A stretch of 64,000 bases of DNA from Amycolatopsis sp. GM8 (GTDB lineage: Bacteria; Actinomycetota; Actinomycetes; Mycobacteriales; Pseudonocardiaceae): positions 62,001-126,000 of the forward strand of contig NZ_JAJKFK010000013.1 in the NCBI RefSeq assembly GCF_021653975.1. Reading direction: 5' to 3'. The position numbers and the translations under genes were made by a program. How positions within the stretch are numbered: the first letter of the stretch is position 1; each line of letters opens with the position of its first letter. The notes beneath the pieces were generated by a model. That model was not told the origin of the DNA, searched no databases, and worked only from the letters and a program-made list of their open reading frames with translations. This document shows, one piece after another, positions 1 to 64,000 of the stretch.

Positions 1-22
1 CGTCAGACCCCCCGAGTAGCGT
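1..22 (+). promoter_or_regulatory. Probable PafBC-type (RecA-NDp) promoter of the helicase gene
   Basis: Bases 1-5 read CGTCA, the visible part of a TTGTCR-like -35 element whose first base lies outside the window (second T replaced by C). Exactly 11 nt later comes TAGCGT (17-22), matching TAnnnT. This spacing is the hallmark of the RecA-independent damage promoter (tTGTCRgtg-N8-TAnnnT). Transcription would begin within a few bases of the ATG at 32. UvrD1-type helicases are damage-inducible in mycobacteria, which fits. Confidence 0.5.
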
Positions 23-31
23 GGATTCCCG

Positions 32-2398
32 ATGAGCACCCTCTTTGATCTCCCTGCCGACAACAAGGCGTCCGCCCCCACCGGTCGCCATGCCGACCTG
101 CTCGCGGACCTCAACCCGGCCCAGCGCGAAGCGGTGACCCACGCCGGTGTGCCGCTGCTCGTCGTCGCGGGCGCCGGCTCCGGCAAGACACGGGTGCTGA
201 CCAGGCGGATCGCCTGGCTGCTCGCCGAACGCGGCGCCCAGCCGGGGCAGATCATGGCGATCACGTTCACCAACAAGGCCGCGGCCGAGATGCGGGACCG
301 GGTCAGCGAACTGGTGGGCCGGCGCGCCAACGCGATGTGGGTCTCGACGTTCCACTCGATGTGTGTGCGGCTGCTGCGCCGTGAGGCCAAAACCCTTGGC
401 ATGTCGTCGAACTTCTCGATCTACGACTCCGACGACACCCGCCGCCTCATCACGCTGGTGGCGCGGGATCTCGACATCGACCCCAAGCGCTACCCGGCGC
501 GCACGCTCGCGGTGCACATCTCGAACCTGAAGAACGAGCTGATCGACGCCGAGACCGCGAAAGAGAAGGCCACCAACGACCTGGAGCGCCGGGTCGCCGA
601 GGTGTACGTCGAGTACCAGCGGCGGTTGTCGCTGGCCAACGCGATGGACTTCGACGATCTGATCATGCGCACGGTCGAGCTGCTGCAGACCTTCCCGGAC
701 GTGGCCGAGCACTACCGGCGCCGCTTCCGGCACGTGCTGGTCGACGAGTACCAGGACACCAACCACGCGCAGTACACGCTGGTCCGCGAGCTGGTAGGAA
801 CTACGGTCACCGAATCCGATGTGGAGCCGGCGGAGCTGTGCGTGGTGGGTGACGCGGACCAGTCGATCTACGCGTTCCGCGGCGCGACGATCCGCAACAT
901 CGAGGAGTTCGAGCGGGACTTCCCGAACGCCCGCACCATCATGCTGGAGCAGAACTACCGCTCCACGCAGACGATCCTGTCCGCCGCGAACGCGGTCATC
1001 TCGCGCAACCCGAACCGGCGCGACAAGCGGCTGTGGACCGATTCCGGCGACGGCGAGCGGATCGGCGGGTACGTCGCGGACAACGAGCACGACGAGGCGG
1101 CCTTCGTGGCCGGCGAGATCGACGCGTTGTCGGACAAGGGCGAGGCCAAGTACTCGGACGTCGCGGTGTTCTACCGCACGAACAACCAGTCGCGGGTGTT
1201 CGAGGAGATCTTCATCCGGCTCGGCCTGCCGTACCGGGTGGTCGGCGGCGTCCGCTTCTACGAGCGGCGCGAAGTCCGGGACATGCTCGCGTACCTGCGG
1301 GTCATCGCCAACGCCGAGGACACGGTGAGCCTGCGCCGGATCCTGAACGTGCCCAAGCGCGGTATCGGGGACCGGGCCGAGGCGGTCATCGCGACGCATG
1401 CCGAGCGCGAGCGGATCTCGTTCTACGCGGCCCTGCGCGAGGCCGTCGACGGCAAGGTGACGCTGCTGAACCCGCGCTCTGCCAGGGCGATCACCGGTTT
1501 CATGGAGCTGCTGGACGGCCTGCGGGAACTGGCCGACGACGGCGTCGAGGTGGCGGACATCCTCGAGGCGGTGCTGGATCGCACCGGCTACCGCGCCGAG
1601 TTGGAGGAGTCCGACGACCCGCAGGACGCGTCGCGTGTCGAGAACCTGACGGAGCTCGTGACCGTAGCGCGGGAGTTCACCGAGGCGGCGGCCGAGCTGC
1701 CGCCGTCCGACGACGTCGACGCGGGCGCGCCCGAACCCGGGTCGCTGCCGGCGTTCCTGGAGCGGGTGTCCCTGGTGGCCGACGCCGACTCGATCCCGTC
1801 CCCGGAGGGCGAGGACGAGGAAGAGGACGCCGGCGTGGTCACGCTGATGACCGTGCACACGGCGAAGGGCCTGGAGTATCCGGTGGTGTTCTGTACCGGC
1901 TGGGAGGACGGCGTGTTCCCGCACATGCGGGCGCTCGGCGAGCCGGCGGAACTGGCCGAGGAGCGGCGCCTGGCGTATGTGGCGATCACCAGGGCGAGGG
2001 AGCGGCTGTACCTGTCGCGGGCGCTCGTCCGTTCGGCGTGGGGCCAGCCGATGACGAACCCGGCCTCACGGTTCTTCGACGAGATCCCGGCGGACCTGAT
2101 CGACTGGCGCCGCGAGGAGCCGGTCGCGTCGTCGGGCTCCCCGCGCGCGGCGACCACCTGGGGCCGGCGCTCGTTCGGCGAGTCGCGTTCGCCGCGGCCC
2201 GCGCCGGCCAAGGGCTGGCAGAACACGGCGGCGATGAAGCTCGACGTGGGGGACCGGGTCAGCCACGACAAGTACGGCCTGGGCACGGTGGTCGAAGCGC
2301 AGGGCGAAGGCCCGCGGGCCACCGCGACGATCGACTTTGGCGCCACCGGCAAGGTGAAGCTGATGCTGATCGGCAGCGTGCCGATGGTGAAGCTGTAG
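32..2398 (+). CDS. pcrA: ATP-dependent DNA helicase, UvrD1/PcrA type
   Basis: A superfamily 1A 3'-5' DNA helicase of 788 residues, the usual length. It unwinds DNA in nucleotide excision repair, replication restart and removal of RecA. The Q motif LNPAQREAV is at about 27-35 and Walker A AGAGSGKT at 46-53. The motif II loop DEYQDT lies near 237, [12 protein letters not shown] near 273, QNYRST near 307, and late motifs VHTAKGLE and AYVAITRAR near 608 and 655. The last 55 residues ([16 protein letters not shown] onward) form the Tudor-like tail that binds RNA polymerase in PcrA/UvrD. The ATG at 32 sits only some 9 nt after a -10 like element, so the mRNA is nearly leaderless. Gene order with sucCD and purNH matches M. 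tuberculosis uvrD1 (Rv0949). Confidence 0.96.
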
Positions 2399-2471
2399 CG
2401 ACCGCGCGAAACGGCTGGTTTCACCCGACCGGGGCGATCGTTCGGGTCGAGTCGCGGCCGCGCCCCCGAAA

Positions 2472-2494
2472 TTGTCGGACCCCTCCGCTATACC
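2472..2494 (+). promoter_or_regulatory. PafBC-type promoter element downstream of pcrA
   Basis: TTGTCG at 2472-2477 is followed after 11 nt by TATACC at 2489-2494. The arrangement is that of tTGTCRgtg-N8-TAnnnT except for the last base of the -10 (C for T). The same TTGTCGG core recurs before xthA. An 11-nt spacer is too short for an ordinary sigma-70 promoter, which favours the damage-type reading. A start would fall near 2500, inside the SOS box. Confidence 0.5.
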
Positions 2495-2532
2495 TGATCT
2501 CGAACACGAGTTCGAGCAGAGTGGAGGGGTCC
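2477..2532 (+). repeat. Nested inverted repeat enclosing the SOS box and masking a ribosome binding site
   Basis: GGACCCCTCC (2477-2486) and GGAGGGGTCC (2523-2532) are perfect reverse complements, enclosing a second stem CTCGAAC/GTTCGAG (2499-2505/2510-2516). The right outer arm contains the Shine-Dalgarno GGAGGGG for the ATG at 2537. In pcrA read-through RNA it would be paired; in RNA started near 2500 the left arm is missing and it is free. It may also act as a weak pcrA terminator, but no U-run follows. Confidence 0.6.
2500..2515 (+). promoter_or_regulatory. LexA/SOS box
   Basis: TCGAACACGAGTTCGA is a perfect match to the actinobacterial LexA operator TCGAAC-N4-GTTCGA, extended to 7-bp arms. 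It overlaps the predicted start point of the 2472-2494 promoter. No previously obvious damage gene follows; the nearest + strand start is ATG 2537. The second perfect box in this window controls the imuA' operon. Confidence 0.8.
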
Positions 2533-2614
2533 TGTCATGTGGAACGTCGAAAAGTCCCGGGTACGACGCTGGTTCGCCGGTCTGGCGCGTGCGATGGCCG
2601 GCTGGCGAGATCGG

Positions 2615-3448
2615 CTAGAGAGACACGCCCCGCGCGGCCAGCCACGGGCGCGGGTCGATCTTCTTCGTGCCGTTGAGCCAGACCTCGAAGTGCAGGTGCG
2701 GCCCGGTCGCCTGGCCGCGGTCGCCGATCTCGGCGATCTTCTGCCCGCACTTGACCTTCTGGCCTTCGTGCACCGAGAAGGTGTTCATGTGCCCGTAGAC
2801 CTGGATGGTCCCGTCGGCGAGCTGGATCCGCACCCACAAGCCGAATCCGCTGGCCGGGCCGGCGTCGATCACGGTGCCGTCGGAGGCCGCGTAGATCGGC
2901 GTGCCGATCGAGTTCGCGATGTCGATGCCGAAGTGGGTCACGCCCCACCGGGCGCCGAAGCCGGAGGTGAACGTCCCGCGCGCGGGCAGGCAGGTCTTCG
3001 GGCGGGCGGCCTCGTCGGCGGCGGCCTTCGCGGCCGCGGCGGCGCGCGCTTCGCGGTCCTGAGTTACCTGCAGGCTGGCGTTGAGCTTCTGCACCTCGGC
3101 GGACGCGTCGGTGTAGTGCACGGCCGGCACCAACTCGGGAGCGCCGGCGGGGGCGTCGCCGCCGAGGGCGAACGACGCGCTGGCGTCCGTGGCGTTGGCC
3201 AGTGGGGTCACGCCGTCGGAGTCGCTGTGGCCAAAGGACTGCAGGGTCTGCCCGGCCGCTGCGGCGGCGAAAGCGCCGGCCGCGACGGCGGCGACCACCA
3301 CACGGCCACGCAGCGCCGAAGACGGCGCCTGGAGTCGGTGTCCACCCCGGACACGGACGGCCGCACCGTCAAGCGCGTCCTCGAAATCCGGGGAAGGGCC
3401 TTCGCCGCCGGGGGAGCGGTATCGAGCCAAGTCAGGACCTTCCGTCAC
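2615..3448 (-). CDS. M23 family (LytM) peptidoglycan metallopeptidase
   Basis: A predicted membrane-anchored zinc endopeptidase of 277 residues that acts on peptide cross-bridges of the cell wall. One transmembrane segment lies at about 48-67, with a short cytoplasmic N-terminus. A coiled region rich in Ala and Lys (LNASLQVTQDREARAAAA) precedes the catalytic domain. Zinc ligands are H172 and D176 (HFGID) and H253 of the HLH motif (251-253); H220 of YGHM is the other catalytic histidine. All are present, so it should be active. The start is GTG 3448; its Shine-Dalgarno is weak. It corresponds in position to Rv0950c. Its 3' end faces the SOS-controlled start at 2537, so the gene could be opposed by damage-induced transcription. 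Confidence 0.9.
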   Translation of the reverse strand: MTEGPDLARYRSPGGEGPSPDFEDALDGAAVRVRGGHRLQAPSSALRGRVVVAAVAAGAFAAAAAGQTLQSFGHSDSDGVTPLANATDASASFALGGDAPAGAPELVPAVHYTDASAEVQKLNASLQVTQDREARAAAAAKAAADEAARPKTCLPARGTFTSGFGARWGVTHFGIDIANSIGTPIYAASDGTVIDAGPASGFGLWVRIQLADGTIQVYGHMNTFSVHEGQKVKCGQKIAEIGDRGQATGPHLHFEVWLNGTKKIDPRPWLAARGVSL

Positions 3449-3487
3449 TCGCGGGAGTCAGATCGCGGATCCGGGCGGGGGACCCGT

Positions 3488-3513
3488 GAGCCAACCTCGG
3501 GGGTGGTTGGCTC
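3488..3513. repeat. Inverted repeat in the M23 gene leader
   Basis: GAGCCAACC (3488-3496) and GGTTGGCTC (3505-3513) are perfect reverse complements with an 8-nt loop. On the minus strand the hairpin would lie about 40-65 nt upstream of the GTG of the M23 gene. It may be a leader structure or an operator; no U-run follows on either strand. Confidence 0.5.
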
Positions 3514-3661
3514 GATGTCCGCTTCGTGACCTGACCGTAATGGGGACCGGGGGACAGTAACGAAGGGAGGTCCATTTGGGCAAGACGCCACCGTTGTCTG
3601 GGCTGAACGTGTGAGCGGCGCGAGCCCGCTAGCAGCGACGATGACCGAACGTCGAACCAGG

Positions 3662-3680
3662 ATTACACCATTGGTGTGAT
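3662..3680. promoter_or_regulatory. Candidate operator, near-palindrome
   Basis: ACACCA-T-TGGTGT (3665-3677), extended with one mismatch to 19 bp, is a typical dimeric-repressor half-site arrangement. It lies about 90-110 bp upstream of the membrane protein start at 3766. No regulator gene is adjacent, so the ligand protein is unknown. Confidence 0.35.
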
Positions 3681-3765
3681 GTGGATTACGTTCATGTCGG
3701 AAATAGATCGACGACCGGCCGATCTGACTCGGTCACTGAACCGAGCCGGACCTTGCTAGCGTTCC

Positions 3766-5523
3766 GTGACAATGACCCGGACTCGCTGGACTGTCGCCGA
3801 CCGGCTCACCCGAACCGGTCCGCGCTCGCCGGAAGACCTCGACGAGCCGTCGGCCACGACGCTGCTCGCCGCCCTCGCCCTCGGTGCTCTCGCGGCCTTG
3901 CTCCTCGTGCTGGGGGCCGTGATACCCGTGGTCACCGGTGCGGTCCGGGGGTATCCGAGCGCGCCCCTGCTGATCGTGCTCGCGGTGGCTCCCATCGCGC
4001 TGGCGGGTGCGTTCGCGCTGCGTGGCCGGCAGGCCGCCGCGGTGGGGGTGCTGGCCGGGGTCGCCGCGCTGGCCCCGGGGCGGGCCCTGCTCGACCTGGA
4101 GTTCCTGGCCGATCCGTCGGCGGCTTCGCGGCCCGAGTTGTACCGGCCCGTCGAGTTCGCGCTGCCCGGGCCGGGTGCAGGTCTGTGGCTGTTGCTGGCT
4201 GGGCACGTGGTGACGGTCGCCGCCGGGGTCGTCGCCGTGCGCGGCATCGGGCCGAGGCCCGAGCCGGGTTCGGCCGGGCGGGGGCTGCTGCCGATCGGGC
4301 TGGTCGCCGCCGGGGTCGCCGCCATCGGCGTGATGATGGCGCCGTTCTCGGGTGACGACGCGTTCCTGCCGGTGGGCAGTGCCTTCGAACGGCCGGCGCT
4401 GGTGCTGACCGGATGCCTGCTGCTGGCGTTCGCGCTGCCGGTCGCCGCCGGGCTCGCGATCAGTTCCCGTGCCGGGCTGGGCATGGGCGGGCTGCTGGGG
4501 CTCGGCATCGCCGCGGCGACGGTCGCGTTGCCCGAACTGGTGTCGGGCCTCGCCGTGACCGGGATCGGCCTGTCCGCCGGACCGATCGTGGTGCTGGTGG
4601 GGGCGCTGGGGTTCGTCGTCGTCGCTTTCCTGCCGAGTGAAGGCAAGCGTGCCGAGGTGCCGGACGACGAAGCCGGTGAGGTGAGCCTGCCCGGTTCGCC
4701 TGGGCTGCGGATGACCACGGGTGCGCTCGCCCTGGTGACCATGGTCGCGGCGATCCTGGGCACGTTCACCAGCCAGGTCATCGTGGCCGGGGGACTGCCC
4801 GGGCCGGACAGTCCGTCGCGGTGGCTGCTGCTGGTCGCCGGGCTGCTCGTCGGCGTCCTGGGCGTGGCGATGTTCGTTCCCGGCCTCGCACCGACGGTGC
4901 GTCCCGTGCTGTCGGTGGTCTGGGCGGGCGTGCCGCTCGCCGCGACCGCCGTGCTCACCCTCGCGATCACGGCCACGGAACTGGGCGCCGGGCTCTCGCC
5001 GGGGCCGGGCGTGCTGTGGACGGCGGTCGCGGTCGCCGGGGCGGTCGCGACGGCGTGTTTCTCGGTGATCGCGGGCATGGTCGAGCGCGACGACAGTGAA
5101 GACGTCGGTGACCTGCCGGGGCCGGGGATGATCACGCCCCTGGTCGCCGGTGGCATCCTCGCCATCGGCGGGTTCGGCACGCCGTCGATCCTCGCGCCGG
5201 ACTACGTCGAGCCCGCGCTGTGGTCGAACTTCGGCACGCCGTCGTGGGGGCTGCTGCTGGCACTCGTCGTCGTGCTCGGCGCCTGCTTCCTCGCGCCGAG
5301 AAGCCGGCCCGCCCGCGCGACAGCGCTCCTCGCGGGCGCCACGTGCCTGGCCGCGCTGCGGGTGCTCGCGCTGCCGCTGACCGGAAACCAGATCGCCGGG
5401 GCGCACGCCGGTGCCGGGTGGTGGCTGGCGCTCGGCTGTGTCGTGGCCCTCGCGATCGCGACCGTCCTGGCGCCGCGTGGGCCGATTCACACGGCGAAAA
5501 CACCCTCTGGATCCATACGGTGA
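3766..5523 (+). CDS. Polytopic membrane protein of unknown function
   Basis: A 585-residue hydrophobic protein with about 15 predicted transmembrane helices, starting near residue 32 ([21 protein letters not shown]), separated by short loops. A longer hydrophilic loop around 290-312 is acidic and carries PDDEAGE; another ([13 protein letters not shown]) lies near 445. I recognise no transporter, glycosyltransferase or enzyme motif. The start may be GTG 3766 or ATG 3772; TAGCGT at 3757-3762 is a plausible -10 that would make the mRNA nearly leaderless and favours the ATG. It sits between the M23 gene and sucC, where many actinobacteria carry an unannotated membrane protein. Function not assigned. 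Confidence 0.8.
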
Positions 5524-5665
5524 CCGAGTTCACCGGATGCGGCGCCCCGCGCTTCTCCGCAGGTCGCTAGGGTCGTCACGTCCGGCAGCATGGTTTGCAT
5601 CATGCACGCCTCTGGGCTCTCCCCGCGCGGGTCACAGCGGCGTGTGTCGTCAGGAGACTGGAGTA

Positions 5666-6835
5666 GTGGACCTCTACGAATACCAGGCGAAGGATCTTTT
5701 CGCCGCTCATGGTGTGCCGGTGTTGCCCGGCGCTGTTGCGAGTTCCCCGGAAGAGGCGTTGGCCGCCGCCGAGCAGATCGGTGGGCAGGTTGTCGTCAAG
5801 GCCCAGGTGAAGGTTGGTGGTCGGGGTAAGGCTGGTGGTGTGAAGCTGGCGAAGGATCCGGTCGAGGCCAGGGAGAAGGCGGAAGCCATCCTGGGTTTGG
5901 ATATCAAGGGTCATGTCACGCATCGGGTGTTGGTGACGGAGGCCTCGGATATCGCGGAGGAGTACTACTTCTCCTTCTTGCTGGACCGCACGAACCGCAC
6001 GTTCCTGGCGATGGCGTCGGCTGAGGGTGGGATGGAGATCGAGCAGCTCGCCGTCGAGCGCCCGGATGCGTTGGCCCGGATTCCGGTGGACGCGATCGCC
6101 GGGGTCGACAAGGCCAAGGCCCTGGAGATCTTGACTGCGGGGAAGTTCCCGGAGGTGATCCTGGAGCAGGCCGCGGATGCGGTGGTGAAGTTGTGGGAGA
6201 CCTTCGTCGCCGAAGACGCCACCTTGGTGGAGGTCAACCCCCTGGTGCGTGACCCGCAGGACCACATTGTGGCCTTGGATGGCAAGGTCACCCTGGATGA
6301 GAACGCCTCCTTCCGCCACCCTCAGCATGAGGAACTCGTGGACAAGGACGCGGAGGATCCGCTGGAGGCGAAGGCGAAGTCGAAGAATCTCAACTACGTC
6401 AAGCTCGATGGTGAGGTCGGCATCATCGGTAACGGCGCCGGCCTGGTCATGTCCACCCTGGATGTCGTGGCGTATGCCGGGGAGAACCACGGCGGGGTGA
6501 AGCCCGCGAACTTCCTCGACATCGGCGGTGGTGCCTCCGCCGAGGTGATGGCCGCCGGCCTGGACGTGATTTTGAACGACCCGGCGGTCAAGTCGGTGTT
6601 CGTGAACGTGTTCGGGGGGATCACCGCGTGTGACGCGGTCGCCAACGGCATCGTCGAAGCGCTGAAGATCCTGGGTGATGAGGCCTCCAAACCCCTCGTC
6701 GTCCGCCTCGACGGCAACAATGTCGAGGAAGGCCGCCGGATCTTGGATGAGGCGAATCACCCGTTGGTGACGCAGGTGGACACGATGGATAACGCGGCGG
6801 ACAAGGCCGCCGAGCTCGCGGCGGCAGGAGCCTGA
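5666..6835 (+). CDS. sucC: Succinyl-CoA ligase (ADP-forming) beta subunit
   Basis: The beta subunit of the TCA-cycle enzyme that converts succinyl-CoA to succinate with formation of ATP or GTP. At 389 residues it is full length. The N-terminus [19 protein letters not shown] and the nucleotide-binding stretch [19 protein letters not shown] are typical of the ATP-grasp fold. The C-terminal CoA-ligase domain contains [19 protein letters not shown] 5666 is chosen because GGAG at 5653-5656 precedes it at proper distance and the protein aligns from its first residue. TAGGGT at 5568-5573 is a possible -10. sucD begins 3 nt after the stop, so the two are one operon. Confidence 0.97.
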
Positions 6836-6838
6836 ACC

Positions 6839-7729
6839 ATGTCGATCTTCCTGAATGCAGACTCCAAGATCATTGTGCAGGGCATTACCGGGTCCGAGGG
6901 CACCAAACACGCGACCAAGATGCTCGCCGCCGGTTCGACCATTGTGGGTGGGGTGAACGCCCGCAAGGCCGGGCAGAAGGTCACTATCGGGGGGAAGGAC
7001 CTCACCGTGTTCGGCACGGTGGAGGAGGCCATCAAGGACACCGGCGCCGACGTCAGTGTGATTTTTGTGCCGCCGAAGTTCGCGAAAGACGCGGTGATCG
7101 AGGCCATCGACGCGGAAATCCCGCTCGCGGTGGTGATCACCGAAGGCATCCCGGTGCACGACTCCGCCTACTTCTGGGCGCACGCCGTCGCCACCGGGAA
7201 CAAGACGCGGATCATCGGCCCGAACTGCCCCGGCGTGATCTCCCCCGGCAAGTCCAACGCCGGCATCATCCCGGCGAACATCACCGGGCCGGGCAAAATC
7301 GGGCTCGTGTCGAAGTCGGGGACTCTCACGTATCAGATGATGTATGAGTTGCGGGATATCGGGTTCTCGACCGCGGTCGGGATCGGGGGTGACCCGATCA
7401 TCGGCACCACCCACATCGACGCCCTGCAAGCCTTCCAGGCCGACCCCGACACCGAGGTCATCGTCATGATCGGCGAAATCGGCGGCGACGCCGAAGAACG
7501 CGCCGCCGCCTACATCCAAGCCAACGTCACCAAACCCGTCGTCGGCTACGTCGCCGGATTCACCGCACCCGAAGGCAAAACCATGGGCCACGCCGGCGCC
7601 ATCGTCTCCGGCTCCGCCGGCACCGCCCAAGCCAAAAAAGAAGCCCTCGAAGCCGCTGGGGTCAAGGTCGGCAAGACGCCGTCCGAAACCGCCGCACTGG
7701 CCCGGGAGCTGTACGAGAAGTTGCACTGA
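6839..7729 (+). CDS. sucD: Succinyl-CoA ligase alpha subunit
   Basis: The alpha subunit, 296 residues, binds CoA and carries the phosphohistidine intermediate. The CoA-binding Rossmann motif [15 protein letters not shown] is at about 15-29. The active-site histidine is H251 in MGHAGAIV, equivalent to the histidine phosphorylated in the E. coli enzyme. [17 protein letters not shown] in the middle is also characteristic. It is co-transcribed with sucC, and a long hairpin terminator follows 19 bp after the stop codon. Confidence 0.97.
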
Positions 7730-7748
7730 CCCACGGTTGTGTGCGAAA

Positions 7749-7782
7749 AACGGCCGGGCACCCGACAGGGTGCCCGGCCGTT
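7749..7782 (+). terminator. Terminator of sucCD
   Basis: AACGGCCGGGCACCC (7749-7763) pairs perfectly with GGGTGCCCGGCCGTT (7768-7782) across a GACA loop. A 15-bp stem directly after sucD is a strong intrinsic-type terminator, though the U-run is short. A second small hairpin GCGGGC/GCCCGC lies at 7795-7811. Confidence 0.85.
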
Positions 7783-7931
7783 GCACTACGTAAGGCGGGC
7801 AAAACGCCCGCGCTTCACAGGAAACTCAGCGCAACCGTTTGCAGTTGTCGTACGTCGGATAGCCGAAGGGGTGGCCAGGCTTCCGGCGCGCGGCTACCGA
7901 CCTTTTCGGGCAACACGACAGGAGAACACGG

Positions 7932-8615
7932 ATGACCTTCCCCACCGGTGGGCCCGGCTACCCCCAGCAGGGTGGCGGCGCACAACCCAACCCCCAGGCG
8001 CCGGCGTCCGGCGCCATCCCGCGCCCGCCGCAGCACGGCGGACCGAACCTGTCGTCCCTCAACCTGCCGACGGTGCTCACCCTGGTCATCGCGGTACTCG
8101 GCATCGTCAACTACTTCATCGGCTTCTCCGAGGAAGCGTCGGGCTCCGACCAGGCGCTGCTGTTCCTGCTGGTCGGCGGCCTGCTCGCGGGCCTGTCGCT
8201 GCTGCCACGCGGGCCGCGGGTCCGGCCGTTCGCGGTGCTGTTCAGCGTGCTCGGCGGGCTCTACGCGATCCTGTCGGTCGTGCGCGTGCCCTCGAACTCC
8301 GACACGCCCGGCATCATGACGGTCATCCTGATCCTGGGCATCCTGCAGCTGCTCGTCGCGGTCGCGGCGCTGCTGTTCGAGTACAACGTGCTGAAGCTGC
8401 CCACCCCGCGCCCGGCGTACCCGCCCTACGGCCAGCCCGGCCCGTACGGCCAGCCGCAGCAGGGCCCGGAGAAGCAGGGGCCGCAGGGCACCCAGTACGT
8501 GGCGCCGCAGTCGACGGTCTACGCCCCGCAGCACGGCCAGTTCTACCAGCCGCAGCACGAGGCCGGCCCCCAGCAGCCGGGCACCCCGCCGGGCGGGTCC
8601 GGCCAGCTGGGCTGA
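7932..8615 (+). CDS. DUF5336 family membrane protein (34-kDa antigen family)
   Basis: A 227-residue membrane protein with a Pro/Gly/Gln-rich N-terminal tail (residues 1-40), four hydrophobic segments between about 45 and 150, and a C-terminal cytoplasmic-type tail of PYGQPGPYGQPQQGP-like repeats. This layout is that of the actinobacterial DUF5336 family, which includes M. tuberculosis Rv0954. Its biochemical role is not known. GGAGAACACGG precedes ATG 7932. It is flanked by two terminators, so it is probably a single-gene unit, and it keeps the Rv0951-Rv0957 gene order. Confidence 0.8.
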   Translation: MTFPTGGPGYPQQGGGAQPNPQAPASGAIPRPPQHGGPNLSSLNLPTVLTLVIAVLGIVNYFIGFSEEASGSDQALLFLLVGGLLAGLSLLPRGPRVRPFAVLFSVLGGLYAILSVVRVPSNSDTPGIMTVILILGILQLLVAVAALLFEYNVLKLPTPRPAYPPYGQPGPYGQPQQGPEKQGPQGTQYVAPQSTVYAPQHGQFYQPQHEAGPQQPGTPPGGSGQLG

Positions 8616-8625
8616 CACGATCGAA

Positions 8626-8663
8626 GGCGAAGGGCACCACCCTCGGTGGCGGTGCCCTTCGCC
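8626..8663 (+). terminator. Terminator after the DUF5336 gene
   Basis: GGCGAAGGGCACC (8626-8638) and GGTGCCCTTCGCC (8651-8663) form a perfect 13-bp stem with a 12-nt loop, 11 nt after the stop codon. Confidence 0.8.
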
Positions 8664-8807
8664 GCTGTCTGGACACATACCTCCTCCGGGTGAGCTGTGC
8701 GCGGGCCCACGCGACGATGGCGGCGTGCCTCACCCGGTCAGAGCAGCGCGAATGCGAGGGTGCGAGGTATGCAGCTGCTCACCCCACGTTCCGTAGGAGA
8801 GAACGAG

Positions 8808-10151
8808 GTGAACGAGCTGCGCGAAACGGGTGAGTTGGGCGCGACGGCGCGGACGAAGATCGTCCTCGCGGCCGCGTTCGGGCCGTTGATCGCCGGCTAC
8901 GCACTCGTCGCCGCGCTGTTCGCGCTGGTCACCGCTCTCGCCTCGATCTCACACTTCTCCGTCCCCGGTGTGCTGCGCGCCGCCGGGCCGGGCCTGCTCG
9001 CGGCTTACCAGGTACCGATCACGATCACCGGCAGCAGCCTGGGTGTGCTGCCGCTGCTCGGTACCGCCGTCGTCGGCGCGCTGGTCGCCGGGTCGGCCTC
9101 GCACGCCGCGGCCCGGCTGCACTACCGCGAACCCGGGCAGGCGGTGAACGTGGTCGCGCCCATCGCCGCCGCGCACGCGCTCGCCGGGATCGCCATCGCG
9201 CTCAGCCTCGACTCGGCGCGGGTCGGCGCCGAGCCACTCCCCGCGTTCCTGGTGCCCGGGTTCGTCGCCGGTCTGTGCGCGACCGCGGGGCTCGCCAACC
9301 GGTGCGGCATCATCGCGGCCGCCCGCGAGTACCTGGACCCCGTCGCACTGCGCGGGTTGCGGGCCGGGGCGCTCGGCATGGCCGGGCTGTTCGCTGTCGG
9401 GGCGCTCGTGTTCACGGTCGGCCTCGCCGTCTCCGTCGGCACCGCCGGGACGCTGTTCGGCACCAACGCACCCGGTTTCGGCAGTGGTGTCGGCATGCTG
9501 CTGCTGTCCATCGGTTACCTGCCCAACGCCGTCGTCGGCACCCTGTCGTTCGTCGCGGGACCGGGGTTCTCGCTCGGCTCGGTGTCGCTGACGCCGTTCA
9601 GCTATCGCGGCGGCAACGTGCCAGGCCTGCCGTTGCTCGCCGGGCTGCCCGAACACGCCGCGCACTGGTGGCCCGTGCTGATGCTGCTGCCCGCCGCCGT
9701 CGGCGTGCTCGTCGGCTGGTCGCTGCGCGACAGCGACGAGGACCCGCGGGCCAGGCTTCGCACGGTGGGGATCGCCGGTGCGCTGGTCGGGTTCGGCTGC
9801 GTCCTGCTCGGCACGCTCGCCGGCGGCAGGCTCGGCAGCGGTGCCTTCGACCCGGTCGCGATTCCGGTCGGGCTGCTTTCGGTGGCCGCGTTCGGCTGGA
9901 TCGTCGTCCCCGGCGGGCTCGTGGCTTGGTTCGCCGGGCCACGCCGCGCTCCCGCACCGGCCGTCGTCGAGGAGCCCGAACCCGAGGACGAAGAGCCGGT
10001 CGACGAGGCCGAGGAACCGGAAGAGCCGGAAGACCCGGAAGAGCCCGAAGAACCCGGCGAGCCGGAAGAATCCGAAGAACCCGAACAGGACGAGGACAGC
10101 GAAGCGGACGAGCCGCTGCCCACCGGGGAGAACCCCGAACAGCCCGGCTAA
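8808..10151 (+). CDS. DUF6350 (PerM-like) integral membrane protein
   Basis: A 447-residue protein with about ten hydrophobic helices between residues 20 and 375 and a long acidic tail of some 60 residues built from Glu-Pro repeats (EEPEEPEDPEEPEEPGEP). It occupies the position of Rv0955/PerM, a divisome-associated membrane protein in mycobacteria, directly upstream of purN. A role in cell division is inferred from that family only. I chose GTG 8808 because GGAGA at 8796-8800 is well placed; ATG 8769 is an alternative that adds 13 residues. A small gap to purN (35 nt) suggests co-transcription. Confidence 0.8.
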   Translation: MNELRETGELGATARTKIVLAAAFGPLIAGYALVAALFALVTALASISHFSVPGVLRAAGPGLLAAYQVPITITGSSLGVLPLLGTAVVGALVAGSASHAAARLHYREPGQAVNVVAPIAAAHALAGIAIALSLDSARVGAEPLPAFLVPGFVAGLCATAGLANRCGIIAAAREYLDPVALRGLRAGALGMAGLFAVGALVFTVGLAVSVGTAGTLFGTNAPGFGSGVGMLLLSIGYLPNAVVGTLSFVAGPGFSLGSVSLTPFSYRGGNVPGLPLLAGLPEHAAHWWPVLMLLPAAVGVLVGWSLRDSDEDPRARLRTVGIAGALVGFGCVLLGTLAGGRLGSGAFDPVAIPVGLLSVAAFGWIVVPGGLVAWFAGPRRAPAPAVVEEPEPEDEEPVDEAEEPEEPEDPEEPEEPGEPEESEEPEQDEDSEADEPLPTGENPEQPG

Positions 10152-10186
10152 CCTGGACGTACTTGCTCGCGGGTGAAGGAGAGGCG

Positions 10187-10819
10187 TTGGAGTCCAGTCG
10201 GTTGGACCTGCCCACGCCGGTGCGGGTGGTCGTGCTCGCCTCGGGTTCGGGCACGCTCATGCACGCGCTCATCGACGCCACCCAGCGGCCGGGATATCCC
10301 GCCGTGGTGGTCGCCGCCGGTACGGACCGGGCCGGCGCCGAGGCGCTGACGAAGGCGGAGCTGGCGGGCGTGCCGCATTTCACCGTGCGCCTCGCCGACC
10401 ATCCCGATCGCGCCGCGTGGGACAAGGCACTCGCCGAGGCGGTCGCCGCCTACCGGCCCGATCTCGTCGTGTCCGCGGGCTTCATGAAGCTCCTGGGCCC
10501 GAACTTCCTCGCCCGCTTCGAGAACCGGGTGATCAACACGCATCCCGCGCTGCTGCCCTCGTTCCCGGGCATGCACGCGGTGGCCGATGCGCTGGCCATG
10601 GGGGTCAAGGTGAGTGGGTCCACGGTGCACTTCGTGGACGCGGGGATGGACACCGGCCCGATCATCGCGCAGGAGGCCGTCGTGGTCGAGACCGATGACG
10701 ACGAGGCCTTGCTGCACGAGCGGATCAAGGTGGTCGAGCGGCGGCTGCTCGTCGAGGTGGTCGAGCGGCTGGGCCGGGGTGGATGCACTGTGGACGGACG
10801 AAAGGTGATTTTCCGGTGA
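10187..10819 (+). CDS. purN: Phosphoribosylglycinamide formyltransferase
   Basis: GAR transformylase of purine synthesis, using 10-formyl-tetrahydrofolate. The phosphate-binding loop ASGSGT is near residue 20. The catalytic triad is visible as N117 and H119 ([10 protein letters not shown]) and D155 (DAGMDTGP), spaced exactly as in E. coli N106/H108/D144. The start TTG 10187 gives 210 residues and is preceded by AAGGAGAGG; no ATG or GTG in frame fits. The stop overlaps the start of purH by four bases (GTGA), so the two are translationally coupled. Confidence 0.94.
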
Positions 10820-12369
10820 GTGGACGGCGGGCGGTCAAGCGGGCGCTGATCGGTGTTTCGGACAAGGCGGGCCTGCTGGAGCTCGGCACCGGCCTGCACG
10901 CCGCGGGGGTGGAGATCGTGTCCACCGGCGGCACGGCCAGGACGCTGGCCGACGCCGGGGTGCCGGTCACCCCGGTCGAACAGGTCACCGGGTTCCCGGA
11001 GTCCTTCGACGGCCGGGTGAAGACGCTGCACCCGCGTGTGCACGCCGGCCTGCTGGCCGACCGGAACCGGCCCGAGCACGTCGCGCAGCTGCGCGAGCTG
11101 GACATCGCGCCGTTCGACCTGCTGGTCGTGAACCTGTACCCGTTCCGGGAGACGGTGGCGTCCGGCGCGAGCCCCGAGGACTGCGTCGAGAACATCGACA
11201 TCGGCGGCCCGGCGATGGTCCGGGCCGCGGCGAAGAACCACGGCAGCGTCGCGGTCGTCGTGGATCCGAAGCGGTACGACTGGGTGCTGGAGCGCGTCCG
11301 GGAGGGCGGGTTCGAGTTCGAGGACCGCAAACGCCTTGCCGCGCAAGCCTTCGCGCACACCGCGGCGTACGACATGGCGGTGTCGGCGTGGTTCGCCAAC
11401 GCCTACGCGCCCGCGGACGACTCCGGGTTCCCGGATGTCACCGGCGCGACCTGGGAGCGCGGCGAGATCCTGCGCTACGGCGAGAACCCGCACCAGCAGG
11501 CCGCGGTGTACAAGCACTGGCGGGACGGGCTGGCGCATGCCGAGCAGCTGCACGGCAAGGCCATGTCCTACAACAACTACGTCGACACCGACGCCGCGCG
11601 CCGGGCCGCGGCGGACTTCGCCGGGCCCGCGGTCGCGATCATCAAGCACGCCAACCCGTGCGGAATCGCGGTCGGTGTCGATGTCGCCGAGGCACACCGG
11701 AAGGCGCACGCGTGCGACCCGGTTTCCGCCTACGGCGGGGTGATCGCCAGCAATCGGCCCGTCACGCTCGCGGCCGCGGAGCAGATCGCCGAGGTGTTCA
11801 CCGAGGTCGTGCTCGCCCCGTCGTTCGACGACGACGCGCTGGAAGTGTTGCGCCAGAAGAAGAACATCCGTCTGCTGCGGCTGCCGGAATTGCGCAACGC
11901 GGACCCGATCGAGTTCCGCCCGATCTCCGGCGGCATGCTCGTGCAGACGGTCGACCGGATCGACGCGCCCGGCGACGACCCGGCGAACTGGACGCTGGCG
12001 ACCGGCGAGGCGGCGGACGAGGAGACGCTCGCCGACCTCGAGTTCGCCTGGCGGGCGCTGCGCGCGGTGAAGTCGAACGCGATCCTGCTGGCCAACGGCG
12101 GCGCGACGGTCGGCGTCGGGATGGGGCAGGTGAACCGCGTCGACTCGTCGAGGCTGGCGGTGCAGCGCGCCGGTGAGCGGGCGAAGGGCGCGGTGGCCGC
12201 TTCGGACGCGTTCTTCCCGTTCCCCGACGGGCTCGAGGTGCTGCTCGAAGCCGGGGTGCGGGCGGTCGTGCAGCCCGGCGGCTCGATCCGGGACGCCGAG
12301 GTCATCGCGGCGGCCGAGGAGGCCGGCGTGACCCTGTACCTCACCGGGACGCGCCACTTCACGCACTGA
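10816..12369 (+). CDS. purH: Bifunctional AICAR formyltransferase / IMP cyclohydrolase
   Basis: Catalyses the last two steps of IMP synthesis. 517 residues, the normal length. The N-terminal cyclohydrolase (methylglyoxal-synthase-like) domain shows [12 protein letters not shown] and VSTGGTA. The C-terminal formyltransferase shows [18 protein letters not shown] and the late [11 protein letters not shown] 10816 overlaps the purN stop. Its 3' end overlaps the convergent aldo-keto reductase gene by 11 bp, so transcripts from the two genes meet tail to tail without a visible terminator. Confidence 0.96.
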
Positions 12370-13363
12370 CGCCGCGGCGGCGCAGGTCCGGGTTCTCCAG
12401 GGCCGGGGTTCGGTAGGTCTGGTCGAGGGTGCCGATGTCGGTGCCGGGCGGGACGATCTCGTCGATGCGGTCGAGGACGTCGCCGCTGAGGGTGACGTCC
12501 ACGCCGGCGAGCAGGTCGTCGAGGTGGTCCATGGTGCGCGCGCCGAGCAGTGCGCTGGTGACGCCGGGGTGCGCGGTGGTGAAGGCCATCGCGAGATGGG
12601 TCATGGGCAGGCCCGCCCCGGCGGCGAGCGGGATGAGCTCTTCGACCACGTCGAGTCGCCGCTCGTCGTCGAGATGCCGGACCAGGCCGGCGCGCTTGAG
12701 GGTGTTGTCCTGGTTCTTGCGCACGCGGCCGGTGAGCAGTCCCTGGCCGAGTGGGCCCCACACCACGGTGCCCATGCCGAAGCGCTGGGTGGTGGGCAGG
12801 AGTTCGCGTTCGATGCCGCGGTTGAGGATGGAGTAGACCGGCTGCTCGGTGTGGAACCGTGCGAGCCCGCGCCGCTCGGCGACCCACTGGGCCTCGACGA
12901 TGCCGGAGGCGGGGGTGTGCGAGGCGCCGATCGCGCGGACCTTGCCGCTGTGGATCAGGTCCGTCAGCGCGGACAGGGTTTCCTCGATGCCGGTGCTGGG
13001 ATCGGGCCAGTGCAGTTGGTACAGGTCGATGTAGTCGGTCCGCAGGCGTCTGAGCGAGTTCTCCACGGCGGTGACGATCCAGCGCCGCGAGGCGCCCTGG
13101 TGGTTGCGGTCCCCGGCTGGGCGGCCGAACTTGGTGGCGAGCACGACGTCGTCCCGGCGCCCTGCCAGTGCCTTGCCGACGACCTCCTCGGAGTCCTCGT
13201 AACGATCGGCGGTGTCGATCAGGTTGATGCCGGCGTCCAGTGCCTTGTGGATGATGCGGGCCGAGTCCTCCGGCGCGTTGCCCATGGAGGTGGCGAACAT
13301 CAGTGCGCCCAGTGCGTAGGGGCTGACCTGGATGCCGGTCCGGCCGAGAGTGCGGTACTGCAT
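12359..13363 (-). CDS. Aldo/keto reductase
   Basis: An NADPH-dependent oxidoreductase of the aldo/keto reductase TIM-barrel superfamily, 334 residues. The catalytic tetrad is recognisable: D and Y in [19 protein letters not shown] in LATKFG, and H in LYQLHWPD. The N-terminus [17 protein letters not shown] is typical. ATG 13363 has GGGAGAAACCC in front. It is divergent from a TetR gene across a 92-bp region full of inverted repeats, so it is probably the repressor's target. The natural substrate cannot be read from the sequence. Confidence 0.9.
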
Positions 13364-13398
13364 GGGTTTCTCCCTGGGTGGCGTACGCTGTGCTAAGC

Positions 13399-13434
13399 GG
13401 AAAGCTATTCCGAAACTATACGGAAAACTTTTCC
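13399..13434. promoter_or_regulatory. TetR operator cluster between divergent genes
   Basis: GGAAAGCTATTCC (13399-13411) and GGAAAACTTTTCC (13422-13434) are two similar palindromic boxes 23 bp apart. An extra TTCCG/CGGAA pair links them. TATA-like -10 elements for both directions (CTATAC on +, TATAGT on -) fall between them, so a bound repressor would block both promoters. The stretch is markedly AT-richer than its surroundings. Confidence 0.65.
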
Positions 13435-13455
13435 GGTTAAGCAAGGGGAGGCGAT

Positions 13456-14025
13456 GTGGTGCACCCGGACACGACACGGCGCCCGCGCCGCGCCGACGCG
13501 CGACGCAACGTCGACGCGCTGATCGAGGCCGCGAAGACCGTGTTCGCCACCTCGGGTGTGGACGCGCCGGCGAAGGAGATCACCGACCTGGCCGGGGTGG
13601 GCGTCGGCACGTTGTACCGGCACTTCCCGCAGCGCGCCGACCTGGTCAAAGCCGTCGTGGAAAGCGGGATCGACGCCGTCGCCGACGCGGGCCCGGCGCT
13701 GAGCGGCGCGCACGAGCCGGCGGAAGCTCTCGCCGAATGGATACGCCGGTTCACTGAGCTGCTCGGGACCAAACGCGGGCTCGCCTCGGCGCTGCACTCG
13801 GGTGACCCGGCGTTCTCGGGGCTGCCCGGCTACTTCCTGGAGCGGCTCGGCCCTGTCGTCGCGACGCTGCTCGGCGCCGCGGTGGCCGACGGAACGGTTC
13901 GCGACGACATCAGCGCCGAGGATCTCCTGCACGCCATCACCCAGCTGTCCCAACCCGTCCCCGGCCGGGAACTCGCGCACAACCAGCGTGTCGTCGGGGT
14001 CTTCGTGGACGGGCTGCGCCGGTAG
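13456..14025 (+). CDS. TetR family transcriptional repressor
   Basis: A 189-residue TetR-family regulator. The N-terminal helix-turn-helix reads AAKTVFATSGVDAPAKEITDLAGVGVGTLYRHFPQR in two overlapping parts, with GVGTLYRHF the recognition helix signature, at about 26-60. The C-terminal half is the ligand-binding and dimerisation domain, with no recognisable specificity. GTG 13456 follows AGGGGAGG. It is divergent from the aldo/keto reductase and most likely represses both genes through the boxes at 13399-13434. Confidence 0.88.
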   Translation: MVHPDTTRRPRRADARRNVDALIEAAKTVFATSGVDAPAKEITDLAGVGVGTLYRHFPQRADLVKAVVESGIDAVADAGPALSGAHEPAEALAEWIRRFTELLGTKRGLASALHSGDPAFSGLPGYFLERLGPVVATLLGAAVADGTVRDDISAEDLLHAITQLSQPVPGRELAHNQRVVGVFVDGLRR

Positions 14026-14047
14026 TTCCCGGCTCCGCTTGTGTGAC

Positions 14048-14093
14048 TGACCACGCCATCTGTCACCAGATGACCACGATTGTTGTCACCAGA
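14048..14093. repeat. Two tandem 23-bp direct repeats upstream of the O-methyltransferase
   Basis: The unit TGACCACG-N5-TGTCACCAGA occurs at 14048-14070 and again at 14071-14093, identical in 18 of 23 positions with all five differences in the central spacer. Conserved outer parts with a variable centre look like two adjacent protein-binding sites on the same face of the helix roughly every two turns. They lie 64 bp before the methyltransferase start. Confidence 0.5.
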
Positions 14094-14156
14094 GCTCCGT
14101 GTGCGACCACAAATCTGCTGGTCGACGGCGGCCGACCGGACGTCGAGGTGGCTCCG

Positions 14157-15209
14157 GTGACAGAAGGGACCAATTGTCGGTTGACCGGTGTGCCACTGTT
14201 GAGCTTCGTGAAGGATCAGAACGTCGCCGCGATCCGAAACTTGGCTGGGCTGGCCACACCGATGGCTCTTCGGGTCGCGGTAACCCTAGGGCTGCCGGAC
14301 CTGCTGCGTGGTGACGGGGCCGGCGTCGACCAAGTTGCGGCCGAGCTCAACGTGTCACCGGTCGCGCTCGAACTACTGCTGGGTCACCTTGCGACACTCG
14401 GCATCGTCGAGCACGCGCCCACTGGTTACCGAACTACCGAGTACGGAACGACTCTGTGCACCGACGCCGACAATGGCTTGACCAACTTCCTGCATCTGGG
14501 CATGGCGGGCGGCCGCGCCGAAATCGCGTTCGTCGAACTGATGCACAGCGTCACTACCGGCCGTGGTGCCTACTCCCGCCGCTACGGGCAGGATTTCTGG
14601 GCCGACCTCGCCCAATTTGGTCATCTGCGTGTGTCATTCGACCAGCAAATGACGCATCGATTTCGCGACCAGATCCCACAGCTCGTAGCCGGCTACGACT
14701 GGGCTCGCTTCCCCATGATCGTCGACGTCGGCGGCGGCCATGGCACTCTCCTCGCCGCGATTCTGGCCGCCCATCCTCAGATGCGCGGCCACCTGCTCGA
14801 CCTCGAACCCACCGCGGCCGGGGCGAGCCGAACCTTCCGCACACACGATGTCGCGGATCGCGCCCAGGTGGCTGCGGGCAGCTTCTTCGATCCCCTTCCC
14901 GAAGGGGGCGATGCCTACCTGTTGTGCGACATCCTGCATGACTGGGACGACGAACACGCACACCAGATTCTCAGCCGCTGTGCTGAAGCGGCTCACCCAA
15001 CGGGCCGCGTTGTGGTCATCGAACCGGTCGGCGGACGACGCGCCAACACTGAGTTCGACCTGGCGATGCTCGTGATCTTCGGCGGTCGCGAACGTCGCAT
15101 CGAAGAGTTCCGCACGCTCGCCCGGGCTCACGGACTGGCCCTCGACGCCGTCACCGACCTGACCGATCAGCGCTGCCTTCTGGAGTTCCGCCTCGCCGCC
15201 ACCAGGTGA
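14157..15209 (+). CDS. SAM-dependent O-methyltransferase (class I, AcrR-type fold with winged-helix N-terminus)
   Basis: A small-molecule O-methyltransferase of about 350 residues of the type used in secondary metabolism. The N-terminal winged-helix dimerisation region (ATPMALRVAVTLGLPDLL) leads into the SAM-binding loop VDVGGGHGTLLAAI. The catalytic base region DILHDWDDEHAHQIL carries the conserved histidine, followed by VVVIEPVGG. GTG 14157 has GAGG 8 nt upstream; GTG 14208 is an alternative start. The coding sequence uses more A/T-ending codons than its neighbours and stands alone, without a visible biosynthetic cluster, so recent acquisition is possible. Substrate unknown. Confidence 0.85.
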   Translation: MTEGTNCRLTGVPLLSFVKDQNVAAIRNLAGLATPMALRVAVTLGLPDLLRGDGAGVDQVAAELNVSPVALELLLGHLATLGIVEHAPTGYRTTEYGTTLCTDADNGLTNFLHLGMAGGRAEIAFVELMHSVTTGRGAYSRRYGQDFWADLAQFGHLRVSFDQQMTHRFRDQIPQLVAGYDWARFPMIVDVGGGHGTLLAAILAAHPQMRGHLLDLEPTAAGASRTFRTHDVADRAQVAAGSFFDPLPEGGDAYLLCDILHDWDDEHAHQILSRCAEAAHPTGRVVVIEPVGGRRANTEFDLAMLVIFGGRERRIEEFRTLARAHGLALDAVTDLTDQRCLLEFRLAATR

Positions 15210-15389
15210 CGCATTCCTCCCCGAGAACAATCCATCTGCACGCGCCGCGACACGGCACCCGCTGATCAGAGGTTCATCCACTTCGCCCACCGCACCATGC
15301 ACCAGCTCATGCAAGGCCCCATCAAGCCCGATAACCGAGGCCACCACCTGAACGCGCTCGCGTCCTACCAAGACGTGGTCAGCCACAGC

Positions 15390-15418
15390 TTGACAGTGGG
15401 GCAGGGGCATTGCAGACT
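15390..15418 (+). promoter_or_regulatory. Promoter of the imuA'-imuB-dnaE2 operon
   Basis: A perfect -35 TTGACA (15390-15395) is followed after 17 nt by CAGACT (15413-15418). The -10 is poor, as expected of a regulated promoter. Initiation would fall close to 15425, inside the LexA box. Confidence 0.55.
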
Positions 15419-15425
15419 GAACGAG

Positions 15426-15441
15426 TCGAACACCAGTTCGA
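15426..15441 (+). promoter_or_regulatory. LexA/SOS box of the mutasome operon
   Basis: TCGAACACCAGTTCGA is a perfect TCGAAC-N4-GTTCGA operator, extended to 9-bp arms (15423-15444). imuA', imuB and dnaE2 belong to the SOS regulon in many bacteria, and the site overlaps the predicted start point. Confidence 0.9.
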
Positions 15442-15467
15442 CTCACCGCCTTCCCCGCGGTGACTGT

Positions 15468-15494
15468 CTTCCACTCTGCCCGACGGAGTGGAAG
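15468..15494 (+). repeat. Leader hairpin of imuA'
   Basis: CTTCCACTC (15468-15476) and GAGTGGAAG (15486-15494) form a perfect 9-bp stem between the SOS box and the ribosome binding site. It may stabilise the mRNA or influence imuA' translation. Confidence 0.45.
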
Positions 15495-15519
15495 GGCGTC
15501 GAGGGGGAGGTGGAGTGCG

Positions 15520-16452
15520 ATGCCGGCTGCGTTGCCCGAGGTGAGCGAACCGGTCGCGGAGTTCGCGGACCGGAACGCTGATGCCGCGAGCGTTGCCGCG
15601 GAATCGCCGGGCCGGGTGGTCGCGTTGCCGACCGTCACCGAGCTGGCGGGCCTGCCGGGGGTCAGTACGGCCGGCAAGGTGGCGCGCGCCCGGGCGAGGG
15701 CGCGGTGGACGGAACACTCCCTCCCGCAGGGGACGGAGCGCATCCTGCCCGTGCGGCGGGAACTGCGGGCCCTGCTGCCGGACGGTGGCCTGCGGCGGGG
15801 CAGCACGGTGTCGGTGCGCGGTTCGACTTCGCTGCTGTTCGCACTGCTGGCGGAGGCCACCGCGACCGGTTCGTGGGCGGCCGCGGTGGGGATGCCGAAC
15901 CTCGGCCTCGCGGCGGCGGGAGAGTTCGGGGTCGAGGTCGGTCGGCTGGCGCTGGTGCCCCGGCCCGGGGCGGATGTCGTCCCGGTGACCGCAGCGCTGC
16001 TCGACGGCATGGACCTCGTCGCGGTCGGTTCCGGCGGCCTGGCTCCCTCGGTGGCGCGGCGGCTTTCCGCGCGGGCGCGCTACCGGGGGGCCGTGCTGTT
16101 GTCGCTGGGTCCGTGGCCGGGCGCCGAGGTGGAGCTCGAATACGAGGCCGGGCCGTGGACGGGCCTCGCCGCGGGGTCGGGATACCTGCGGGCCCGCCAG
16201 GCCGGGATCCACGTCACCCGCCGGGGAACCCCGGGCCGGCTCGTCGGCCTCGGCTGGGAAGCCGCGGCGGCCGATCTCGGTCAGGAGGCCGTCCCCGCGC
16301 GGGAAAGCTGGGAAGACGCACCTCCGCCCGCGGTCCGCGGCTGGGCGGACTCGGCCGCCGACCGCGATTGGGGGGACTCGGCCCAAAGCGTCGTGCCGCG
16401 AGCCCACGGCTGGGAAGCCGATCCCGCCTGGGCCGAGGAGGGCGTCGGATGA
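15520..16452 (+). CDS. imuA': Mutasome accessory protein ImuA'
   Basis: A 310-residue RecA/SulA-like protein of the mycobacterial ImuA' type, which links ImuB and DnaE2 in the damage-induced mutasome. The core (about 60-240) has the RecA-like layout RGSTVSVRGSTSLLFALLAEA, where the Walker A region is degenerate and lacks GKT, and LVPRPGADVVPVTAALLDGMDLVAV. The last 60 residues are a Trp/Asp-rich low-complexity tail with repeated RGWADSAADRDWGDSAQ-like phrases. ATG 15520 follows GGAGG/GGAG. The stop overlaps the imuB start by four bases (ATGA). An SOS box lies 80 bp upstream. Confidence 0.85.
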   Translation: MPAALPEVSEPVAEFADRNADAASVAAESPGRVVALPTVTELAGLPGVSTAGKVARARARARWTEHSLPQGTERILPVRRELRALLPDGGLRRGSTVSVRGSTSLLFALLAEATATGSWAAAVGMPNLGLAAAGEFGVEVGRLALVPRPGADVVPVTAALLDGMDLVAVGSGGLAPSVARRLSARARYRGAVLLSLGPWPGAEVELEYEAGPWTGLAAGSGYLRARQAGIHVTRRGTPGRLVGLGWEAAAADLGQEAVPARESWEDAPPPAVRGWADSAADRDWGDSAQSVVPRAHGWEADPAWAEEGVG

Positions 16453-18008
16453 GTGTGCCCAAGCGGTTGCTCGTCGTGTGGTGCCCGGACTGGCCGGTGA
16501 TCGCCGCGGGGCTCGCGGACGGGGTGCCGGCGCATCTGCCGGCCGCGGTGTTCGCCGCGAACCGGGCCGTCGCCTGTTCCGCCATCGCCAGGGCGGCCGG
16601 GATCCGGCCCGGCATGCGGCGCCGGGAAGCCCAGGCCCGCTGCCCCGGGCTGACGGTCTTCACCGCCGACGAGGGGCGGGACGCGCGACTGTTCGAGCCG
16701 GTCGCGGCCGCCGTCGAGGAGCTGGTCGTCGGCGTCGAGGTGGTGCGGCCCGGCCTGGTGGCGGTGCCGGTCGACGGGGCGGCCGGCTACTTCGGCGGCG
16801 AGCAGGCCCTCGCCGAGCTGCTGCTGGACCAAGTGTCCGCCCGCACCGGCGTCGAGTGCCAGATCGGCATCGCCGACGGGCTCTTCGGGGCGACGCTCGC
16901 CGCGCACCGGGCGGTGATCGTCGACCCGGGGTCCACAAAGGACTTCCTGGCCCCGTTGGGTGTCACCGTGCTCGACCAGCCCGGCGCCGACCGCGCGGAG
17001 CTGGTGGACCTGTTGCGCCGCTTGGGTTTGCGCACCCTCGGCGCGTTCGCCGCACTCACCGGGCGCGACGTGGTCTCGCGTTTCGGCACCGCGGGGCTGC
17101 TCGCGCACCGCCTCGCCAACGGCCTGTCCGAACGCCCGCCGTTCCGCCGCCGCCCGCCGCCGGAACTGTCCGTGCCCCAGGAGTTCGACCCGCCGCTGGA
17201 CCGGGTGGACGTCGCCGTGTTCATGGCCAAGAACCTCGCCGGGCGCTTCCACGCCGGGCTCGCCGCGCACGGGCTGGCCTGCACCCGCCTCGGCATCTAC
17301 GCCGCCACCGAACGCGGTGAGGAGCTGAGCCGGGTCTGGCGTTGCGCGGAACCCCTGACCGCGCAAGGGATCGCCGACCGGGTCCGCTGGCAGTTCGAAG
17401 GCTGGCTGACCGCGGGCAACCGGCCGACCGGGGGCGTCGTCCGGCTCCGGCTCGAGCCGGAGGAGATCGTCGAGGGCGCGTCCCTGCAGCTCGGCCTCTG
17501 GCGCGGCGGGGCCAGCGAGCAGGACGAGCACGCGGGCCGGGCGCTCGTCCGGGTGCAGAGCATGCTGGGTCCGGAAAGCGCTTTCACCGCCGTGCTCGAC
17601 GGTGGCCGCGGTCCTGCCGAACGGGTCCGGCTGGTGCCGTGGGGTGACCGCCGCGAGCTGACGAGTCCGCCGGAAATGGCCTGGCCAGGCCGGTTGCCGG
17701 CGCCGTCCCCGGCGACGGTGTTCGCCGAGCCGGTGCCGGTGCAGGTCATCGACGCCGCGGGCCAGGCCGTTTCGCTCACCCGCCGCCGTGACTTCGCCGC
17801 CCCGCCGTCCGTGGTGGCCCTTCCCCACACCACACCGCGGCAGGTTCTGGATTGGGCGGGCCCATGGCTGGTGGAGCCCCGCTGGGGCGAGACCGGCGGC
17901 CGGGTCCGGATCCAGGTGCTGCTGGCGGGCGAGCCCGCGCTGGCCGTGCTGCTGACCGGCAGCTATCAGGAAAGTCCGAAGTGGACAGTTGAGGGAGTGT
18001 ACGACTGA
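16449..18008 (+). CDS. imuB: Mutasome protein ImuB, catalytically inactive Y-family polymerase homologue
   Basis: A 519-residue Y-family-like protein that tethers the mutasome to the beta clamp. The Y-family fold is recognisable from RLLVVWCPDWPV onward, but the polymerase acids are absent: where active enzymes have SxDE, this protein has VPVDGAAGYFGG near residue 107. The helix-hairpin-helix LRRLGLRTLGAFAAL is near 190. A clamp-binding motif QLGLWRG at 347-353 corresponds to the essential QLPLW motif of mycobacterial ImuB. The C-terminal 120 residues form the protein-interaction region. Start ATG 16449 overlaps imuA'; stop TGA shares a base with the next small ORF. Confidence 0.92.
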   Translation: MSVPKRLLVVWCPDWPVIAAGLADGVPAHLPAAVFAANRAVACSAIARAAGIRPGMRRREAQARCPGLTVFTADEGRDARLFEPVAAAVEELVVGVEVVRPGLVAVPVDGAAGYFGGEQALAELLLDQVSARTGVECQIGIADGLFGATLAAHRAVIVDPGSTKDFLAPLGVTVLDQPGADRAELVDLLRRLGLRTLGAFAALTGRDVVSRFGTAGLLAHRLANGLSERPPFRRRPPPELSVPQEFDPPLDRVDVAVFMAKNLAGRFHAGLAAHGLACTRLGIYAATERGEELSRVWRCAEPLTAQGIADRVRWQFEGWLTAGNRPTGGVVRLRLEPEEIVEGASLQLGLWRGGASEQDEHAGRALVRVQSMLGPESAFTAVLDGGRGPAERVRLVPWGDRRELTSPPEMAWPGRLPAPSPATVFAEPVPVQVIDAAGQAVSLTRRRDFAAPPSVVALPHTTPRQVLDWAGPWLVEPRWGETGGRVRIQVLLAGEPALAVLLTGSYQESPKWTVEGVYD

Positions 18009-18121
18009 TGGAAGACGAGTTCCTTCGCGACATCCGGCAGTGGCTGTTGGAACGGGGCGTGGACCAGGCGCTGGACCCGGAAGAACCCTGGATCCCGATG
18101 CCCAGGGTCCCACTGGACTGA
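18008..18121 (+). CDS. 37-residue small protein inside the mutasome operon
   Basis: An ORF of 37 codons whose ATG shares one base with the imuB stop (TGATG) and whose TGA ends one base before the dnaE2 start. It reads MEDEFLRDIRQWLLERG at the front, an amphipathic acidic helix, followed by a Pro-rich tail ending MPRVPLD. Seamless packing on both sides argues that it is translated, since ribosomes must pass through it to reach dnaE2. I do not recognise a family. It could be an adaptor peptide between ImuB and DnaE2, or merely a translational relay. It is short enough to be missed by automatic annotation. Confidence 0.65.
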   Translation: MEDEFLRDIRQWLLERGVDQALDPEEPWIPMPRVPLD

Positions 18122-18122
18122 C

Positions 18123-21100
18123 ATGGGCTGGAACAACCCGGCCGTCCCGTGGGAGCAGCTTCGGCGGACGCTCAACGGCGACCCCGTCCAGCCCGGCGAC
18201 GACATCCCGGTAAGCCGCAAACGGGAGGGCTATCACCGGCCATCGGACTTCCCGCCGCTGCGCGCGGACGACCGCGGCGGCGGGCACAACCGGGTGCCGT
18301 ACGCCGAGCTGCACTGCCATTCCAACTTCAGTTTCCTCGACGGGGCAAGCGATCCCGAGGAACTGGTGGAGGAAGCGGCGCGGCTGGGGCTGGACGCGAT
18401 CGCGCTCACCGACCACGACGGCATGTACGGCGTCGCCCGGTTCGCCGAAGCGGCGAAAGAACTCGGGGTCGCCACGGTTATCGGCACCGAGCTGAGCTTC
18501 GGGCTTTCCGAGCCACAGAACGGGATCGCCGACCCGGAGGGCGAGCACCTGCTGCTGCTCGCCCAGGAGGAAACCGGGTATGCCGCGCTGTGCCGGGCGA
18601 TCACCGCGGGCCAGCTGCGCGGGTACGGCGCCGAGCTGCCCGGGAAAGACCAGGCGGAGAAGGGCCGCCCGGTGTACGACCTGGAGGCCGTGGTGTCGGA
18701 GGTACACGGCAAAGCCGTGGCGCTCACCGGCTGCCGCAAGGGCACGGTGCGCCGTGCGTTGCAGCGAGGCGGCCCGGCCGCCGCCGCCAGGGAAGTGCGC
18801 AGGCTGATGGACCTGTTCGGGCGCGAGCGGGTGTACGTCGAGCTGATCGACCACGGGCACCCGGGGGACAGCGCGCACAACGACACCCTCGCCGCGATCG
18901 CGGAACGGCTGAGTGTGCCTACGGTGGCCACCAACAACGTGCACTACGCGACCCCCGACCGCGCCCGGCTCGCCGGCGCGATGGCGGCGATCCGGGCGCG
19001 GCGCGGGCTCGATGAGATGGAGGGCTGGCTGCCCGGCGGCGGCAAGGCTTTCCTGCACTCGGGCGAGGAGATGGTGCGGCGGTTCGCACGCTACCCGGGT
19101 GCGGTGCAGCGAGCCGCGCTGCTGGGCCGGCGTTGCGCGTTCGACCTGACGCTGATGTCACCGCACCTGCCGCCGTTCGACGTGCCTGGCGGCGGCACCG
19201 AGGCGGAGTACCTGCGGCATCTGGTGGGCGAAGGGGCGAGCGAGAAGTACGGCACGCGAGAGCAGAACCCTGACGCGTACCGGCAGTTGGATCACGAGAT
19301 GCAGATCATCGAGAAGCAGAACTTCCCCGGCTACTTCCTCATCGTCTGGGACATCGCGAACTTCTGCCACAGAGAAGGAATCCTGTGCCAGGGCCGGGGT
19401 TCCGCGGCGAACTCGGCGGTCTGCTACGCGCTCGGCATCACGAAGGTCGACGCGGTGAAATGGAAGCTGTTGTTCGAGCGGTTCCTCGCCCCGGACCGCG
19501 ACGGTTATCCCGATATCGACCTGGACATCGAGTCCGATCGTCGCGAAGAGGTCATCCAGTACGTCTACGAAAAGCACGGTCGGCTGCGTGCGGCCCAGGT
19601 GGCGAATGTGATCACTTACCGGGCCAAGTCCGCGATCCGGGATGCCGCCCGTGCGCTCGGTTTTTCGCCCGGCCAGCAGGATGCGTGGAGCAAGCAGATC
19701 GACCGCTGGGGCCCGTTGCGGGAAACCCAGAACGACCATGATCACGACATCCCGGAATCCGTGCTGGGATTGGCCGCGGCGCTGGAGAACTTTCCCCGGC
19801 ACCTCGGCATCCACTCCGGCGGCATGGTGATCAGCGACCGGCCGGTGAGCGAGGTGTGCCCGGTCGAATGGGCGCGGATGGAGAACCGCAGCGTGCTGCA
19901 GTGGGAAAAGGACGACTGCGCGTCCGTGAAACTGGTCAAGTTCGATCTGCTCGGGCTCGGCATGCTGTCCGCGCTGCGGTACATGATCGAGCTGGTGCGC
20001 GAGCACAAGGGCGAGGAGGTCGATCTCGGCAAGCTGGAGTTGGACGACGAAAACATCTACGAGATGCTCCAGCGGGCCGACGCGATCGGCGTTTTCCAGG
20101 TGGAGAGCCGCGCGCAGCTGGCGACTCTGCCCCGGCTCAAACCCGAGGAATTCTACGACCTCGCGGTCGAGGTCGCACTCATCCGGCCCGGGCCCATTCA
20201 GGGCGGTTCGGTACATCCCTATATCCAGCGCAAGAAAGAAAAGAAGAGAACGGGGAAAGAAAGGGAGGAGTGGTACGATCATCGGCTGCTCCGCAACGCG
20301 CTCAGCAAGACGCTGGGTGTGCCGCTGTTCCAGGAACAAATGATGCAGATCGCGTTGGACGTCGCGGATTTCACGGCCACGGAGGCGGACGAGCTGCGGC
20401 ATGCCATGGGCTCCAAGCGGTCGGAGAAGAAAATGGAACGGCTGCGCCGGCGGTTCTACGAAGGTGCCGCGGAGCACGATATCGACGAGGAACTCGCCGG
20501 GCGTATCTTCGAAAAGCTGAAGGCGTTCGCGAACTTCGGTTTTCCCGAAAGTCACGCGCTGAGTTTCGCGTACCTGGTGTTCGCGTCCGCGCATTTCAAG
20601 TACTACCACCCGGACGCGTTCTGCGCGGGATTGCTGCGGGCGCAGCCGATGGGGTTCTACTCACCGCAGTCCCTGGTCGCCGACGCGCGGCGGCACGGGG
20701 TGACCGTGCGCGGCCCGGACATCAACGCCAGCCTCTCGTACGCGACCCTCGAACCCGACGGGAAGTACCACGCGGTGCGCGTCGGGCTCGGGGCCGTGCG
20801 GCTGATCGGCGACGACCTCGCCGAAACCCTTGTGGAGGAAAGGAAAACCGCCGGACCGTACGCGAGCATGGCGGACGTGGCGCGGCGGGTGCGGCTGACC
20901 AGGCCGCAGGTCGAGGCGCTCGCGACCGCGGGCGCGTTCGGCTGCTTCCCGGACATCAGCGGTGACCGGCGGCGCGCGCTGTGGGCGGCCGGCGCGGTCG
21001 CGGAGGAGCGGCCGGAAAAGCTGCCCGGCACCGGTGTCGGCACGAGCGCGCCGATGTTGCCCGGGATGGACGAGCTCGACGCCGCGGCCGCCGACGTCTG

Positions 21101-21479
21101 GGCCACCGGCATTTCCCCGGACAGCTTCCCCACCCAGTTCATCCGCGACCGGCTCGACGCGCTCGGCGTGGTGCCCGCCGCGAAACTGGGCGACGTCGAG
21201 GAGGGCAAGCGGGTGCTCATCGGCGGCGCGGTCACCCACCGGCAGCGCCCGGCGACGGCCGGCGGCATCACGTTCCTCAACATCGAGGACGAGACCGGCA
21301 TGGTGAACGTCGTCTGCACCGCCGGGTTGTGGGCCCGCTACCACCGGATCGCCCGGGGCAGCTCGGCGATGCTGGTCCGCGGGGTGGTGGAGCGCGCCGA
21401 CGGCGTGGTGAGCCTGCTCGCCGACCGGCTGCAGGACCTGCCGATGCGGATCCCCTCGAAATCGCGGGATTTCCGGTGA
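18123..21479 (+). CDS. dnaE2: Error-prone DNA polymerase III alpha-like subunit
   Basis: A C-family polymerase for mutagenic lesion bypass, 1118 residues. The PHP domain begins at AELHCHSNFSFLDGASDPEEL (about 60-80) and includes ALTDHDGMYG. The palm carries GRGSAANSAVCYALGI and the catalytic YPDIDLDIES near 462-471. Fingers and thumb regions follow (GVPLFQEQMMQIALDVADFT; GFPESHALSFAYLVFASA). The C-terminal OB-fold (GITFLNIEDETGMVNVV) is present, while the clamp-binding and tau-binding tail of replicative DnaE1 is absent, as in DnaE2. It depends on ImuA' and ImuB for access to the clamp. ATG 18123 lies one base after the preceding stop, so expression should follow the SOS box at 15426. Confidence 0.95.
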   Translation: MGWNNPAVPWEQLRRTLNGDPVQPGDDIPVSRKREGYHRPSDFPPLRADDRGGGHNRVPYAELHCHSNFSFLDGASDPEELVEEAARLGLDAIALTDHDGMYGVARFAEAAKELGVATVIGTELSFGLSEPQNGIADPEGEHLLLLAQEETGYAALCRAITAGQLRGYGAELPGKDQAEKGRPVYDLEAVVSEVHGKAVALTGCRKGTVRRALQRGGPAAAAREVRRLMDLFGRERVYVELIDHGHPGDSAHNDTLAAIAERLSVPTVATNNVHYATPDRARLAGAMAAIRARRGLDEMEGWLPGGGKAFLHSGEEMVRRFARYPGAVQRAALLGRRCAFDLTLMSPHLPPFDVPGGGTEAEYLRHLVGEGASEKYGTREQNPDAYRQLDHEMQIIEKQNFPGYFLIVWDIANFCHREGILCQGRGSAANSAVCYALGITKVDAVKWKLLFERFLAPDRDGYPDIDLDIESDRREEVIQYVYEKHGRLRAAQVANVITYRAKSAIRDAARALGFSPGQQDAWSKQIDRWGPLRETQNDHDHDIPESVLGLAAALENFPRHLGIHSGGMVISDRPVSEVCPVEWARMENRSVLQWEKDDCASVKLVKFDLLGLGMLSALRYMIELVREHKGEEVDLGKLELDDENIYEMLQRADAIGVFQVESRAQLATLPRLKPEEFYDLAVEVALIRPGPIQGGSVHPYIQRKKEKKRTGKEREEWYDHRLLRNALSKTLGVPLFQEQMMQIALDVADFTATEADELRHAMGSKRSEKKMERLRRRFYEGAAEHDIDEELAGRIFEKLKAFANFGFPESHALSFAYLVFASAHFKYYHPDAFCAGLLRAQPMGFYSPQSLVADARRHGVTVRGPDINASLSYATLEPDGKYHAVRVGLGAVRLIGDDLAETLVEERKTAGPYASMADVARRVRLTRPQVEALATAGAFGCFPDISGDRRRALWAAGAVAEERPEKLPGTGVGTSAPMLPGMDELDAAAADVWATGISPDSFPTQFIRDRLDALGVVPAAKLGDVEEGKRVLIGGAVTHRQRPATAGGITFLNIEDETGMVNVVCTAGLWARYHRIARGSSAMLVRGVVERADGVVSLLADRLQDLPMRIPSKSRDFR

Positions 21480-21481
21480 GG

Positions 21482-22165
21482 TCAGGACATCCGGAACGTG
21501 AAGTACTCGACCCGCCAGCCGTCGCGGGTCAGGTCCTGGCGGCCCAAGACTTCGCTGGCGAACCCCGCGTCCGCGGCCAGCCGCCGCAGGTACGGCAGGT
21601 CACCGCTGGTGCCGAAGAAGATCAGCATCCGGCCGCGTGCCGTGAGATGCGCGCGGGCGTCGCGGAAGAACGCCTGCAGCGCCCGGTAATCCTCGTCGGT
21701 GATCGCGGCTTCGAACAGGTCACGCGGGGCGAACCAGCGGAACGGCGGGTCGAACACGATCAGGTCGAACCGGCCTTCGACGGCGCCGAAGACATCGCTG
21801 TGCAGCACCGTGATCCGGTCACCGACGCCGTTGCGCTCGGCGTTGTCGCGCGCCGCCTCCAGCGCGTGCGGGTTGATGTCGACGGCCACCACGTCCCGCG
21901 ACTTCGAGGCGGCAAGGATCGCGTTGACGCCGCTGCCGGTGCCCATGTCCAGCACCCGGTCGTCCTCGCGGACCTCTTCGAGCACGGCCTCGCCCAGCAG
22001 CGCCGAGGTCCCCGAGATCGGCATGACCTGCGGCGGCACGACGATCTTGTGCCCCAGGTAGGAAAACGTCCGCACGCTCTCGTCGCGGATCCCCTTCGCG
22101 GCTTCCTCGTGCCAGCGGTGGATCCGGTCGACGTCCTCCGGGGACAGCAGCGGCTCGTGGCCCAT
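21482..22165 (-). CDS. Class I SAM-dependent methyltransferase
   Basis: A 227-residue Rossmann-fold methyltransferase. The SAM loop VLDMGTGSGVNAI is at 71-83, an acidic ribose-binding D near 96 (VAVDINPHA), and the catalytic DPPF motif at 139-142. DPPF/NPPF motifs mark N-methyltransferases acting on glutamine, adenine or guanine amino groups, so the substrate is probably protein or nucleic acid (HemK/PrmC/RsmC-like), but I cannot choose. It is convergent with dnaE2, only 2 bp apart, and divergent from the pentapeptide gene across 26 bp; CACACT 7 nt before its ATG suggests a leaderless start. Confidence 0.82.
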   Translation of the reverse strand: MGHEPLLSPEDVDRIHRWHEEAAKGIRDESVRTFSYLGHKIVVPPQVMPISGTSALLGEAVLEEVREDDRVLDMGTGSGVNAILAASKSRDVVAVDINPHALEAARDNAERNGVGDRITVLHSDVFGAVEGRFDLIVFDPPFRWFAPRDLFEAAITDEDYRALQAFFRDARAHLTARGRMLIFFGTSGDLPYLRRLAADAGFASEVLGRQDLTRDGWRVEYFTFRMS

Positions 22166-22191
22166 GCGACCCAGTGTGGCAGGCTCCGCCC

Positions 22192-22785
22192 ATGGACGAA
22201 GCCGAAGTCGGAGAGGATTACCGGGACGCGGTGCTGCCGGGCGCGCGCTGGGAGAAACGGCAGTTCGTGCGGTGCGACTTCACCGAAGCCGACCTGCGCG
22301 GCCTGGCCACCCAGGGCTGCACCTTCGACGAGTGCGACTTCACCCGCGCCGACCTGGGGGAGTCGAAGCACGAGTCGTCCGCGTTCCGCTCCTGCACCTT
22401 CGACCGCACCGTGCTCGCGCAGGTGTCCTGGCGCGGCTGCTCGCTCCTCGGATCGTCCTTTGTGGACTGCCGGCTGCGCACGATCACCGTGCGGGACACG
22501 GATTTCACGCTCGTCAGCATCGGCCGGGCGGATCTGCGCAAGCTCGACCTGTCCGGGCTGCGCTTCCGCGAGGCGAACCTCGTCGAGTCGAACCTGACCG
22601 AGGTCACCCTGCGGGACGCGGACCTGCGCGGCGCCCGGCTGCTCGGCGCGAACCTGACCGGCGCCGACCTGCGCGGCGCGAAGCTCGACGCGAACGGCCT
22701 GGCGCAGGCGAAGCTGACCGGCGCGCGCATCGATGTGGACACCGCGATCGCGTTCGCCGCGGCACACGGCCTCGTCGTGTCCTGA
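22192..22785 (+). CDS. Pentapeptide-repeat protein, Qnr/MfpA-like
   Basis: A 197-residue protein made almost wholly of pentapeptide repeats A(D/N)LXX from about residue 25 to 175 (EADLRG, DADLRGARLLGANLTGADLRGAKL), which fold as a right-handed quadrilateral beta-helix. Length and the C-terminal cap (a short helix ending in a hydrophobic GLVVS, like the GIAV end of Qnr) recall Qnr and mycobacterial MfpA, which mimic DNA and protect gyrase from fluoroquinolones. Many pentapeptide proteins have no such activity, so this is an inference. The start ATG 22192 is only 26 bp from the divergent methyltransferase. A terminator follows directly. Confidence 0.75.
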   Translation: MDEAEVGEDYRDAVLPGARWEKRQFVRCDFTEADLRGLATQGCTFDECDFTRADLGESKHESSAFRSCTFDRTVLAQVSWRGCSLLGSSFVDCRLRTITVRDTDFTLVSIGRADLRKLDLSGLRFREANLVESNLTEVTLRDADLRGARLLGANLTGADLRGAKLDANGLAQAKLTGARIDVDTAIAFAAAHGLVVS

Positions 22786-22794
22786 GCACGGAAA

Positions 22795-22826
22795 AACCGG
22801 CCTCCCGCAGGGAAAGCCGGCCTTTT
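22795..22826. terminator. Bidirectional terminator between convergent genes
   Basis: AAAACCGGCCTCCC (from 22793) pairs imperfectly with GGGAAAGCCGGCCTTTT around a GCA loop. A-run on the left and T-run on the right allow it to end both the pentapeptide gene (+) and the TNT gene (-). Confidence 0.75.
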
Positions 22827-22834
22827 CGCGTGGC

Positions 22835-25147
22835 TCATTCGATGGGCGGTTCGCCCGGGTCGAGTTCGATCAGGTCACCCTCGGCCAGCAGCTCCTCGAC
22901 CGAACCCGGCAGCAGGTACGCGGCGCCGCCGCCGGGCTGGTTGAACCACGGGATCGCCACCCCGGCCAATGCGTCGATCGGCCGCTGCACCCGGTAGACG
23001 TGGTACGGCCTGCTGACCCACTCCGGCACCAGCGACCGCTCCTCGAACGGCGTGCCCGCCGCGTAGAGCAGGTTGCCGTTCGGGCCGCCGAACCGGTCGA
23101 GCTCGCTCCCGGCCGGCAGTTCCCGCATCTCCTTGCCACGGAACAAGGTCAGCGGCGGCTCACCGGACATCGGCTGGATCGGCCACTGCGAGCCCGCGCC
23201 GTTCTGGGCCGCGCCGGAGCGGGCCGGTTCACGCCGCTGCGGCTGCTGCTGGGGCGGTTGCTGTGGCGGCTCCCGGCGCGGCGGGGGCGACACCGGCGCG
23301 GCCAACATGGTCGGCGGCGCGTCGAGCATCGTCTCCTCCAGTCGCGGCTCCCCGGCGGGCGGTGACGGCGGCTCGGTGCGCACCGGCGGTTCCGGCCTGG
23401 CCTGCAGGTCCGCGCGCGACGGCAACTCGGCGTGCGACGGCACATCCGCCCGCGACGGCAGGTCGGCGCGCGGCTCGGCGCGGGACGGCAGGTCGGCGCG
23501 GGACGGCAGTTCCGTGTGCAGATCGACGCGGGCGGGCAGCTCCGGCGGGGCCTGCTCCTCGTGGCGTTCGAGGCTCTCCCGGTGCCGGTCGGCGCTCGGA
23601 CCGCCGTTCACCGGCGCGGTGTCGTCCATCTCGACCGGCGGGACCGGTGGCACGGGCGGCATGGGTGGCACGGCTGGGACCGGCGGTACGGGCGGGGTGG
23701 GCGCCGCCTCGCGGCCCCGCGGGTCGAGCATCAGCTTGCCGAGCATGAACGCCGCGGCGTCCTCCGGGTCGCCGAACACCGCCGGGTTGGACAGCTCCTC
23801 GTCGTACCAGCCGACGCGCCAGCCGGACTCGACCTGCTCCATGCTCCAGCCGTGCTCGATCGGCTCGCCGATGCGATACGCCGAGTCCGGCACACCCAGG
23901 TCCTTCAGCCGGTCGCGCAACCCGTCCAGCGCCGGCGGCGGCGCGGGCCGTGGTTCGGGCCGCGGTTCGGGCGGGGCAGGCGGCGCGACCGGCGGCACGA
24001 ACATGGTGGGCGGCGGACCGGGTTCGTGCTGCGGCGGCTGCGGCGGTTCGGCCATCCGCTCGGCCATCCGTTCCGGCAGCCGCTCCGGTTCCGGCTCTGG
24101 CTCCGGGGCGGGCGGGAGCGGCGACTGGACCATCGTGGGCGGGCCGTCGTCCAGGTCCGGCATCGGCGTGAACGTCGTGGCGTGCTCGACCGGCGGCTCT
24201 GGCGGCGCCTCGACCTTCTCCTCGAAGACGGTCTCCGGCTCCGGCACGGGCTGTGGCTCCGTCGCCTGTGGAGCTTGCGGCGGCGCGGGCTGCTCCGCCG
24301 GACGAGGCGGCCGCGGCGGTGGCTGGTTGCCGCGGGTCAGGTGCGCGTTCGCGGCCTGCAGTGTCTGCTCCGGCACCTCCGCCAGCCGGAACCCGGTCTG
24401 CTGGATGTGCGCGACCAGCTCACCCTCCGGGGCGATGCCGTATTCCTGCAGGTAGTAGTTGATCGCGGCGGGCCAGATCCAGACGCCGTCGCTGTGGAAG
24501 GCGACGGGCACCTTCGGCGTCGGCGGCACGGCCAGCCGGTCGAGGTCGAGCCCGCGTTCGGACAGCACGACCGGCGCGGTGCTCAAGTACTCGTACAGCC
24601 GGTCCAGCTCCTCGGCGTCCAGCTCGGGCCGGTTGAGCACGGGGCGGCCGTCGGGACCCTGGCCGTCGAAGATCCGGGCGATCCGGAACCGGGGGCCGGG
24701 CTGCTCGGGGCCGAGGCCGGACATCCGGCGCATCAGCCAGTCCGGCACGTTCTCCTCCGAGCGGGGGAACGTGCGCAGCTCGTCGGCGTACGCCTGGGGC
24801 GGCGGCTGTAGATCCCAGCGCGGCTCTTCCCGGTCGTACTCGAGGTTGTAACTCGATGGGTGGTCGAGCTGGTACCGGGCGTTGAACCAGGTGCCGCGGC
24901 CCTCGCGGTACATACCGCCCCGCAGGCGGCCGAACAGCGTGGCGATGTCGTGCGTGGCCATCCACTCGCCGACGCTGCCGTCCTCCTTCAGGACCTCCCC
25001 GGTCAGTTCGTGGTACCGGCCAACGGCCCGGTACTGGGCGGACACGCGCCGCCAGTCGCGTGGTGCGGCCCGGAGCAGGGCGAGTCCGATCTGCTTGACC
25101 AGAGTGTCCTGCTCGGTCGCGTTCAGCTGCGTCGTCGGTTGAGCCAC
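22835..25147 (-). CDS. TNT-domain protein (putative NAD(+) glycohydrolase toxin)
   Basis: A 770-residue modular protein. Residues about 1-110 (RAVGRYHELTGEV, WMATHDIATLFGRLRGGMY, GTWFNARYQLD) resemble YezG-type toxin/immunity-associated domains. A second folded part covers about 150-265. A long Pro/Glu/Arg linker follows, with repeated LPSRAD phrases near 560-610 and another small domain near 430-470 (EHGWSMEQVESGWRVGWYDEE). The C-terminus, 675-770, is a TNT domain: LDRFGGPNGNLLYAAGTPF, YHVYRVQRPID and IPWFNQPGGGAAY with the expected catalytic Gln at 737. TNT of M. tuberculosis CpnT hydrolyses NAD(P). No signal peptide, WXG100 partner or obvious immunity gene is adjacent. Start GTG 25147; weak Shine-Dalgarno. 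Confidence 0.85.
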   Translation of the reverse strand: MAQPTTQLNATEQDTLVKQIGLALLRAAPRDWRRVSAQYRAVGRYHELTGEVLKEDGSVGEWMATHDIATLFGRLRGGMYREGRGTWFNARYQLDHPSSYNLEYDREEPRWDLQPPPQAYADELRTFPRSEENVPDWLMRRMSGLGPEQPGPRFRIARIFDGQGPDGRPVLNRPELDAEELDRLYEYLSTAPVVLSERGLDLDRLAVPPTPKVPVAFHSDGVWIWPAAINYYLQEYGIAPEGELVAHIQQTGFRLAEVPEQTLQAANAHLTRGNQPPPRPPRPAEQPAPPQAPQATEPQPVPEPETVFEEKVEAPPEPPVEHATTFTPMPDLDDGPPTMVQSPLPPAPEPEPEPERLPERMAERMAEPPQPPQHEPGPPPTMFVPPVAPPAPPEPRPEPRPAPPPALDGLRDRLKDLGVPDSAYRIGEPIEHGWSMEQVESGWRVGWYDEELSNPAVFGDPEDAAAFMLGKLMLDPRGREAAPTPPVPPVPAVPPMPPVPPVPPVEMDDTAPVNGGPSADRHRESLERHEEQAPPELPARVDLHTELPSRADLPSRAEPRADLPSRADVPSHAELPSRADLQARPEPPVRTEPPSPPAGEPRLEETMLDAPPTMLAAPVSPPPRREPPQQPPQQQPQRREPARSGAAQNGAGSQWPIQPMSGEPPLTLFRGKEMRELPAGSELDRFGGPNGNLLYAAGTPFEERSLVPEWVSRPYHVYRVQRPIDALAGVAIPWFNQPGGGAAYLLPGSVEELLAEGDLIELDPGEPPIE

Positions 25148-25218
25148 CAGCTCATTTTGACGGGTGGGCCGAGTGAATGCACAACACCCGCACCCAAACC
25201 ACTACTGACCTGTGTCTA

Positions 25219-25234
25219 TACCACAAATGTGGTA
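25219..25234. promoter_or_regulatory. Palindromic operator candidate between the TNT gene and folD
   Basis: TACCACA-AA-TGTGGTA is a perfect palindrome with 7-bp arms and a 2-nt centre, in the 138-bp divergent region. TATAGA on the minus strand overlaps it and may be the -10 of the TNT gene, so a repressor here would control the toxin-like gene. Confidence 0.45.
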
Positions 25235-25285
25235 CGGAGCGTCTAACTGGAACTACGCAAAGTGTCCTCTGCCAGAATGGGTGCC

Positions 25286-26143
25286 GTGACGGCGAAGGTT
25301 CTCGACGGCAAAGCGACCAAGGACGCCATCTACGCGGAGCTGAAGCCGCGGGTGGCGGTGCTCGCGGCGCGGGGTGTTGTCCCCGGGCTCGGCACCGTGC
25401 TGGTCGGCGACGACCCCGGCTCCCACGCGTACGTGAAGATGAAGCACGCGGACAGCGCCAAGGTGGGGATCAACTCGATCCGCCGGGACCTGCCCGCCGA
25501 CATCAGCCAGGACAAGCTCGAAGCGGTCATCGACGAGCTCAACGCCGACCCGGCCTGCCACGGCTACATCGTGCAGCTGCCGCTGCCGAAGCACCTGGAC
25601 ACCGGCCGCGTGCTGGAACGGATCGACCCGGCGAAGGACGCCGACGGGCTCGCGCCGGTCAGCCTCGGCCGGCTGGTGCTCAACCAGCCGGGCCCGCTGC
25701 CGTGCACCCCATACGGCATCCTCCAGCTGCTGCGCCGCTACGAGGTGCCGATCGACGGGGCGAACGTGACCGTCGTCGGCCGCGGGATCACCGTCGGCCG
25801 CTCGCTCGGCCTGCTGCTGACCCGCCGCACGGAGAACGCGACCGTGACGCTGTGCCACACCGGCACCCGTGACCTGGCCGCCGAGGTGCGGCGGGCGGAC
25901 ATCGTGATCGCCGCGGCCGGGGTGCCCGGGATCATCACCCCGGACCTGGTCAAGCCCGGCGCGGCCGTGCTGGACGTGGGCGTCTCGCACGTCGACGGCA
26001 AGCTCACCGGGGATGTCGCGCCCGGGGTCGAGGAGGTCGCCGGGTGGCTGTCGCCGAACCCCGGCGGCGTCGGTCCGATGACCCGCGCGATGCTCGTGAC
26101 CAATGTGGTGGAGGCTGCCGAACGTGTCGTCGCCTCGCGGTAA
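25286..26143 (+). CDS. folD: Bifunctional methylenetetrahydrofolate dehydrogenase / cyclohydrolase
   Basis: Interconverts 5,10-methylene- and 10-formyl-tetrahydrofolate, supplying purN and purH. 285 residues. Characteristic segments are [18 protein letters not shown] (active-site Y and K), [20 protein letters not shown], and the Rossmann region [19 protein letters not shown]. The end reads [13 protein letters not shown], typical of FolD. GTG 25286 gives the family N-terminus [15 protein letters not shown] ends 7 nt before it, so the mRNA is probably leaderless. The downstream DUF3017 gene overlaps by 20 bp. Confidence 0.95.
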
Positions 26144-26423
26144 CCGCCGTCCCGCGGTCCTGGAACACGTGCCGTTCGGCATCGTGCTCGCACTGGTCGC
26201 CGTCGCCGCGGTGCGGATCCTGCAGTACCACTGGCGGCAGGGCGCCGTCATCATCGGCGGCGCCCTGCTCGTGGCGGCCGTGTTCCGGGCGCTGCTGCCC
26301 GACATCCGCGCGGGCCTGCTGGCGATCCGCGGCCGCCCGGTGGACGTGCTGACCTACACGGGCCTCGGCGCGTTGCTGCTGTTCCTGGCGTTCACCATCA
26401 CGAACGGCCCGTTCGGCAGCTGA
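26124..26423 (+). CDS. DUF3017 family small membrane protein
   Basis: A 99-residue protein with three hydrophobic helices (about 18-35, 40-62 and 78-95). DUF3017 genes directly follow folD in many actinobacteria; their function is unknown. GTG 26124 lies inside the end of folD, with GGAGG about 10 nt upstream, so translation is coupled. It converges with the MFS gene with a single base between stops and no terminator. Confidence 0.8.
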
Positions 26424-26424
26424 G

Positions 26425-27597
26425 TCACACCTCGGCGAGCGCCGGGGCCGGGGTCTCCCGCCGGTCGAGCGCGCCCGAGACCGCGGCGATGGACAGGCCC
26501 AGCACCGACAGGACCGCGCCGACCAGGTTGGGCGCGACCAGGCCGAGCCCGCCCGCGATCACCAGGCCGCCGAGGTACGCGCCGATCGAGTTGGCGATGT
26601 TGAACGCCGACTGCACCGCGGCCGAGACCAGCGACGGGGTGCCACCGGCCTTCTGCATGATCCGGGTCTGCATCATCGGGCCGATCATGAACCCGGCGAC
26701 GCCGACCGCGAAGATCGTCACCGCCGCACCGATCTTGCTGTGCGCGGTGAGCGTGAAGATCGCCAGCACCGCGGCGAGCGCGAACAGCGCGACGTACAGG
26801 CTCGGCATCAGCGCGCGGTCGGCCAGCCGCCCGCCCAGCAGGTTGCCGATCGTCATGCCGACGCCGGCGAGCGCGAGCAGCAGCGTCACGTTGCGCGGCG
26901 CGTAGCCCGCCACGTCCGTGAGCATCGGCGTCACGTACGACAGCGACGCGAACACGCCGCCCATCCCGACGGTGACGATGGCGAGCGCGAACCACACCTG
27001 CGGGCGCCGGAACGCGCCGAGTTCGCCGCGCAGCGACGCCTCGGCCGGACGACCCTGGTGCGGTACGAGTCTGGCGATCGCGACGAGCGCGAGCACCCCG
27101 ATCGCCGCGACCACGCCGAACGTCGCGCGCCAGCCGACCTGCTGGCCGAGCAGGGTGCCGAGCGGCACGCCCACCACGTTGGCCAGGGTGAGCCCGAGGA
27201 ACATCATCGACACGGCCTTGGCCCGGTTGCCCGGCTCGACCAGGCTGGACGCGACCACGGCCCCGGCCCCGAAGAACGCGCCGTGCGGCAGCCCGGCGAT
27301 GAAGCGGAAGAGCACGCCGAACTCCTGGTTCGGCGAGAGCGAGAACAGCACGTTGCCGAGCGTGAACAGGGCCATCATCAACAGCAACATGGTCTTGCGC
27401 GGCAACCGGACGGCGACCGCGGTGAGCAGGGGCGCGCCGACGACGACGCCGAGCGCGTAACCCGTGATCAGGTAGCCGGCCGAGGGAATCGACACCCCGA
27501 AGTCGGCGGCCGCCTGCGGGAGCACACCCATCATGACGAACTCGGTGGTGCCGATTCCGAAGGCACCGATGGCCAGCGCGATGAGCGCGACGGGCAC
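26425..27597 (-). CDS. MFS transporter, DHA1/AraJ-like exporter
   Basis: A 12-helix major facilitator of 390 residues. It starts PVALIALAIGAFGIGTTEFVMMGVLPQ, a stretch typical of drug/sugar exporters such as AraJ, CmlA and YdhP, and the helix 2-3 loop is VRLPRKTMLLL. The conserved GLPHGAFFG in helix 4 also fits that group. GTG 27597 is chosen because AAAGGAG stands at proper distance; ATG 27630 would add 11 residues. A 25-nt hairpin lies 94 bp upstream of the start on the outer side. Substrate unknown. Confidence 0.88.
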   Translation of the reverse strand: MPVALIALAIGAFGIGTTEFVMMGVLPQAAADFGVSIPSAGYLITGYALGVVVGAPLLTAVAVRLPRKTMLLLMMALFTLGNVLFSLSPNQEFGVLFRFIAGLPHGAFFGAGAVVASSLVEPGNRAKAVSMMFLGLTLANVVGVPLGTLLGQQVGWRATFGVVAAIGVLALVAIARLVPHQGRPAEASLRGELGAFRRPQVWFALAIVTVGMGGVFASLSYVTPMLTDVAGYAPRNVTLLLALAGVGMTIGNLLGGRLADRALMPSLYVALFALAAVLAIFTLTAHSKIGAAVTIFAVGVAGFMIGPMMQTRIMQKAGGTPSLVSAAVQSAFNIANSIGAYLGGLVIAGGLGLVAPNLVGAVLSVLGLSIAAVSGALDRRETPAPALAEV

Positions 27598-27690
27598 GGG
27601 TCTCCTTTCTGTGGCTTCTCTGTGCTGCATCGATACAGAGTGGTGGCATGAAAGAAGGACAGCCTGTGCGCGTCACGGCGCGTGGACTGT

Positions 27691-27715
27691 CCCGCCGTTC
27701 AGTGTGAACGGCGGG
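27691..27715. repeat. Perfect 11-bp hairpin
   Basis: CCCGCCGTTCA (27691-27701) and TGAACGGCGGG (27705-27715) with a GTG loop. It is followed on + by a G-rich stretch, not a T-run, so it is not an ordinary terminator for + transcripts. Confidence 0.6.
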
Positions 27716-27792
27716 GGAGGGGGTTGTCATCCCTTGGCGGGCGTGACGATTGTTACGTAACGCCGCTGGTCGGAGGTGGGTTGGGGAGTGAC

Positions 27793-27885
27793 GCGCCTTG
27801 GGGTGACGGGGTTCCGTGCGGGGGCGCCTTGGGGTGGCGGGTCCGGCGTTGGGGGGTGTCTTTGGGGGTGACGGGTGCCGTGCGG
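27793..27885 (+). repeat. Three imperfect G-rich direct repeats
   Basis: Units begin at 27793 (GCGCCTTGGGGTGACGGGG), 27824 (GCGCCTTGGGGTGGCGGG) and 27858 (GTCTTTGGGGGTGACGGG), each followed by a CCGTGCG- or CCGGCG-like tail. The many runs of three to six G could form quadruplexes on the + strand. Confidence 0.55.
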
Positions 27886-27940
27886 TGCCGGTTGTCGTGC
27901 GTGCCGGCGGTCGCGCCAACCGCCCCGATCGCGCGAGGGT

Positions 27941-28004
27941 CTAACGGTCGCCATACCGCGTCAAGGCGGGAAAGCGTGCCTTGACCCGGCATGGCGACCG
28001 TTAG
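27941..28004. repeat. 64-nt near-perfect palindrome
   Basis: CTAACGGTCGCCAT (27941-27954) pairs with ATGGCGACCGTTAG (27991-28004), and inside it TCAAGGC (27961-27967) with GCCTTGA (27978-27984). The short joints also pair except at two positions, giving 25 of 27 pairs around a 10-nt loop. It could be a terminator for DUF1918, a REP-like palindromic repeat, or a structured RNA. No T-run follows. Confidence 0.75.
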
Positions 28005-28087
28005 GGCGCTGGGGATCGGGGTGGTGGCTCCGGAGTGGGCGGTCGCTGGTTCCGGGGCGTTGCCGGGTGGCGGCTTGGTGGCGTGTG

Positions 28088-28276
28088 TCAGTCTGTTTGT
28101 GTGTCGATTTCGCAGTCGGAGCCTGGGTAGAAGAGGGACTCGTGGCCGTCGGCGAAGCGCACTAGGTAGGGCGGTTCGCCGTTTTGGCCTCGTACCTCGA
28201 CGATTTCACCTTGTTGTTCGCCGGAGCCTACGGTCCGGCCGTGCACGAGTATGCGGTCTCCGACGGTTGCGCGCAT
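28088..28276 (-). CDS. DUF1918 domain protein
   Basis: A 62-residue single-domain protein. VGDRILVHGRTVG at the start and PPYLVRFADGHESLFYPGSD near the end are the DUF1918 signature, an SH3-like small beta barrel frequent in actinobacteria. Function is unknown. ATG 28276 has the strong Shine-Dalgarno GGAGGTG 5 nt upstream. It stands alone, followed downstream by the palindrome at 27941-28004. Confidence 0.85.
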   Translation of the reverse strand: MRATVGDRILVHGRTVGSGEQQGEIVEVRGQNGEPPYLVRFADGHESLFYPGSDCEIDTQTD

Positions 28277-28400
28277 GTGACACCTCCGCTTTGCATCAGC
28301 GTAATGCCGCTCGCCTGCCGCGTCGACTTTTCGTGGATCGCTGAAATCGCAACAAAAAACCGATCATGAAACGACCGGCGAACGTCCACACCGGACAGTG

Positions 28401-28976
28401 CTACTGCGCCTTGGCGGCGGCCTTCGCGGCCTTCTTGAACGCGCGCACCTCGGCCAGCGTCTGGGCGCTCGTGACGTCCGCGATGGACCGCCGTGAGCCC
28501 TCGTCGCCGTACGCGCCGGCGGCCTCACGCCACCCCGCGGGCTTGACGCCGCGCTGTTTTCCCAACAGTGCAAGGAAGATCCGCGCCTTCTGCTCGCCGT
28601 AGCCGGGCAGTGCCTTGAGTCGCTTGAGGACTTCCTTGCCGTCCGGCTTACCGTCGGTCCAGATCGCGTCGGTCTGCCCGTCGTAGTGCTCGACGATGTA
28701 GCGCGCGAGCGCGTGCACCCGGCGGCCCATCGACCCGCCGTAGCGGTGGATCGCCGGCTTCTCCACGCACAGCTCGACGAACTCGTCCTCGTCGGCTTCG
28801 GCGATCCTGGTGACGCTGAAGCCGCCCATCCGGTCGGCGATCTTCCTCGGCCCGGCGAAGGCGATCTCCATCGCCACCTGCTGATCGAGCAGCATGCCCG
28901 TGAGCAGCGCAAACGGGTCTTCGCTCAGCAGCATGTCGGCCTCGGCGTCGCCGGTCAGGTGCAGCGTCTTGGGCAT
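28401..28976 (-). CDS. HhH-GPD type base-excision repair protein
   Basis: A 191-residue protein of the helix-hairpin-helix DNA glycosylase superfamily. The first half (EDPFALLTGMLLDQQVAMEIAFAGP) matches the N-terminal helices of the fold; the hairpin LPGYGEQKA is at 123-131, followed by ARIFLALLGKQRGVKPAGW. The catalytic Asp that normally sits about 18 residues after the hairpin is not obvious, so it may be a DNA-binding relative or use other chemistry. The Lys/Ala-rich tail (KKAAKAAAKAQ) could bind DNA. Start ATG 28976. No LexA or TTGTCR element is visible upstream. Confidence 0.8.
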   Translation of the reverse strand: MPKTLHLTGDAEADMLLSEDPFALLTGMLLDQQVAMEIAFAGPRKIADRMGGFSVTRIAEADEDEFVELCVEKPAIHRYGGSMGRRVHALARYIVEHYDGQTDAIWTDGKPDGKEVLKRLKALPGYGEQKARIFLALLGKQRGVKPAGWREAAGAYGDEGSRRSIADVTSAQTLAEVRAFKKAAKAAAKAQ

Positions 28977-29020
28977 GACGCCATCTTCGCACGTGACCGG
29001 ACGGGCGGCTCCGCTTCACC

Positions 29021-29389
29021 TCAGGCGGGTTCGGGCAACTCGTCGAACTCGACGACCTGCCGCACCTCGACCTCGACGTTCTCGAACAGGTCCGCGTACT
29101 GCCCCGCCAGTTCGACCGCTTCGGCCCGGTCCTTGGCGTTGATCAGGCCGAACCCGCCGATGACCTCCTTGGCCTCGGTGAACGGCCCGTCGGTCGCCTT
29201 GATCCCGGCGCCCTTGGTCTTGCGGACCCGCGCACCCTTCTCGGACGGGTGCACACCCTCGGCGGTGATGAGGATGCCGCGTTCGCTCCAGTCCTGGATG
29301 AACGCGCCCATCTTCTCGATGAACTCCTGGCTGGGGTTCCAGTTGACGGGGTCGCTCTCGGCGAGCCGGTGCATCATGAGAAACCGCAT
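29021..29389 (-). CDS. YCII-related (DGPF) protein
   Basis: A 122-residue member of the YCII/DGPF family. The N-terminus MRFLMMHRLAES and the motif DGPFTEAKEVIGGF (67-80) are diagnostic. Such proteins adopt a dimeric ferredoxin-like barrel and often occur with ECF sigma factors; none is next to this one. ATG 29389 has AGGAGCAAGCG upstream. Function is not established. Confidence 0.85.
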   Translation of the reverse strand: MRFLMMHRLAESDPVNWNPSQEFIEKMGAFIQDWSERGILITAEGVHPSEKGARVRKTKGAGIKATDGPFTEAKEVIGGFGLINAKDRAEAVELAGQYADLFENVEVEVRQVVEFDELPEPA

Positions 29390-29476
29390 CGCTTGCTCCT
29401 TATGTCTCGGTTCGATCAGCCGACACTCCCGCGTCGAACGAGCACACCCCGTTTCGACAAACGCTCCGGCGATTTT

Positions 29477-30316
29477 CTACGCGAGCGGAGTGAGCGCCTC
29501 CGCCAGCGGTTCCAAGATGCCGGGCTTCGCGCGGAGCGGCGGGATCACCACGATCATGTCGACGCCCGCCTCCTTGTACTCGGCCACCTTCTCCACCGCG
29601 GGCCCGATCCCGGTCTCCGGGTCGATCGCCACGTTCACCGAGCACACGATGTCCGCCGGGTTGCGGCCGACCTCGTCGCACCGCACGAGCAGCGTCTCCT
29701 TGAGCGCCTTCCAGTCCGCCGGGCTCTGCACGATCGCGTTCCAGTGCTGCGCCCACAACGCGACCGCGCGCAGCGTCCGGCGCGGGCCGCGGCCGCCGAT
29801 GACGATCGGCGGGTGCGGGCGCTGCACGGGCTTCGGCTCGCAGCGGGCCTCCGTCAGCTTGAAATACTTGCCGTCGAAATTCGCTACCTCCTTCGACAGC
29901 AGCTCGATGATCACCTGCACGCCCTCGTCGAACAGGTCGAACCGCTGGCGCAGCGGCGGCAGTTCGATGCCGTAGGCGTCGCACTCCTGCTGGTTCCAGC
30001 CCGCGCCGACGCCGAGCTCCAGCCGTCCTTCGGAGATGACGTCGATCGTCGCGGCCATGTTCGCCAGCACCGCCGGGTGCCGGTAGATCATGCCGCTGAC
30101 CTGGCAGCCGAGCCGGATCCGGCGGGTCACCGACGCCATCGCGGCGAGCATCGACCAGCCCTCGTAGTTCGGCCCGGCCGGATCACCGGTCAACGGGTAG
30201 AAGTGGTCCCAGTTCCAGGCCGATTCGAACAGTTCGATGTCGTCCGCGGCGACCCAGACGTCCCGCATCTGGGCCCAGGTGGTGTGTTCGGGCCTGGTCT
30301 TGATACCGAATCGCAT
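29477..30316 (-). CDS. LLM-class F420-dependent oxidoreductase
   Basis: A 279-residue TIM-barrel oxidoreductase of the luciferase-like family. It shows [15 protein letters not shown] near the N-terminus, [33 protein letters not shown] and the family mark [21 protein letters not shown], then [20 protein letters not shown]. These features point to F420H2-dependent members rather than flavin monooxygenases, in line with an actinobacterial host that makes F420. Start ATG 30316. The substrate is unknown. The 169 bp upstream are shared with the divergent isocitrate dehydrogenase gene. Confidence 0.88.
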
Positions 30317-30485
30317 GGGGCAAACCTATGCCGAACCCGGTGACCGCGGCCACGCGCGGGCACTGCGAGACTGGGCCTTCGTCACCACTTGCGGCGCCGC
30401 GCTGTTGCTAGCAGTACGCTTGTACCGCATACCACAGCTTCGAAGAACGAAACCGCGAGGACCCGCGAGAGGAGCACCGCCGCTC

Positions 30486-31709
30486 ATGGCCAAGATCAAG
30501 GTCGAGGGCACCGTCGTCGAGCTCGACGGCGACGAGATGACCCGCATCATCTGGCAGTTCATCAAGGACAAGCTCATCCATCCGTATCTGGATGTCAACC
30601 TGGCCTACTACGATCTTGGCATCGAGGAGCGGGACCGCACCGACGACCAGATCACCATCGACGCGGCGAACGCGATCAAGGAGCACGGGGTCGGCGTCAA
30701 GTGCGCCACCATCACTCCCGACGAGGCGCGCGTCGAGGAGTTCGGCCTGAAGAAGATGTGGCGGAGCCCGAACGGCACCATCCGCAACATCCTCGGCGGC
30801 GTCGTATTCCGCGAGCCGATCATCATCCAGAACATCCCGCGGCTGGTCCCGGGCTGGAACAAGCCGATCATCATCGGCCGGCACGCGCACGGCGACCAGT
30901 ACAAGGCCACCGACTTCAAGGTCCCCGGCCCCGGCACGGTCACCATCACGTACACGCCCGAGGACGGCTCCGAGCCGATGGAGTTCGAGGTCGCGAAGTT
31001 CCCCGAGGGCGGCGGCGTCGCGATGGGCATGTACAACTTCCGCAAGTCGATCGAGGACTTCGCGCGCGCGTCGCTGCAGTACGGCCTCGACCGCGGCTTC
31101 CCGGTCTACCTGTCGACGAAGAACACGATCCTCAAGGCCTACGACGGCATGTTCAAGGACGTGTTCGCCGAGGTCTTCGAGGCCGAGTTCAAGGCGGACT
31201 TCGACGCCAAGGGCCTGACCTACGAGCACCGGCTGATCGACGACATGGTCGCCGCCTCGCTCAAGTGGGAGGGCGGCTACCTCTGGGCCACCAAGAACTA
31301 CGACGGTGACGTCCAGTCCGACACCGTGGCGCAGGGCTTCGGCTCGCTCGGCCTGATGACGTCGGTGCTGCGCACCCCGGACGGCAAGACCGTCGAGGCC
31401 GAGGCCGCGCACGGCACCGTGACCCGGCACTACCGCCAGCACCAGCAGGGCAAGCCGACCTCGACGAACCCGATCGCGTCGATCTTCGCCTGGACCCGGG
31501 GCCTGGAGCACCGCGGCAAGCTGGACGGCAACTCGGAGCTGATCGGCTTCGCGAACAAGCTGGAGCAGGTCGTCATCGAGACCGTCGAGAGCGGCAAGAT
31601 GACCAAGGACCTCGCGCTGCTGGTCGGCAAGGACCAGCCGTTCCAGACCACCGAGGAGTTCCTCGGGACGCTGGACGAGAACCTGGCCAAGAAGATCAGC
31701 CAGGGCTGA
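30486..31709 (+). CDS. icd: NADP-dependent isocitrate dehydrogenase, homodimeric type
   Basis: Oxidises isocitrate to 2-oxoglutarate in the TCA cycle. At 407 residues with [22 protein letters not shown] at the start it is the eukaryotic-like dimeric class, not the monomeric 80-kDa enzyme. Substrate-binding [34 protein letters not shown] and metal-binding [28 protein letters not shown] (in parts) are intact. The start ATG 30486 is preceded by GAGAGGAG at a rather long 11 nt. A strong terminator follows 9 nt after the stop. Confidence 0.96.
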
Positions 31710-31718
31710 CGTTTGCCG

Positions 31719-31757
31719 CGAAAGGGCGCGCACCGGTTCGCCGGGCGCGCCCTTTCG
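31719..31757 (+). terminator. Terminator of the isocitrate dehydrogenase gene
   Basis: CGAAAGGGCGCGC (31719-31731) and GCGCGCCCTTTCG (31745-31757) form a perfect 13-bp stem with a 13-nt loop. Confidence 0.85.
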
Positions 31758-31821
31758 TCACTTGATGTGACGGCCTGGTCACCGGGTTGCGGCCACCGGG
31801 TGGTTTCGCCCCCTTGACCTG

Positions 31822-31849
31822 TTGCCGGCCAACTTTGTGTGGCTACCCT
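31822..31849 (+). promoter_or_regulatory. Sigma-70-like promoter of the SH3-domain gene
   Basis: TTGCCG (31822-31827), 16-nt spacer, TACCCT (31844-31849). A start near 31856 gives a leader of about 34 nt with GAGGAGAG before ATG 31890. Confidence 0.5.
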
Positions 31850-31889
31850 TACTCGCGAGCGCGTGCGGAGATCGTCGAGGAGAGCCCCC

Positions 31890-32213
31890 ATGATCCTGGG
31901 AATTCCGAAGAAGGCCCTGATCATTCTCGCCGTGCTGGCCGGGGTCGGGATCATCTACGTGATGGGCGTCGACAAGCAGGCGTCCGAGGGCGCGACCGGC
32001 GGCGGGTCGACCGGCTGCAAGATGTCGGTCACCGCGGATGTGCTGAACGTGCGGGCCGCGCCCGACGCGAACGCCCAGATCGTCGGCAAGTTCAACCAGA
32101 ACGCGCAGACCGGCGCGGAGCCGGTGGTGCAGAACGGTTTCCGCAAGCTGGCCGACAACAAGTGGGCGAAGACCGACTTCCTCAAGGCGATCGACGGCAC
32201 GAACTGCGGCTGA
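31890..32213 (+). CDS. Membrane-anchored SH3-like domain protein
   Basis: A 107-residue protein with one N-terminal transmembrane helix (about 9-26), a short Gly/Ser linker, and an extracellular bacterial SH3 domain (VLNVRAAPDANAQIVGKF at 51-68). Such domains bind cell-wall peptides or peptidoglycan. Two cysteines, C43 and C106, bracket the domain and could form a disulfide. ATG 31890 follows GAGGAGAG; longer in-frame starts upstream add only an Arg-rich leader. Its partner is unknown. xthA starts 112 bp downstream under its own promoter. Confidence 0.7.
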   Translation: MILGIPKKALIILAVLAGVGIIYVMGVDKQASEGATGGGSTGCKMSVTADVLNVRAAPDANAQIVGKFNQNAQTGAEPVVQNGFRKLADNKWAKTDFLKAIDGTNCG

Positions 32214-32295
32214 TCTCCAGGCCGCGCGTCGAAGACCGCGCGCCAGCTCGGCGACGGAAACCGAGCGATCACTGCCGGTCGCGTCGCGGGAGGAA

Positions 32296-32318
32296 TTGTC
32301 GGGGGGCGCCGGTAACCT
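32296..32318 (+). promoter_or_regulatory. PafBC-type (RecA-NDp) promoter of xthA
   Basis: TTGTCG (32296-32301), exactly 11 nt, TAACCT (32313-32318), a full match to TTGTCR-N11-TAnnnT. Seven nt later stands the GTG start codon, so the transcript is leaderless. This is the cleanest of the three such promoters in the window. Confidence 0.75.
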
Positions 32319-32325
32319 GCGGGAT

Positions 32326-33120
32326 GTGCTGACCATCTCCACCGTGAACGTCAACGGCATGCGTGCCGCCGCCAAGAAGGGCTTCGTCGACTGGCTCGCC
32401 GCGAGCGGGTCGGACGTGGTCGCCTGCCAGGAGGTGCGGGCCGAGGCGAGTCAGCTGCCCGAGGAGGTCGTGGCGCCGCTGGGCTGGCATGCGCACCACG
32501 CCGCGGCCGCGGTCAAGGGGCGCAACGGGGTGTCGGTGTACAGCAGGGTCCAGCCGGAGGAGGTGCGCACGGGCTTCGGTGAGCCGGAGTTCGAGGACAG
32601 CGGGCGCTACCTCCAGGTGCATTTGCCGGGTCTGGTCGCGGCGAGCCTGTACCTGCCGAGCGGTGATGTGGGCACGCCGCGGCAGGAGGAGAAGGAACGG
32701 TTCATGGCCGCGTTCCTGCCGTACCTGGTCGAGTTGCGGGCGAAGGCCGAGGCGGCGGGCTCGGAGGTGGTGGTGCTGGGGGACTGGAACATCGCACACC
32801 GCGAGGCCGATCTGAAGGCCTGGAAGACGAATCAGAAGAACTCGGGCTTCCTGCCGGAGGAGCGGGCGTGGCTGAGCCGGGTGTACGACGAGGCCGGGTA
32901 TGTGGACGTGCAGCGCAAGCTCGCCCCGGAGGGCCCGGGCCCGTACACGTGGTGGTCCTACCGCGGCAAGGCCTTCGACAACGACGCCGGCTGGCGGATC
33001 GACCTGCAGGTCGCGACCCCGGGCCTGGCCGCGCGAGCGGTGTCGGCGACCGTGGAGCGCGCCCCCACCTACGCCGAACGGTGGTCGGACCACGCCCCGC
33101 TGACGGTGGTCTACGAGTAG
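32326..33120 (+). CDS. xthA: Exodeoxyribonuclease III / AP endonuclease
   Basis: A 264-residue Mg-dependent endonuclease of the EEP superfamily that cuts at abasic sites and removes 3' blocking groups in base-excision repair. Key elements are NVNGMRAAAKKGF, the metal-binding E36 in ACQEVRAE, catalytic D and N in LGDWNIAHREADLKAWK, and the final SDHAPLTVVYE. GTG 32326 gives the canonical N-terminus and is placed directly at the expected transcription start, so it is leaderless. Control by the damage-type promoter at 32296-32318 is inferred. The 3' end overlaps the convergent DUF4291 gene by 10 bp. Confidence 0.94.
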   Translation: MLTISTVNVNGMRAAAKKGFVDWLAASGSDVVACQEVRAEASQLPEEVVAPLGWHAHHAAAAVKGRNGVSVYSRVQPEEVRTGFGEPEFEDSGRYLQVHLPGLVAASLYLPSGDVGTPRQEEKERFMAAFLPYLVELRAKAEAAGSEVVVLGDWNIAHREADLKAWKTNQKNSGFLPEERAWLSRVYDEAGYVDVQRKLAPEGPGPYTWWSYRGKAFDNDAGWRIDLQVATPGLAARAVSATVERAPTYAERWSDHAPLTVVYE

Positions 33121-33566
33121 TCGCGCTCCACCGGCAGCAGGGCGCGTGCCGCGGCGCGGTCGCCTTTTTCGACGAGGGCGTGGATTTCGTGCGCCAGCGC
33201 CGTGCGGTCGGTCAGGCCCACGATCCACTCCCGTGTGTACCGCCGGGCGGCCTCACCGCCGAGGCCGATCTGGATGGCGCGTTCGGGCTGTGGCTTCAGG
33301 TCCAGGTCCTTGTCCGGGTCCCACTGGATCCGCACCGGCGACGCGGCCAGCTGCCGCCGCCAGTCCTCCTCGTCCCGGTACTCCGCCGGGTCGAACGCCG
33401 ACAGGCACGAATTACTCAACGCCCAGTCGAAACCCGAGCGCGTCATCTCGACCGCCAGCACCCGCTCCTGTCCCGGCTTCGTCGCCCAGCCGCAGCGGTA
33501 CATCATCCACAGGAACGACGGCTTGATCCACGTCATCCGGTCCGGCTTGAACGGCGGCACGAACAT
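33111..33566 (-). CDS. DUF4291 family protein, N-terminally truncated
   Basis: The 151-residue frame matches the DUF4291 family from FVPPFKPDRMTWIKPSFLWMMYR to its end (ARALLPVE). Full-length members begin about 35-45 residues earlier with a conserved ITVYQAY-type segment. Here that part is missing: the in-frame codons before ATG 33566 read ASESALAG, resembling the end of the lost segment, and are stopped by TGA at 33591-33593, right at the end of the NUDIX gene. There is no Shine-Dalgarno before the ATG. I therefore regard it as a gene remnant formed by a deletion at the NUDIX boundary, although a shortened protein may still be made. The family's function is unknown. Confidence 0.7.
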   Translation of the reverse strand: MFVPPFKPDRMTWIKPSFLWMMYRCGWATKPGQERVLAVEMTRSGFDWALSNSCLSAFDPAEYRDEEDWRRQLAASPVRIQWDPDKDLDLKPQPERAIQIGLGGEAARRYTREWIVGLTDRTALAHEIHALVEKGDRAAARALLPVERDYS

Positions 33567-33593
33567 GCCCGCGAGCGCGGATTCACTTGCTCA

Positions 33594-34058
33594 TCAACCC
33601 ACCAGCGCCAGCAGTCGCTCCAGGAACGGCAGTTGGCCCTTCAGCAGCTTCTCCTGGGCCTCCGTCAGGGAAAACCACGCGAAGCGGTCCATCTCCGGGA
33701 ACTCCTGCAGGCGGCCGGACCCCTTCGGCCACTCCATTTCGAACGTGCCCGGTACCGCGAGAGCCGGGTCGAGGTCGCCTTCCAACGCCCACGCCGTCAC
33801 GACCTTGCCGCCGGACTGCCGGACCGAACCGAGTTCCGACAGGGGACCGGACGGCACCGGGAGCCCCAGTTCTTCGGTGAATTCGCGGCGGGCGGCCGCT
33901 TCCGGTGCCTCGTCCGGCTCGTACTCGCCTTTCGGCAGCGACCACCCGCCCGCGTCCTTCCGCGCCCAGAACGGCCCGCCCATGTGTCCCAAAAGGACTT
34001 CGGCCTCACCGTTCACCTTGCGGTACAACAGGATTCCCGCACTCTGCCGGGGACTCAC
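33594..34058 (-). CDS. NUDIX hydrolase
   Basis: A 154-residue nucleotide-diphosphate hydrolase. The Nudix box is complete: G44, E50 and REFTEELGL at 58-66 (Gx5Ex7REUXEEXGU). SAGILLYRKVNGEAEVLLGHMGGPFWARKDAGGWSLPKG, split here by description, is the usual lead-in for small diadenosine/nucleotide hydrolases. GTG 34058 overlaps the stop of the SRPBCC gene by four bases (GTGA), so it belongs to the arsR-type operon. Substrate unknown; house-cleaning of damaged nucleotides is possible. Confidence 0.88.
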   Translation of the reverse strand: MSPRQSAGILLYRKVNGEAEVLLGHMGGPFWARKDAGGWSLPKGEYEPDEAPEAAARREFTEELGLPVPSGPLSELGSVRQSGGKVVTAWALEGDLDPALAVPGTFEMEWPKGSGRLQEFPEMDRFAWFSLTEAQEKLLKGQLPFLERLLALVG

Positions 34059-34747
34059 GCAGCGAACACTCCGTTCAGATACGCACTCAACGCCTGCTCC
34101 GTCCGATCCTTGTCCGCATTCTCCCCGAACAGGTGCGCCGACGCGTCGACGGTGCCGCCGAAGTTGTTGCGGCCGAAGATCCGGTAAAGCGCGTCCGGCG
34201 TGCGAAGGCCGATGAAATACGGGTTCAGATAGTCCACCACCGCATCGGCCGGCGCCAGCCCGGGCAGCTCCAGCCGCACCGGATCACCGACCGCGGAAAC
34301 GCCGAGCGATTTCCGTACCGCGTCCAGCGCCGCCGGATCGGACGACGCCGGCGGACCGCCGACCTCCGCGTACACCGCCGACTTCCCCCCGAAATAGCGC
34401 AGGTACTGGCCGAGCGTGTGGTGATAGAAGTCGGTGTGCTTGCTGGCACCGTCGTACTGGTTGTCCCAGTCGTCGGTGAGGATTCCACTGTGGACATACC
34501 GCAGCGCCGCGGTGCCGCCGTCACGGGCGGAGATGATGAAGTCGAGCGCGTTGAACCAGCCGTCCTCACCATCCTGCCGGACGGTGAACCGGTTCGGCGG
34601 CTCCCAGTTCTTGACGATCGGGTCGCCGGGCTCCGGCGCGGGCGTCGGGAACATCCAGTTCGCGGTGCCCGTGGTGACCGCGGCGAAGACCTCCTCCGGT
34701 GTGGCCGGCAGCACGACTTCCCGCTCGATCGCGAATTCCTTGCTCAT
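34055..34747 (-). CDS. SRPBCC/AHSA1 domain protein
   Basis: A 230-residue START-like protein. The N-terminal AHSA1-type half begins FAIEREVVLPATPEEVFAAVTTG and binds a hydrophobic ligand in a helix-grip fold; the C-terminal half contains another ligand-cavity-like region. I chose ATG 34747 because AAGGAGAA stands 4-9 nt from it; ATG 34753 overlaps the ArsR stop but is too close to the Shine-Dalgarno. SRPBCC genes are often paired with ArsR regulators, as here, and respond to the same unknown stress or ligand. Confidence 0.85.
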   Translation of the reverse strand: MSKEFAIEREVVLPATPEEVFAAVTTGTANWMFPTPAPEPGDPIVKNWEPPNRFTVRQDGEDGWFNALDFIISARDGGTAALRYVHSGILTDDWDNQYDGASKHTDFYHHTLGQYLRYFGGKSAVYAEVGGPPASSDPAALDAVRKSLGVSAVGDPVRLELPGLAPADAVVDYLNPYFIGLRTPDALYRIFGRNNFGGTVDASAHLFGENADKDRTEQALSAYLNGVFAA

Positions 34748-34749
34748 CT

Positions 34750-35337
34750 TCATTTCTCCTTCTTGAGACTGGGGTGCAGGGCGACGACGAGACGGTGCTT
34801 GCGCCCGCCCGCCGCGTTTTCGTCGTGGTATTTCCCGACGAGGTTCTTCACTGACGCGCCGAGTTCCTCGGCGAACGCCGCCCGGTCCGCCGCGCTGGCG
34901 AACCGGATCTCCGCGTCGATCGCATAGGTCGCCAGGCGCTGCCGGGCCGCGGTGGCGCCGGCGATCAGCTCCCCGAGCTCCCGCACCAGCCGGGCGGCCA
35001 GCGCGAGCAGCCACCGGGCCGAAAGCTGGTCCGGTGCGCGGTCGGGATCCGGCGCGACGTCGGCCATCGCGCTCGGGGAGATGACGTAGGACGCCGCGGT
35101 GGCCCGCATGACCCGCTCGGTCACGTTGCCCTTGCGACGTTCTTCGACCAGCTCGATCAGCCCGTGCCGTTCGAGGGCCCGCAGGTGGTAGTTGACCTTC
35201 TGCCGGGCCAGCCCGACCTGTGCCGCGAGCGTGGTGGCCGAGCCGGGTTCGGCGAGGGCGGCCAGCAGCTTCCCGCGGACGGGGTCGAGCGAGACCTCGG
35301 CGGCGGCCGGATCGTCGATCACTGCGACTTCGAGCAT
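34750..35337 (-). CDS. ArsR-type winged-helix regulator
   Basis: A 195-residue helix-turn-helix protein. VRGKLLAALAEPGSATTLAAQ followed by VGLARQKVNYHLRALERHGLIEL is the ArsR/SmtB DNA-binding domain at about 20-62. No metal-binding cysteine motif is visible, so it is of the group that works with SRPBCC partners rather than a metal sensor. The C-terminal half is helical. ATG 35337 follows GAGAGGG. First gene of the operon arsR - SRPBCC - NUDIX; it probably controls itself through the repeats at 35355-35377. Confidence 0.88.
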   Translation of the reverse strand: MLEVAVIDDPAAAEVSLDPVRGKLLAALAEPGSATTLAAQVGLARQKVNYHLRALERHGLIELVEERRKGNVTERVMRATAASYVISPSAMADVAPDPDRAPDQLSARWLLALAARLVRELGELIAGATAARQRLATYAIDAEIRFASAADRAAFAEELGASVKNLVGKYHDENAAGGRKHRLVVALHPSLKKEK

Positions 35338-35354
35338 GAGAAAACCCTCTCACC

Positions 35355-35377
35355 GACAAATAAGTTTGTCAAGACAA
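35355..35377. promoter_or_regulatory. Overlapping palindromes, ArsR operator candidate
   Basis: GACAAA-TAAG-TTTGTC (35355-35370) and TTGTC-AA-GACAA (35366-35377) share the middle half-site, giving three TTGTC/GACAA half-sites in 23 bp. They lie 18-40 bp upstream of the ArsR start, in the promoter position. Confidence 0.6.
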
Positions 35378-35564
35378 GTCGAGTCGTCGGTGGTGAACCT
35401 GTGGGGGTGGGTCATGCGTCCACTCGGATGGGGGCTAAGGTCTGGCCCCGAGTTGATCGAAAACGACCGAGCTTGACACGCTCGGTAGTTTTCATCGAGG
35501 CAACATCAGCCCAATAGGGTGACGGCGTTTTCCAGTACGGCATCTCGTCGCGGGAGGCACCCCG

Positions 35565-35876
35565 GTGCGCACTCAGGTCAGGCGTTTCACCATCCACACC
35601 CTGCGCCTTGGCACGATCCTGCTGGCCCTCCTGGCCACCGGGACGGGCGTGGCGAACGCGGCCGACAACCAGGTCGCGCCGGCCACGGAGACGATGTCCT
35701 TCGGCGTGCTCGGCCCGGTCGGCCTGGCCGCGGTCGCCCTCGGCATCGTCGGCATGGCGCTCGGCGTGATCCGGCAGCGCCGCAAGGCGGCCCAGGCCCC
35801 GGCCGAACCCGCCGCCGAGGTGGCCGAGGACGGCACCCGGCCGACCCTCACGCCCTACCGGCGACCGACACTCTGA
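35565..35876 (+). CDS. Small secreted or membrane protein of unknown function
   Basis: A 103-residue protein. An N-terminal signal peptide (residues 1-33, ending VANAAD with an AxA-type cleavage site) is followed by one transmembrane helix at about 48-68 and a charged tail rich in Ala, Pro and Glu. I recognise no family. GTG 35565 has GGGAGG at proper distance. Its last 29 bp overlap the convergent TDT transporter gene. Confidence 0.6.
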   Translation: MRTQVRRFTIHTLRLGTILLALLATGTGVANAADNQVAPATETMSFGVLGPVGLAAVALGIVGMALGVIRQRRKAAQAPAEPAAEVAEDGTRPTLTPYRRPTL

Positions 35877-36867
35877 CCGTCCGCACCGCGACCGTCAGCC
35901 ACAACGCCGCGAGCAGCACGTACAAACCCACGGCGGTGACGGCGAACAGGTCGGCGTGCGTGGCCGCGGCGAGCGCGCTGGTGCCGGTGACGCAGGTGCC
36001 GAGCGGGAACGTGAAACTCCACCAGCTCAGCGAAAATCCCGCCCGCGCGCGGATCACCAGCGCCGCGGCGAGTACCAGCCACAGCATCGCGAACCCCCAC
36101 GTCGGCACCCCGTAGATGATCCCGGCGAGCCGCCCGGTGGGCCCCTGCACCGCGCCCAGCAGGTTCGCCGCAGTGATCGACTGCCCGAGCGGGCCGAGCA
36201 CGATCCACACCGTCGGCGCCAGCCCGGGACCGCCGCGCACGAGCCGGTGCCAGATCAGCGGCAGCAACGCGAGCGTCGCGAACAGGCTCACCCCGAACAG
36301 CGCGTAACACCCGAGCAGCATGGTCAACCGGGCCTGTCCCGCGGGCAGGTGCGGGATCAGCGCGGCGCCCGTCGCGGCGGAGACCATCGGTGGCACGACG
36401 GGCATCAGCCACCCGGCGAACACCTCGCCGTCGCCGACCTGGCCCGTGCTCATCCGGTACGGCAGGCCGACGGCGGTCACCAGCCCCAGCACTGTGCCGA
36501 CCGTCCACAGTGTCCACGCGACGGCGAGCGCCGGACCGAGCCCGATCCACTCCTGGCCCAGCGTCAGCGTGCCGGCGCCGACGGTCAGCAGCGCCATCGG
36601 CGGCGCGCCCCAGAAATGTGCCAGCACCGGGTCGCGCAGGTGGGCCAGCTGGCCGGACGGGTCGCGCCGGAGCTCCCGCCCGAACGACACGCACAGGACC
36701 ACCAGCCACAACGCCGCGCCGGCCCAGACAACCGTTGCCACGGAACGGAGTCCGGGCACGTGCCCGGGCAGCGTCGGCACCGCGTTGGCGACGATGCCGG
36801 TACCCATCACCGACGCGAACCAGTTCGGGGTGGTGCCGGCACGCGGCAGTGAGGAAGTCGTGAACAC
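35848..36867 (-). CDS. TDT family transporter (TehA/SLAC1-like)
   Basis: A 339-residue ten-helix membrane protein of the tellurite-resistance/dicarboxylate transporter family. The start NWFASVMGTGIVANA and helices such as SFTFPLGTCVTGTSALA are typical. Homologues include anion channels of the SLAC1 kind and C4-dicarboxylate or sulfite exporters; the ion moved here is unknown. GTG 36867 begins 70 bp from the divergent LysR gene, which probably regulates it. TATAGC on the minus strand near 36882 may be its -10. Confidence 0.85.
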   Translation of the reverse strand: MFTTSSLPRAGTTPNWFASVMGTGIVANAVPTLPGHVPGLRSVATVVWAGAALWLVVLCVSFGRELRRDPSGQLAHLRDPVLAHFWGAPPMALLTVGAGTLTLGQEWIGLGPALAVAWTLWTVGTVLGLVTAVGLPYRMSTGQVGDGEVFAGWLMPVVPPMVSAATGAALIPHLPAGQARLTMLLGCYALFGVSLFATLALLPLIWHRLVRGGPGLAPTVWIVLGPLGQSITAANLLGAVQGPTGRLAGIIYGVPTWGFAMLWLVLAAALVIRARAGFSLSWWSFTFPLGTCVTGTSALAAATHADLFAVTAVGLYVLLAALWLTVAVRTVRVSVAGRA

Positions 36868-36877
36868 CTCTACACGT

Positions 36878-36931
36878 TCGGGCTATATCGCGGCGAAAGG
36901 TAGCCCGAGAACACCGATAGGCTCATAGCCT
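36878..36931. promoter_or_regulatory. LysR-type binding sites in the divergent promoter
   Basis: TCGGGCTA (36878-36885) and TAGCCCGA (36901-36908) are perfect inverted arms with a 15-nt spacer, the usual size of a LysR recognition site. AGGCT-CAT-AGCCT (36919-36931) follows, close to the LysR start, and may be the activation site. Confidence 0.6.
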
Positions 36932-36937
36932 TGGGTT

Positions 36938-38882
<1,945 letters not shown>

Positions 38883-38935
38883 TTCGGTAAAGCACCTTTT
38901 ACACAACTGATTCACAGCCAAGCGGGCCTGTTTTC

Positions 38936-38952
38936 TCAGATGCTTTTCAGAT
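38936..38952 (+). promoter_or_regulatory. 11-bp-spaced direct repeats before the efflux operon
   Basis: TCAGAT at 38936-38941 and 38947-38952, each preceded by a T-rich TTTTC, repeat with an 11-bp period, the spacing used by OmpR/PhoB-type response regulators. They lie 58-74 bp before the first adaptor gene. No two-component genes are in the window. Confidence 0.4.
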
Positions 38953-39009
38953 AGACCGGCGAAGCTTTCGCCGCTGGTTCTTCTGGGGCACGCGAGAGAG
39001 AAGGATGCC

Positions 39010-40311
39010 GTGCTGGGCAGGCTTCGCAAGAAAAGACGGTGGGTCTACGTCACCGTCGCGGTGGTCGTCCTGGTGGCGGCCGGGGTCACGGTCTGGGTGG
39101 TCACCCGGCCCGCGGACGCCCCGGCGTACCGGCTCGTCGCGGCGAGCACGACGACTCTGAAACAGACCGTTTCGTCGTCGGGCACGATCCAACCGGCTCA
39201 GCAGAGCGATCTCAACTTCGGTGTGGCCGGCCAGGTGACCGCGGTCAACGTGACGGTGGGGCAGCAGGTCACGGCGGGGCAGCCGCTCGCGACAGTGCAG
39301 TCGGCGACGCTCTCGGCGAGCGTCGCGCAGGCGAACTCGTCGCTGGCCTCGGACCAGTCGAAGCTCGCGTCCGATCAGTCGAATGGCGCCTCCTCCGTGC
39401 AGATTTCCGCGGACCAGGCGTCGATCACCGCCGCGCAGAACCAGCTCGACAACGCGCAGACGGCGTTGTCCGAGGCGACGATGACCTCGCCCATCGCGGG
39501 CACCGTCGCGACGGTGAACCTGACTGTGGGACAACAGGTTTCGGCCGGCGGATCGGGGAGCGGGAACAGCTCCTCGTCGTCAGGTTCCGGTGCGGGCAAC
39601 GGCGCCGGCGGCCAGGGCGGCGGACAGGGCAACGGGCAGAGCAGCAGTTCGTCCTCGTCGTCTTCCTCGTCCTCGTCGAGTTCGAGCACGGCGCAGATCG
39701 TCGTCATCTCCACCGGTTCCTATGTGGTCAACGCGAGCGTGGACGACACCGAGATCGGCCAGATCAAGACCGGCGAGCAGGCGGTCATCACCCCCAACGG
39801 CTCGACGGACCCGGTCTACGGCACGGTGACCACGGTCGCGGTGATGGCCAGCGGGTCGTCCTCGGTGCCCAGCTACCCGGTCACCATCGGGGTCACCGGC
39901 AGCCCGGCGGGGTTGTTCCCCGGGGCGAGCGCCACGGTCGCCATCGTCGTGAAGCAGCTGACCGACGTGCTCGCGATCCCCGCGGCCGCCGTGCACTACA
40001 CCGGCAGCCAGGCGACCGTCGACGAAATGGTGGCAGGTAAGCAGACCGCCAAACCCGTCCAGCTCGGGCAGTCGTCGAACGGCATGGTGCAGGTCCTCAG
40101 TGGACTGTCCGAAGGGGACCAGGTGATGGTCGCCACGCCCGCCGGCACCGGTGGCGGTACCGGGCGCACCGGCGGAACCGGTGGCGCGGGTGGCCGCACC
40201 GGCGGATTCGGCGGCGGTGGCTTCGGCGGGAACGGCGGTGGGCTCGGTGGGAACGGCGGCGGCCGCGCCGGTGGGCTCGGCGGCGGTGCTCGCGGCGGGT
40301 TCGGAGGCTGA
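39010..40311 (+). CDS. Efflux adaptor subunit (membrane-fusion/HlyD family), first copy
   Basis: A 433-residue MacA-like protein with an N-terminal membrane anchor (about 11-31). The lipoyl-like half-motifs FGVAGQVTAVNVTVGQQVTAGQPL and MTSPIAGTVATVNLTVGQQVSAGG flank a short helical hairpin (ASVAQANSSLASDQSKLASDQ). A run of some 17 serines sits near 211-229 between the second lipoyl half and the beta-barrel, and the last 50 residues are Gly-rich repeats. Both low-complexity parts are unusual for the family. GTG 39010 follows GAGAGAAGG. It starts the operon adaptor - ATPase - permease - lipoprotein - adaptor. Confidence 0.85.
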   Translation: MLGRLRKKRRWVYVTVAVVVLVAAGVTVWVVTRPADAPAYRLVAASTTTLKQTVSSSGTIQPAQQSDLNFGVAGQVTAVNVTVGQQVTAGQPLATVQSATLSASVAQANSSLASDQSKLASDQSNGASSVQISADQASITAAQNQLDNAQTALSEATMTSPIAGTVATVNLTVGQQVSAGGSGSGNSSSSSGSGAGNGAGGQGGGQGNGQSSSSSSSSSSSSSSSSTAQIVVISTGSYVVNASVDDTEIGQIKTGEQAVITPNGSTDPVYGTVTTVAVMASGSSSVPSYPVTIGVTGSPAGLFPGASATVAIVVKQLTDVLAIPAAAVHYTGSQATVDEMVAGKQTAKPVQLGQSSNGMVQVLSGLSEGDQVMVATPAGTGGGTGRTGGTGGAGGRTGGFGGGGFGGNGGGLGGNGGGRAGGLGGGARGGFGG

Positions 40312-40313
40312 AC

Positions 40314-41000
40314 ATGCCTGTCATCGATGTCCGGAACGTGCGCAAGGTCTACTCGACCGGCGTGGTGGAAGTCGAGGCGCTGCGGGGGGTTTCCCTGCGG
40401 GTCGAGGAAGGCGAGTACGTCGCCATCATGGGCCCGTCGGGCTCCGGCAAGTCCACGCTGATGCACATCCTCGGTTGCCTCGACCTGCTCAGCACCGGAA
40501 GTTACGCGCTGGCCGGTGAAGACGTCAGCCGACTGTCCGAATTGGACCTGGCGGTGATCCGCAACCGGCGGATCGGCTTCGTGTTCCAGCAGTTCAACCT
40601 GCTGCCGGGGCTGTCGGCGTGGCGCAACGTCGAACTTCCGCTCACCTACGCCGGGGTCAAGCGCGCCGAACGCAAGGCACGCGCGATCGAGCTGCTGCAA
40701 CGGGTCGGCCTCGGCGACCGCATCGAGCACCGGCCGAACGAGCTGTCCGGCGGTCAGCAGTCGCGGGTCGCGCTCGCTCGGGCGCTGGTGAACCGGCCGT
40801 CGATGGTGCTCGCCGACGAACCGACCGGTGCGCTCGACTCGACCGCCACGGCCGACGTGCTGTCGGTGTTCCGTGAGCTCAACAACGTCGGGAACACGAT
40901 TGTGCTGATCACGCACGAGGAAGAGGTCGCCGAACACGCCGACCGCGTCGTGCGGCTGCGGGACGGGCTCATCGAATCCGACACGGGAGTTTTCGTATGA
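40314..41000 (+). CDS. ABC transporter ATP-binding protein, MacB/LolD type
   Basis: A 228-residue ATPase. Walker A GPSGSGKST is near 40, the Q-loop FVFQQFNLLPGLSAWRNVELP follows, the signature LSGGQQSRVALARAL is near 143, and Walker B LADEPTGALD near 165. These are typical of ATPases that power FtsX-fold permeases for lipoproteins or drugs. It begins 2 nt after the adaptor stop. Its own stop overlaps a 25-codon bridging ORF. Confidence 0.94.
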   Translation: MPVIDVRNVRKVYSTGVVEVEALRGVSLRVEEGEYVAIMGPSGSGKSTLMHILGCLDLLSTGSYALAGEDVSRLSELDLAVIRNRRIGFVFQQFNLLPGLSAWRNVELPLTYAGVKRAERKARAIELLQRVGLGDRIEHRPNELSGGQQSRVALARALVNRPSMVLADEPTGALDSTATADVLSVFRELNNVGNTIVLITHEEEVAEHADRVVRLRDGLIESDTGVFV

Positions 41001-41074
41001 GCGAGCTTGCGAGCGAATCATCCAACACTGCGCCGGCGAATGCCGCACCGAGCGCCAGCGAGGTGGGCGCATGA
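40997..41074 (+). CDS. 25-codon bridging ORF between ATPase and permease
   Basis: ATG 40997 overlaps the ATPase stop (ATGA) and its TGA overlaps the permease ATG at 41071 (ATGA again), so the 70-nt gap is exactly bridged in frame. The peptide begins MSELASESSNTAP and is small, polar and Ala/Ser-rich. It may be a translational relay rather than a functional peptide. The DNA starts GCGAGCTTGCGAGCG, a direct repeat that may belong to a dispersed element. A matching 25-codon relay lies at 55566-55643. Confidence 0.4.
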   Translation: MSELASESSNTAPANAAPSASEVGA

Positions 41075-42306
41075 GCTGGCTCGAAACGCTGCGCACCAGC
41101 CTGGACGCGATCCGGTCGCACCGGATGCGGTCGGGGCTGACGATGCTGGGCATCCTGATCGGCATCGCCGCGGTGATCCTGACCGTCGGGCTCGGCGAGG
41201 GCGCGCAGGCGCAGGTCGCGTCGGCGATCAACTCGCTGGGCACGAACCTGCTCGTCGTGTCGCCGGGCAGCACCACGAGCAGCACGACCGGCGTCCGCGG
41301 CGGCAGCGGTTCGGCGACCACGCTGACCGTGCACGACGCGAACGCGCTCGCCGCGCCCGGCGTCGCCCCGGATATCGCGGCCGTCGCGCCGACCACGAGC
41401 CGTAGCACCTCGCTCGCGGCCGGTTCGACGACGTGGACGACCTCGGTCGTCGGCACCACGCCGGGCTGGCTGAGCGTGCGGGCGCGCACCCTGTCGGAGG
41501 GCCGTTTCCTTACGGACGCGGACGAAACGGGTGAAGCCGCGGTCACCGTGCTGGGCCCGAGCACCGCGCAGGAACTGTTCGGCACCACCAACGCGGTCGG
41601 CCGCACGGTGACGATCGGCAGCACGCCGTTCGAGGTCATCGGTGTGCTCGCCTCGGCGGGCACGTCGTCCGCGCAGAACCAGGACGATCAGGCCGTGGTG
41701 CCGATCAGCACGGCGGCGGACCGGCTCATCGGTGGCAGCACGCGCACCTCGGTGCAGTCGATCTATCTGGAAGCGTCCACTTCGGACACTCTGTCCGCGG
41801 CTTACCAAGAGGCGAACCAGGAACTGCTGGCGCTGCACCACATCACGAACGAGACGGCGGCCGACTTCACCATCGCGAGCCAGGAGTCGTTGCTGACCAC
41901 GGCCAGCTCGGTGAGCCAGACGCTCACCCTGCTGCTCGGCGGTGTCGCGGCGATTTCCTTGCTGGTGGGCGGAATCGGGGTCATGAACATCATGCTGGTG
42001 TCGGTCACCGAACGGATCCGCGAGATCGGCCTGCGCAAGGCGGTCGGTGCGAGCCCGACGGTGATCCGCCGCCAGTTCATGGTCGAGGCCTCGGTACTCG
42101 GACTCGCCGGCGGCCTGCTCGGCGCGTTGCTGGGCATCATCGGCGCACTGGTGCTGCCCCATCTGATCGGCATCCAGATCGCCATTTCCCCGTGGGCCAC
42201 CGTGGTCGCCATCCTCACTGCGATCGCGATCGGACTCGTCTTCGGCGTCTACCCGGCGAGCCGCGCCGCCCGGCTCGCCCCGATCGACGCGTTGCGCAGC
42301 GAATGA
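41071..42306 (+). CDS. ABC transporter permease, MacB/FtsX fold
   Basis: A 411-residue permease. One transmembrane helix near the N-terminus (RSGLTMLGILIGIAAVILTVGLG) is followed by a large extracytoplasmic MacB core domain (about 50-275) and three C-terminal helices beginning LTLLLGGVAAISLLVGGIGVMNIMLVSVTERIREIGLRKAVGA, a stretch diagnostic of this fold. MacB works mechanically, pulling substrate from the outer side of the membrane with its adaptor. ATG 41071 has GAGGTGG upstream. The substrate might be an antibiotic or a lipoprotein. Confidence 0.93.
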   Translation: MSWLETLRTSLDAIRSHRMRSGLTMLGILIGIAAVILTVGLGEGAQAQVASAINSLGTNLLVVSPGSTTSSTTGVRGGSGSATTLTVHDANALAAPGVAPDIAAVAPTTSRSTSLAAGSTTWTTSVVGTTPGWLSVRARTLSEGRFLTDADETGEAAVTVLGPSTAQELFGTTNAVGRTVTIGSTPFEVIGVLASAGTSSAQNQDDQAVVPISTAADRLIGGSTRTSVQSIYLEASTSDTLSAAYQEANQELLALHHITNETAADFTIASQESLLTTASSVSQTLTLLLGGVAAISLLVGGIGVMNIMLVSVTERIREIGLRKAVGASPTVIRRQFMVEASVLGLAGGLLGALLGIIGALVLPHLIGIQIAISPWATVVAILTAIAIGLVFGVYPASRAARLAPIDALRSE

Positions 42307-42317
42307 AGGGAACGACC

Positions 42318-43289
42318 ATGATCCGACGAACCGTGCTTGCCGCGGCCGGTGCCGCGCTCGCGCTGACGCTGGCCGCGTGCGGGTCTTCGAGTGGTGGCAC
42401 TCCGGCGGCGCCCGCGTCGCAGGCGCCCGCCTCCGGGGCCGCCGGTGCTCGCGGGCCGGCGGCGTCCGGCACGATCGCGGCCGTCGCGCCGGCCAGCATC
42501 GAGGTGCAGAACCCGAGCAACGGCCAGGTGACGGTGAACTACTCCAGCAGCACCACGTTCACCGACCGGGTTTCCGGCGCGCTGTCCGATGTCGCGGTCG
42601 GCACGTGCGTCGCGGTCACCGGCACCGGCACTCCGGTGGCGGCGAAGTCCGTGGAGATCAGCGCGGCCGACAACGGCACGTGCGCGATCGGCGGTGGCGG
42701 GCCGGGCCAGCGACCGCAGAACGGCGGCGGCAGCGGGACGGCACGCCCGTCGCGCCCGTCGGGTGCGCCGAGGCCGTCCGGTGCCAATGACGCGCGGGGC
42801 ACGTTCGGCAAGGTGACCGCTGTGAGCGGCACCGGTTTCACCGTCGAACAGGACAATCGGCAGACCGGCGCGACCACCAGCGTCCAGGTGACCGTCGATC
42901 CGACGACCACGTACCAGAAGACCGAGTCCGCGAACTCGAGCGCGCTCAAGGTGGGCGAGTGCGCGGTCGCGACCGGGCAGGCCGACGACACCGGCGCGGT
43001 GACCGCGAAGACGATCTCGCTGAGCCAGGCCGGGCCGAACGGCTGCCAGGGCTTCGGCGGCCGCGGACGCAACGGCGCCGGCGGCGGGAATGGCGCCGGG
43101 AATGGTGGCGGCGGGAACGGCACCGGTGGCGCGAACGGCGGCGGCGGCGGGAACAGCGGCGGCGCGAGCAGCGGCGGGAACAGCGGAGGCGCGAGCGCCG
43201 GCGGCGCGAATAGCAGCGGCGGGACTGGGGCCGGCGGGACTGCCGCCGGGAATGGTGGCAGTGGCGTGAATGGTGGCGGGAATGGCTAA
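42318..43289 (+). CDS. Lipoprotein with two DUF5666 domains
   Basis: A 323-residue predicted lipoprotein. The signal peptide ends with the lipobox TLAAC at C21. Two DUF5666-type beta-barrel units follow: one from about 50 (GTIAAVAPASIEVQNPSNGQ) to 120, another from about 160 (GTFGKVTAVSGTGFTVEQ) to 235. The last 80 residues are Gly/Asn/Ser repeats (NGGGGN, GGASSGG). ATG 42318 follows AAGGGA. Placed inside the efflux operon, it may sense or bind the exported compound or link the system to the wall; this is inference. Confidence 0.75.
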   Translation: MIRRTVLAAAGAALALTLAACGSSSGGTPAAPASQAPASGAAGARGPAASGTIAAVAPASIEVQNPSNGQVTVNYSSSTTFTDRVSGALSDVAVGTCVAVTGTGTPVAAKSVEISAADNGTCAIGGGGPGQRPQNGGGSGTARPSRPSGAPRPSGANDARGTFGKVTAVSGTGFTVEQDNRQTGATTSVQVTVDPTTTYQKTESANSSALKVGECAVATGQADDTGAVTAKTISLSQAGPNGCQGFGGRGRNGAGGGNGAGNGGGGNGTGGANGGGGGNSGGASSGGNSGGASAGGANSSGGTGAGGTAAGNGGSGVNGGGNG

Positions 43290-45042
43290 GCGCACCAGGC
43301 AGATCGTCACGGTCACCGGCGCGGTCGTGGTGGTCGCGGCCGGTGCGGTGGTGTGGGCGACGTCGGCGTCCTCGTCGCCGGGCTACCGCACCGCGACCGC
43401 CGGTCCCGCGTCCGTCACCGCGACGCTCGACACGACGGGCACCATCGAACCGGTCGCCAACGCGACGCTTTCCTTCCCCACCAGCGGACAGGTGGCGTCG
43501 CTGCCGGTGCAGGCCGGGCAGCAGGTGGCCGCGGGGCAGACGCTCGCGCAGCTGGACACGACGTCGCTCGCCAGCCAGGTCGCGTCCGCACAGTCGACTT
43601 TGGCCACCGCGCAAGCGAAGCTGGCCGCGGACCAGTCGGGGCAGGCGTCTTCGGCATCGGCCGGGCGCGCGACACCGGCGCTGAACCTGACGGCGCCGTC
43701 GGCTGGGCGCGCGACGCCGGCGTTGTACCTGACGGCGTCGTCGGCGCCGTCGGATCTTCAGGCGCAGCAGAAGGCTGTGACCTCGGCGCAGCATCAGGTG
43801 GATCTGGACCTGACCGCCGCGTCGGCAGCCGTTGCCGCGCAACAGAAGGCGTGCCAGACGATCGTCTCACCGGACACCAAGCCGGACACGACGTCGAGCA
43901 CGAAGTCGAGCACGGCGTCGGGCACGAAGTCGGGCGCGACGAACCAGCCGCCGAGCCAGGACGACGTCGACGCGTGCACGACGGCCATCCAGGAGGCGCA
44001 GGACGCCCAGCACACGACGGCCACCGACGAGCAGAAGCTGGCCGACGCCGAGAACGCGCTTTCCGTGACGCTGGCCAAGAACGCGGCGGCGCAGACCACC
44101 GAGCCGCCGGCCACGACGCCTCCCGCCGGCAAGACACCTTCCGGCGAGACGCCTTCGGGCCAGAGTCCATCAGGCAAGAGTCCCTCGGGCGAAAGTCTTC
44201 CGGGCAAGAGTTCGTCGGGGCAGAGTTCCACGGGTAAGGGTTCGTCCGGCAAGAGTTCTTCAGGTCAGAGTTCCTCGGGGCAGAGTTCCTCGGGCAAGAG
44301 TCTGGCGGGCGGCGGGAGTGGCAAGACGAGCCAGCCCGCGTCGGCCGAACAGCTCGCTGCGGACCAGGCGTCGATCGACGCGGCGGATGCGCAAGTCGCC
44401 GTCGCGCAGCAAAATCTCGCCGCCGCGACGCTGGTCAGCCCGATCGCCGGCACCGTCGGCGAGGTCGGCTTCACCCAGGGCCAGACGGCGTCCACCCAGC
44501 AGCACATCGTGGTGTTCGGGCCGGGGACGAACCAGGTGACCACCGCGGTCAGCGACACCCAGGCCGGGCAGATCAAGCCGGGCCAGCAGGCGACCGTCAC
44601 TCCCGACGGCAGCGGAAAGCCACTCACCGGCCAGGTCGTGTCGATCGGGCTGCTCGCCAGCACGACTTCGTCCGGCTCGCCGAGCTACCCCGTGACGATC
44701 TCCCTCCCCGCGGGCGGCGATCTGTTCCCCGGCGCGACGTCCGCGGTCTCGATCATCACGAGCACCGCGAACGCGGCGGTGACCGTGCCCACCTCGGCTG
44801 TCCACCTGGTCGGCGGAAACGCTTTCGTGACAACACTTTCCGGCGGCAACACGCAGACGGCACGGGTCACCGTCGGGGTCGTCGGCGCCTCCGTCACGGA
44901 GATCAAGTCCGGTCTCGACGCGGGTGCGCAGGTCGTGCTGGCGGACCTGAGCACACCACTGCCGACGAGCGACACCACCGGTGCGCGTGGCCTCGTGGGA
45001 GGAGGCGGTGGCGGCGGGCCGCAGCGGCGCGCCGGCGGATGA
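43282..45042 (+). CDS. Efflux adaptor subunit (HlyD family), second, enlarged copy
   Basis: A 586-residue adaptor, much longer than the first. Anchor helix about 7-29; lipoyl halves LSFPTSGQVASLPVQAGQQVAAGQTL and TLVSPIAGTVGEVGFTQGQTAS. Between them lies an extended helical hairpin (QQKAVTSAQHQVDLDLTAAS, EEAQDAQHTTATDEQKLADA-like) interrupted by a tandem duplicated 14-residue unit (about 126-153) and a 60-residue Ser/Gly/Lys/Gln repeat (about 283-345, SSGQSSSGQSSSGK). The barrel half follows. ATG 43282 overlaps the lipoprotein gene end. Its presence with a first adaptor suggests a hetero-oligomeric channel or a specialised second system. Confidence 0.82.
   Translation: MAKRTRQIVTVTGAVVVVAAGAVVWATSASSSPGYRTATAGPASVTATLDTTGTIEPVANATLSFPTSGQVASLPVQAGQQVAAGQTLAQLDTTSLASQVASAQSTLATAQAKLAADQSGQASSASAGRATPALNLTAPSAGRATPALYLTASSAPSDLQAQQKAVTSAQHQVDLDLTAASAAVAAQQKACQTIVSPDTKPDTTSSTKSSTASGTKSGATNQPPSQDDVDACTTAIQEAQDAQHTTATDEQKLADAENALSVTLAKNAAAQTTEPPATTPPAGKTPSGETPSGQSPSGKSPSGESLPGKSSSGQSSTGKGSSGKSSSGQSSSGQSSSGKSLAGGGSGKTSQPASAEQLAADQASIDAADAQVAVAQQNLAAATLVSPIAGTVGEVGFTQGQTASTQQHIVVFGPGTNQVTTAVSDTQAGQIKPGQQATVTPDGSGKPLTGQVVSIGLLASTTSSGSPSYPVTISLPAGGDLFPGATSAVSIITSTANAAVTVPTSAVHLVGGNAFVTTLSGGNTQTARVTVGVVGASVTEIKSGLDAGAQVVLADLSTPLPTSDTTGARGLVGGGGGGGPQRRAGG
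43657..43740 (+). repeat. 42-bp tandem duplication inside the second adaptor gene
   Basis: 43657-43698 and 43699-43740 are identical at 37 of 42 positions and encode SAGRATPALNLTAP and SAGRATPALYLTAS. The five base changes cause two amino-acid differences, so the duplication is not brand new. Confidence 0.85.
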
Positions 45043-45094
45043 TCCACTGTGGACTCGGCATGCGAGCCGCCCCGGTGCTGGCTAGTGTCGGTCT

Positions 45095-46099
45095 GTGGCG
45101 GATGAAAAAGAGAAGCTGATTCCGAGGCTGCGCCGGCAGCGTCCGTGGCTCGATCACCTGTTCCGGGCCAACGAGTCGTTCGGCGACCACTACGGGAACC
45201 ACTACGCCGCCGCGATCACGTACTTCAGCGTGCTGTCGCTGTTCCCGCTGCTGATGATCGGGTTCTCGGTCGCCGGGTTCGTGCTGGCCGGCAACGAGGC
45301 GGCGCTGAACGAGCTGCGCGACAGCATCCTGCGCTCGGCGCCGCAAGGTCTCGGGGACCTGTTCTCGACGCTGGTCAACGCGGCGCTGGCCGCGCGCGGT
45401 GGGGTCGGCATCCTCGGCCTCCTCCTCGCGCTGTACTCCGGGATCGGCTGGATGACTAACCTGCGCGACGCGCTCACCGCGCAGTGGGGGCAGGAGAAGA
45501 AGAAGCTCCCGCTCGTCTCCACCACGCTCAAGGACCTCGCGTCCCTCGCCGGGCTCGGGCTCGCGCTCGTGGTGTCGTTCGGGCTCACCGCCGTCGGCGG
45601 AGGGGTCGGCAACTGGCTGCTGCGCCGCGCCGGCCTGGCCGACCAGGGCTGGGCGTCGACCGCGCTGACCGTGCTGACGATCGTGCTGTCGCTGCTGGCG
45701 AACATGCTGGTGTTCCTGTGGGTGCTCTCGCGCCTGCCGCGGGAGAGCGTCAGCGTGCGCAGTGCGCTGAAGGGCGCCGCCGTCGCCGCGGTCGGGTTCG
45801 AGATCCTCAAGCAGGCCGCCACCATCTACCTGGCCAGCGTGACCAGCTCGCCCGCAGGCGCGGTCTTCGGGCCGATCATCGGGTTGCTGGTGTTCGCGAA
45901 CCTCGTCTCGCGGTTCCTGCTCTACGTCACCGCTTGGACGGCGACGGCCAGGGAGAACATCGTCACGGTGGTCCACGAGCCGCCGCCCGCCGTCATCCGG
46001 CCGGCGGTGACCATCCGCCGCGGGGCCGGTGCGGGCGCCGTCGCCGGGGCGTTCAGCGCGGGCGCGATGCTGGCCTGGCTGGGCCGGCGCCGCCGCTGA
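45095..46099 (+). CDS. YihY/BrkB family inner-membrane protein
   Basis: A 334-residue protein with six or seven helices of the YihY (formerly ribonuclease BN) family. GNHYAAAITYFSVLSLFPLLMIGFSVAGF at the start and VFGPIIGLLVFANLVSRFLLYVTAWTA near the end are family marks. The function is not settled; a transport role is suspected. GTG 45095 lies 6 nt after TAGTGT (45083-45088), so the mRNA is leaderless. It converges with the carboxypeptidase gene with one base between stops. Confidence 0.9.
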   Translation: MADEKEKLIPRLRRQRPWLDHLFRANESFGDHYGNHYAAAITYFSVLSLFPLLMIGFSVAGFVLAGNEAALNELRDSILRSAPQGLGDLFSTLVNAALAARGGVGILGLLLALYSGIGWMTNLRDALTAQWGQEKKKLPLVSTTLKDLASLAGLGLALVVSFGLTAVGGGVGNWLLRRAGLADQGWASTALTVLTIVLSLLANMLVFLWVLSRLPRESVSVRSALKGAAVAAVGFEILKQAATIYLASVTSSPAGAVFGPIIGLLVFANLVSRFLLYVTAWTATARENIVTVVHEPPPAVIRPAVTIRRGAGAGAVAGAFSAGAMLAWLGRRRR

Positions 46100-46100
46100 G

Positions 46101-47291
46101 CTACCGCGCCCGGCGGCGCCAGGGCTTGAGCAGGACGAAGCCCGCCACGATGATCAGCGCCACGACGAGGGTGACGATCCAGCCCGTGGTGCCGAACGCG
46201 TCCCGCTGCGTCGCGGCCGTGGACGCGTTCACCTTGCTCGGCGCGGCGTCGGTGGGCGCGGCCGAGGTCTGCTCCGGAGCGGGCCGCACGAGTTCCCCCA
46301 CGGTGGCCGTTTTCGGCTGTGCGAAGCCATAGTCGAGCAGCTGGCCGGCCTGCTGGACGACCAGCGTCGGCCGTTGCTCGGCGCGCATCATGACCACCGC
46401 GAGCCGCCTGCCGTCGCGGGCCGCGCCGCCGACGTACGTGTGCCGGGCGTCGTCGGTGAAACCCGTTTTGCCGCCGAGGAAACCGGGGTAGTAGCCCAGC
46501 AGCTTGTTGTCGTTGACGATGCCGAACGCCGGTTTTCCGGGCTGTGCCGGCATCTGGTAGCCCTTCGTCGACACGGCCGCGGCGAACTCGGGCTGCTGCA
46601 TGGCGGCGTGGAAGACGAGGCTCAGGTCGTACGCCGAGGTCGACATACCGGGGCCGTCGAGACCCGACGGGGTCGCGGTGCGGGTGTCCTTCGCGCCGAG
46701 CGCCGCCGCCTTCGCGTTCATCTTCTGCACGGCCGTGGGCACGCCGCCGAGCGCCGTGGCGAACGCGTGCGCGACGTCGTTGCCCGAGTGCATCAGCAGC
46801 CCGTGTAGCAGCTGGTCGACGGTGTACGAACCGCCGGCGACGAGGCCGACACAGGTGCACTCCTGCGTGGTGTCCTCGGGTGTGGGGTGGATGACGTCGT
46901 CCGGCTTGAGCTCGTCGATGACCACGAGCGCCAGCAACGTCTTGATCAGCGAGGCCGGCCGCTCGCGGGCGTGCGGGTTCTTCGCGGCGACCACCGCGCC
47001 CGTGTCGAGGTCCTGCACCACCCACGAGGCCGCGGTCGTTTCCGGTGGTGCGGGCGCGCCCGCCGGGGCCACCACGCCGCATTCACCCATGCGCGGGCCA
47101 CCGACCGGTTCCGCCGGGACCGGCAGCGGGGCGGGCACGTCCTGGCCGGGCGCCGGGCGCTCGGAGGTGTCCACGGGCGGTGGCGGGGCCTGCTGGTCCG
47201 GGCAGCCCGGTGCCGCCGACGCCGGACCGGCGCCGTACACCAAGCCGGACAAAAGGATCAGCACAACACCCAGCAACCCACCACTTCGCAC
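46101..47291 (-). CDS. D-alanyl-D-alanine carboxypeptidase (PBP5/6 type)
   Basis: A 396-residue serine peptidase that trims the terminal D-Ala of peptidoglycan stem peptides. A signal peptide (1-27) and a Pro-rich spacer (about 30-85) precede the catalytic domain. The active site is complete: S114-LI-K117 (SxxK), S169-G-N171 and K275-T-G277. A C-terminal transmembrane anchor lies near 365-387, followed by the basic KPWRRRAR. GTG 47291. Together with the M23 peptidase it is the second cell-wall hydrolase of the window. Confidence 0.93.
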   Translation of the reverse strand: MRSGGLLGVVLILLSGLVYGAGPASAAPGCPDQQAPPPPVDTSERPAPGQDVPAPLPVPAEPVGGPRMGECGVVAPAGAPAPPETTAASWVVQDLDTGAVVAAKNPHARERPASLIKTLLALVVIDELKPDDVIHPTPEDTTQECTCVGLVAGGSYTVDQLLHGLLMHSGNDVAHAFATALGGVPTAVQKMNAKAAALGAKDTRTATPSGLDGPGMSTSAYDLSLVFHAAMQQPEFAAAVSTKGYQMPAQPGKPAFGIVNDNKLLGYYPGFLGGKTGFTDDARHTYVGGAARDGRRLAVVMMRAEQRPTLVVQQAGQLLDYGFAQPKTATVGELVRPAPEQTSAAPTDAAPSKVNASTAATQRDAFGTTGWIVTLVVALIIVAGFVLLKPWRRRAR

Positions 47292-47363
47292 CGGTCGAGA
47301 CTAGTGGACGAAGCTGCGGGGATCCGGTGAAGAACGGCCAACCGATCGGGGGATACTCGGCTC

Positions 47364-47618
47364 ATGTCTCGACGTGTAGCGCTGTTCCTGCTGGTCTTCG
47401 GCGTGTGGTCCTGGGTCATCTGGATCACCTTCGTGAAGAACCTGTGGGCGAGCGACAATTCCTGGGCGCCGGACGGCTCGGCCACCGCGTTCTTCGTGGT
47501 GCATTTGGTGCTCGCCATCGTTTCGTTCGTACTGGGCACGATCATCGGCGTGCTCGGCTGGCGCGGTCTGCGGACCGCTCGGCGCACGGCCGACCGGGAG
47601 TCGACGCCGGCCCCTTGA
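47364..47618 (+). CDS. SCO4848 family small membrane protein
   Basis: An 84-residue protein with two transmembrane helices (about 4-24 and 45-66) separated by a Trp-rich loop (NLWASDNSWAPDG). The pattern VWSWVIWITFVKNLW and FFVVHLVLAIVSFVLGTIIGVLGWRGLR matches the actinobacterial SCO4848 family, usually found beside a D-Ala-D-Ala carboxypeptidase, as here. Function unknown; a link to the carboxypeptidase is inferred from this conserved pairing. ATG 47364. Confidence 0.8.
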   Translation: MSRRVALFLLVFGVWSWVIWITFVKNLWASDNSWAPDGSATAFFVVHLVLAIVSFVLGTIIGVLGWRGLRTARRTADRESTPAP

Positions 47619-47645
47619 CGCACGGTATGGCCGCCATCACACTTT

Positions 47646-47671
47646 AGGTCCAGACCAATTGGACCAGACCA
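47646..47671. promoter_or_regulatory. Two DasR-like boxes before the glucanase gene
   Basis: AGGTCCAGACCA (47646-47657) and TGGACCAGACCA (47660-47671) each match 10 of 12 positions of the DasR operator TGGTCTAGACCA and repeat every 14 bp. Such direct repeats stand before chitinase and glycoside hydrolase genes of streptomycetes. The start codon is 32 bp downstream. Confidence 0.5.
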
Positions 47672-47702
47672 TTTTTGCGGTGTACGCGAAAGGGTGGTGG
47701 CG

Positions 47703-48956
47703 GTGGTGCGGTTGCGAAGATTCCTTGGTGCGTTCGGCTTGTTCGCCTGTGCGGTGGTCGTCGCGGCGCTCGGGCCGGGGGTGACGGCGTCCGGTTCGGG
47801 TGCGGTGTCGGCAGCGCTGACGCCGACCTGGTCCGACGACTTCGACGGCCCGGCGGGCTCGGCCCCGGACGCGGGCCGCTGGGGTTACGACATCGGCGGT
47901 GGTGGCTGGGGCAACAACGAGCGCGAGTACTACACGAACAGCACCGCCAACGCGGCGCTGGACGGGCAGGGCCACCTGGTGATCACGGCGCGCAAGGACA
48001 ACGCGTCGCAGTTCCAGTGCTGGTACGGCACCTGCCAGTACACCTCGGCGCGGCTGCTGACCGCGCACACGTTCACGCAGAAGTACGGCCATTTCGAGGC
48101 GCGCGTGAAGATGCCGCCGGGGCAGGGGATGTGGCCGGCGTTCTGGATGCAGGGCGACGGCGGCGCGCAATGGCCGAACAACGGCGAGATCGACATCATG
48201 GAGACCGTCGGGTTCGACATGGGCACGAACCACGGCAGCCTGCACGGCCCCGGCTACTCCGGCGGCAACCCGCTGACCGGCACATACACCCTGCCCGGCG
48301 GCGCGCAGCTGTCCAGTGACTACCACACCTATGCGGTCGACTGGGGTCCAGGCGGCGTCGTCTGGTCGCTCGACGGGATGGCTGTGGAGAACCACTTGCG
48401 CTCCGACGCGGGCGGTAACACATGGGTGTTCGACCACCCGTTCTTCATGATCCTGAACCTCGCGGTCGGCGGGAACTGGCCGGGCGACCCGAACTCTTCG
48501 ACCGTGTTCCCCGCGACGATGTCGGTGGACTACATCCATGTCTCCAGTGGTGCCCCGGCTCAGCCGGCGGGCCGGATCACCGGGCTGGCCGGGAAGTGCG
48601 TCGACGACTACGCGGCGTTGACGGGCAACACCAACCCGATCACGCTCTACGACTGCAACGGGACCTCGGCGCAGACCTGGACCCGGCCCGGGGACGGGAC
48701 GATGCGGGTGCTGGGCAAATGCCTCGACGTCACCGGCGGTGGCACGGGCGACGGCACGAAGGTCCAGTTGTACGACTGCAACGGCAGCGGTGCGCAGCAG
48801 TGGGTGGTCACGGCGGCGAACGACATCGTCAACCCGCAGGCGAACAAGTGCCTGGACGTGACGGGCAACAACTCGGCCAACGGGAACCAGCTGCAGATCT
48901 GGACCTGCGCCGGGACCGCGAACCAGAAGTGGACGTACACGACGCCGGGTGCTTGA
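47703..48956 (+). CDS. Secreted GH16 beta-glucanase with ricin-type lectin domain
   Basis: A 417-residue secreted glycoside hydrolase. After a signal peptide (about 1-38) the GH16 domain (about 40-285) shows KYGHFEARVKMPPGQGMWPAFWM and the catalytic GEIDIMETVG, with the nucleophile and acid/base glutamates at about 162 and 167. The lack of a laminarinase-type insertion cannot be judged, but endo-1,3-beta-glucanase is likely. The C-terminal CBM13 (ricin B) trefoil (about 290-417) has repeated CLDVTGG and AQQW/NQKW motifs. GTG 47703 has GAAAGGG upstream; several GTGs from 47694 are in frame. Candidate DasR boxes suggest induction by amino sugars. Confidence 0.9.
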   Translation: MVRLRRFLGAFGLFACAVVVAALGPGVTASGSGAVSAALTPTWSDDFDGPAGSAPDAGRWGYDIGGGGWGNNEREYYTNSTANAALDGQGHLVITARKDNASQFQCWYGTCQYTSARLLTAHTFTQKYGHFEARVKMPPGQGMWPAFWMQGDGGAQWPNNGEIDIMETVGFDMGTNHGSLHGPGYSGGNPLTGTYTLPGGAQLSSDYHTYAVDWGPGGVVWSLDGMAVENHLRSDAGGNTWVFDHPFFMILNLAVGGNWPGDPNSSTVFPATMSVDYIHVSSGAPAQPAGRITGLAGKCVDDYAALTGNTNPITLYDCNGTSAQTWTRPGDGTMRVLGKCLDVTGGGTGDGTKVQLYDCNGSGAQQWVVTAANDIVNPQANKCLDVTGNNSANGNQLQIWTCAGTANQKWTYTTPGA

Positions 48957-48970
48957 GACGCATGGCATAA

Positions 48971-49008
48971 AATGGGCCCGGCGGGATCAGAAATCCGCCG
49001 GGCCCATT
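48971..49008. terminator. Bidirectional terminator between glucanase and sdhB
   Basis: AATGGGCCCGGCGG (48971-48984) pairs perfectly with CCGCCGGGCCCATT (48995-49008). A-rich on the left and with a short T end on the right, it can serve both convergent genes. Confidence 0.8.
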
Positions 49009-49018
49009 CACGCGAGAA

Positions 49019-49795
49019 TCACACGCGCTTGAACAGCAGCGCGCGCTTGACCTCCTGGATCGCCTTCGTCACCTGGATGCCGCGCGGGCAGGCGTCGGTG
49101 CAGTTGAAGGTTGTGCGGCAGCGCCACACACCCTCGGCATCGTTCAGGATGTCCAGCCGCTCCTCCGCCCCCTCGTCACGCGAGTCGAAGATGAAGCGGT
49201 GCGCGTTGACGATCGCGGCGGGACCGAAGTACGAGCCGTCGTTCCAGTAGACCGGGCACGACGACGTGCAGGCGGCGCACAGGATGCACTTCGTGGTGTC
49301 GTCGAAGCGCTCGCGGTCGGCGGCCGACTGGATGCGCTCGCGCGTCGGCTCGTTGCCGTACGCGATGAGGTACGGCTTGACCGCGCGGTAGGCCTCGAAG
49401 AAGGGCTCCATGTCGACGTAGAGGTCCTTCATCGTGGGCAGGCCCTTGATCGGCGCGATCGACACCGTGGTCTGCTTGCCCTCCTTCTCCAGGAGGTCCT
49501 TCACCAGCACCTTGCAGGCCAGCCGGTTGATCCCGTTGATCTGCATGGCATCCGAGCCGCAGATGCCGTGCGCGCACGAACGCCGGAACGACAGCGTGCC
49601 GTCCACGTAGTTCTTGATGCTCATCAGCACGTTCAGCACGCGGTCCGTCGGCAGCGCCGGGACGTCGTAGGACTCCCAGTGCGGCTCCGAGTCGACCTCC
49701 GGGTTGAACCGCAGGATCTTCATCGTGATCGTGACCGAGCCCTCCGGCGCGGGCACCTGGGACGTGTCGTGAGTCGGTTCTGCTACGGCGGTCAT
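49019..49795 (-). CDS. sdhB: Succinate dehydrogenase iron-sulfur subunit
   Basis: The 258-residue iron-sulfur subunit of complex II that carries electrons from FAD to quinone. Ligands of the [2Fe-2S] centre are C74, C79, D82 and C94 (SCAHGICGSD...LAC). The [4Fe-4S] and [3Fe-4S] centres are bound by CILCAACTSSCP and FNCTDACPRGI. The first 20 residues are an extra flexible extension. ATG 49795 shares one base with the sdhA stop, so the two are translationally coupled. Last gene of sdhCDAB. Confidence 0.97.
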   Translation of the reverse strand: MTAVAEPTHDTSQVPAPEGSVTITMKILRFNPEVDSEPHWESYDVPALPTDRVLNVLMSIKNYVDGTLSFRRSCAHGICGSDAMQINGINRLACKVLVKDLLEKEGKQTTVSIAPIKGLPTMKDLYVDMEPFFEAYRAVKPYLIAYGNEPTRERIQSAADRERFDDTTKCILCAACTSSCPVYWNDGSYFGPAAIVNAHRFIFDSRDEGAEERLDILNDAEGVWRCRTTFNCTDACPRGIQVTKAIQEVKRALLFKRV

Positions 49796-51582
49796 CAGTA
49801 CTTCCGCTCCATCGGCTCGTACCGGGTGAAGTTCACCGGCTTGTAGTCCAGCCGGATGTCGGACTGGAAACCCGTCAGGCCCAGCGGCGCGTCGGGGTCC
49901 TGCTTCTCCGGCAGCATCTTGTACGACATCGAGTGCCGCATGTAGTTGACGTCGTCGCGGTTCGGGTAGTCCTCGCGGGCGTGCCCGCCGCGGGATTCCT
50001 TGCGCGCCAGCGCCGCGTTGACCAGTGCCTCGGCCAGGTCCAGCAGGAAGCCCAGCTCGATCGCCTCGAGCAAGTCGGTGTTGTACCGCTTTCCCTTGTC
50101 CTGCACCGAGATCCGGCCGTACCGCTCCTTGAGCCGCTGCACGTCGGTCAGCGCCGTCTTCAGCGTGTCCTCGGTGCGGTACACCGCCGCGTTGGTGTCC
50201 ATGGTCTGCTGCAGCTCGGTGCGGATGTCCGCGACCCGCTCGCCACCGTGCGCGGTGCGCAGGTGGTCGACCATGCCTTCGACCAGTGTCGCCGGGCTCT
50301 CCGGCAGGTCCACGTGCTCACGGCCCTGCGCGTACTCGGCGGCGGCGATCCCCGCGCGCCGGCCGAACACGTTGATGTCCAGCAGCGAGTTGGTGCCCAG
50401 GCGGTTCGCGCCGTGCACCGACACGCACGCGACCTCACCGGCCGCGTACAGCCCCGGGATGGTCTTGTCGTTGTCCTGCAAGGCTTCCCCGTGCACGTTG
50501 GTGGGGATGCCACCCATCGCGTAGTGCGCGGTCGGGTACACCGGCACCGGCTCCTTGACCGGGTCCACGCCGAGGTACGTGCGGGCGAACTCGGTGATGT
50601 CCGGCAGCTTGGTCTCCAGCACCTCGGCGCCCAGGTGGGTGCAGTCGAGGTACACGTAGTCCTTGTGCGGACCCGCGCCGCGGCCTTCCAGCACCTCCAG
50701 CACCATCGACCGGGCGACGATGTCGCGCGGCGCCAGGTCCTTGATGGTGGGGGCGTAGCGCTCCATGAACCGCTCGCCGTCGGCGTTGCGCAGGATCGCG
50801 CCCTCGCCGCGGGCACCCTCGGTGAGCAGGATGCCCAGGCCGGCCAGGCCGGTCGGGTGGAACTGGTAGAACTCGATGTCCTCCAGCGGCAGGCCCTTGC
50901 GGTAGTAGATGCCCATCCCGTCGCCGGTCAGCGTGTGCGCGTTCGACGTGGTCTTGAAGACCTTGCCGAAGCCGCCGGTGGCGAACACGATCGACTTCGC
51001 CTGGAACACGTGAAGCTCGCCGGTGGCCAGTTCCAAGGCGACCGCGCCGGAGGCGACCGGGCCGTCCTCGGTCTCGGTCAGCGCGATGTCGAGCACGTAG
51101 AACTCGTTGAAGAACTCGATGCCGTGCTTGACGCAGTTCTGGTACAGCGTCTGCAGGATCATGTGCCCGGTGCGGTCCGCGGCGTAGCAGGCCCGGCGGA
51201 CCGCGGCCTTGCCGTGGTCGCGCGTGTGCCCGCCGAAGCGCCGCTGGTCGATCTTGCCCTCGGGCGTGCGGTTGAACGGCAGGCCCATCTTCTCCAGGTC
51301 GAGCACCGCGTCGATGGCTTCCTTCGCCATGATCTCGGCCGCGTCCTGGTCGGTCAGGTAGTCACCACCCTTGACGGTGTCGAAGGTGTGCCATTCCCAG
51401 TTGTCCTCTTCGACGTTGGCGAGCGCGGCGCACATACCGCCCTGCGCGGCACCGGTGTGCGACCGCGTCGGGTAGAGCTTCGTGAGCACCGCCGTGCGGG
51501 CCCGCTGCCCCGACTCGATGGCGGCGCGCATGCCCGCGCCGCCCGCGCCGACGATCACCACGTCGTACTTGTGGAACTGCAT
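49795..51582 (-). CDS. sdhA: Succinate dehydrogenase flavoprotein subunit
   Basis: The 595-residue catalytic subunit, oxidising succinate to fumarate. The FAD-binding GAGGAGMRAAIESG is near 12-25, and the covalent-flavin region SHTGAAQGGMCAAL has the usual histidine. FHPTGLAGLGILLTEGARGEGA and the active-site arginine segment HYAMGGIPTNVHGEAL are intact. ATG 51582. It lies 25 bp after sdhD. The subunit order C-D-A-B is that of the classical aerobic complex. Confidence 0.97.
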   Translation of the reverse strand: MQFHKYDVVIVGAGGAGMRAAIESGQRARTAVLTKLYPTRSHTGAAQGGMCAALANVEEDNWEWHTFDTVKGGDYLTDQDAAEIMAKEAIDAVLDLEKMGLPFNRTPEGKIDQRRFGGHTRDHGKAAVRRACYAADRTGHMILQTLYQNCVKHGIEFFNEFYVLDIALTETEDGPVASGAVALELATGELHVFQAKSIVFATGGFGKVFKTTSNAHTLTGDGMGIYYRKGLPLEDIEFYQFHPTGLAGLGILLTEGARGEGAILRNADGERFMERYAPTIKDLAPRDIVARSMVLEVLEGRGAGPHKDYVYLDCTHLGAEVLETKLPDITEFARTYLGVDPVKEPVPVYPTAHYAMGGIPTNVHGEALQDNDKTIPGLYAAGEVACVSVHGANRLGTNSLLDINVFGRRAGIAAAEYAQGREHVDLPESPATLVEGMVDHLRTAHGGERVADIRTELQQTMDTNAAVYRTEDTLKTALTDVQRLKERYGRISVQDKGKRYNTDLLEAIELGFLLDLAEALVNAALARKESRGGHAREDYPNRDDVNYMRHSMSYKMLPEKQDPDAPLGLTGFQSDIRLDYKPVNFTRYEPMERKY

Positions 51583-51607
51583 ATCCGCTTCCTTGGTGGT
51601 GGTGGAG

Positions 51608-52024
51608 TCAGCTGTGGATGTTCGGGTCGAACGTGAAGATCACCAGCGTGCCGACGAACAGGATGATCGCCATCGCCACGTAGAGCACGATCTTCAGCCA
51701 GAACCGGGTGGTGTCCTTGCGCGCGTAGTCGTCGATGATCGTGCGCAGGCCGTTGCCGCCGTGGATCTCGGCCAGCCACAGCATCGCCAGGTCCCAGAAC
51801 TGCCAGAACGGCGAGGCCCAGCGGCCGGCGACGAAACCGAAGTTGATCCGGTGCACACCGCCGTCGAGGATGTTCATGATCAGCAGGTGGCCGAGCACGA
51901 GGACGATCAGCGCGAGGCCGGAGATCCGCATGAACAGCCAGCTGTAGAGCTCGAAGTTGCTGCGCCGGGCGGCGGGCCGGCGCGGGGCGCGCGGCTTGGC
52001 GAGTGCGAGCGGCTCGGTGCTCAT
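51608..52024 (-). CDS. sdhD: Succinate dehydrogenase membrane anchor subunit
   Basis: A 138-residue subunit with three helices that holds haem b and the quinone site with SdhC. After a basic N-terminus (KPRAPRRPAARRS), helices lie at about 33-52, 68-90 and 107-130. A conserved haem-ligand histidine is likely in LVLGHLLIMNILDGG. ATG 52024 overlaps the sdhC stop (ATGA). Confidence 0.9.
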   Translation of the reverse strand: MSTEPLALAKPRAPRRPAARRSNFELYSWLFMRISGLALIVLVLGHLLIMNILDGGVHRINFGFVAGRWASPFWQFWDLAMLWLAEIHGGNGLRTIIDDYARKDTTRFWLKIVLYVAMAIILFVGTLVIFTFDPNIHS

Positions 52025-52479
52025 GACGGGCTACCTCCGAACAGGATCGAAGCGGTGCGCCAGAGCATCGAGATCGCGGCGGGCACCATCACGACCACCC
52101 AGACGACCACGATCGTCCACAGCATCGGCTTCTGGTACTTCGGTCCCTTGGACCAGAAGTCGACCAGCATGATCCGGATGCCGTTCAGCGCGTGGTAGAG
52201 CACCGCGCCGACGAGGCCGACCTCCAGCAGGTTCACGATCGGGGTCTTGTACGTCTCGATCACCGAGTCGTAGGTTTCGGGCGAGACCCGGACCAGCGAC
52301 GTGTCGAGCACGTGGACGAACAGGAAGAAGAAGGTGAGTACCCCGGTGATCCGGTGCAGGACCCAGGACCACATGCCGGGGTCGCCCCGGTAGAAGGTCC
52401 CCTTCCGGCGTGAGGCACCCGCCCGATCGCTCGCCTCCGCCGCCGTACTGCCGGCGGCGGGCGTAGCCGTGGTGGACAT
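52021..52479 (-). CDS. sdhC: Succinate dehydrogenase cytochrome b556 subunit
   Basis: A 152-residue membrane subunit. FYRGDPGMWSWVLHRITGVLTFFFLFVHVLD contains the SHR-like quinone motif (LHRITG) and the haem-ligand histidine; two more helices follow near 85-105 and 125-147. The N-terminal 35 residues are Ala/Thr-rich and variable. ATG 52479 follows GGAGG at 10 nt. First gene of the operon; the upstream region 52480-52826 is shared with the divergent nucleoside operon. Confidence 0.93.
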   Translation of the reverse strand: MSTTATPAAGSTAAEASDRAGASRRKGTFYRGDPGMWSWVLHRITGVLTFFFLFVHVLDTSLVRVSPETYDSVIETYKTPIVNLLEVGLVGAVLYHALNGIRIMLVDFWSKGPKYQKPMLWTIVVVWVVVMVPAAISMLWRTASILFGGSPS

Positions 52480-52826
52480 CGGTGAACGGCCTCCAACGTC
52501 GTGGTTGGACTGTGCCCGTGGCTATCAAGACGGCAACGGACTTGGATATCCGGATGCTAAACCCGGTCCGGGACTCCCACTCAACCTCGGGTTGGCCTGT
52601 GTGATTGACCAGACACCGAGCGCGTGGCCCCCGTCACTCCACCAGGTGAAGCTCACGCCGGGTAGCTAGGCGATCGCCGTGCCAGCGCGCAAGCAAACAT
52701 TTAGGTTACGGGCAGTGGCTTCCGTATGGCGTTTCGTTCACCGCCCGGTACGGTTCGCCAGTCGAGCCCGGCGATGCGCCGGGCCGTGCGTAGGACCGTC
52801 GTACCACGGCGGGGAGGGAGAGAGCT
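52480..52826. other. Divergent regulatory region between sdhCDAB and the nucleoside operon
   Basis: 347 bp without a gene. It contains a short palindrome GGATATCC near 52543, a possible -10 TAGGTT (52704-52709) in an AT-rich patch for the rightward operon, and a hairpin at 52766-52784. I find no convincing riboswitch. Confidence 0.6.
52766..52784 (+). repeat. Leader hairpin before the BMP gene
   Basis: GCCCGGCG (52766-52773) and CGCCGGGC (52777-52784) are perfect arms with an ATG loop, 42 nt before the start codon. It may protect the mRNA 5' end or act as an operator. Confidence 0.45.
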
Positions 52827-53969
52827 GTGCGTAGAACGCGTGCCGCGATGCTGACCGCTACCGCGCTGGCCGGTGTGCTCGCGCTGGCCGGCTGTGCCAA
52901 GGACTCCGGGGGTGGCACCAGCAGCAACAACGCTTCCGGCAACACCGGATCCTGCGTGACCTCGCAAGCGCCGGCCGCGCCGGCCGCCGCGACGTCCTCG
53001 AGTTCCGCCGGTGCCAAAGTGGACGCGAGCAGCCTCCGGATCGGCCTCGCCTACGACATCGGGGGTCGCGGCGACGCCTCGTTCAACGACGCGGCCGCCG
53101 CTGGTGTGGACAAGGCCAAGCAGGACATGGGCGTGAAGGACGTGTCGGAGAGCACGGCCTCGCCGACGGAGGACGAGGCGGCCAAGGAGCAGCGGCTGAC
53201 CCAGCTCGCGACCGGTGGCTACAACCCGATCGTCGCGGTGGGCTTCGCCTACGCGGAGGCCGTCGGCGCCGTCGCGCCGAAGTACCCGAACACCAAGTTC
53301 GCGATCGTCGACGACGACTCGGTCACCGCGCCGAACGTCACGCCGCTCGTGTTCGCCGAGGAGCAGGGCTCGTTCCTGGCCGGTGTCGCCGCGGTGTACA
53401 AGAGCAAGAGCTGCCACATCGGCTTCATCGGCGGGGTGAACACGCCGCTGATCCAGAAGTTCGAGGCCGGCTACCTGGCCGGTGCGAAGGCGGCGTCGAG
53501 CAAGGTCCAGATCGAGGACCAGTACCTGACCCCGGCCGGTGACAACACCGGGTTCCAGGACCCGACCAAGGGCAACGCGAAGGCCGCGGCCGAGATCGCC
53601 GCGGGCGCGGACGTCGTCTACCACGCGGCCGGTGCCTCCGGTAAGGGCGTGTTCCAGGCGGCGCAGGCGGGTAACGCGCTGGCCATCGGCGTCGACTCCG
53701 ACCAGTACAACCAGCAGACCGTGGCGCAGTACAAGGACGTGATCATGACGTCCATGCTCAAGCGGGTGGACGTCGCGGTCTACGACTACATCCAGGCCGT
53801 GGCCACGAACAACCTCACCACGGTGCCGAAGCGGTTCGACCTGAAGGTCGACGGCGTCGGCTACGCCACCTCGGGCGGCAAGATCGACGACATCGTGCCG
53901 GTGCTGCAGGGCTACAAGCAGGCGATCATCTCCGGTCAGATCACGGTGCCGACCACACCGGCGAAGTAA
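52827..53969 (+). CDS. BMP-family nucleoside-binding lipoprotein
   Basis: A 380-residue substrate-binding lipoprotein of the basic membrane protein (BMP/PnrA) family, which delivers purine and pyrimidine nucleosides to an ABC importer. The lipobox LALAGC places the lipid at C23. A Ser/Asn spacer is followed by LRIGLAYDIGGRGDASFNDAAAAG and VVYHAAGASGKGVFQAAQ, both family marks. GTG 52827 follows GGGGAGGGAG. It heads the operon BMP - ATPase - permease - permease - cdd - deoA. A hairpin after it probably gives the binding protein a higher yield than the membrane parts. Confidence 0.92.
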   Translation: MRRTRAAMLTATALAGVLALAGCAKDSGGGTSSNNASGNTGSCVTSQAPAAPAAATSSSSAGAKVDASSLRIGLAYDIGGRGDASFNDAAAAGVDKAKQDMGVKDVSESTASPTEDEAAKEQRLTQLATGGYNPIVAVGFAYAEAVGAVAPKYPNTKFAIVDDDSVTAPNVTPLVFAEEQGSFLAGVAAVYKSKSCHIGFIGGVNTPLIQKFEAGYLAGAKAASSKVQIEDQYLTPAGDNTGFQDPTKGNAKAAAEIAAGADVVYHAAGASGKGVFQAAQAGNALAIGVDSDQYNQQTVAQYKDVIMTSMLKRVDVAVYDYIQAVATNNLTTVPKRFDLKVDGVGYATSGGKIDDIVPVLQGYKQAIISGQITVPTTPAK

Positions 53970-53985
53970 CGACAGTTCCGCGTGC

Positions 53986-54018
53986 GGGGCTCGGGAGGGC
54001 AATCCTCTCCCGGGCCCC
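53986..54018 (+). terminator. Intercistronic hairpin after the BMP gene
   Basis: GGGGCTCGGGAG (53986-53997) and CTCCCGGGCCCC (54007-54018) form a 12-bp stem with one G-U pair and a 9-nt loop, followed by TTAC. It probably attenuates transcription or stabilises the upstream mRNA, as is common after genes for binding proteins. Confidence 0.6.
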
Positions 54019-54039
54019 TTACGCCTTTCGGGGAGTCTT

Positions 54040-55569
54040 ATGACTGAGCCACAACCGGTGGTCGAACTGCGGGGAATCACCAAACGCTTCCCCGGCGTGG
54101 TCGCCAACTCCGACGTGAACCTGACGGTGCGGGCGGGCGAGGTGCACGCGGTCTGCGGCGAGAACGGCGCGGGCAAGTCCACCCTGATGAAGATCCTGTA
54201 CGGGATGCAGCAGCCCGACGAGGGCACCATCTCGGTCAACGGCGAGCAGGTCCGGCTGCGCAACCCGCAGGACGCGATCAAGGCCGGGATCGGCATGGTG
54301 CACCAGCACTTCATGCTCGCCGACAACTTCACCGTGCGCGAGAACGTGGTGCTGGGCGCGGAAAGCCTGCACGGCATCGGGAGCGCCGCGAGAGCCAGGA
54401 TCACCGCGCTCGCCGAGCAGACCGGCCTGAACGCGTCGCAGGACGCGCTGATGGAGAGCCTCGGCGTCGCGGACCGGCAGCGTGTCGAGATCATCAAGGT
54501 GCTCTACCGCGGCGCCCGGATCGTCATCCTCGACGAGCCGACCGCGGTGCTGGTACCGCAGGAGGTCGACGCGCTGTTCGCGACCGTGCGGTCGATGCAG
54601 GAGCAGGGCTTCACGTTCATCTTCATCTCGCACAAACTCGACGAGGTGCGGGCGATCGCCGACACGGTGACCGTGCTCCGGCGCGGCACCACGGTCGGCA
54701 CCGCGGACCCGAAGAAGATCAGCTCGCGTGAGCTGGCCGAGATGATGGTCGGCTCCGAGCTGCCCAGCCCGGAGACCCGTGAGTCCACTGTGACCGATCG
54801 GGACATGTTGCGGGTCAACGGTTTGCGGCTGAGCGCCGCGGACAGTGGCAGGGCGATCCTCGACGACATCTCGTTCACCGTGCGCGCCGGTGAGGTGCTC
54901 GGCATCGCCGGCGTCGAGGGCAACGGGCAGACCGAACTGGTCGAGACCATCATGGGCATGCGCAAGGCGTCGGCGGGCCGGATCGAACTGGTCGAGACCG
55001 GCGGCACGGTGCACGACCTGACGAAGCTCGGCACGCTCGCCCGCCGTGAGGTGGGCATCGGCTACATCCCCGAGGACCGCACGCGGTACGGGCTGCTGCT
55101 GACGCAACCGTTGTGGGCCAACAGGATTCTCGGCTACCAGACCCGCAAGCCGGTGTCGCGCGGGCAGTTGCTCGACATCGCCGGCGCCCGCCGGGACACC
55201 GAGCGCATCGTCTCCGACTACGACGTGCGCACGCCCGGTATCGAGGTGCCGGCCGCCGCGCTGTCCGGCGGGAACCAGCAGAAACTCGTGGTGGGCCGGG
55301 AACTGTCCGGCAACCCGGTGCTGCTCATCGCGTCCCACCCGACCCGCGGTGTGGACGTCGGCGCGCAGGCGCTGATCTGGGAGCAGATCCGGATCGCCCG
55401 GCGTGAGGGCCTCGCAGTGCTGTTGATCTCCGCGGACCTGGACGAGCTGATCGGCCTCTCCGACACGATCCGCGTGATGCTGCGCGGCCGCCTGGTCAGC
55501 GAGGCCGACCCCGCGACAGTGACACCGCAAGAGCTGGGAAGCGCGATGACGGGAGCGGAGGCGGCATGA
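54040..55569 (+). CDS. Nucleoside ABC transporter ATP-binding protein, duplicated ATPase
   Basis: A 509-residue fused double ATPase of the RbsA/NupO type. The first half has Walker A GENGAGKST near 41 and signature MESLGVADRQRVEIIKVL (degenerate LSGGQ), with DEPTAVL. The second half has the usual weakened Walker A GVEGNGQTEL, an intact LSGGNQQKLVVGRELSG and ASHPTRGVD. It sits after the BMP lipoprotein and before two permeases, so it energises nucleoside import. ATG 54040. Its stop overlaps a 25-codon bridging ORF. Confidence 0.94.
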   Translation: MTEPQPVVELRGITKRFPGVVANSDVNLTVRAGEVHAVCGENGAGKSTLMKILYGMQQPDEGTISVNGEQVRLRNPQDAIKAGIGMVHQHFMLADNFTVRENVVLGAESLHGIGSAARARITALAEQTGLNASQDALMESLGVADRQRVEIIKVLYRGARIVILDEPTAVLVPQEVDALFATVRSMQEQGFTFIFISHKLDEVRAIADTVTVLRRGTTVGTADPKKISSRELAEMMVGSELPSPETRESTVTDRDMLRVNGLRLSAADSGRAILDDISFTVRAGEVLGIAGVEGNGQTELVETIMGMRKASAGRIELVETGGTVHDLTKLGTLARREVGIGYIPEDRTRYGLLLTQPLWANRILGYQTRKPVSRGQLLDIAGARRDTERIVSDYDVRTPGIEVPAAALSGGNQQKLVVGRELSGNPVLLIASHPTRGVDVGAQALIWEQIRIARREGLAVLLISADLDELIGLSDTIRVMLRGRLVSEADPATVTPQELGSAMTGAEAA

Positions 55570-55643
55570 TCGACAATGGCGAAGCCCCCGGTCATGCGAG
55601 CCGACCGGGTGCGGGCGTCCCGCAGATTGGAGCGGCCGCATGA
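55566..55643 (+). CDS. 25-codon bridging ORF between ATPase and first permease
   Basis: ATG 55566 overlaps the ATPase stop (ATGA) and TGA 55641-55643 overlaps the permease ATG 55640. The gap is 70 nt, exactly as at 41001-41070. The peptide begins MIDNGEAPGHASRPG. It has no recognisable fold and may serve to carry ribosomes across the gap. Confidence 0.35.
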   Translation: MIDNGEAPGHASRPGAGVPQIGAAA

Positions 55644-56731
55644 CTTCTTGGCGTACCAAGGTTCTCCCGCCACTGCTGGCGATCGTCTTCTCACTGCTGA
55701 TCTGCTCGATCGCGCTGCTGATCTCCGGTTCGGACCCGTTGCAGGCGTACTGGACCATGCTCCGCCAGCTCGGCCAGGGCACCACCGCGGTCGACACAGT
55801 GAACCTCGCGACCGTGTACTACCTGTCGGGGCTGGCGGTCGCGATCGGGTTCCAGATGAACCTGTTCAACATCGGCGTCGAGGGCCAGTACCGGTTCGCG
55901 GCCGTGTGGGCGGCGATCATCGGCGGCGCGCTGCACCTGCCGCCGGTGCTGCACGTGGTGGTGATCATCATCGTCGCGGTCGCGGCCGGCGTGCTCTACG
56001 CGGCGATCCCGGCGGTCCTCAAGGTCACCCGCGGCGTCAGCGAGGTCATCTCGACGATCATGCTGAACTCGATCGTCGGCGGCATCGTGGCGTTCCTGAT
56101 CAACCCCGACCAGTTCGGGGTGCTGACCGGCAACAACCTGCGCACCCAGGTCATCGACCCGTCGGGCCGGATCCCGGGCATCCCGATCGGCGACGCGAGC
56201 CTGTTCGGGTTCGTGTTCATCGCGGCCGCGATCGGCCTCGCCTACTGGTTCATGCTCAACCGCACCCGGTTCGGCTTCGAGCTGCGCGCGAGCGGCGAGT
56301 CGACGACGGCGGCGGCCGCGGGCGGGGTCAACTCGAAGCGGATGACGCTCATCGCGATGCTGCTTTCCGGTGGCGTGGCGGGAATGGTCGCGCTGCCGGA
56401 ACTGCTCGGCCGTGACTACACCTACGCGATCACTTCGACGCAGGGCTACGGCTTCACCGGGATCGCGGTCGCGCTGCTGGGCCGCAACCATCCCGGTGGG
56501 ATCGCGCTCGGCGCGCTGCTGTGGGCGTTCCTCGACAAGTCGGCGGTTTCGCTGGAGCAGGTGCACGTGCCGAAGGAGATCGCGACGATCATGCAGGGCG
56601 CGATCGTGCTGTCGGTCGTGGTGGCCTACGAAGTCGTCCGGCGCGCCGATCTGGCCGCCGCGCAACGGCGCGTCGGCCGGGCGCTCAGTGGCGGCCGGCC
56701 GGCCTCGGTCGCGGAAGGGGGTGCGATCTGA
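55640..56731 (+). CDS. Nucleoside ABC transporter permease, first subunit
   Basis: A 363-residue BPD_transp_2-type permease with about eight helices. It starts LPPLLAIVFSLLICSIALLISGSDPLQAYWTM and contains FNIGVEGQYRFAAVWAAIIGG and EVISTIMLNSIVGG, typical of NupP/BmpC-like permeases that partner BMP proteins. ATG 55640 has GGAG 7 nt upstream. The stop overlaps the next gene's ATG by one base (TGATG). Confidence 0.92.
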   Translation: MTSWRTKVLPPLLAIVFSLLICSIALLISGSDPLQAYWTMLRQLGQGTTAVDTVNLATVYYLSGLAVAIGFQMNLFNIGVEGQYRFAAVWAAIIGGALHLPPVLHVVVIIIVAVAAGVLYAAIPAVLKVTRGVSEVISTIMLNSIVGGIVAFLINPDQFGVLTGNNLRTQVIDPSGRIPGIPIGDASLFGFVFIAAAIGLAYWFMLNRTRFGFELRASGESTTAAAAGGVNSKRMTLIAMLLSGGVAGMVALPELLGRDYTYAITSTQGYGFTGIAVALLGRNHPGGIALGALLWAFLDKSAVSLEQVHVPKEIATIMQGAIVLSVVVAYEVVRRADLAAAQRRVGRALSGGRPASVAEGGAI

Positions 56732-58005
56732 TGGCGCTCGACGTGGCAAGCCAGTCCGGCGACGCGATGACGATGCCGACCCCGCCCCCGCGGCGGCGGT
56801 TACCCGGCTGGGCCAAGGGAATCCTGTGGGCGATCGGCGTGATCGCGGTGCTGTCCGCGGCTTCGTACCTGACCGGCGTCAACACGCTCACCTCGACCAA
56901 CACCGCGCAGACCGCGCTGCGGCTCGCGCTGCCGATCCTGCTGGCCGCGCTCGGCGGCCTGTGGTCGGAACGTGCCGGCGTGATCAACATCGGGCTCGAG
57001 GGCATGATGATCCTCGGTACCTGGGGCGCCGCCTGGGGTGCCTACTACGGCGGGCCGTGGCTGGGCCTGGTCGCGGCGATCGTGATGGGCGCACTCGGCG
57101 GCCTGCTGCACGCGATCGCGACGGTGACGTTCAACGTCAACCACATCGTCTCCGGGGTGGCGATCAACCTGCTGGGGCTCGGCATCGCCAAGTACCTGGC
57201 GACGCTGATCTTCCAGCCACTGTCCGGAAATCCGCGGCAGTCGCCGACGGTGCCGACGTTCGACACCTACTCCGCGACGTACCTGTCCGACTGGCTCAGC
57301 GGCCTGGAGAAGCAGCAGCGGGTGGGTATCTCGGATGCGGCCGGCCTCATCAACGGCCTCGTCACCGGGGTTTCGCCGCTGACGATCATCGCGATCCTGC
57401 TGGTGCCGGTGAGCTACCTCGTGCTGTGGCGGACCCGGTTCGGGCTCCGGTTGCGTTCGTGCGGGGAGAACCCGGTCGCGGCGGAATCCTTGGGCGTCAA
57501 CGTATACGCGTACAAGTACACCGGTGTGCTGTTCTCCGGCGCGCTCGCCGGGATGGGCGGCGCGGCGCTGGTGCTGCTGCAGGGCGGCGGCGGGTACCTG
57601 GAGGGCCAGACCAACGGCCGCGGGTACATCGGTCTCGCCGCGATGATCTTCGGCAACTGGCGGCCGGGCGGCCTGCTCGGCGGCGCCGCGCTGTTCGGGT
57701 ACGCCGACGGTTTGCAGCTCGCCGGTGGTGGCAAGGCGGTGCTCGCGCTGTTGTACGGCGCGGTGCTGTTGCTCGGTGTCCTCGTGGTGGTGCAGCTGAT
57801 CCGGCGGCAGTGGATCGCGGCCGCGCTCGGTGTGGTCGGCGCCGGTGTCCTGTACTGGATCTACTGGTCGAACGACACGCTGCCCGGCGACCTGATCCCG
57901 TACACCGCGCATGTGGTGACCCTGATCGTGCTCGCCGTGGCCTCGCAGCGACTACGCCCGCCGAAGGCCGACGGGGCCCGATATCGGCGCGGTGAAGGGG
58001 ATTGA
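56731..58005 (+). CDS. Nucleoside ABC transporter permease, second subunit
   Basis: A 424-residue permease of the NupQ kind with about ten helices. The signature ERAGVINIGLEGMMILGTWGAA (family motif INIGLEGMM) and GVAINLLGLGIAKYL are clear. The C-terminal 80 residues add two more helices (about 350-410), which is longer than many homologues. ATG 56731 shares a base with the previous stop. cdd follows after 2 bp. Confidence 0.92.
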   Translation: MALDVASQSGDAMTMPTPPPRRRLPGWAKGILWAIGVIAVLSAASYLTGVNTLTSTNTAQTALRLALPILLAALGGLWSERAGVINIGLEGMMILGTWGAAWGAYYGGPWLGLVAAIVMGALGGLLHAIATVTFNVNHIVSGVAINLLGLGIAKYLATLIFQPLSGNPRQSPTVPTFDTYSATYLSDWLSGLEKQQRVGISDAAGLINGLVTGVSPLTIIAILLVPVSYLVLWRTRFGLRLRSCGENPVAAESLGVNVYAYKYTGVLFSGALAGMGGAALVLLQGGGGYLEGQTNGRGYIGLAAMIFGNWRPGGLLGGAALFGYADGLQLAGGGKAVLALLYGAVLLLGVLVVVQLIRRQWIAAALGVVGAGVLYWIYWSNDTLPGDLIPYTAHVVTLIVLAVASQRLRPPKADGARYRRGEGD

Positions 58006-58007
58006 CG

Positions 58008-58406
58008 GTGCCCATCGAGTCCACTGTGGACTGGGATGCGCTGCGCGCGGAGGCGGTGCGGGTGGCGCGGAACGCGTATGCGCCGTACTCGCAGCTCCTC
58101 GTCGGTGTCGCCGCACTGACCGACGACGGCCGGGTCGTGCAGGGCTGCAACGTCGAGAACGCCTCGTACGGGCTGGGATTGTGCGCCGAGTGCACGATGG
58201 TGGGGCAGCTGCGGCTGTCCGGCGGCGGCCGCCTGGTGGCGGTCGCCTGCCGTTCCGGCGACGGCGACCTGCTGATGCCGTGCGGCCGCTGTCGCCAGCT
58301 GCTCTACGAGCACGGCGGTCCGGAATGCCTCGTGGACACGCCATCCGGGATCCTGCCGATGTCGAAGGTGCTGCCGGACGCGTTCGGCCCCCAGGACCTG
58401 CCGTGA
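58008..58406 (+). CDS. cdd: Cytidine deaminase
   Basis: A 132-residue zinc enzyme deaminating cytidine and deoxycytidine to uridine. The catalytic CAECTMV (zinc ligand Cys and the proton-shuttling Glu) and MPCGRCRQLLYE (two further Cys ligands) mark the small tetrameric class. N-terminal NAYAPYSQLLVGVAAL is typical. GTG 58008 is preceded by AAGGGG at 7 nt. Its stop overlaps deoA (GTGA). It acts on nucleosides brought in by the upstream transporter. Confidence 0.95.
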   Translation: MPIESTVDWDALRAEAVRVARNAYAPYSQLLVGVAALTDDGRVVQGCNVENASYGLGLCAECTMVGQLRLSGGGRLVAVACRSGDGDLLMPCGRCRQLLYEHGGPECLVDTPSGILPMSKVLPDAFGPQDLP

Positions 58407-59674
58407 TCACCGCGGTGGACGTCATCCGCGCGAAGCGCGACGGCGAGCGGCTGAGCGACGAGCAGATCGCGTGGGTCGTCGACGCGTACACCCGCGGGAT
58501 CGTCGCCGAGGAGCAGATGGCGGCGCTGGCCATGGCGATCTTCCTGCGCGGCATGGACGCGCACGAGATCGCCACCTGGACCGGCGCGATGATCGACTCG
58601 GGCTCTCGCCTGCAGCTCGACGTCGACCGCCCGACCGTGGACAAGCATTCGACCGGCGGCGTCGGCGACAAGATCACCCTGCCGCTCGCGCCGCTCGTTG
58701 CCGCCTGCGGTGCGGCCGTGCCGCAGCTGTCCGGGCGCGGGCTCGGGCACACCGGCGGGACGCTCGACAAGCTCGAGTCGATCCCCGGCTGGCGCGCGGC
58801 GCTGTCGACCGAGGAGATCACGCGTCAGCTGGGCGAGGTCGGCGCCGTGGTGTGCGCGGCGACCGAGGGGCTGGCGCCGGCCGACCGGAAGCTCTACGCG
58901 CTGCGGGATGTCACGAGCACGGTCGAGTCGATCCCGCTGATCGCCAGTTCGATCATGAGCAAGAAGATCGCCGAGGGCTCGGCCGGACTGGTGCTGGACG
59001 TCAAGGCCGGTTCCGGCGCGTTCATGAAAACCCCTGAGCAGGCAAGGGAACTGGCCAGGACACTCGTCGAGATCGGCACCGCGCACGGGGTCGAGACGAC
59101 GGCGCTGCTGACCGAGATGGGCACCCCGCTCGGCCGCGCGGTCGGGAACGCCGTCGAGGTCGCCGAGGCCGTCGAGGTGCTCCAGGGCGGGGGACCGGCG
59201 GACGTGGTCGAGCTGACCCTCGCGCTGGCGCGGGAAATGCTCGCACTGGCCGGGTTGTCCGATGTGGACCCGGCGCGGGTGCTCGCTTCGGGCGAGGCGT
59301 ACGAGACGTGGCGCCGGATGATCACCGCGCAGGGCGGCGATCCGGAGGCCGCGCTGCCGAAGCCGCGGCACGTCCACGTCGTCGAAGCGCCGGCGGACGG
59401 CGTGCTGTCGCGACTGGACGCCTATGCCGTCGGCGTCGCCGCCTGGCGGCTCGGCGCGGGCCGCGCCCGCAAGGAGGACCCGGTGCAGCACGCGGCGGGC
59501 ATCCTCCTGCACGCGAAGCCGGGCGATCCCGTGTCCGCCGGGGAACCGTTGCTGGAGCTGCATACCGACACCCCGGAGGCCGTTCCCGCGGCCTTGGAGG
59601 CGCTGAGCGATGCCGTGTCGATAGGTGATCCGGTTCCGCGGCGGCCCCTGATCCTCGACACCATCCGCTCATGA
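58403..59674 (+). CDS. deoA: Pyrimidine-nucleoside (thymidine) phosphorylase
   Basis: A 423-residue phosphorylase that splits thymidine or uridine into base and sugar 1-phosphate. The phosphate-binding KHSTGGVGDKITLPLAPLVAACG and SGRGLGHTGGTLDKLESIPG are strongly conserved; the active-site SIMSKKIAEGSAGLVLDVK follows near 190. The C-terminal alpha/beta domain is complete. GTG 58403 overlaps cdd. Last gene of the operon; a clear terminator follows. Confidence 0.95.
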   Translation: MITAVDVIRAKRDGERLSDEQIAWVVDAYTRGIVAEEQMAALAMAIFLRGMDAHEIATWTGAMIDSGSRLQLDVDRPTVDKHSTGGVGDKITLPLAPLVAACGAAVPQLSGRGLGHTGGTLDKLESIPGWRAALSTEEITRQLGEVGAVVCAATEGLAPADRKLYALRDVTSTVESIPLIASSIMSKKIAEGSAGLVLDVKAGSGAFMKTPEQARELARTLVEIGTAHGVETTALLTEMGTPLGRAVGNAVEVAEAVEVLQGGGPADVVELTLALAREMLALAGLSDVDPARVLASGEAYETWRRMITAQGGDPEAALPKPRHVHVVEAPADGVLSRLDAYAVGVAAWRLGAGRARKEDPVQHAAGILLHAKPGDPVSAGEPLLELHTDTPEAVPAALEALSDAVSIGDPVPRRPLILDTIRS

Positions 59675-59675
59675 A

Positions 59676-59709
59676 GAAAGCCCCTCACCTCGCGGAGTGA
59701 GGGGCTTTC
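59676..59709. terminator. Bidirectional terminator after deoA
   Basis: GAAAGCCCCTCA (59676-59687) and TGAGGGGCTTTC (59698-59709) form a perfect 12-bp stem with A-rich and T-rich ends. It also lies 11 bp after the stop of the convergent coiled-coil gene. Confidence 0.88.
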
Positions 59710-59719
59710 CGGTTCGGGC

Positions 59720-60904
59720 TCAGGCCTCGGGGGTCTCTTCGCTGTCGGCCTTGGTCTTGACCTCGGGCCCCTTCGGCGCTCGGCCGTTGCGCGCGCGGCG
59801 CGGCTGGCGGGGGGCCGGGGGCGGCGGGGCGATCTGCGGGACGGCCGGGCCGCCGCCGAGCATCAGCTCCGCGAACGTGGCCATCGCCTCGTCCAGCTGG
59901 CCGCCGATGCGGCGCTCGGACTCTTCGTTGTGCTGGCGCACGATGTTCGACACGTTGTCGGTGTCCGGCCGCCCGGACAGGGTGCCGTCGACGCGCGCGA
60001 AGCCGGTCTTGACCGAGGCGCCGAGGTCCCCGAACTGGTGGTTGACCCCGTCCTCGACCTTGTCGATCCGGCTGGCCAGGTCGTCGATCCGGTTGGTGAT
60101 CGTCTCCAGGCGGTTCGACAGCCCGTCGAGGCGCACGGACGAGTCGACCATTTCGCCGGTCTCTTCGAGCGCCGTACGCAGCGTCTGGTTGCTGGCCTCG
60201 ATGCGCTCGCGGGTCGCGTTGTCGAGGTTCTCCACGCGGGTGCGCAGGTCGGCGTCGCCGGACTCGACGCGCTCGCGCAGGCCGCCGATGCCGGAGTCGA
60301 TCCGCTGGCGCAGATCGGCTTCACCGGTCTCGATGCGCTGGCGCAGATCGGCGTCCCCGGCCTCGACGCGCTCGCGCAGCGCCGACTCGGCACGCTCGAT
60401 GCGGTCGTTCACGGGACCGAGCACCGACTGCGGGATCGAGTCGAGCTTCCCATCCTGCTTGTCCAGGTGCCCGCCCAGCTCGTCGAGCCGGCGGTGGATG
60501 TTCTGGAGCTTGTCCTCGAGGCCGTCCATCCGGCCCGCGACGCCCTCGAACCGGGCCGCGACCCCGTCGAGCCTGCCGTCCAGCTGGGCGAACGGCTTGG
60601 CCAGCTTGTCGACGATGCTCTCCACCGCGCGGGCCAGGTCGGCGATGGCGTTGTCCTGAGCTTCGAGCTTGGACATGGCCTCGTCGAGCCGCTCCGCCAG
60701 CACACTGACCTCGGTGCGGTCGGGCAGCTCGGACAGTCGCTTGCGCACGGCGCCGAGCGAGTCGACAGGGGCGAGCCGCGCGTAGATGTCGTCCAGCGCG
60801 TCGAAGATCTGCTGCTGCTCGCTCTCCCGGACTTCGGCCGCGCGCACCAGCATGTTGCGCATCCGGTCGAAGGACGGAGCTCCAATGTGATTGTCAGTGG
60901 TCAC
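59720..60904 (-). CDS. Hendecad coiled-coil protein of unknown function
   Basis: A 394-residue soluble protein almost wholly helical. Residues about 60-160 form heptad-like coiled coil (LSELPDRTEVSVLAERLDEAM, split regions). From 168 to 255 there are eight consecutive 11-residue units of the pattern R(V/I)ExGxADLRQ, a hendecad array that forms a right-handed or straight coiled coil. Another helical part follows to about 345, then a Pro/Ala/Arg tail (PPPPAPRQPRRARNGRAPK) that could bind acidic partners. No signal or membrane segment. GTG 60904 follows AAGGA at 7 nt. A phasin-like or cytoskeletal role is conceivable but not shown. Confidence 0.8.
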   Translation of the reverse strand: MTTDNHIGAPSFDRMRNMLVRAAEVRESEQQQIFDALDDIYARLAPVDSLGAVRKRLSELPDRTEVSVLAERLDEAMSKLEAQDNAIADLARAVESIVDKLAKPFAQLDGRLDGVAARFEGVAGRMDGLEDKLQNIHRRLDELGGHLDKQDGKLDSIPQSVLGPVNDRIERAESALRERVEAGDADLRQRIETGEADLRQRIDSGIGGLRERVESGDADLRTRVENLDNATRERIEASNQTLRTALEETGEMVDSSVRLDGLSNRLETITNRIDDLASRIDKVEDGVNHQFGDLGASVKTGFARVDGTLSGRPDTDNVSNIVRQHNEESERRIGGQLDEAMATFAELMLGGGPAVPQIAPPPPAPRQPRRARNGRAPKGPEVKTKADSEETPEA

Positions 60905-61112
60905 TTCGATGTCCTTCGTCGGCGGGGAAAGAAGGGACGTTGGCCGGAAGCTTAACCATCAGAAAATTGCTGTGGGTATCGCCCCCGTAAAGGCCATCGG
61001 CCGCAGGTCTACTCACATGGCCCATTACCGGGGGCGGGCCGGAGCTGAGGGTTGAGTGGAGGTGGAGACTTGCGGGGCCATCGGGGTGAAACGGGCTCGG
61101 TACCGTGATGGC

Positions 61113-62207
61113 ATGTCTGCTGAGTACACGCCTCTGACCTCGGACTCGATCCGCAGAGTACCCAAGGTATTACTCCATGATCACCTGGACGGTGGCCTGC
61201 GTCCGGGCACCGTGATCGAGCTGGCCGACGCCATCGGCTATGACGCTTTACCCACCACGGACGTCGGCGAGCTGGGCCTTTGGTTCCGGGGTGCCGCCGA
61301 CTCCGGTTCGCTCGAGTCCTATCTCGAGACCTTCGCGCATACCTGCGGTGTCATGCAGACCGAAGAAGCGCTGGTCAGGGTGGCCGCCGAGTGCGCGGAG
61401 GACCTCGCCGCCGACGGCGTCGTGTACGCCGAGGTGCGGTACGCGCCGGAGCTGTTCGTCGAGCACGGGCTCTCGCTGGACGCCGTCGTCGAGGCGGTCC
61501 AGGCGGGGTTTGCTGAGGGTGAGCGACGAGCCGCTGAGCAGGGAAAAACCACTCGAATGGGTACTCTTCTGTGTGCGATGCGTCAGCACGCCCGGGCGCA
61601 GGAGATCGCCGAGGTCGCAGTGCGTTACCGGGACGCCGGAGTCGTCGGGTTCGACATCGCGGGACCGGAAGCGGGATTTCCGCCCACCCGAAATCTCGAC
61701 GCATTCGAGTATTTGCGGACCAACAATGCGCATTTCACCATTCATGCCGGTGAGGCGTTCGGACTCGCGTCTATTTGGGAAGCTATTCAGCATTGTGGCG
61801 CGGAACGGCTCGGGCACGGGGTCCGCATCGTGGACGACCTCAAGTCGAACCCGGACGGTTCGGTCGAGCTCGGCCGGCTGGCCGCGTACGTCCGCGATCG
61901 CCGCATCCCGCTGGAGATCTGCCCGTCGTCCAATGTGCAGACCGGCGCCGCCGCGTCGATCGCCGACCACCCCATCGGGTTACTGAGCAAGCTGCGCTTC
62001 CGAGTGACCGTCAACACCGACAACCGGCTGATGAGCGGGTGCACGCTGTCGAGCGAGTTCGCCGCGCTGGCGGAGGCGTTCGGGTACGGCTGGGCCGATC
62101 TGCAGTGGTTCACGATCAACGCGATGAAGTCCGCGTTCATCGATTTCGATCAGCGTCTCGCGCTGATCAACAACGTGATCAAGCCCGGCTACGCGGCGTT
62201 GGTCTGA
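61113..62207 (+). CDS. add: Adenosine deaminase
   Basis: A 364-residue metal-dependent TIM-barrel hydrolase converting adenosine to inosine. Metal ligands are in LHDHLDGG (HxH), HAGEAFG and the late NTDN; the catalytic glutamate is in the HAGE segment and RLGHGVRI carries another conserved His. NTDNRLMS, not NTDDP, is what actinobacterial enzymes usually have. ATG 61113 lies 6 nt after TACCGT (61101-61106), so the mRNA is leaderless. Together with cdd and deoA it completes nucleoside salvage, although transcribed separately. Confidence 0.95.
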
Positions 62208-62255
62208 CTGCCGGGGCACAAAACCCTTGCTGTCCTTAGCATGAGTAACTAAAGT

Positions 62256-62285
62256 CCAAGATATAAGACTTGGTTCTCATATACT
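62256..62285 (+). promoter_or_regulatory. AT-rich promoter with palindrome before the MFS gene
   Basis: TATACT (62280-62285) is a near-consensus -10. Just before it CCAAG (62256-62260) and CTTGG (62269-62273) form an inverted repeat with an AT-rich 8-nt spacer, placed over the -35 region. The 70 bp from 62222 are unusually AT-rich for this chromosome. Confidence 0.5.
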
Positions 62286-62288
62286 GGG

Positions 62289-64000: not shown

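Follow-up and report, generated by a model that had tools for sequence, protein, structure and literature searches.

Mycobacterial damage promoters of the recA type are under dual LexA and PafBC control and drive ordinary genes. In cis-antisense systems of the excludon kind a regulated transcript overlaps a gene on the opposite strand, and in type I systems such as TisB/IstR an SOS-regulated, hydrophobic toxin peptide is accompanied by an antisense antitoxin RNA. The locus described here was found in Amycolatopsis sp. GM8, in a window of 64,000 nucleotides (the whole stretch of DNA analysed; contig NZ_JAJKFK010000013.1, positions 62,001 to 126,000). It resembled the mycobacterial promoters in combining a PafBC core and a LexA box within one promoter, but no ordinary gene follows it in the clade to which the window belongs. 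As in cis-antisense systems, a regulated transcript is predicted to overlap a gene of the other strand, here the convergent gene for an M23 metallopeptidase. Unlike in those systems, the predicted transcript would be SOS/PafBC-driven and is apparently translatable in register. The SOS-driven leader with a strong Shine-Dalgarno sequence was reminiscent of the TisB/IstR type, though there was no stop codon near the start and the N-terminus, judged by eye, was basic and not a clear hydrophobic helix. No description of this pcrA-M23 unit was found in titles and abstract openings, among the matches listed, of the literature on LexA/PafBC promoters, antisense transcription and the actinobacterial SOS response. 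The features of the locus were as follows.

32..2398, + strand: pcrA (UvrD-type helicase), the upstream neighbour, stop codon at 2396-2398 (TIGR01073, 960 bits)
2473..2490, + strand: PafBC-type core TGTCGG-N10-TA, read from the sequence; TTGTCG at 2472-2477, an 11-nt spacer and TATACC at 2489-2494
2477..2532, no strand: imperfect inverted repeat centred on the LexA box, 26-nt arms, 77% complementary
2500..2515, + strand: LexA (SOS) box TCGAACACGAGTTCGA, 0 mismatches, overlapping the expected start point
2523..2529, + strand: Shine-Dalgarno sequence GGAGGGG, read from the sequence; a G-rich Shine-Dalgarno lies near the same place in aligned relatives
2537..3529, + strand: reading frame of 330 codons from the SOS start codon, open through all of the M23 antisense and in register with the M23 codons
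2615..3448, - strand: M23 metallopeptidase gene, convergent, the putative antisense target (PF01551, E=1.2e-31)

The elements reported in the initial annotation (TTGTCG-N11-TATACC, a perfect SOS box, a strong Shine-Dalgarno and ATG 2537, between pcrA and the convergent M23 gene) could be read directly, and we likewise found no ordinary gene downstream of the promoter in this genome, only the antisense strand of the M23 gene. The TGTCGG-N10-TA core is of the PafBC type. The consensus as worded in one source (PMC8151990) is TGTCGG-N10-TA-N3-T, and the window matched all of it except the final T, which is replaced by C; the complete consensus was present in certain relatives (e.g. L099 and L106). 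From its sequence and conservation we take the site for a PafBC-type damage promoter, which LexA would repress and PafBC would activate.

The outer arms of the inverted repeat, GGACCCCTCC and GGAGGGGTCC, pair the promoter spacer with the Shine-Dalgarno. The resulting hairpin appeared in the fold of an RNA containing the promoter and was absent if the RNA began at the LexA box. A regulatory hairpin hiding the Shine-Dalgarno was rejected, because the expected RNA start falls inside the repeat; the 5′ part of the expected RNA folded no better than shuffled sequences (z=0.15). Rfam gave no match at E<=1 in window positions 2300-3700.

The 8.16-Mb genome (22 contigs) contained six perfect LexA boxes, and the control, the pattern read in reverse, did not occur. 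A relaxed PafBC pattern, TGTCNG-N10-TA-N3-T, occurred at 56 places, against 22 for its reversal. Two LexA homologues, both above the family cut-off, were encoded (G000:C1:694556-695185 and G000:C18:435059-435667), together with two neighbouring WYL proteins at G000:C17:756916-758096, the arrangement that PafBC would have, which are putatively PafB and PafC. A second perfect box within the window, TCGAACACCAGTTCGA at 15426-15441, lay upstream of ImuA′ (NF058630, E=1.8e-52) and represents an ordinary SOS mutasome promoter. At G000:C12:466784-466820 (L169), a PafBC core was followed by a perfect LexA box with 3 nt between the TA and the box; there was no obvious repair gene directly behind, and an ORF resembling a helix-turn-helix protein by eye lay some hundreds of nucleotides downstream. 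In the part of PMC9380542 dealing with LexA ChIP in Streptomyces venezuelae, LexA is described as bound inside uvrD, with that gene not regulated.

The composite of a PafBC-like element and a perfect LexA box was found in 117 of 390 genomes of the family, spread over 25 of 46 genera; the window's genus had it in 18 of 19 genomes, and the reversed control gave none. When the 242-nt intergenic region was searched against 61 genomes, matches were obtained in 18, including its own genome, and mostly covered the promoter and box. L023, L025 and L026, whose matches lay outside the promoter module, were left out. The comparison was based on 107 composite loci, with 13 further matches left out. The position against M23 was conserved among them: 74 adjoined pcrA and/or M23, and 70 had pcrA upstream and a convergent M23 gene downstream. 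Composites elsewhere in the family preceded other genes: a DUF2786 gene (L092), a SAV_6107-like HEPN gene (L078; PF18726, E=1.2e-26) and, at L029 and L031, genes that look DnaE2-like by eye, for which the only PHP match was a sub-threshold one (L031, E=0.0094). Loss of the box and the ribosome-binding site in close relatives would have counted against the original proposal; both were kept in the aligned relatives, the latter as a G-rich Shine-Dalgarno.

At 45 of the 74 loci beside pcrA or M23, a gene for a small protein, intact or decaying, was located behind the promoter. These loci have the same promoter in the same place as the window, but the gene is absent from the window's locus. The gene comprised roughly 80-160 codons, and its product showed no variation at A-W, H, C-x2-C, C and V-W across two alignments of 14 and 28 sequences. 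Three members tested had no Pfam or NCBIfam match, and a sequence search against solved structures returned one match only (E=0.086), not a close one. A scan of named genomes, requiring C[TSG]VW[QW]VA, recovered 47 loci with the small gene (L117-L163) from Amycolatopsis, Prauserella, Haloechinothrix, Actinophytocola, Thermocrispum and Qaidamihabitans; pcrA and M23 flanked the gene at 44 of these, and 44 had a box within one mismatch upstream. In an order-wide sample, counted regardless of genomic site, the protein was detected in 16 of 249 genomes at E<=1e-16, all belonging to the same family. Within the window's genus, the gene occupied the pcrA-M23 site in 9 of 19 genomes (E from 9.2e-32 to 7.1e-29). 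The initial annotation had argued that two damage signals would be wasted on nothing. That argument has a historical answer, since this promoter belongs to a small gene, which survives at its 3′ side in many relatives. The small CxxC gene was probably the ancestral occupant of the pcrA-M23 site, driven by this promoter in an ancestor of the Pseudonocardiaceae concerned.

The window's own genome carried two distant matches to the small protein elsewhere, the better of them at G000:C12:679122-679382 (E=1.1e-13) with no SOS box nearby. A truncated remnant in the window's reading frame, suggested by eye from the likeness of AGWRDRLERH to AAWQALLERH, was rejected: the small-protein profile scored the frame at E=2.1 (L007), no better than shuffled sequences, and the invariant AW, H, CxxC, C and VW positions were not reproduced. 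Decay of the gene was seen at four loci of genus g16: in L044 (G150) a TGA interrupts the frame and the start codon is gone, cysteines are missing from L060, and L022 and L048 carry frame shifts. All four retained the promoter and box.

Two side observations concern the gene-bearing loci. A GTGTG double start was present at 25 of the 39 named loci examined (L117-L162). Stops in the overlapping frame were counted at 38 of the 39, L125 being dropped for its doubtful start. They came to 0 where the double start was present (13.0 expected) and to 18 where it was lacking (3.8 expected); in the control frame the figures were 7 (15.1 expected) and 11 (8.0 expected). These counts are confounded by relatedness, and a second frame overlapping the small gene was not relied upon. 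In genus g16 (e.g. L047, L069 and L072) the stretch separating the small gene from M23 also held a conserved element that looks hairpin-like by eye. Its arms read GGCGCGCC, L072 and L044 show matched substitutions in them (GGCGTGCC/GGCACGCC), and it is perhaps a two-way terminator.

In nine of the 19 genomes of the genus the small gene was absent and the promoter kept (G000, the window's own, and G004, G006, G007, G008, G011, G014, G016 and G018). G015 was assigned to neither class, as it showed only an M23 match of 42% identity near a contig start. Among the nine, identity was 0.86 in the promoter module, against 0.29 and 0.32 in the upstream and downstream flanks. The 12 specified bases of the box were identical throughout (1.00) and the central N4 was at 0.50. 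Across the 22 pairs compared, pcrA and M23 fourfold sites differed by about 0.22-0.50. In a tree of pcrA and M23, rooted by eye with three loci from other genera and built on uneven pcrA pieces (45-566 codons in those genus genomes having one), the nine fell outside the gene-bearing clade, with some deep nodes weak (0.18, 0.72). Conservation of the module against near-random flanks points to purifying selection on the promoter, so that its product in the gene-less clade probably matters. These comparisons support a damage-type promoter and ribosome-binding site that would be selectively maintained and aimed into the M23 antisense.

A small peptide from ATG 2537 had been offered as one possible product. 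No defined small ORF was found there; the frame runs open for 330 codons to 3529, with 26 codons, or 78 nt, before the M23 stop. In the nine gene-less genomes the distances from start to M23 stop were 78, 93, 339, 111, 501, 414, 18, 30 and 18 nt, every one a multiple of three and stop-free. The same was true of another gene-less form in four g16 genomes (231, 240, 252 and 267 nt) and of eight g59 and two g60 members, the starts behind all these distances having been picked by hand after the frames were seen. Under an automatic start rule, the chosen start was in register and its frame crossed into M23 at 25 of the 28 gene-less loci. L087, L097 and L104 broke the rule, and in L104 a GTG two bases upstream, homologous to the frame of its relatives, is in register. 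The rule is blunt and unreliable for true starts, because 19 of 45 gene-bearing loci also passed it, often through a GTG two bases before the small-gene start. L103, which has a run of N and no M23 gene found, was excluded from the register counts.

Distances from the pcrA stop to the box fell 15, 5 and 7 into classes 0, 1 and 2 at 27 of the 28 gene-less loci. Inheritance contributes to the register, since a single register also prevails where the gene is present (37 of 45 loci). In the three clades g1, g59 and g16, counted by hand, 18 distinct distances imply at least 15 length changes, all in register where chance would give one in three, and these counts are not fully independent. Ahead of M23, over 6-167 codons, the frame held no stop at 21 of the 22 loci tested, though at many of them chance alone would be expected to leave the intergenic stretch open (shuffle probability 0.14-1.00).

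With pcrA as internal control, fourfold divergence of M23 against pcrA was 0.197 against 0.230 in gene-bearing loci (36 pairs) and 0.347 against 0.365 in gene-less loci (22 pairs). A selected antisense protein of 330 amino acids was rejected, because the wobble sites of M23 evolve as fast as those of pcrA. For the stop and rare-codon tests, named loci presumed to duplicate genomes already in the set were omitted. In-register stops inside aligned M23 were not rarer in gene-less loci (6 of 27) than in the others (12 of 75). The run to the first stop was slightly longer where the gene is absent (Mann-Whitney p=0.029, kinship ignored). Rare codons were slightly fewer, at 9 of 973 against 47 of 2378 Leu and Ser codons in gene-bearing loci (Fisher p=0.037, kinship ignored); relative to expectation from pcrA usage, rare Leu and Ser codons stood at 9/16.2 in gene-less loci, 47/19.8 in gene-bearing loci and 11/8.9 in those without the double start. 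Together, these tests lent little or no support to selection against in-register stops within M23. If the frame is selected, it would thus be for entry into the M23 antisense and not for a sequence, since the antisense protein is not conserved and stops in M23 are not clearly avoided.

The transcript might instead code for an SOS peptide that is short and evolves fast, or for a longer, disordered protein that begins MWNVEKSRVRRWFAGLARAM, with the antisense extension incidental. We consider this unlikely. It would account for the strong Shine-Dalgarno, the ATG and the open frame ahead of M23, and differences among the g16 loci L041, L053, L062 and L064 do look coding (97/56/130 over the three codon positions; of the codons that differ, 90 do so synonymously and 118 nonsynonymously). 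In g59, however, five of the eight loci gave an even distribution (144/129/144) and 38 synonymous to 211 nonsynonymous differences, the window's frame had no Pfam match, and a peptide alone does not need register with M23. In the congeners L016, L019 and L024 the frame has no more than 6-10 codons ahead of the M23 stop; their transcript would be almost purely antisense, because the ATG lies 18-30 nt from that stop.

Alternatively, the small SOS gene was lost and the promoter merely persists as a relic. Decay of the gene in g16 and the lack of any trace of it above shuffle level in the window are in keeping with such a history. It is nonetheless an unlikely account, as nine divergent genomes retain every specified box base and a recognisable promoter and Shine-Dalgarno between near-random flanks, and the reading frame was kept despite many length changes. 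That the inverted repeat is a terminator or insulator ending the convergent pcrA and M23 transcripts is very improbable: the 26-nt arms, the hairpin in the fold of read-through RNA and the further hairpin-like element of g16 speak for it, but no T-tract terminator-like site was found at 2300-3600, the complementarity joins two separately conserved elements (promoter spacer and Shine-Dalgarno) and is by eye incomplete in several relatives, and TGTCGG, TATACC and the register are left unexplained.

In the reading we favour, tentatively, DNA damage would switch on an antisense transcript that is translated and that lowers expression of the M23 wall peptidase, its transcription, translation and effect being deduced from the arrangement of the locus. 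In an ancestor, the pcrA-M23 interval would have held the small CxxC gene under the LexA/PafBC promoter. That gene is missing from the window's clade, which has retained promoter, operator, ribosome-binding site and start codon. A damage-induced transcript would then run antisense through M23, ribosomes from ATG 2537 could stay in register along some 300 of its codons and translation would shield it from Rho. Interference between convergent polymerases and/or pairing of sense and antisense RNA would lower M23 expression. The stronger proposal, which we regard as doubtful, is a checkpoint in which LexA and PafBC run the M23 antisense and selection keeps in-register translation, of whatever protein, so that the transcript stays elongating, the arrangement having arisen repeatedly after loss of the SOS gene.

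Independently of the antisense reading, the comparison points to a family of small, Cys-rich, SOS-type proteins beside pcrA in several genera of Pseudonocardiaceae, and the three members tested are without a Pfam or NCBIfam model. If the antisense reading is true, the locus would be a cis-antisense route tying DNA damage directly to wall cleavage in actinobacteria, and a case where selection keeps the act of translating an antisense RNA and not its protein.
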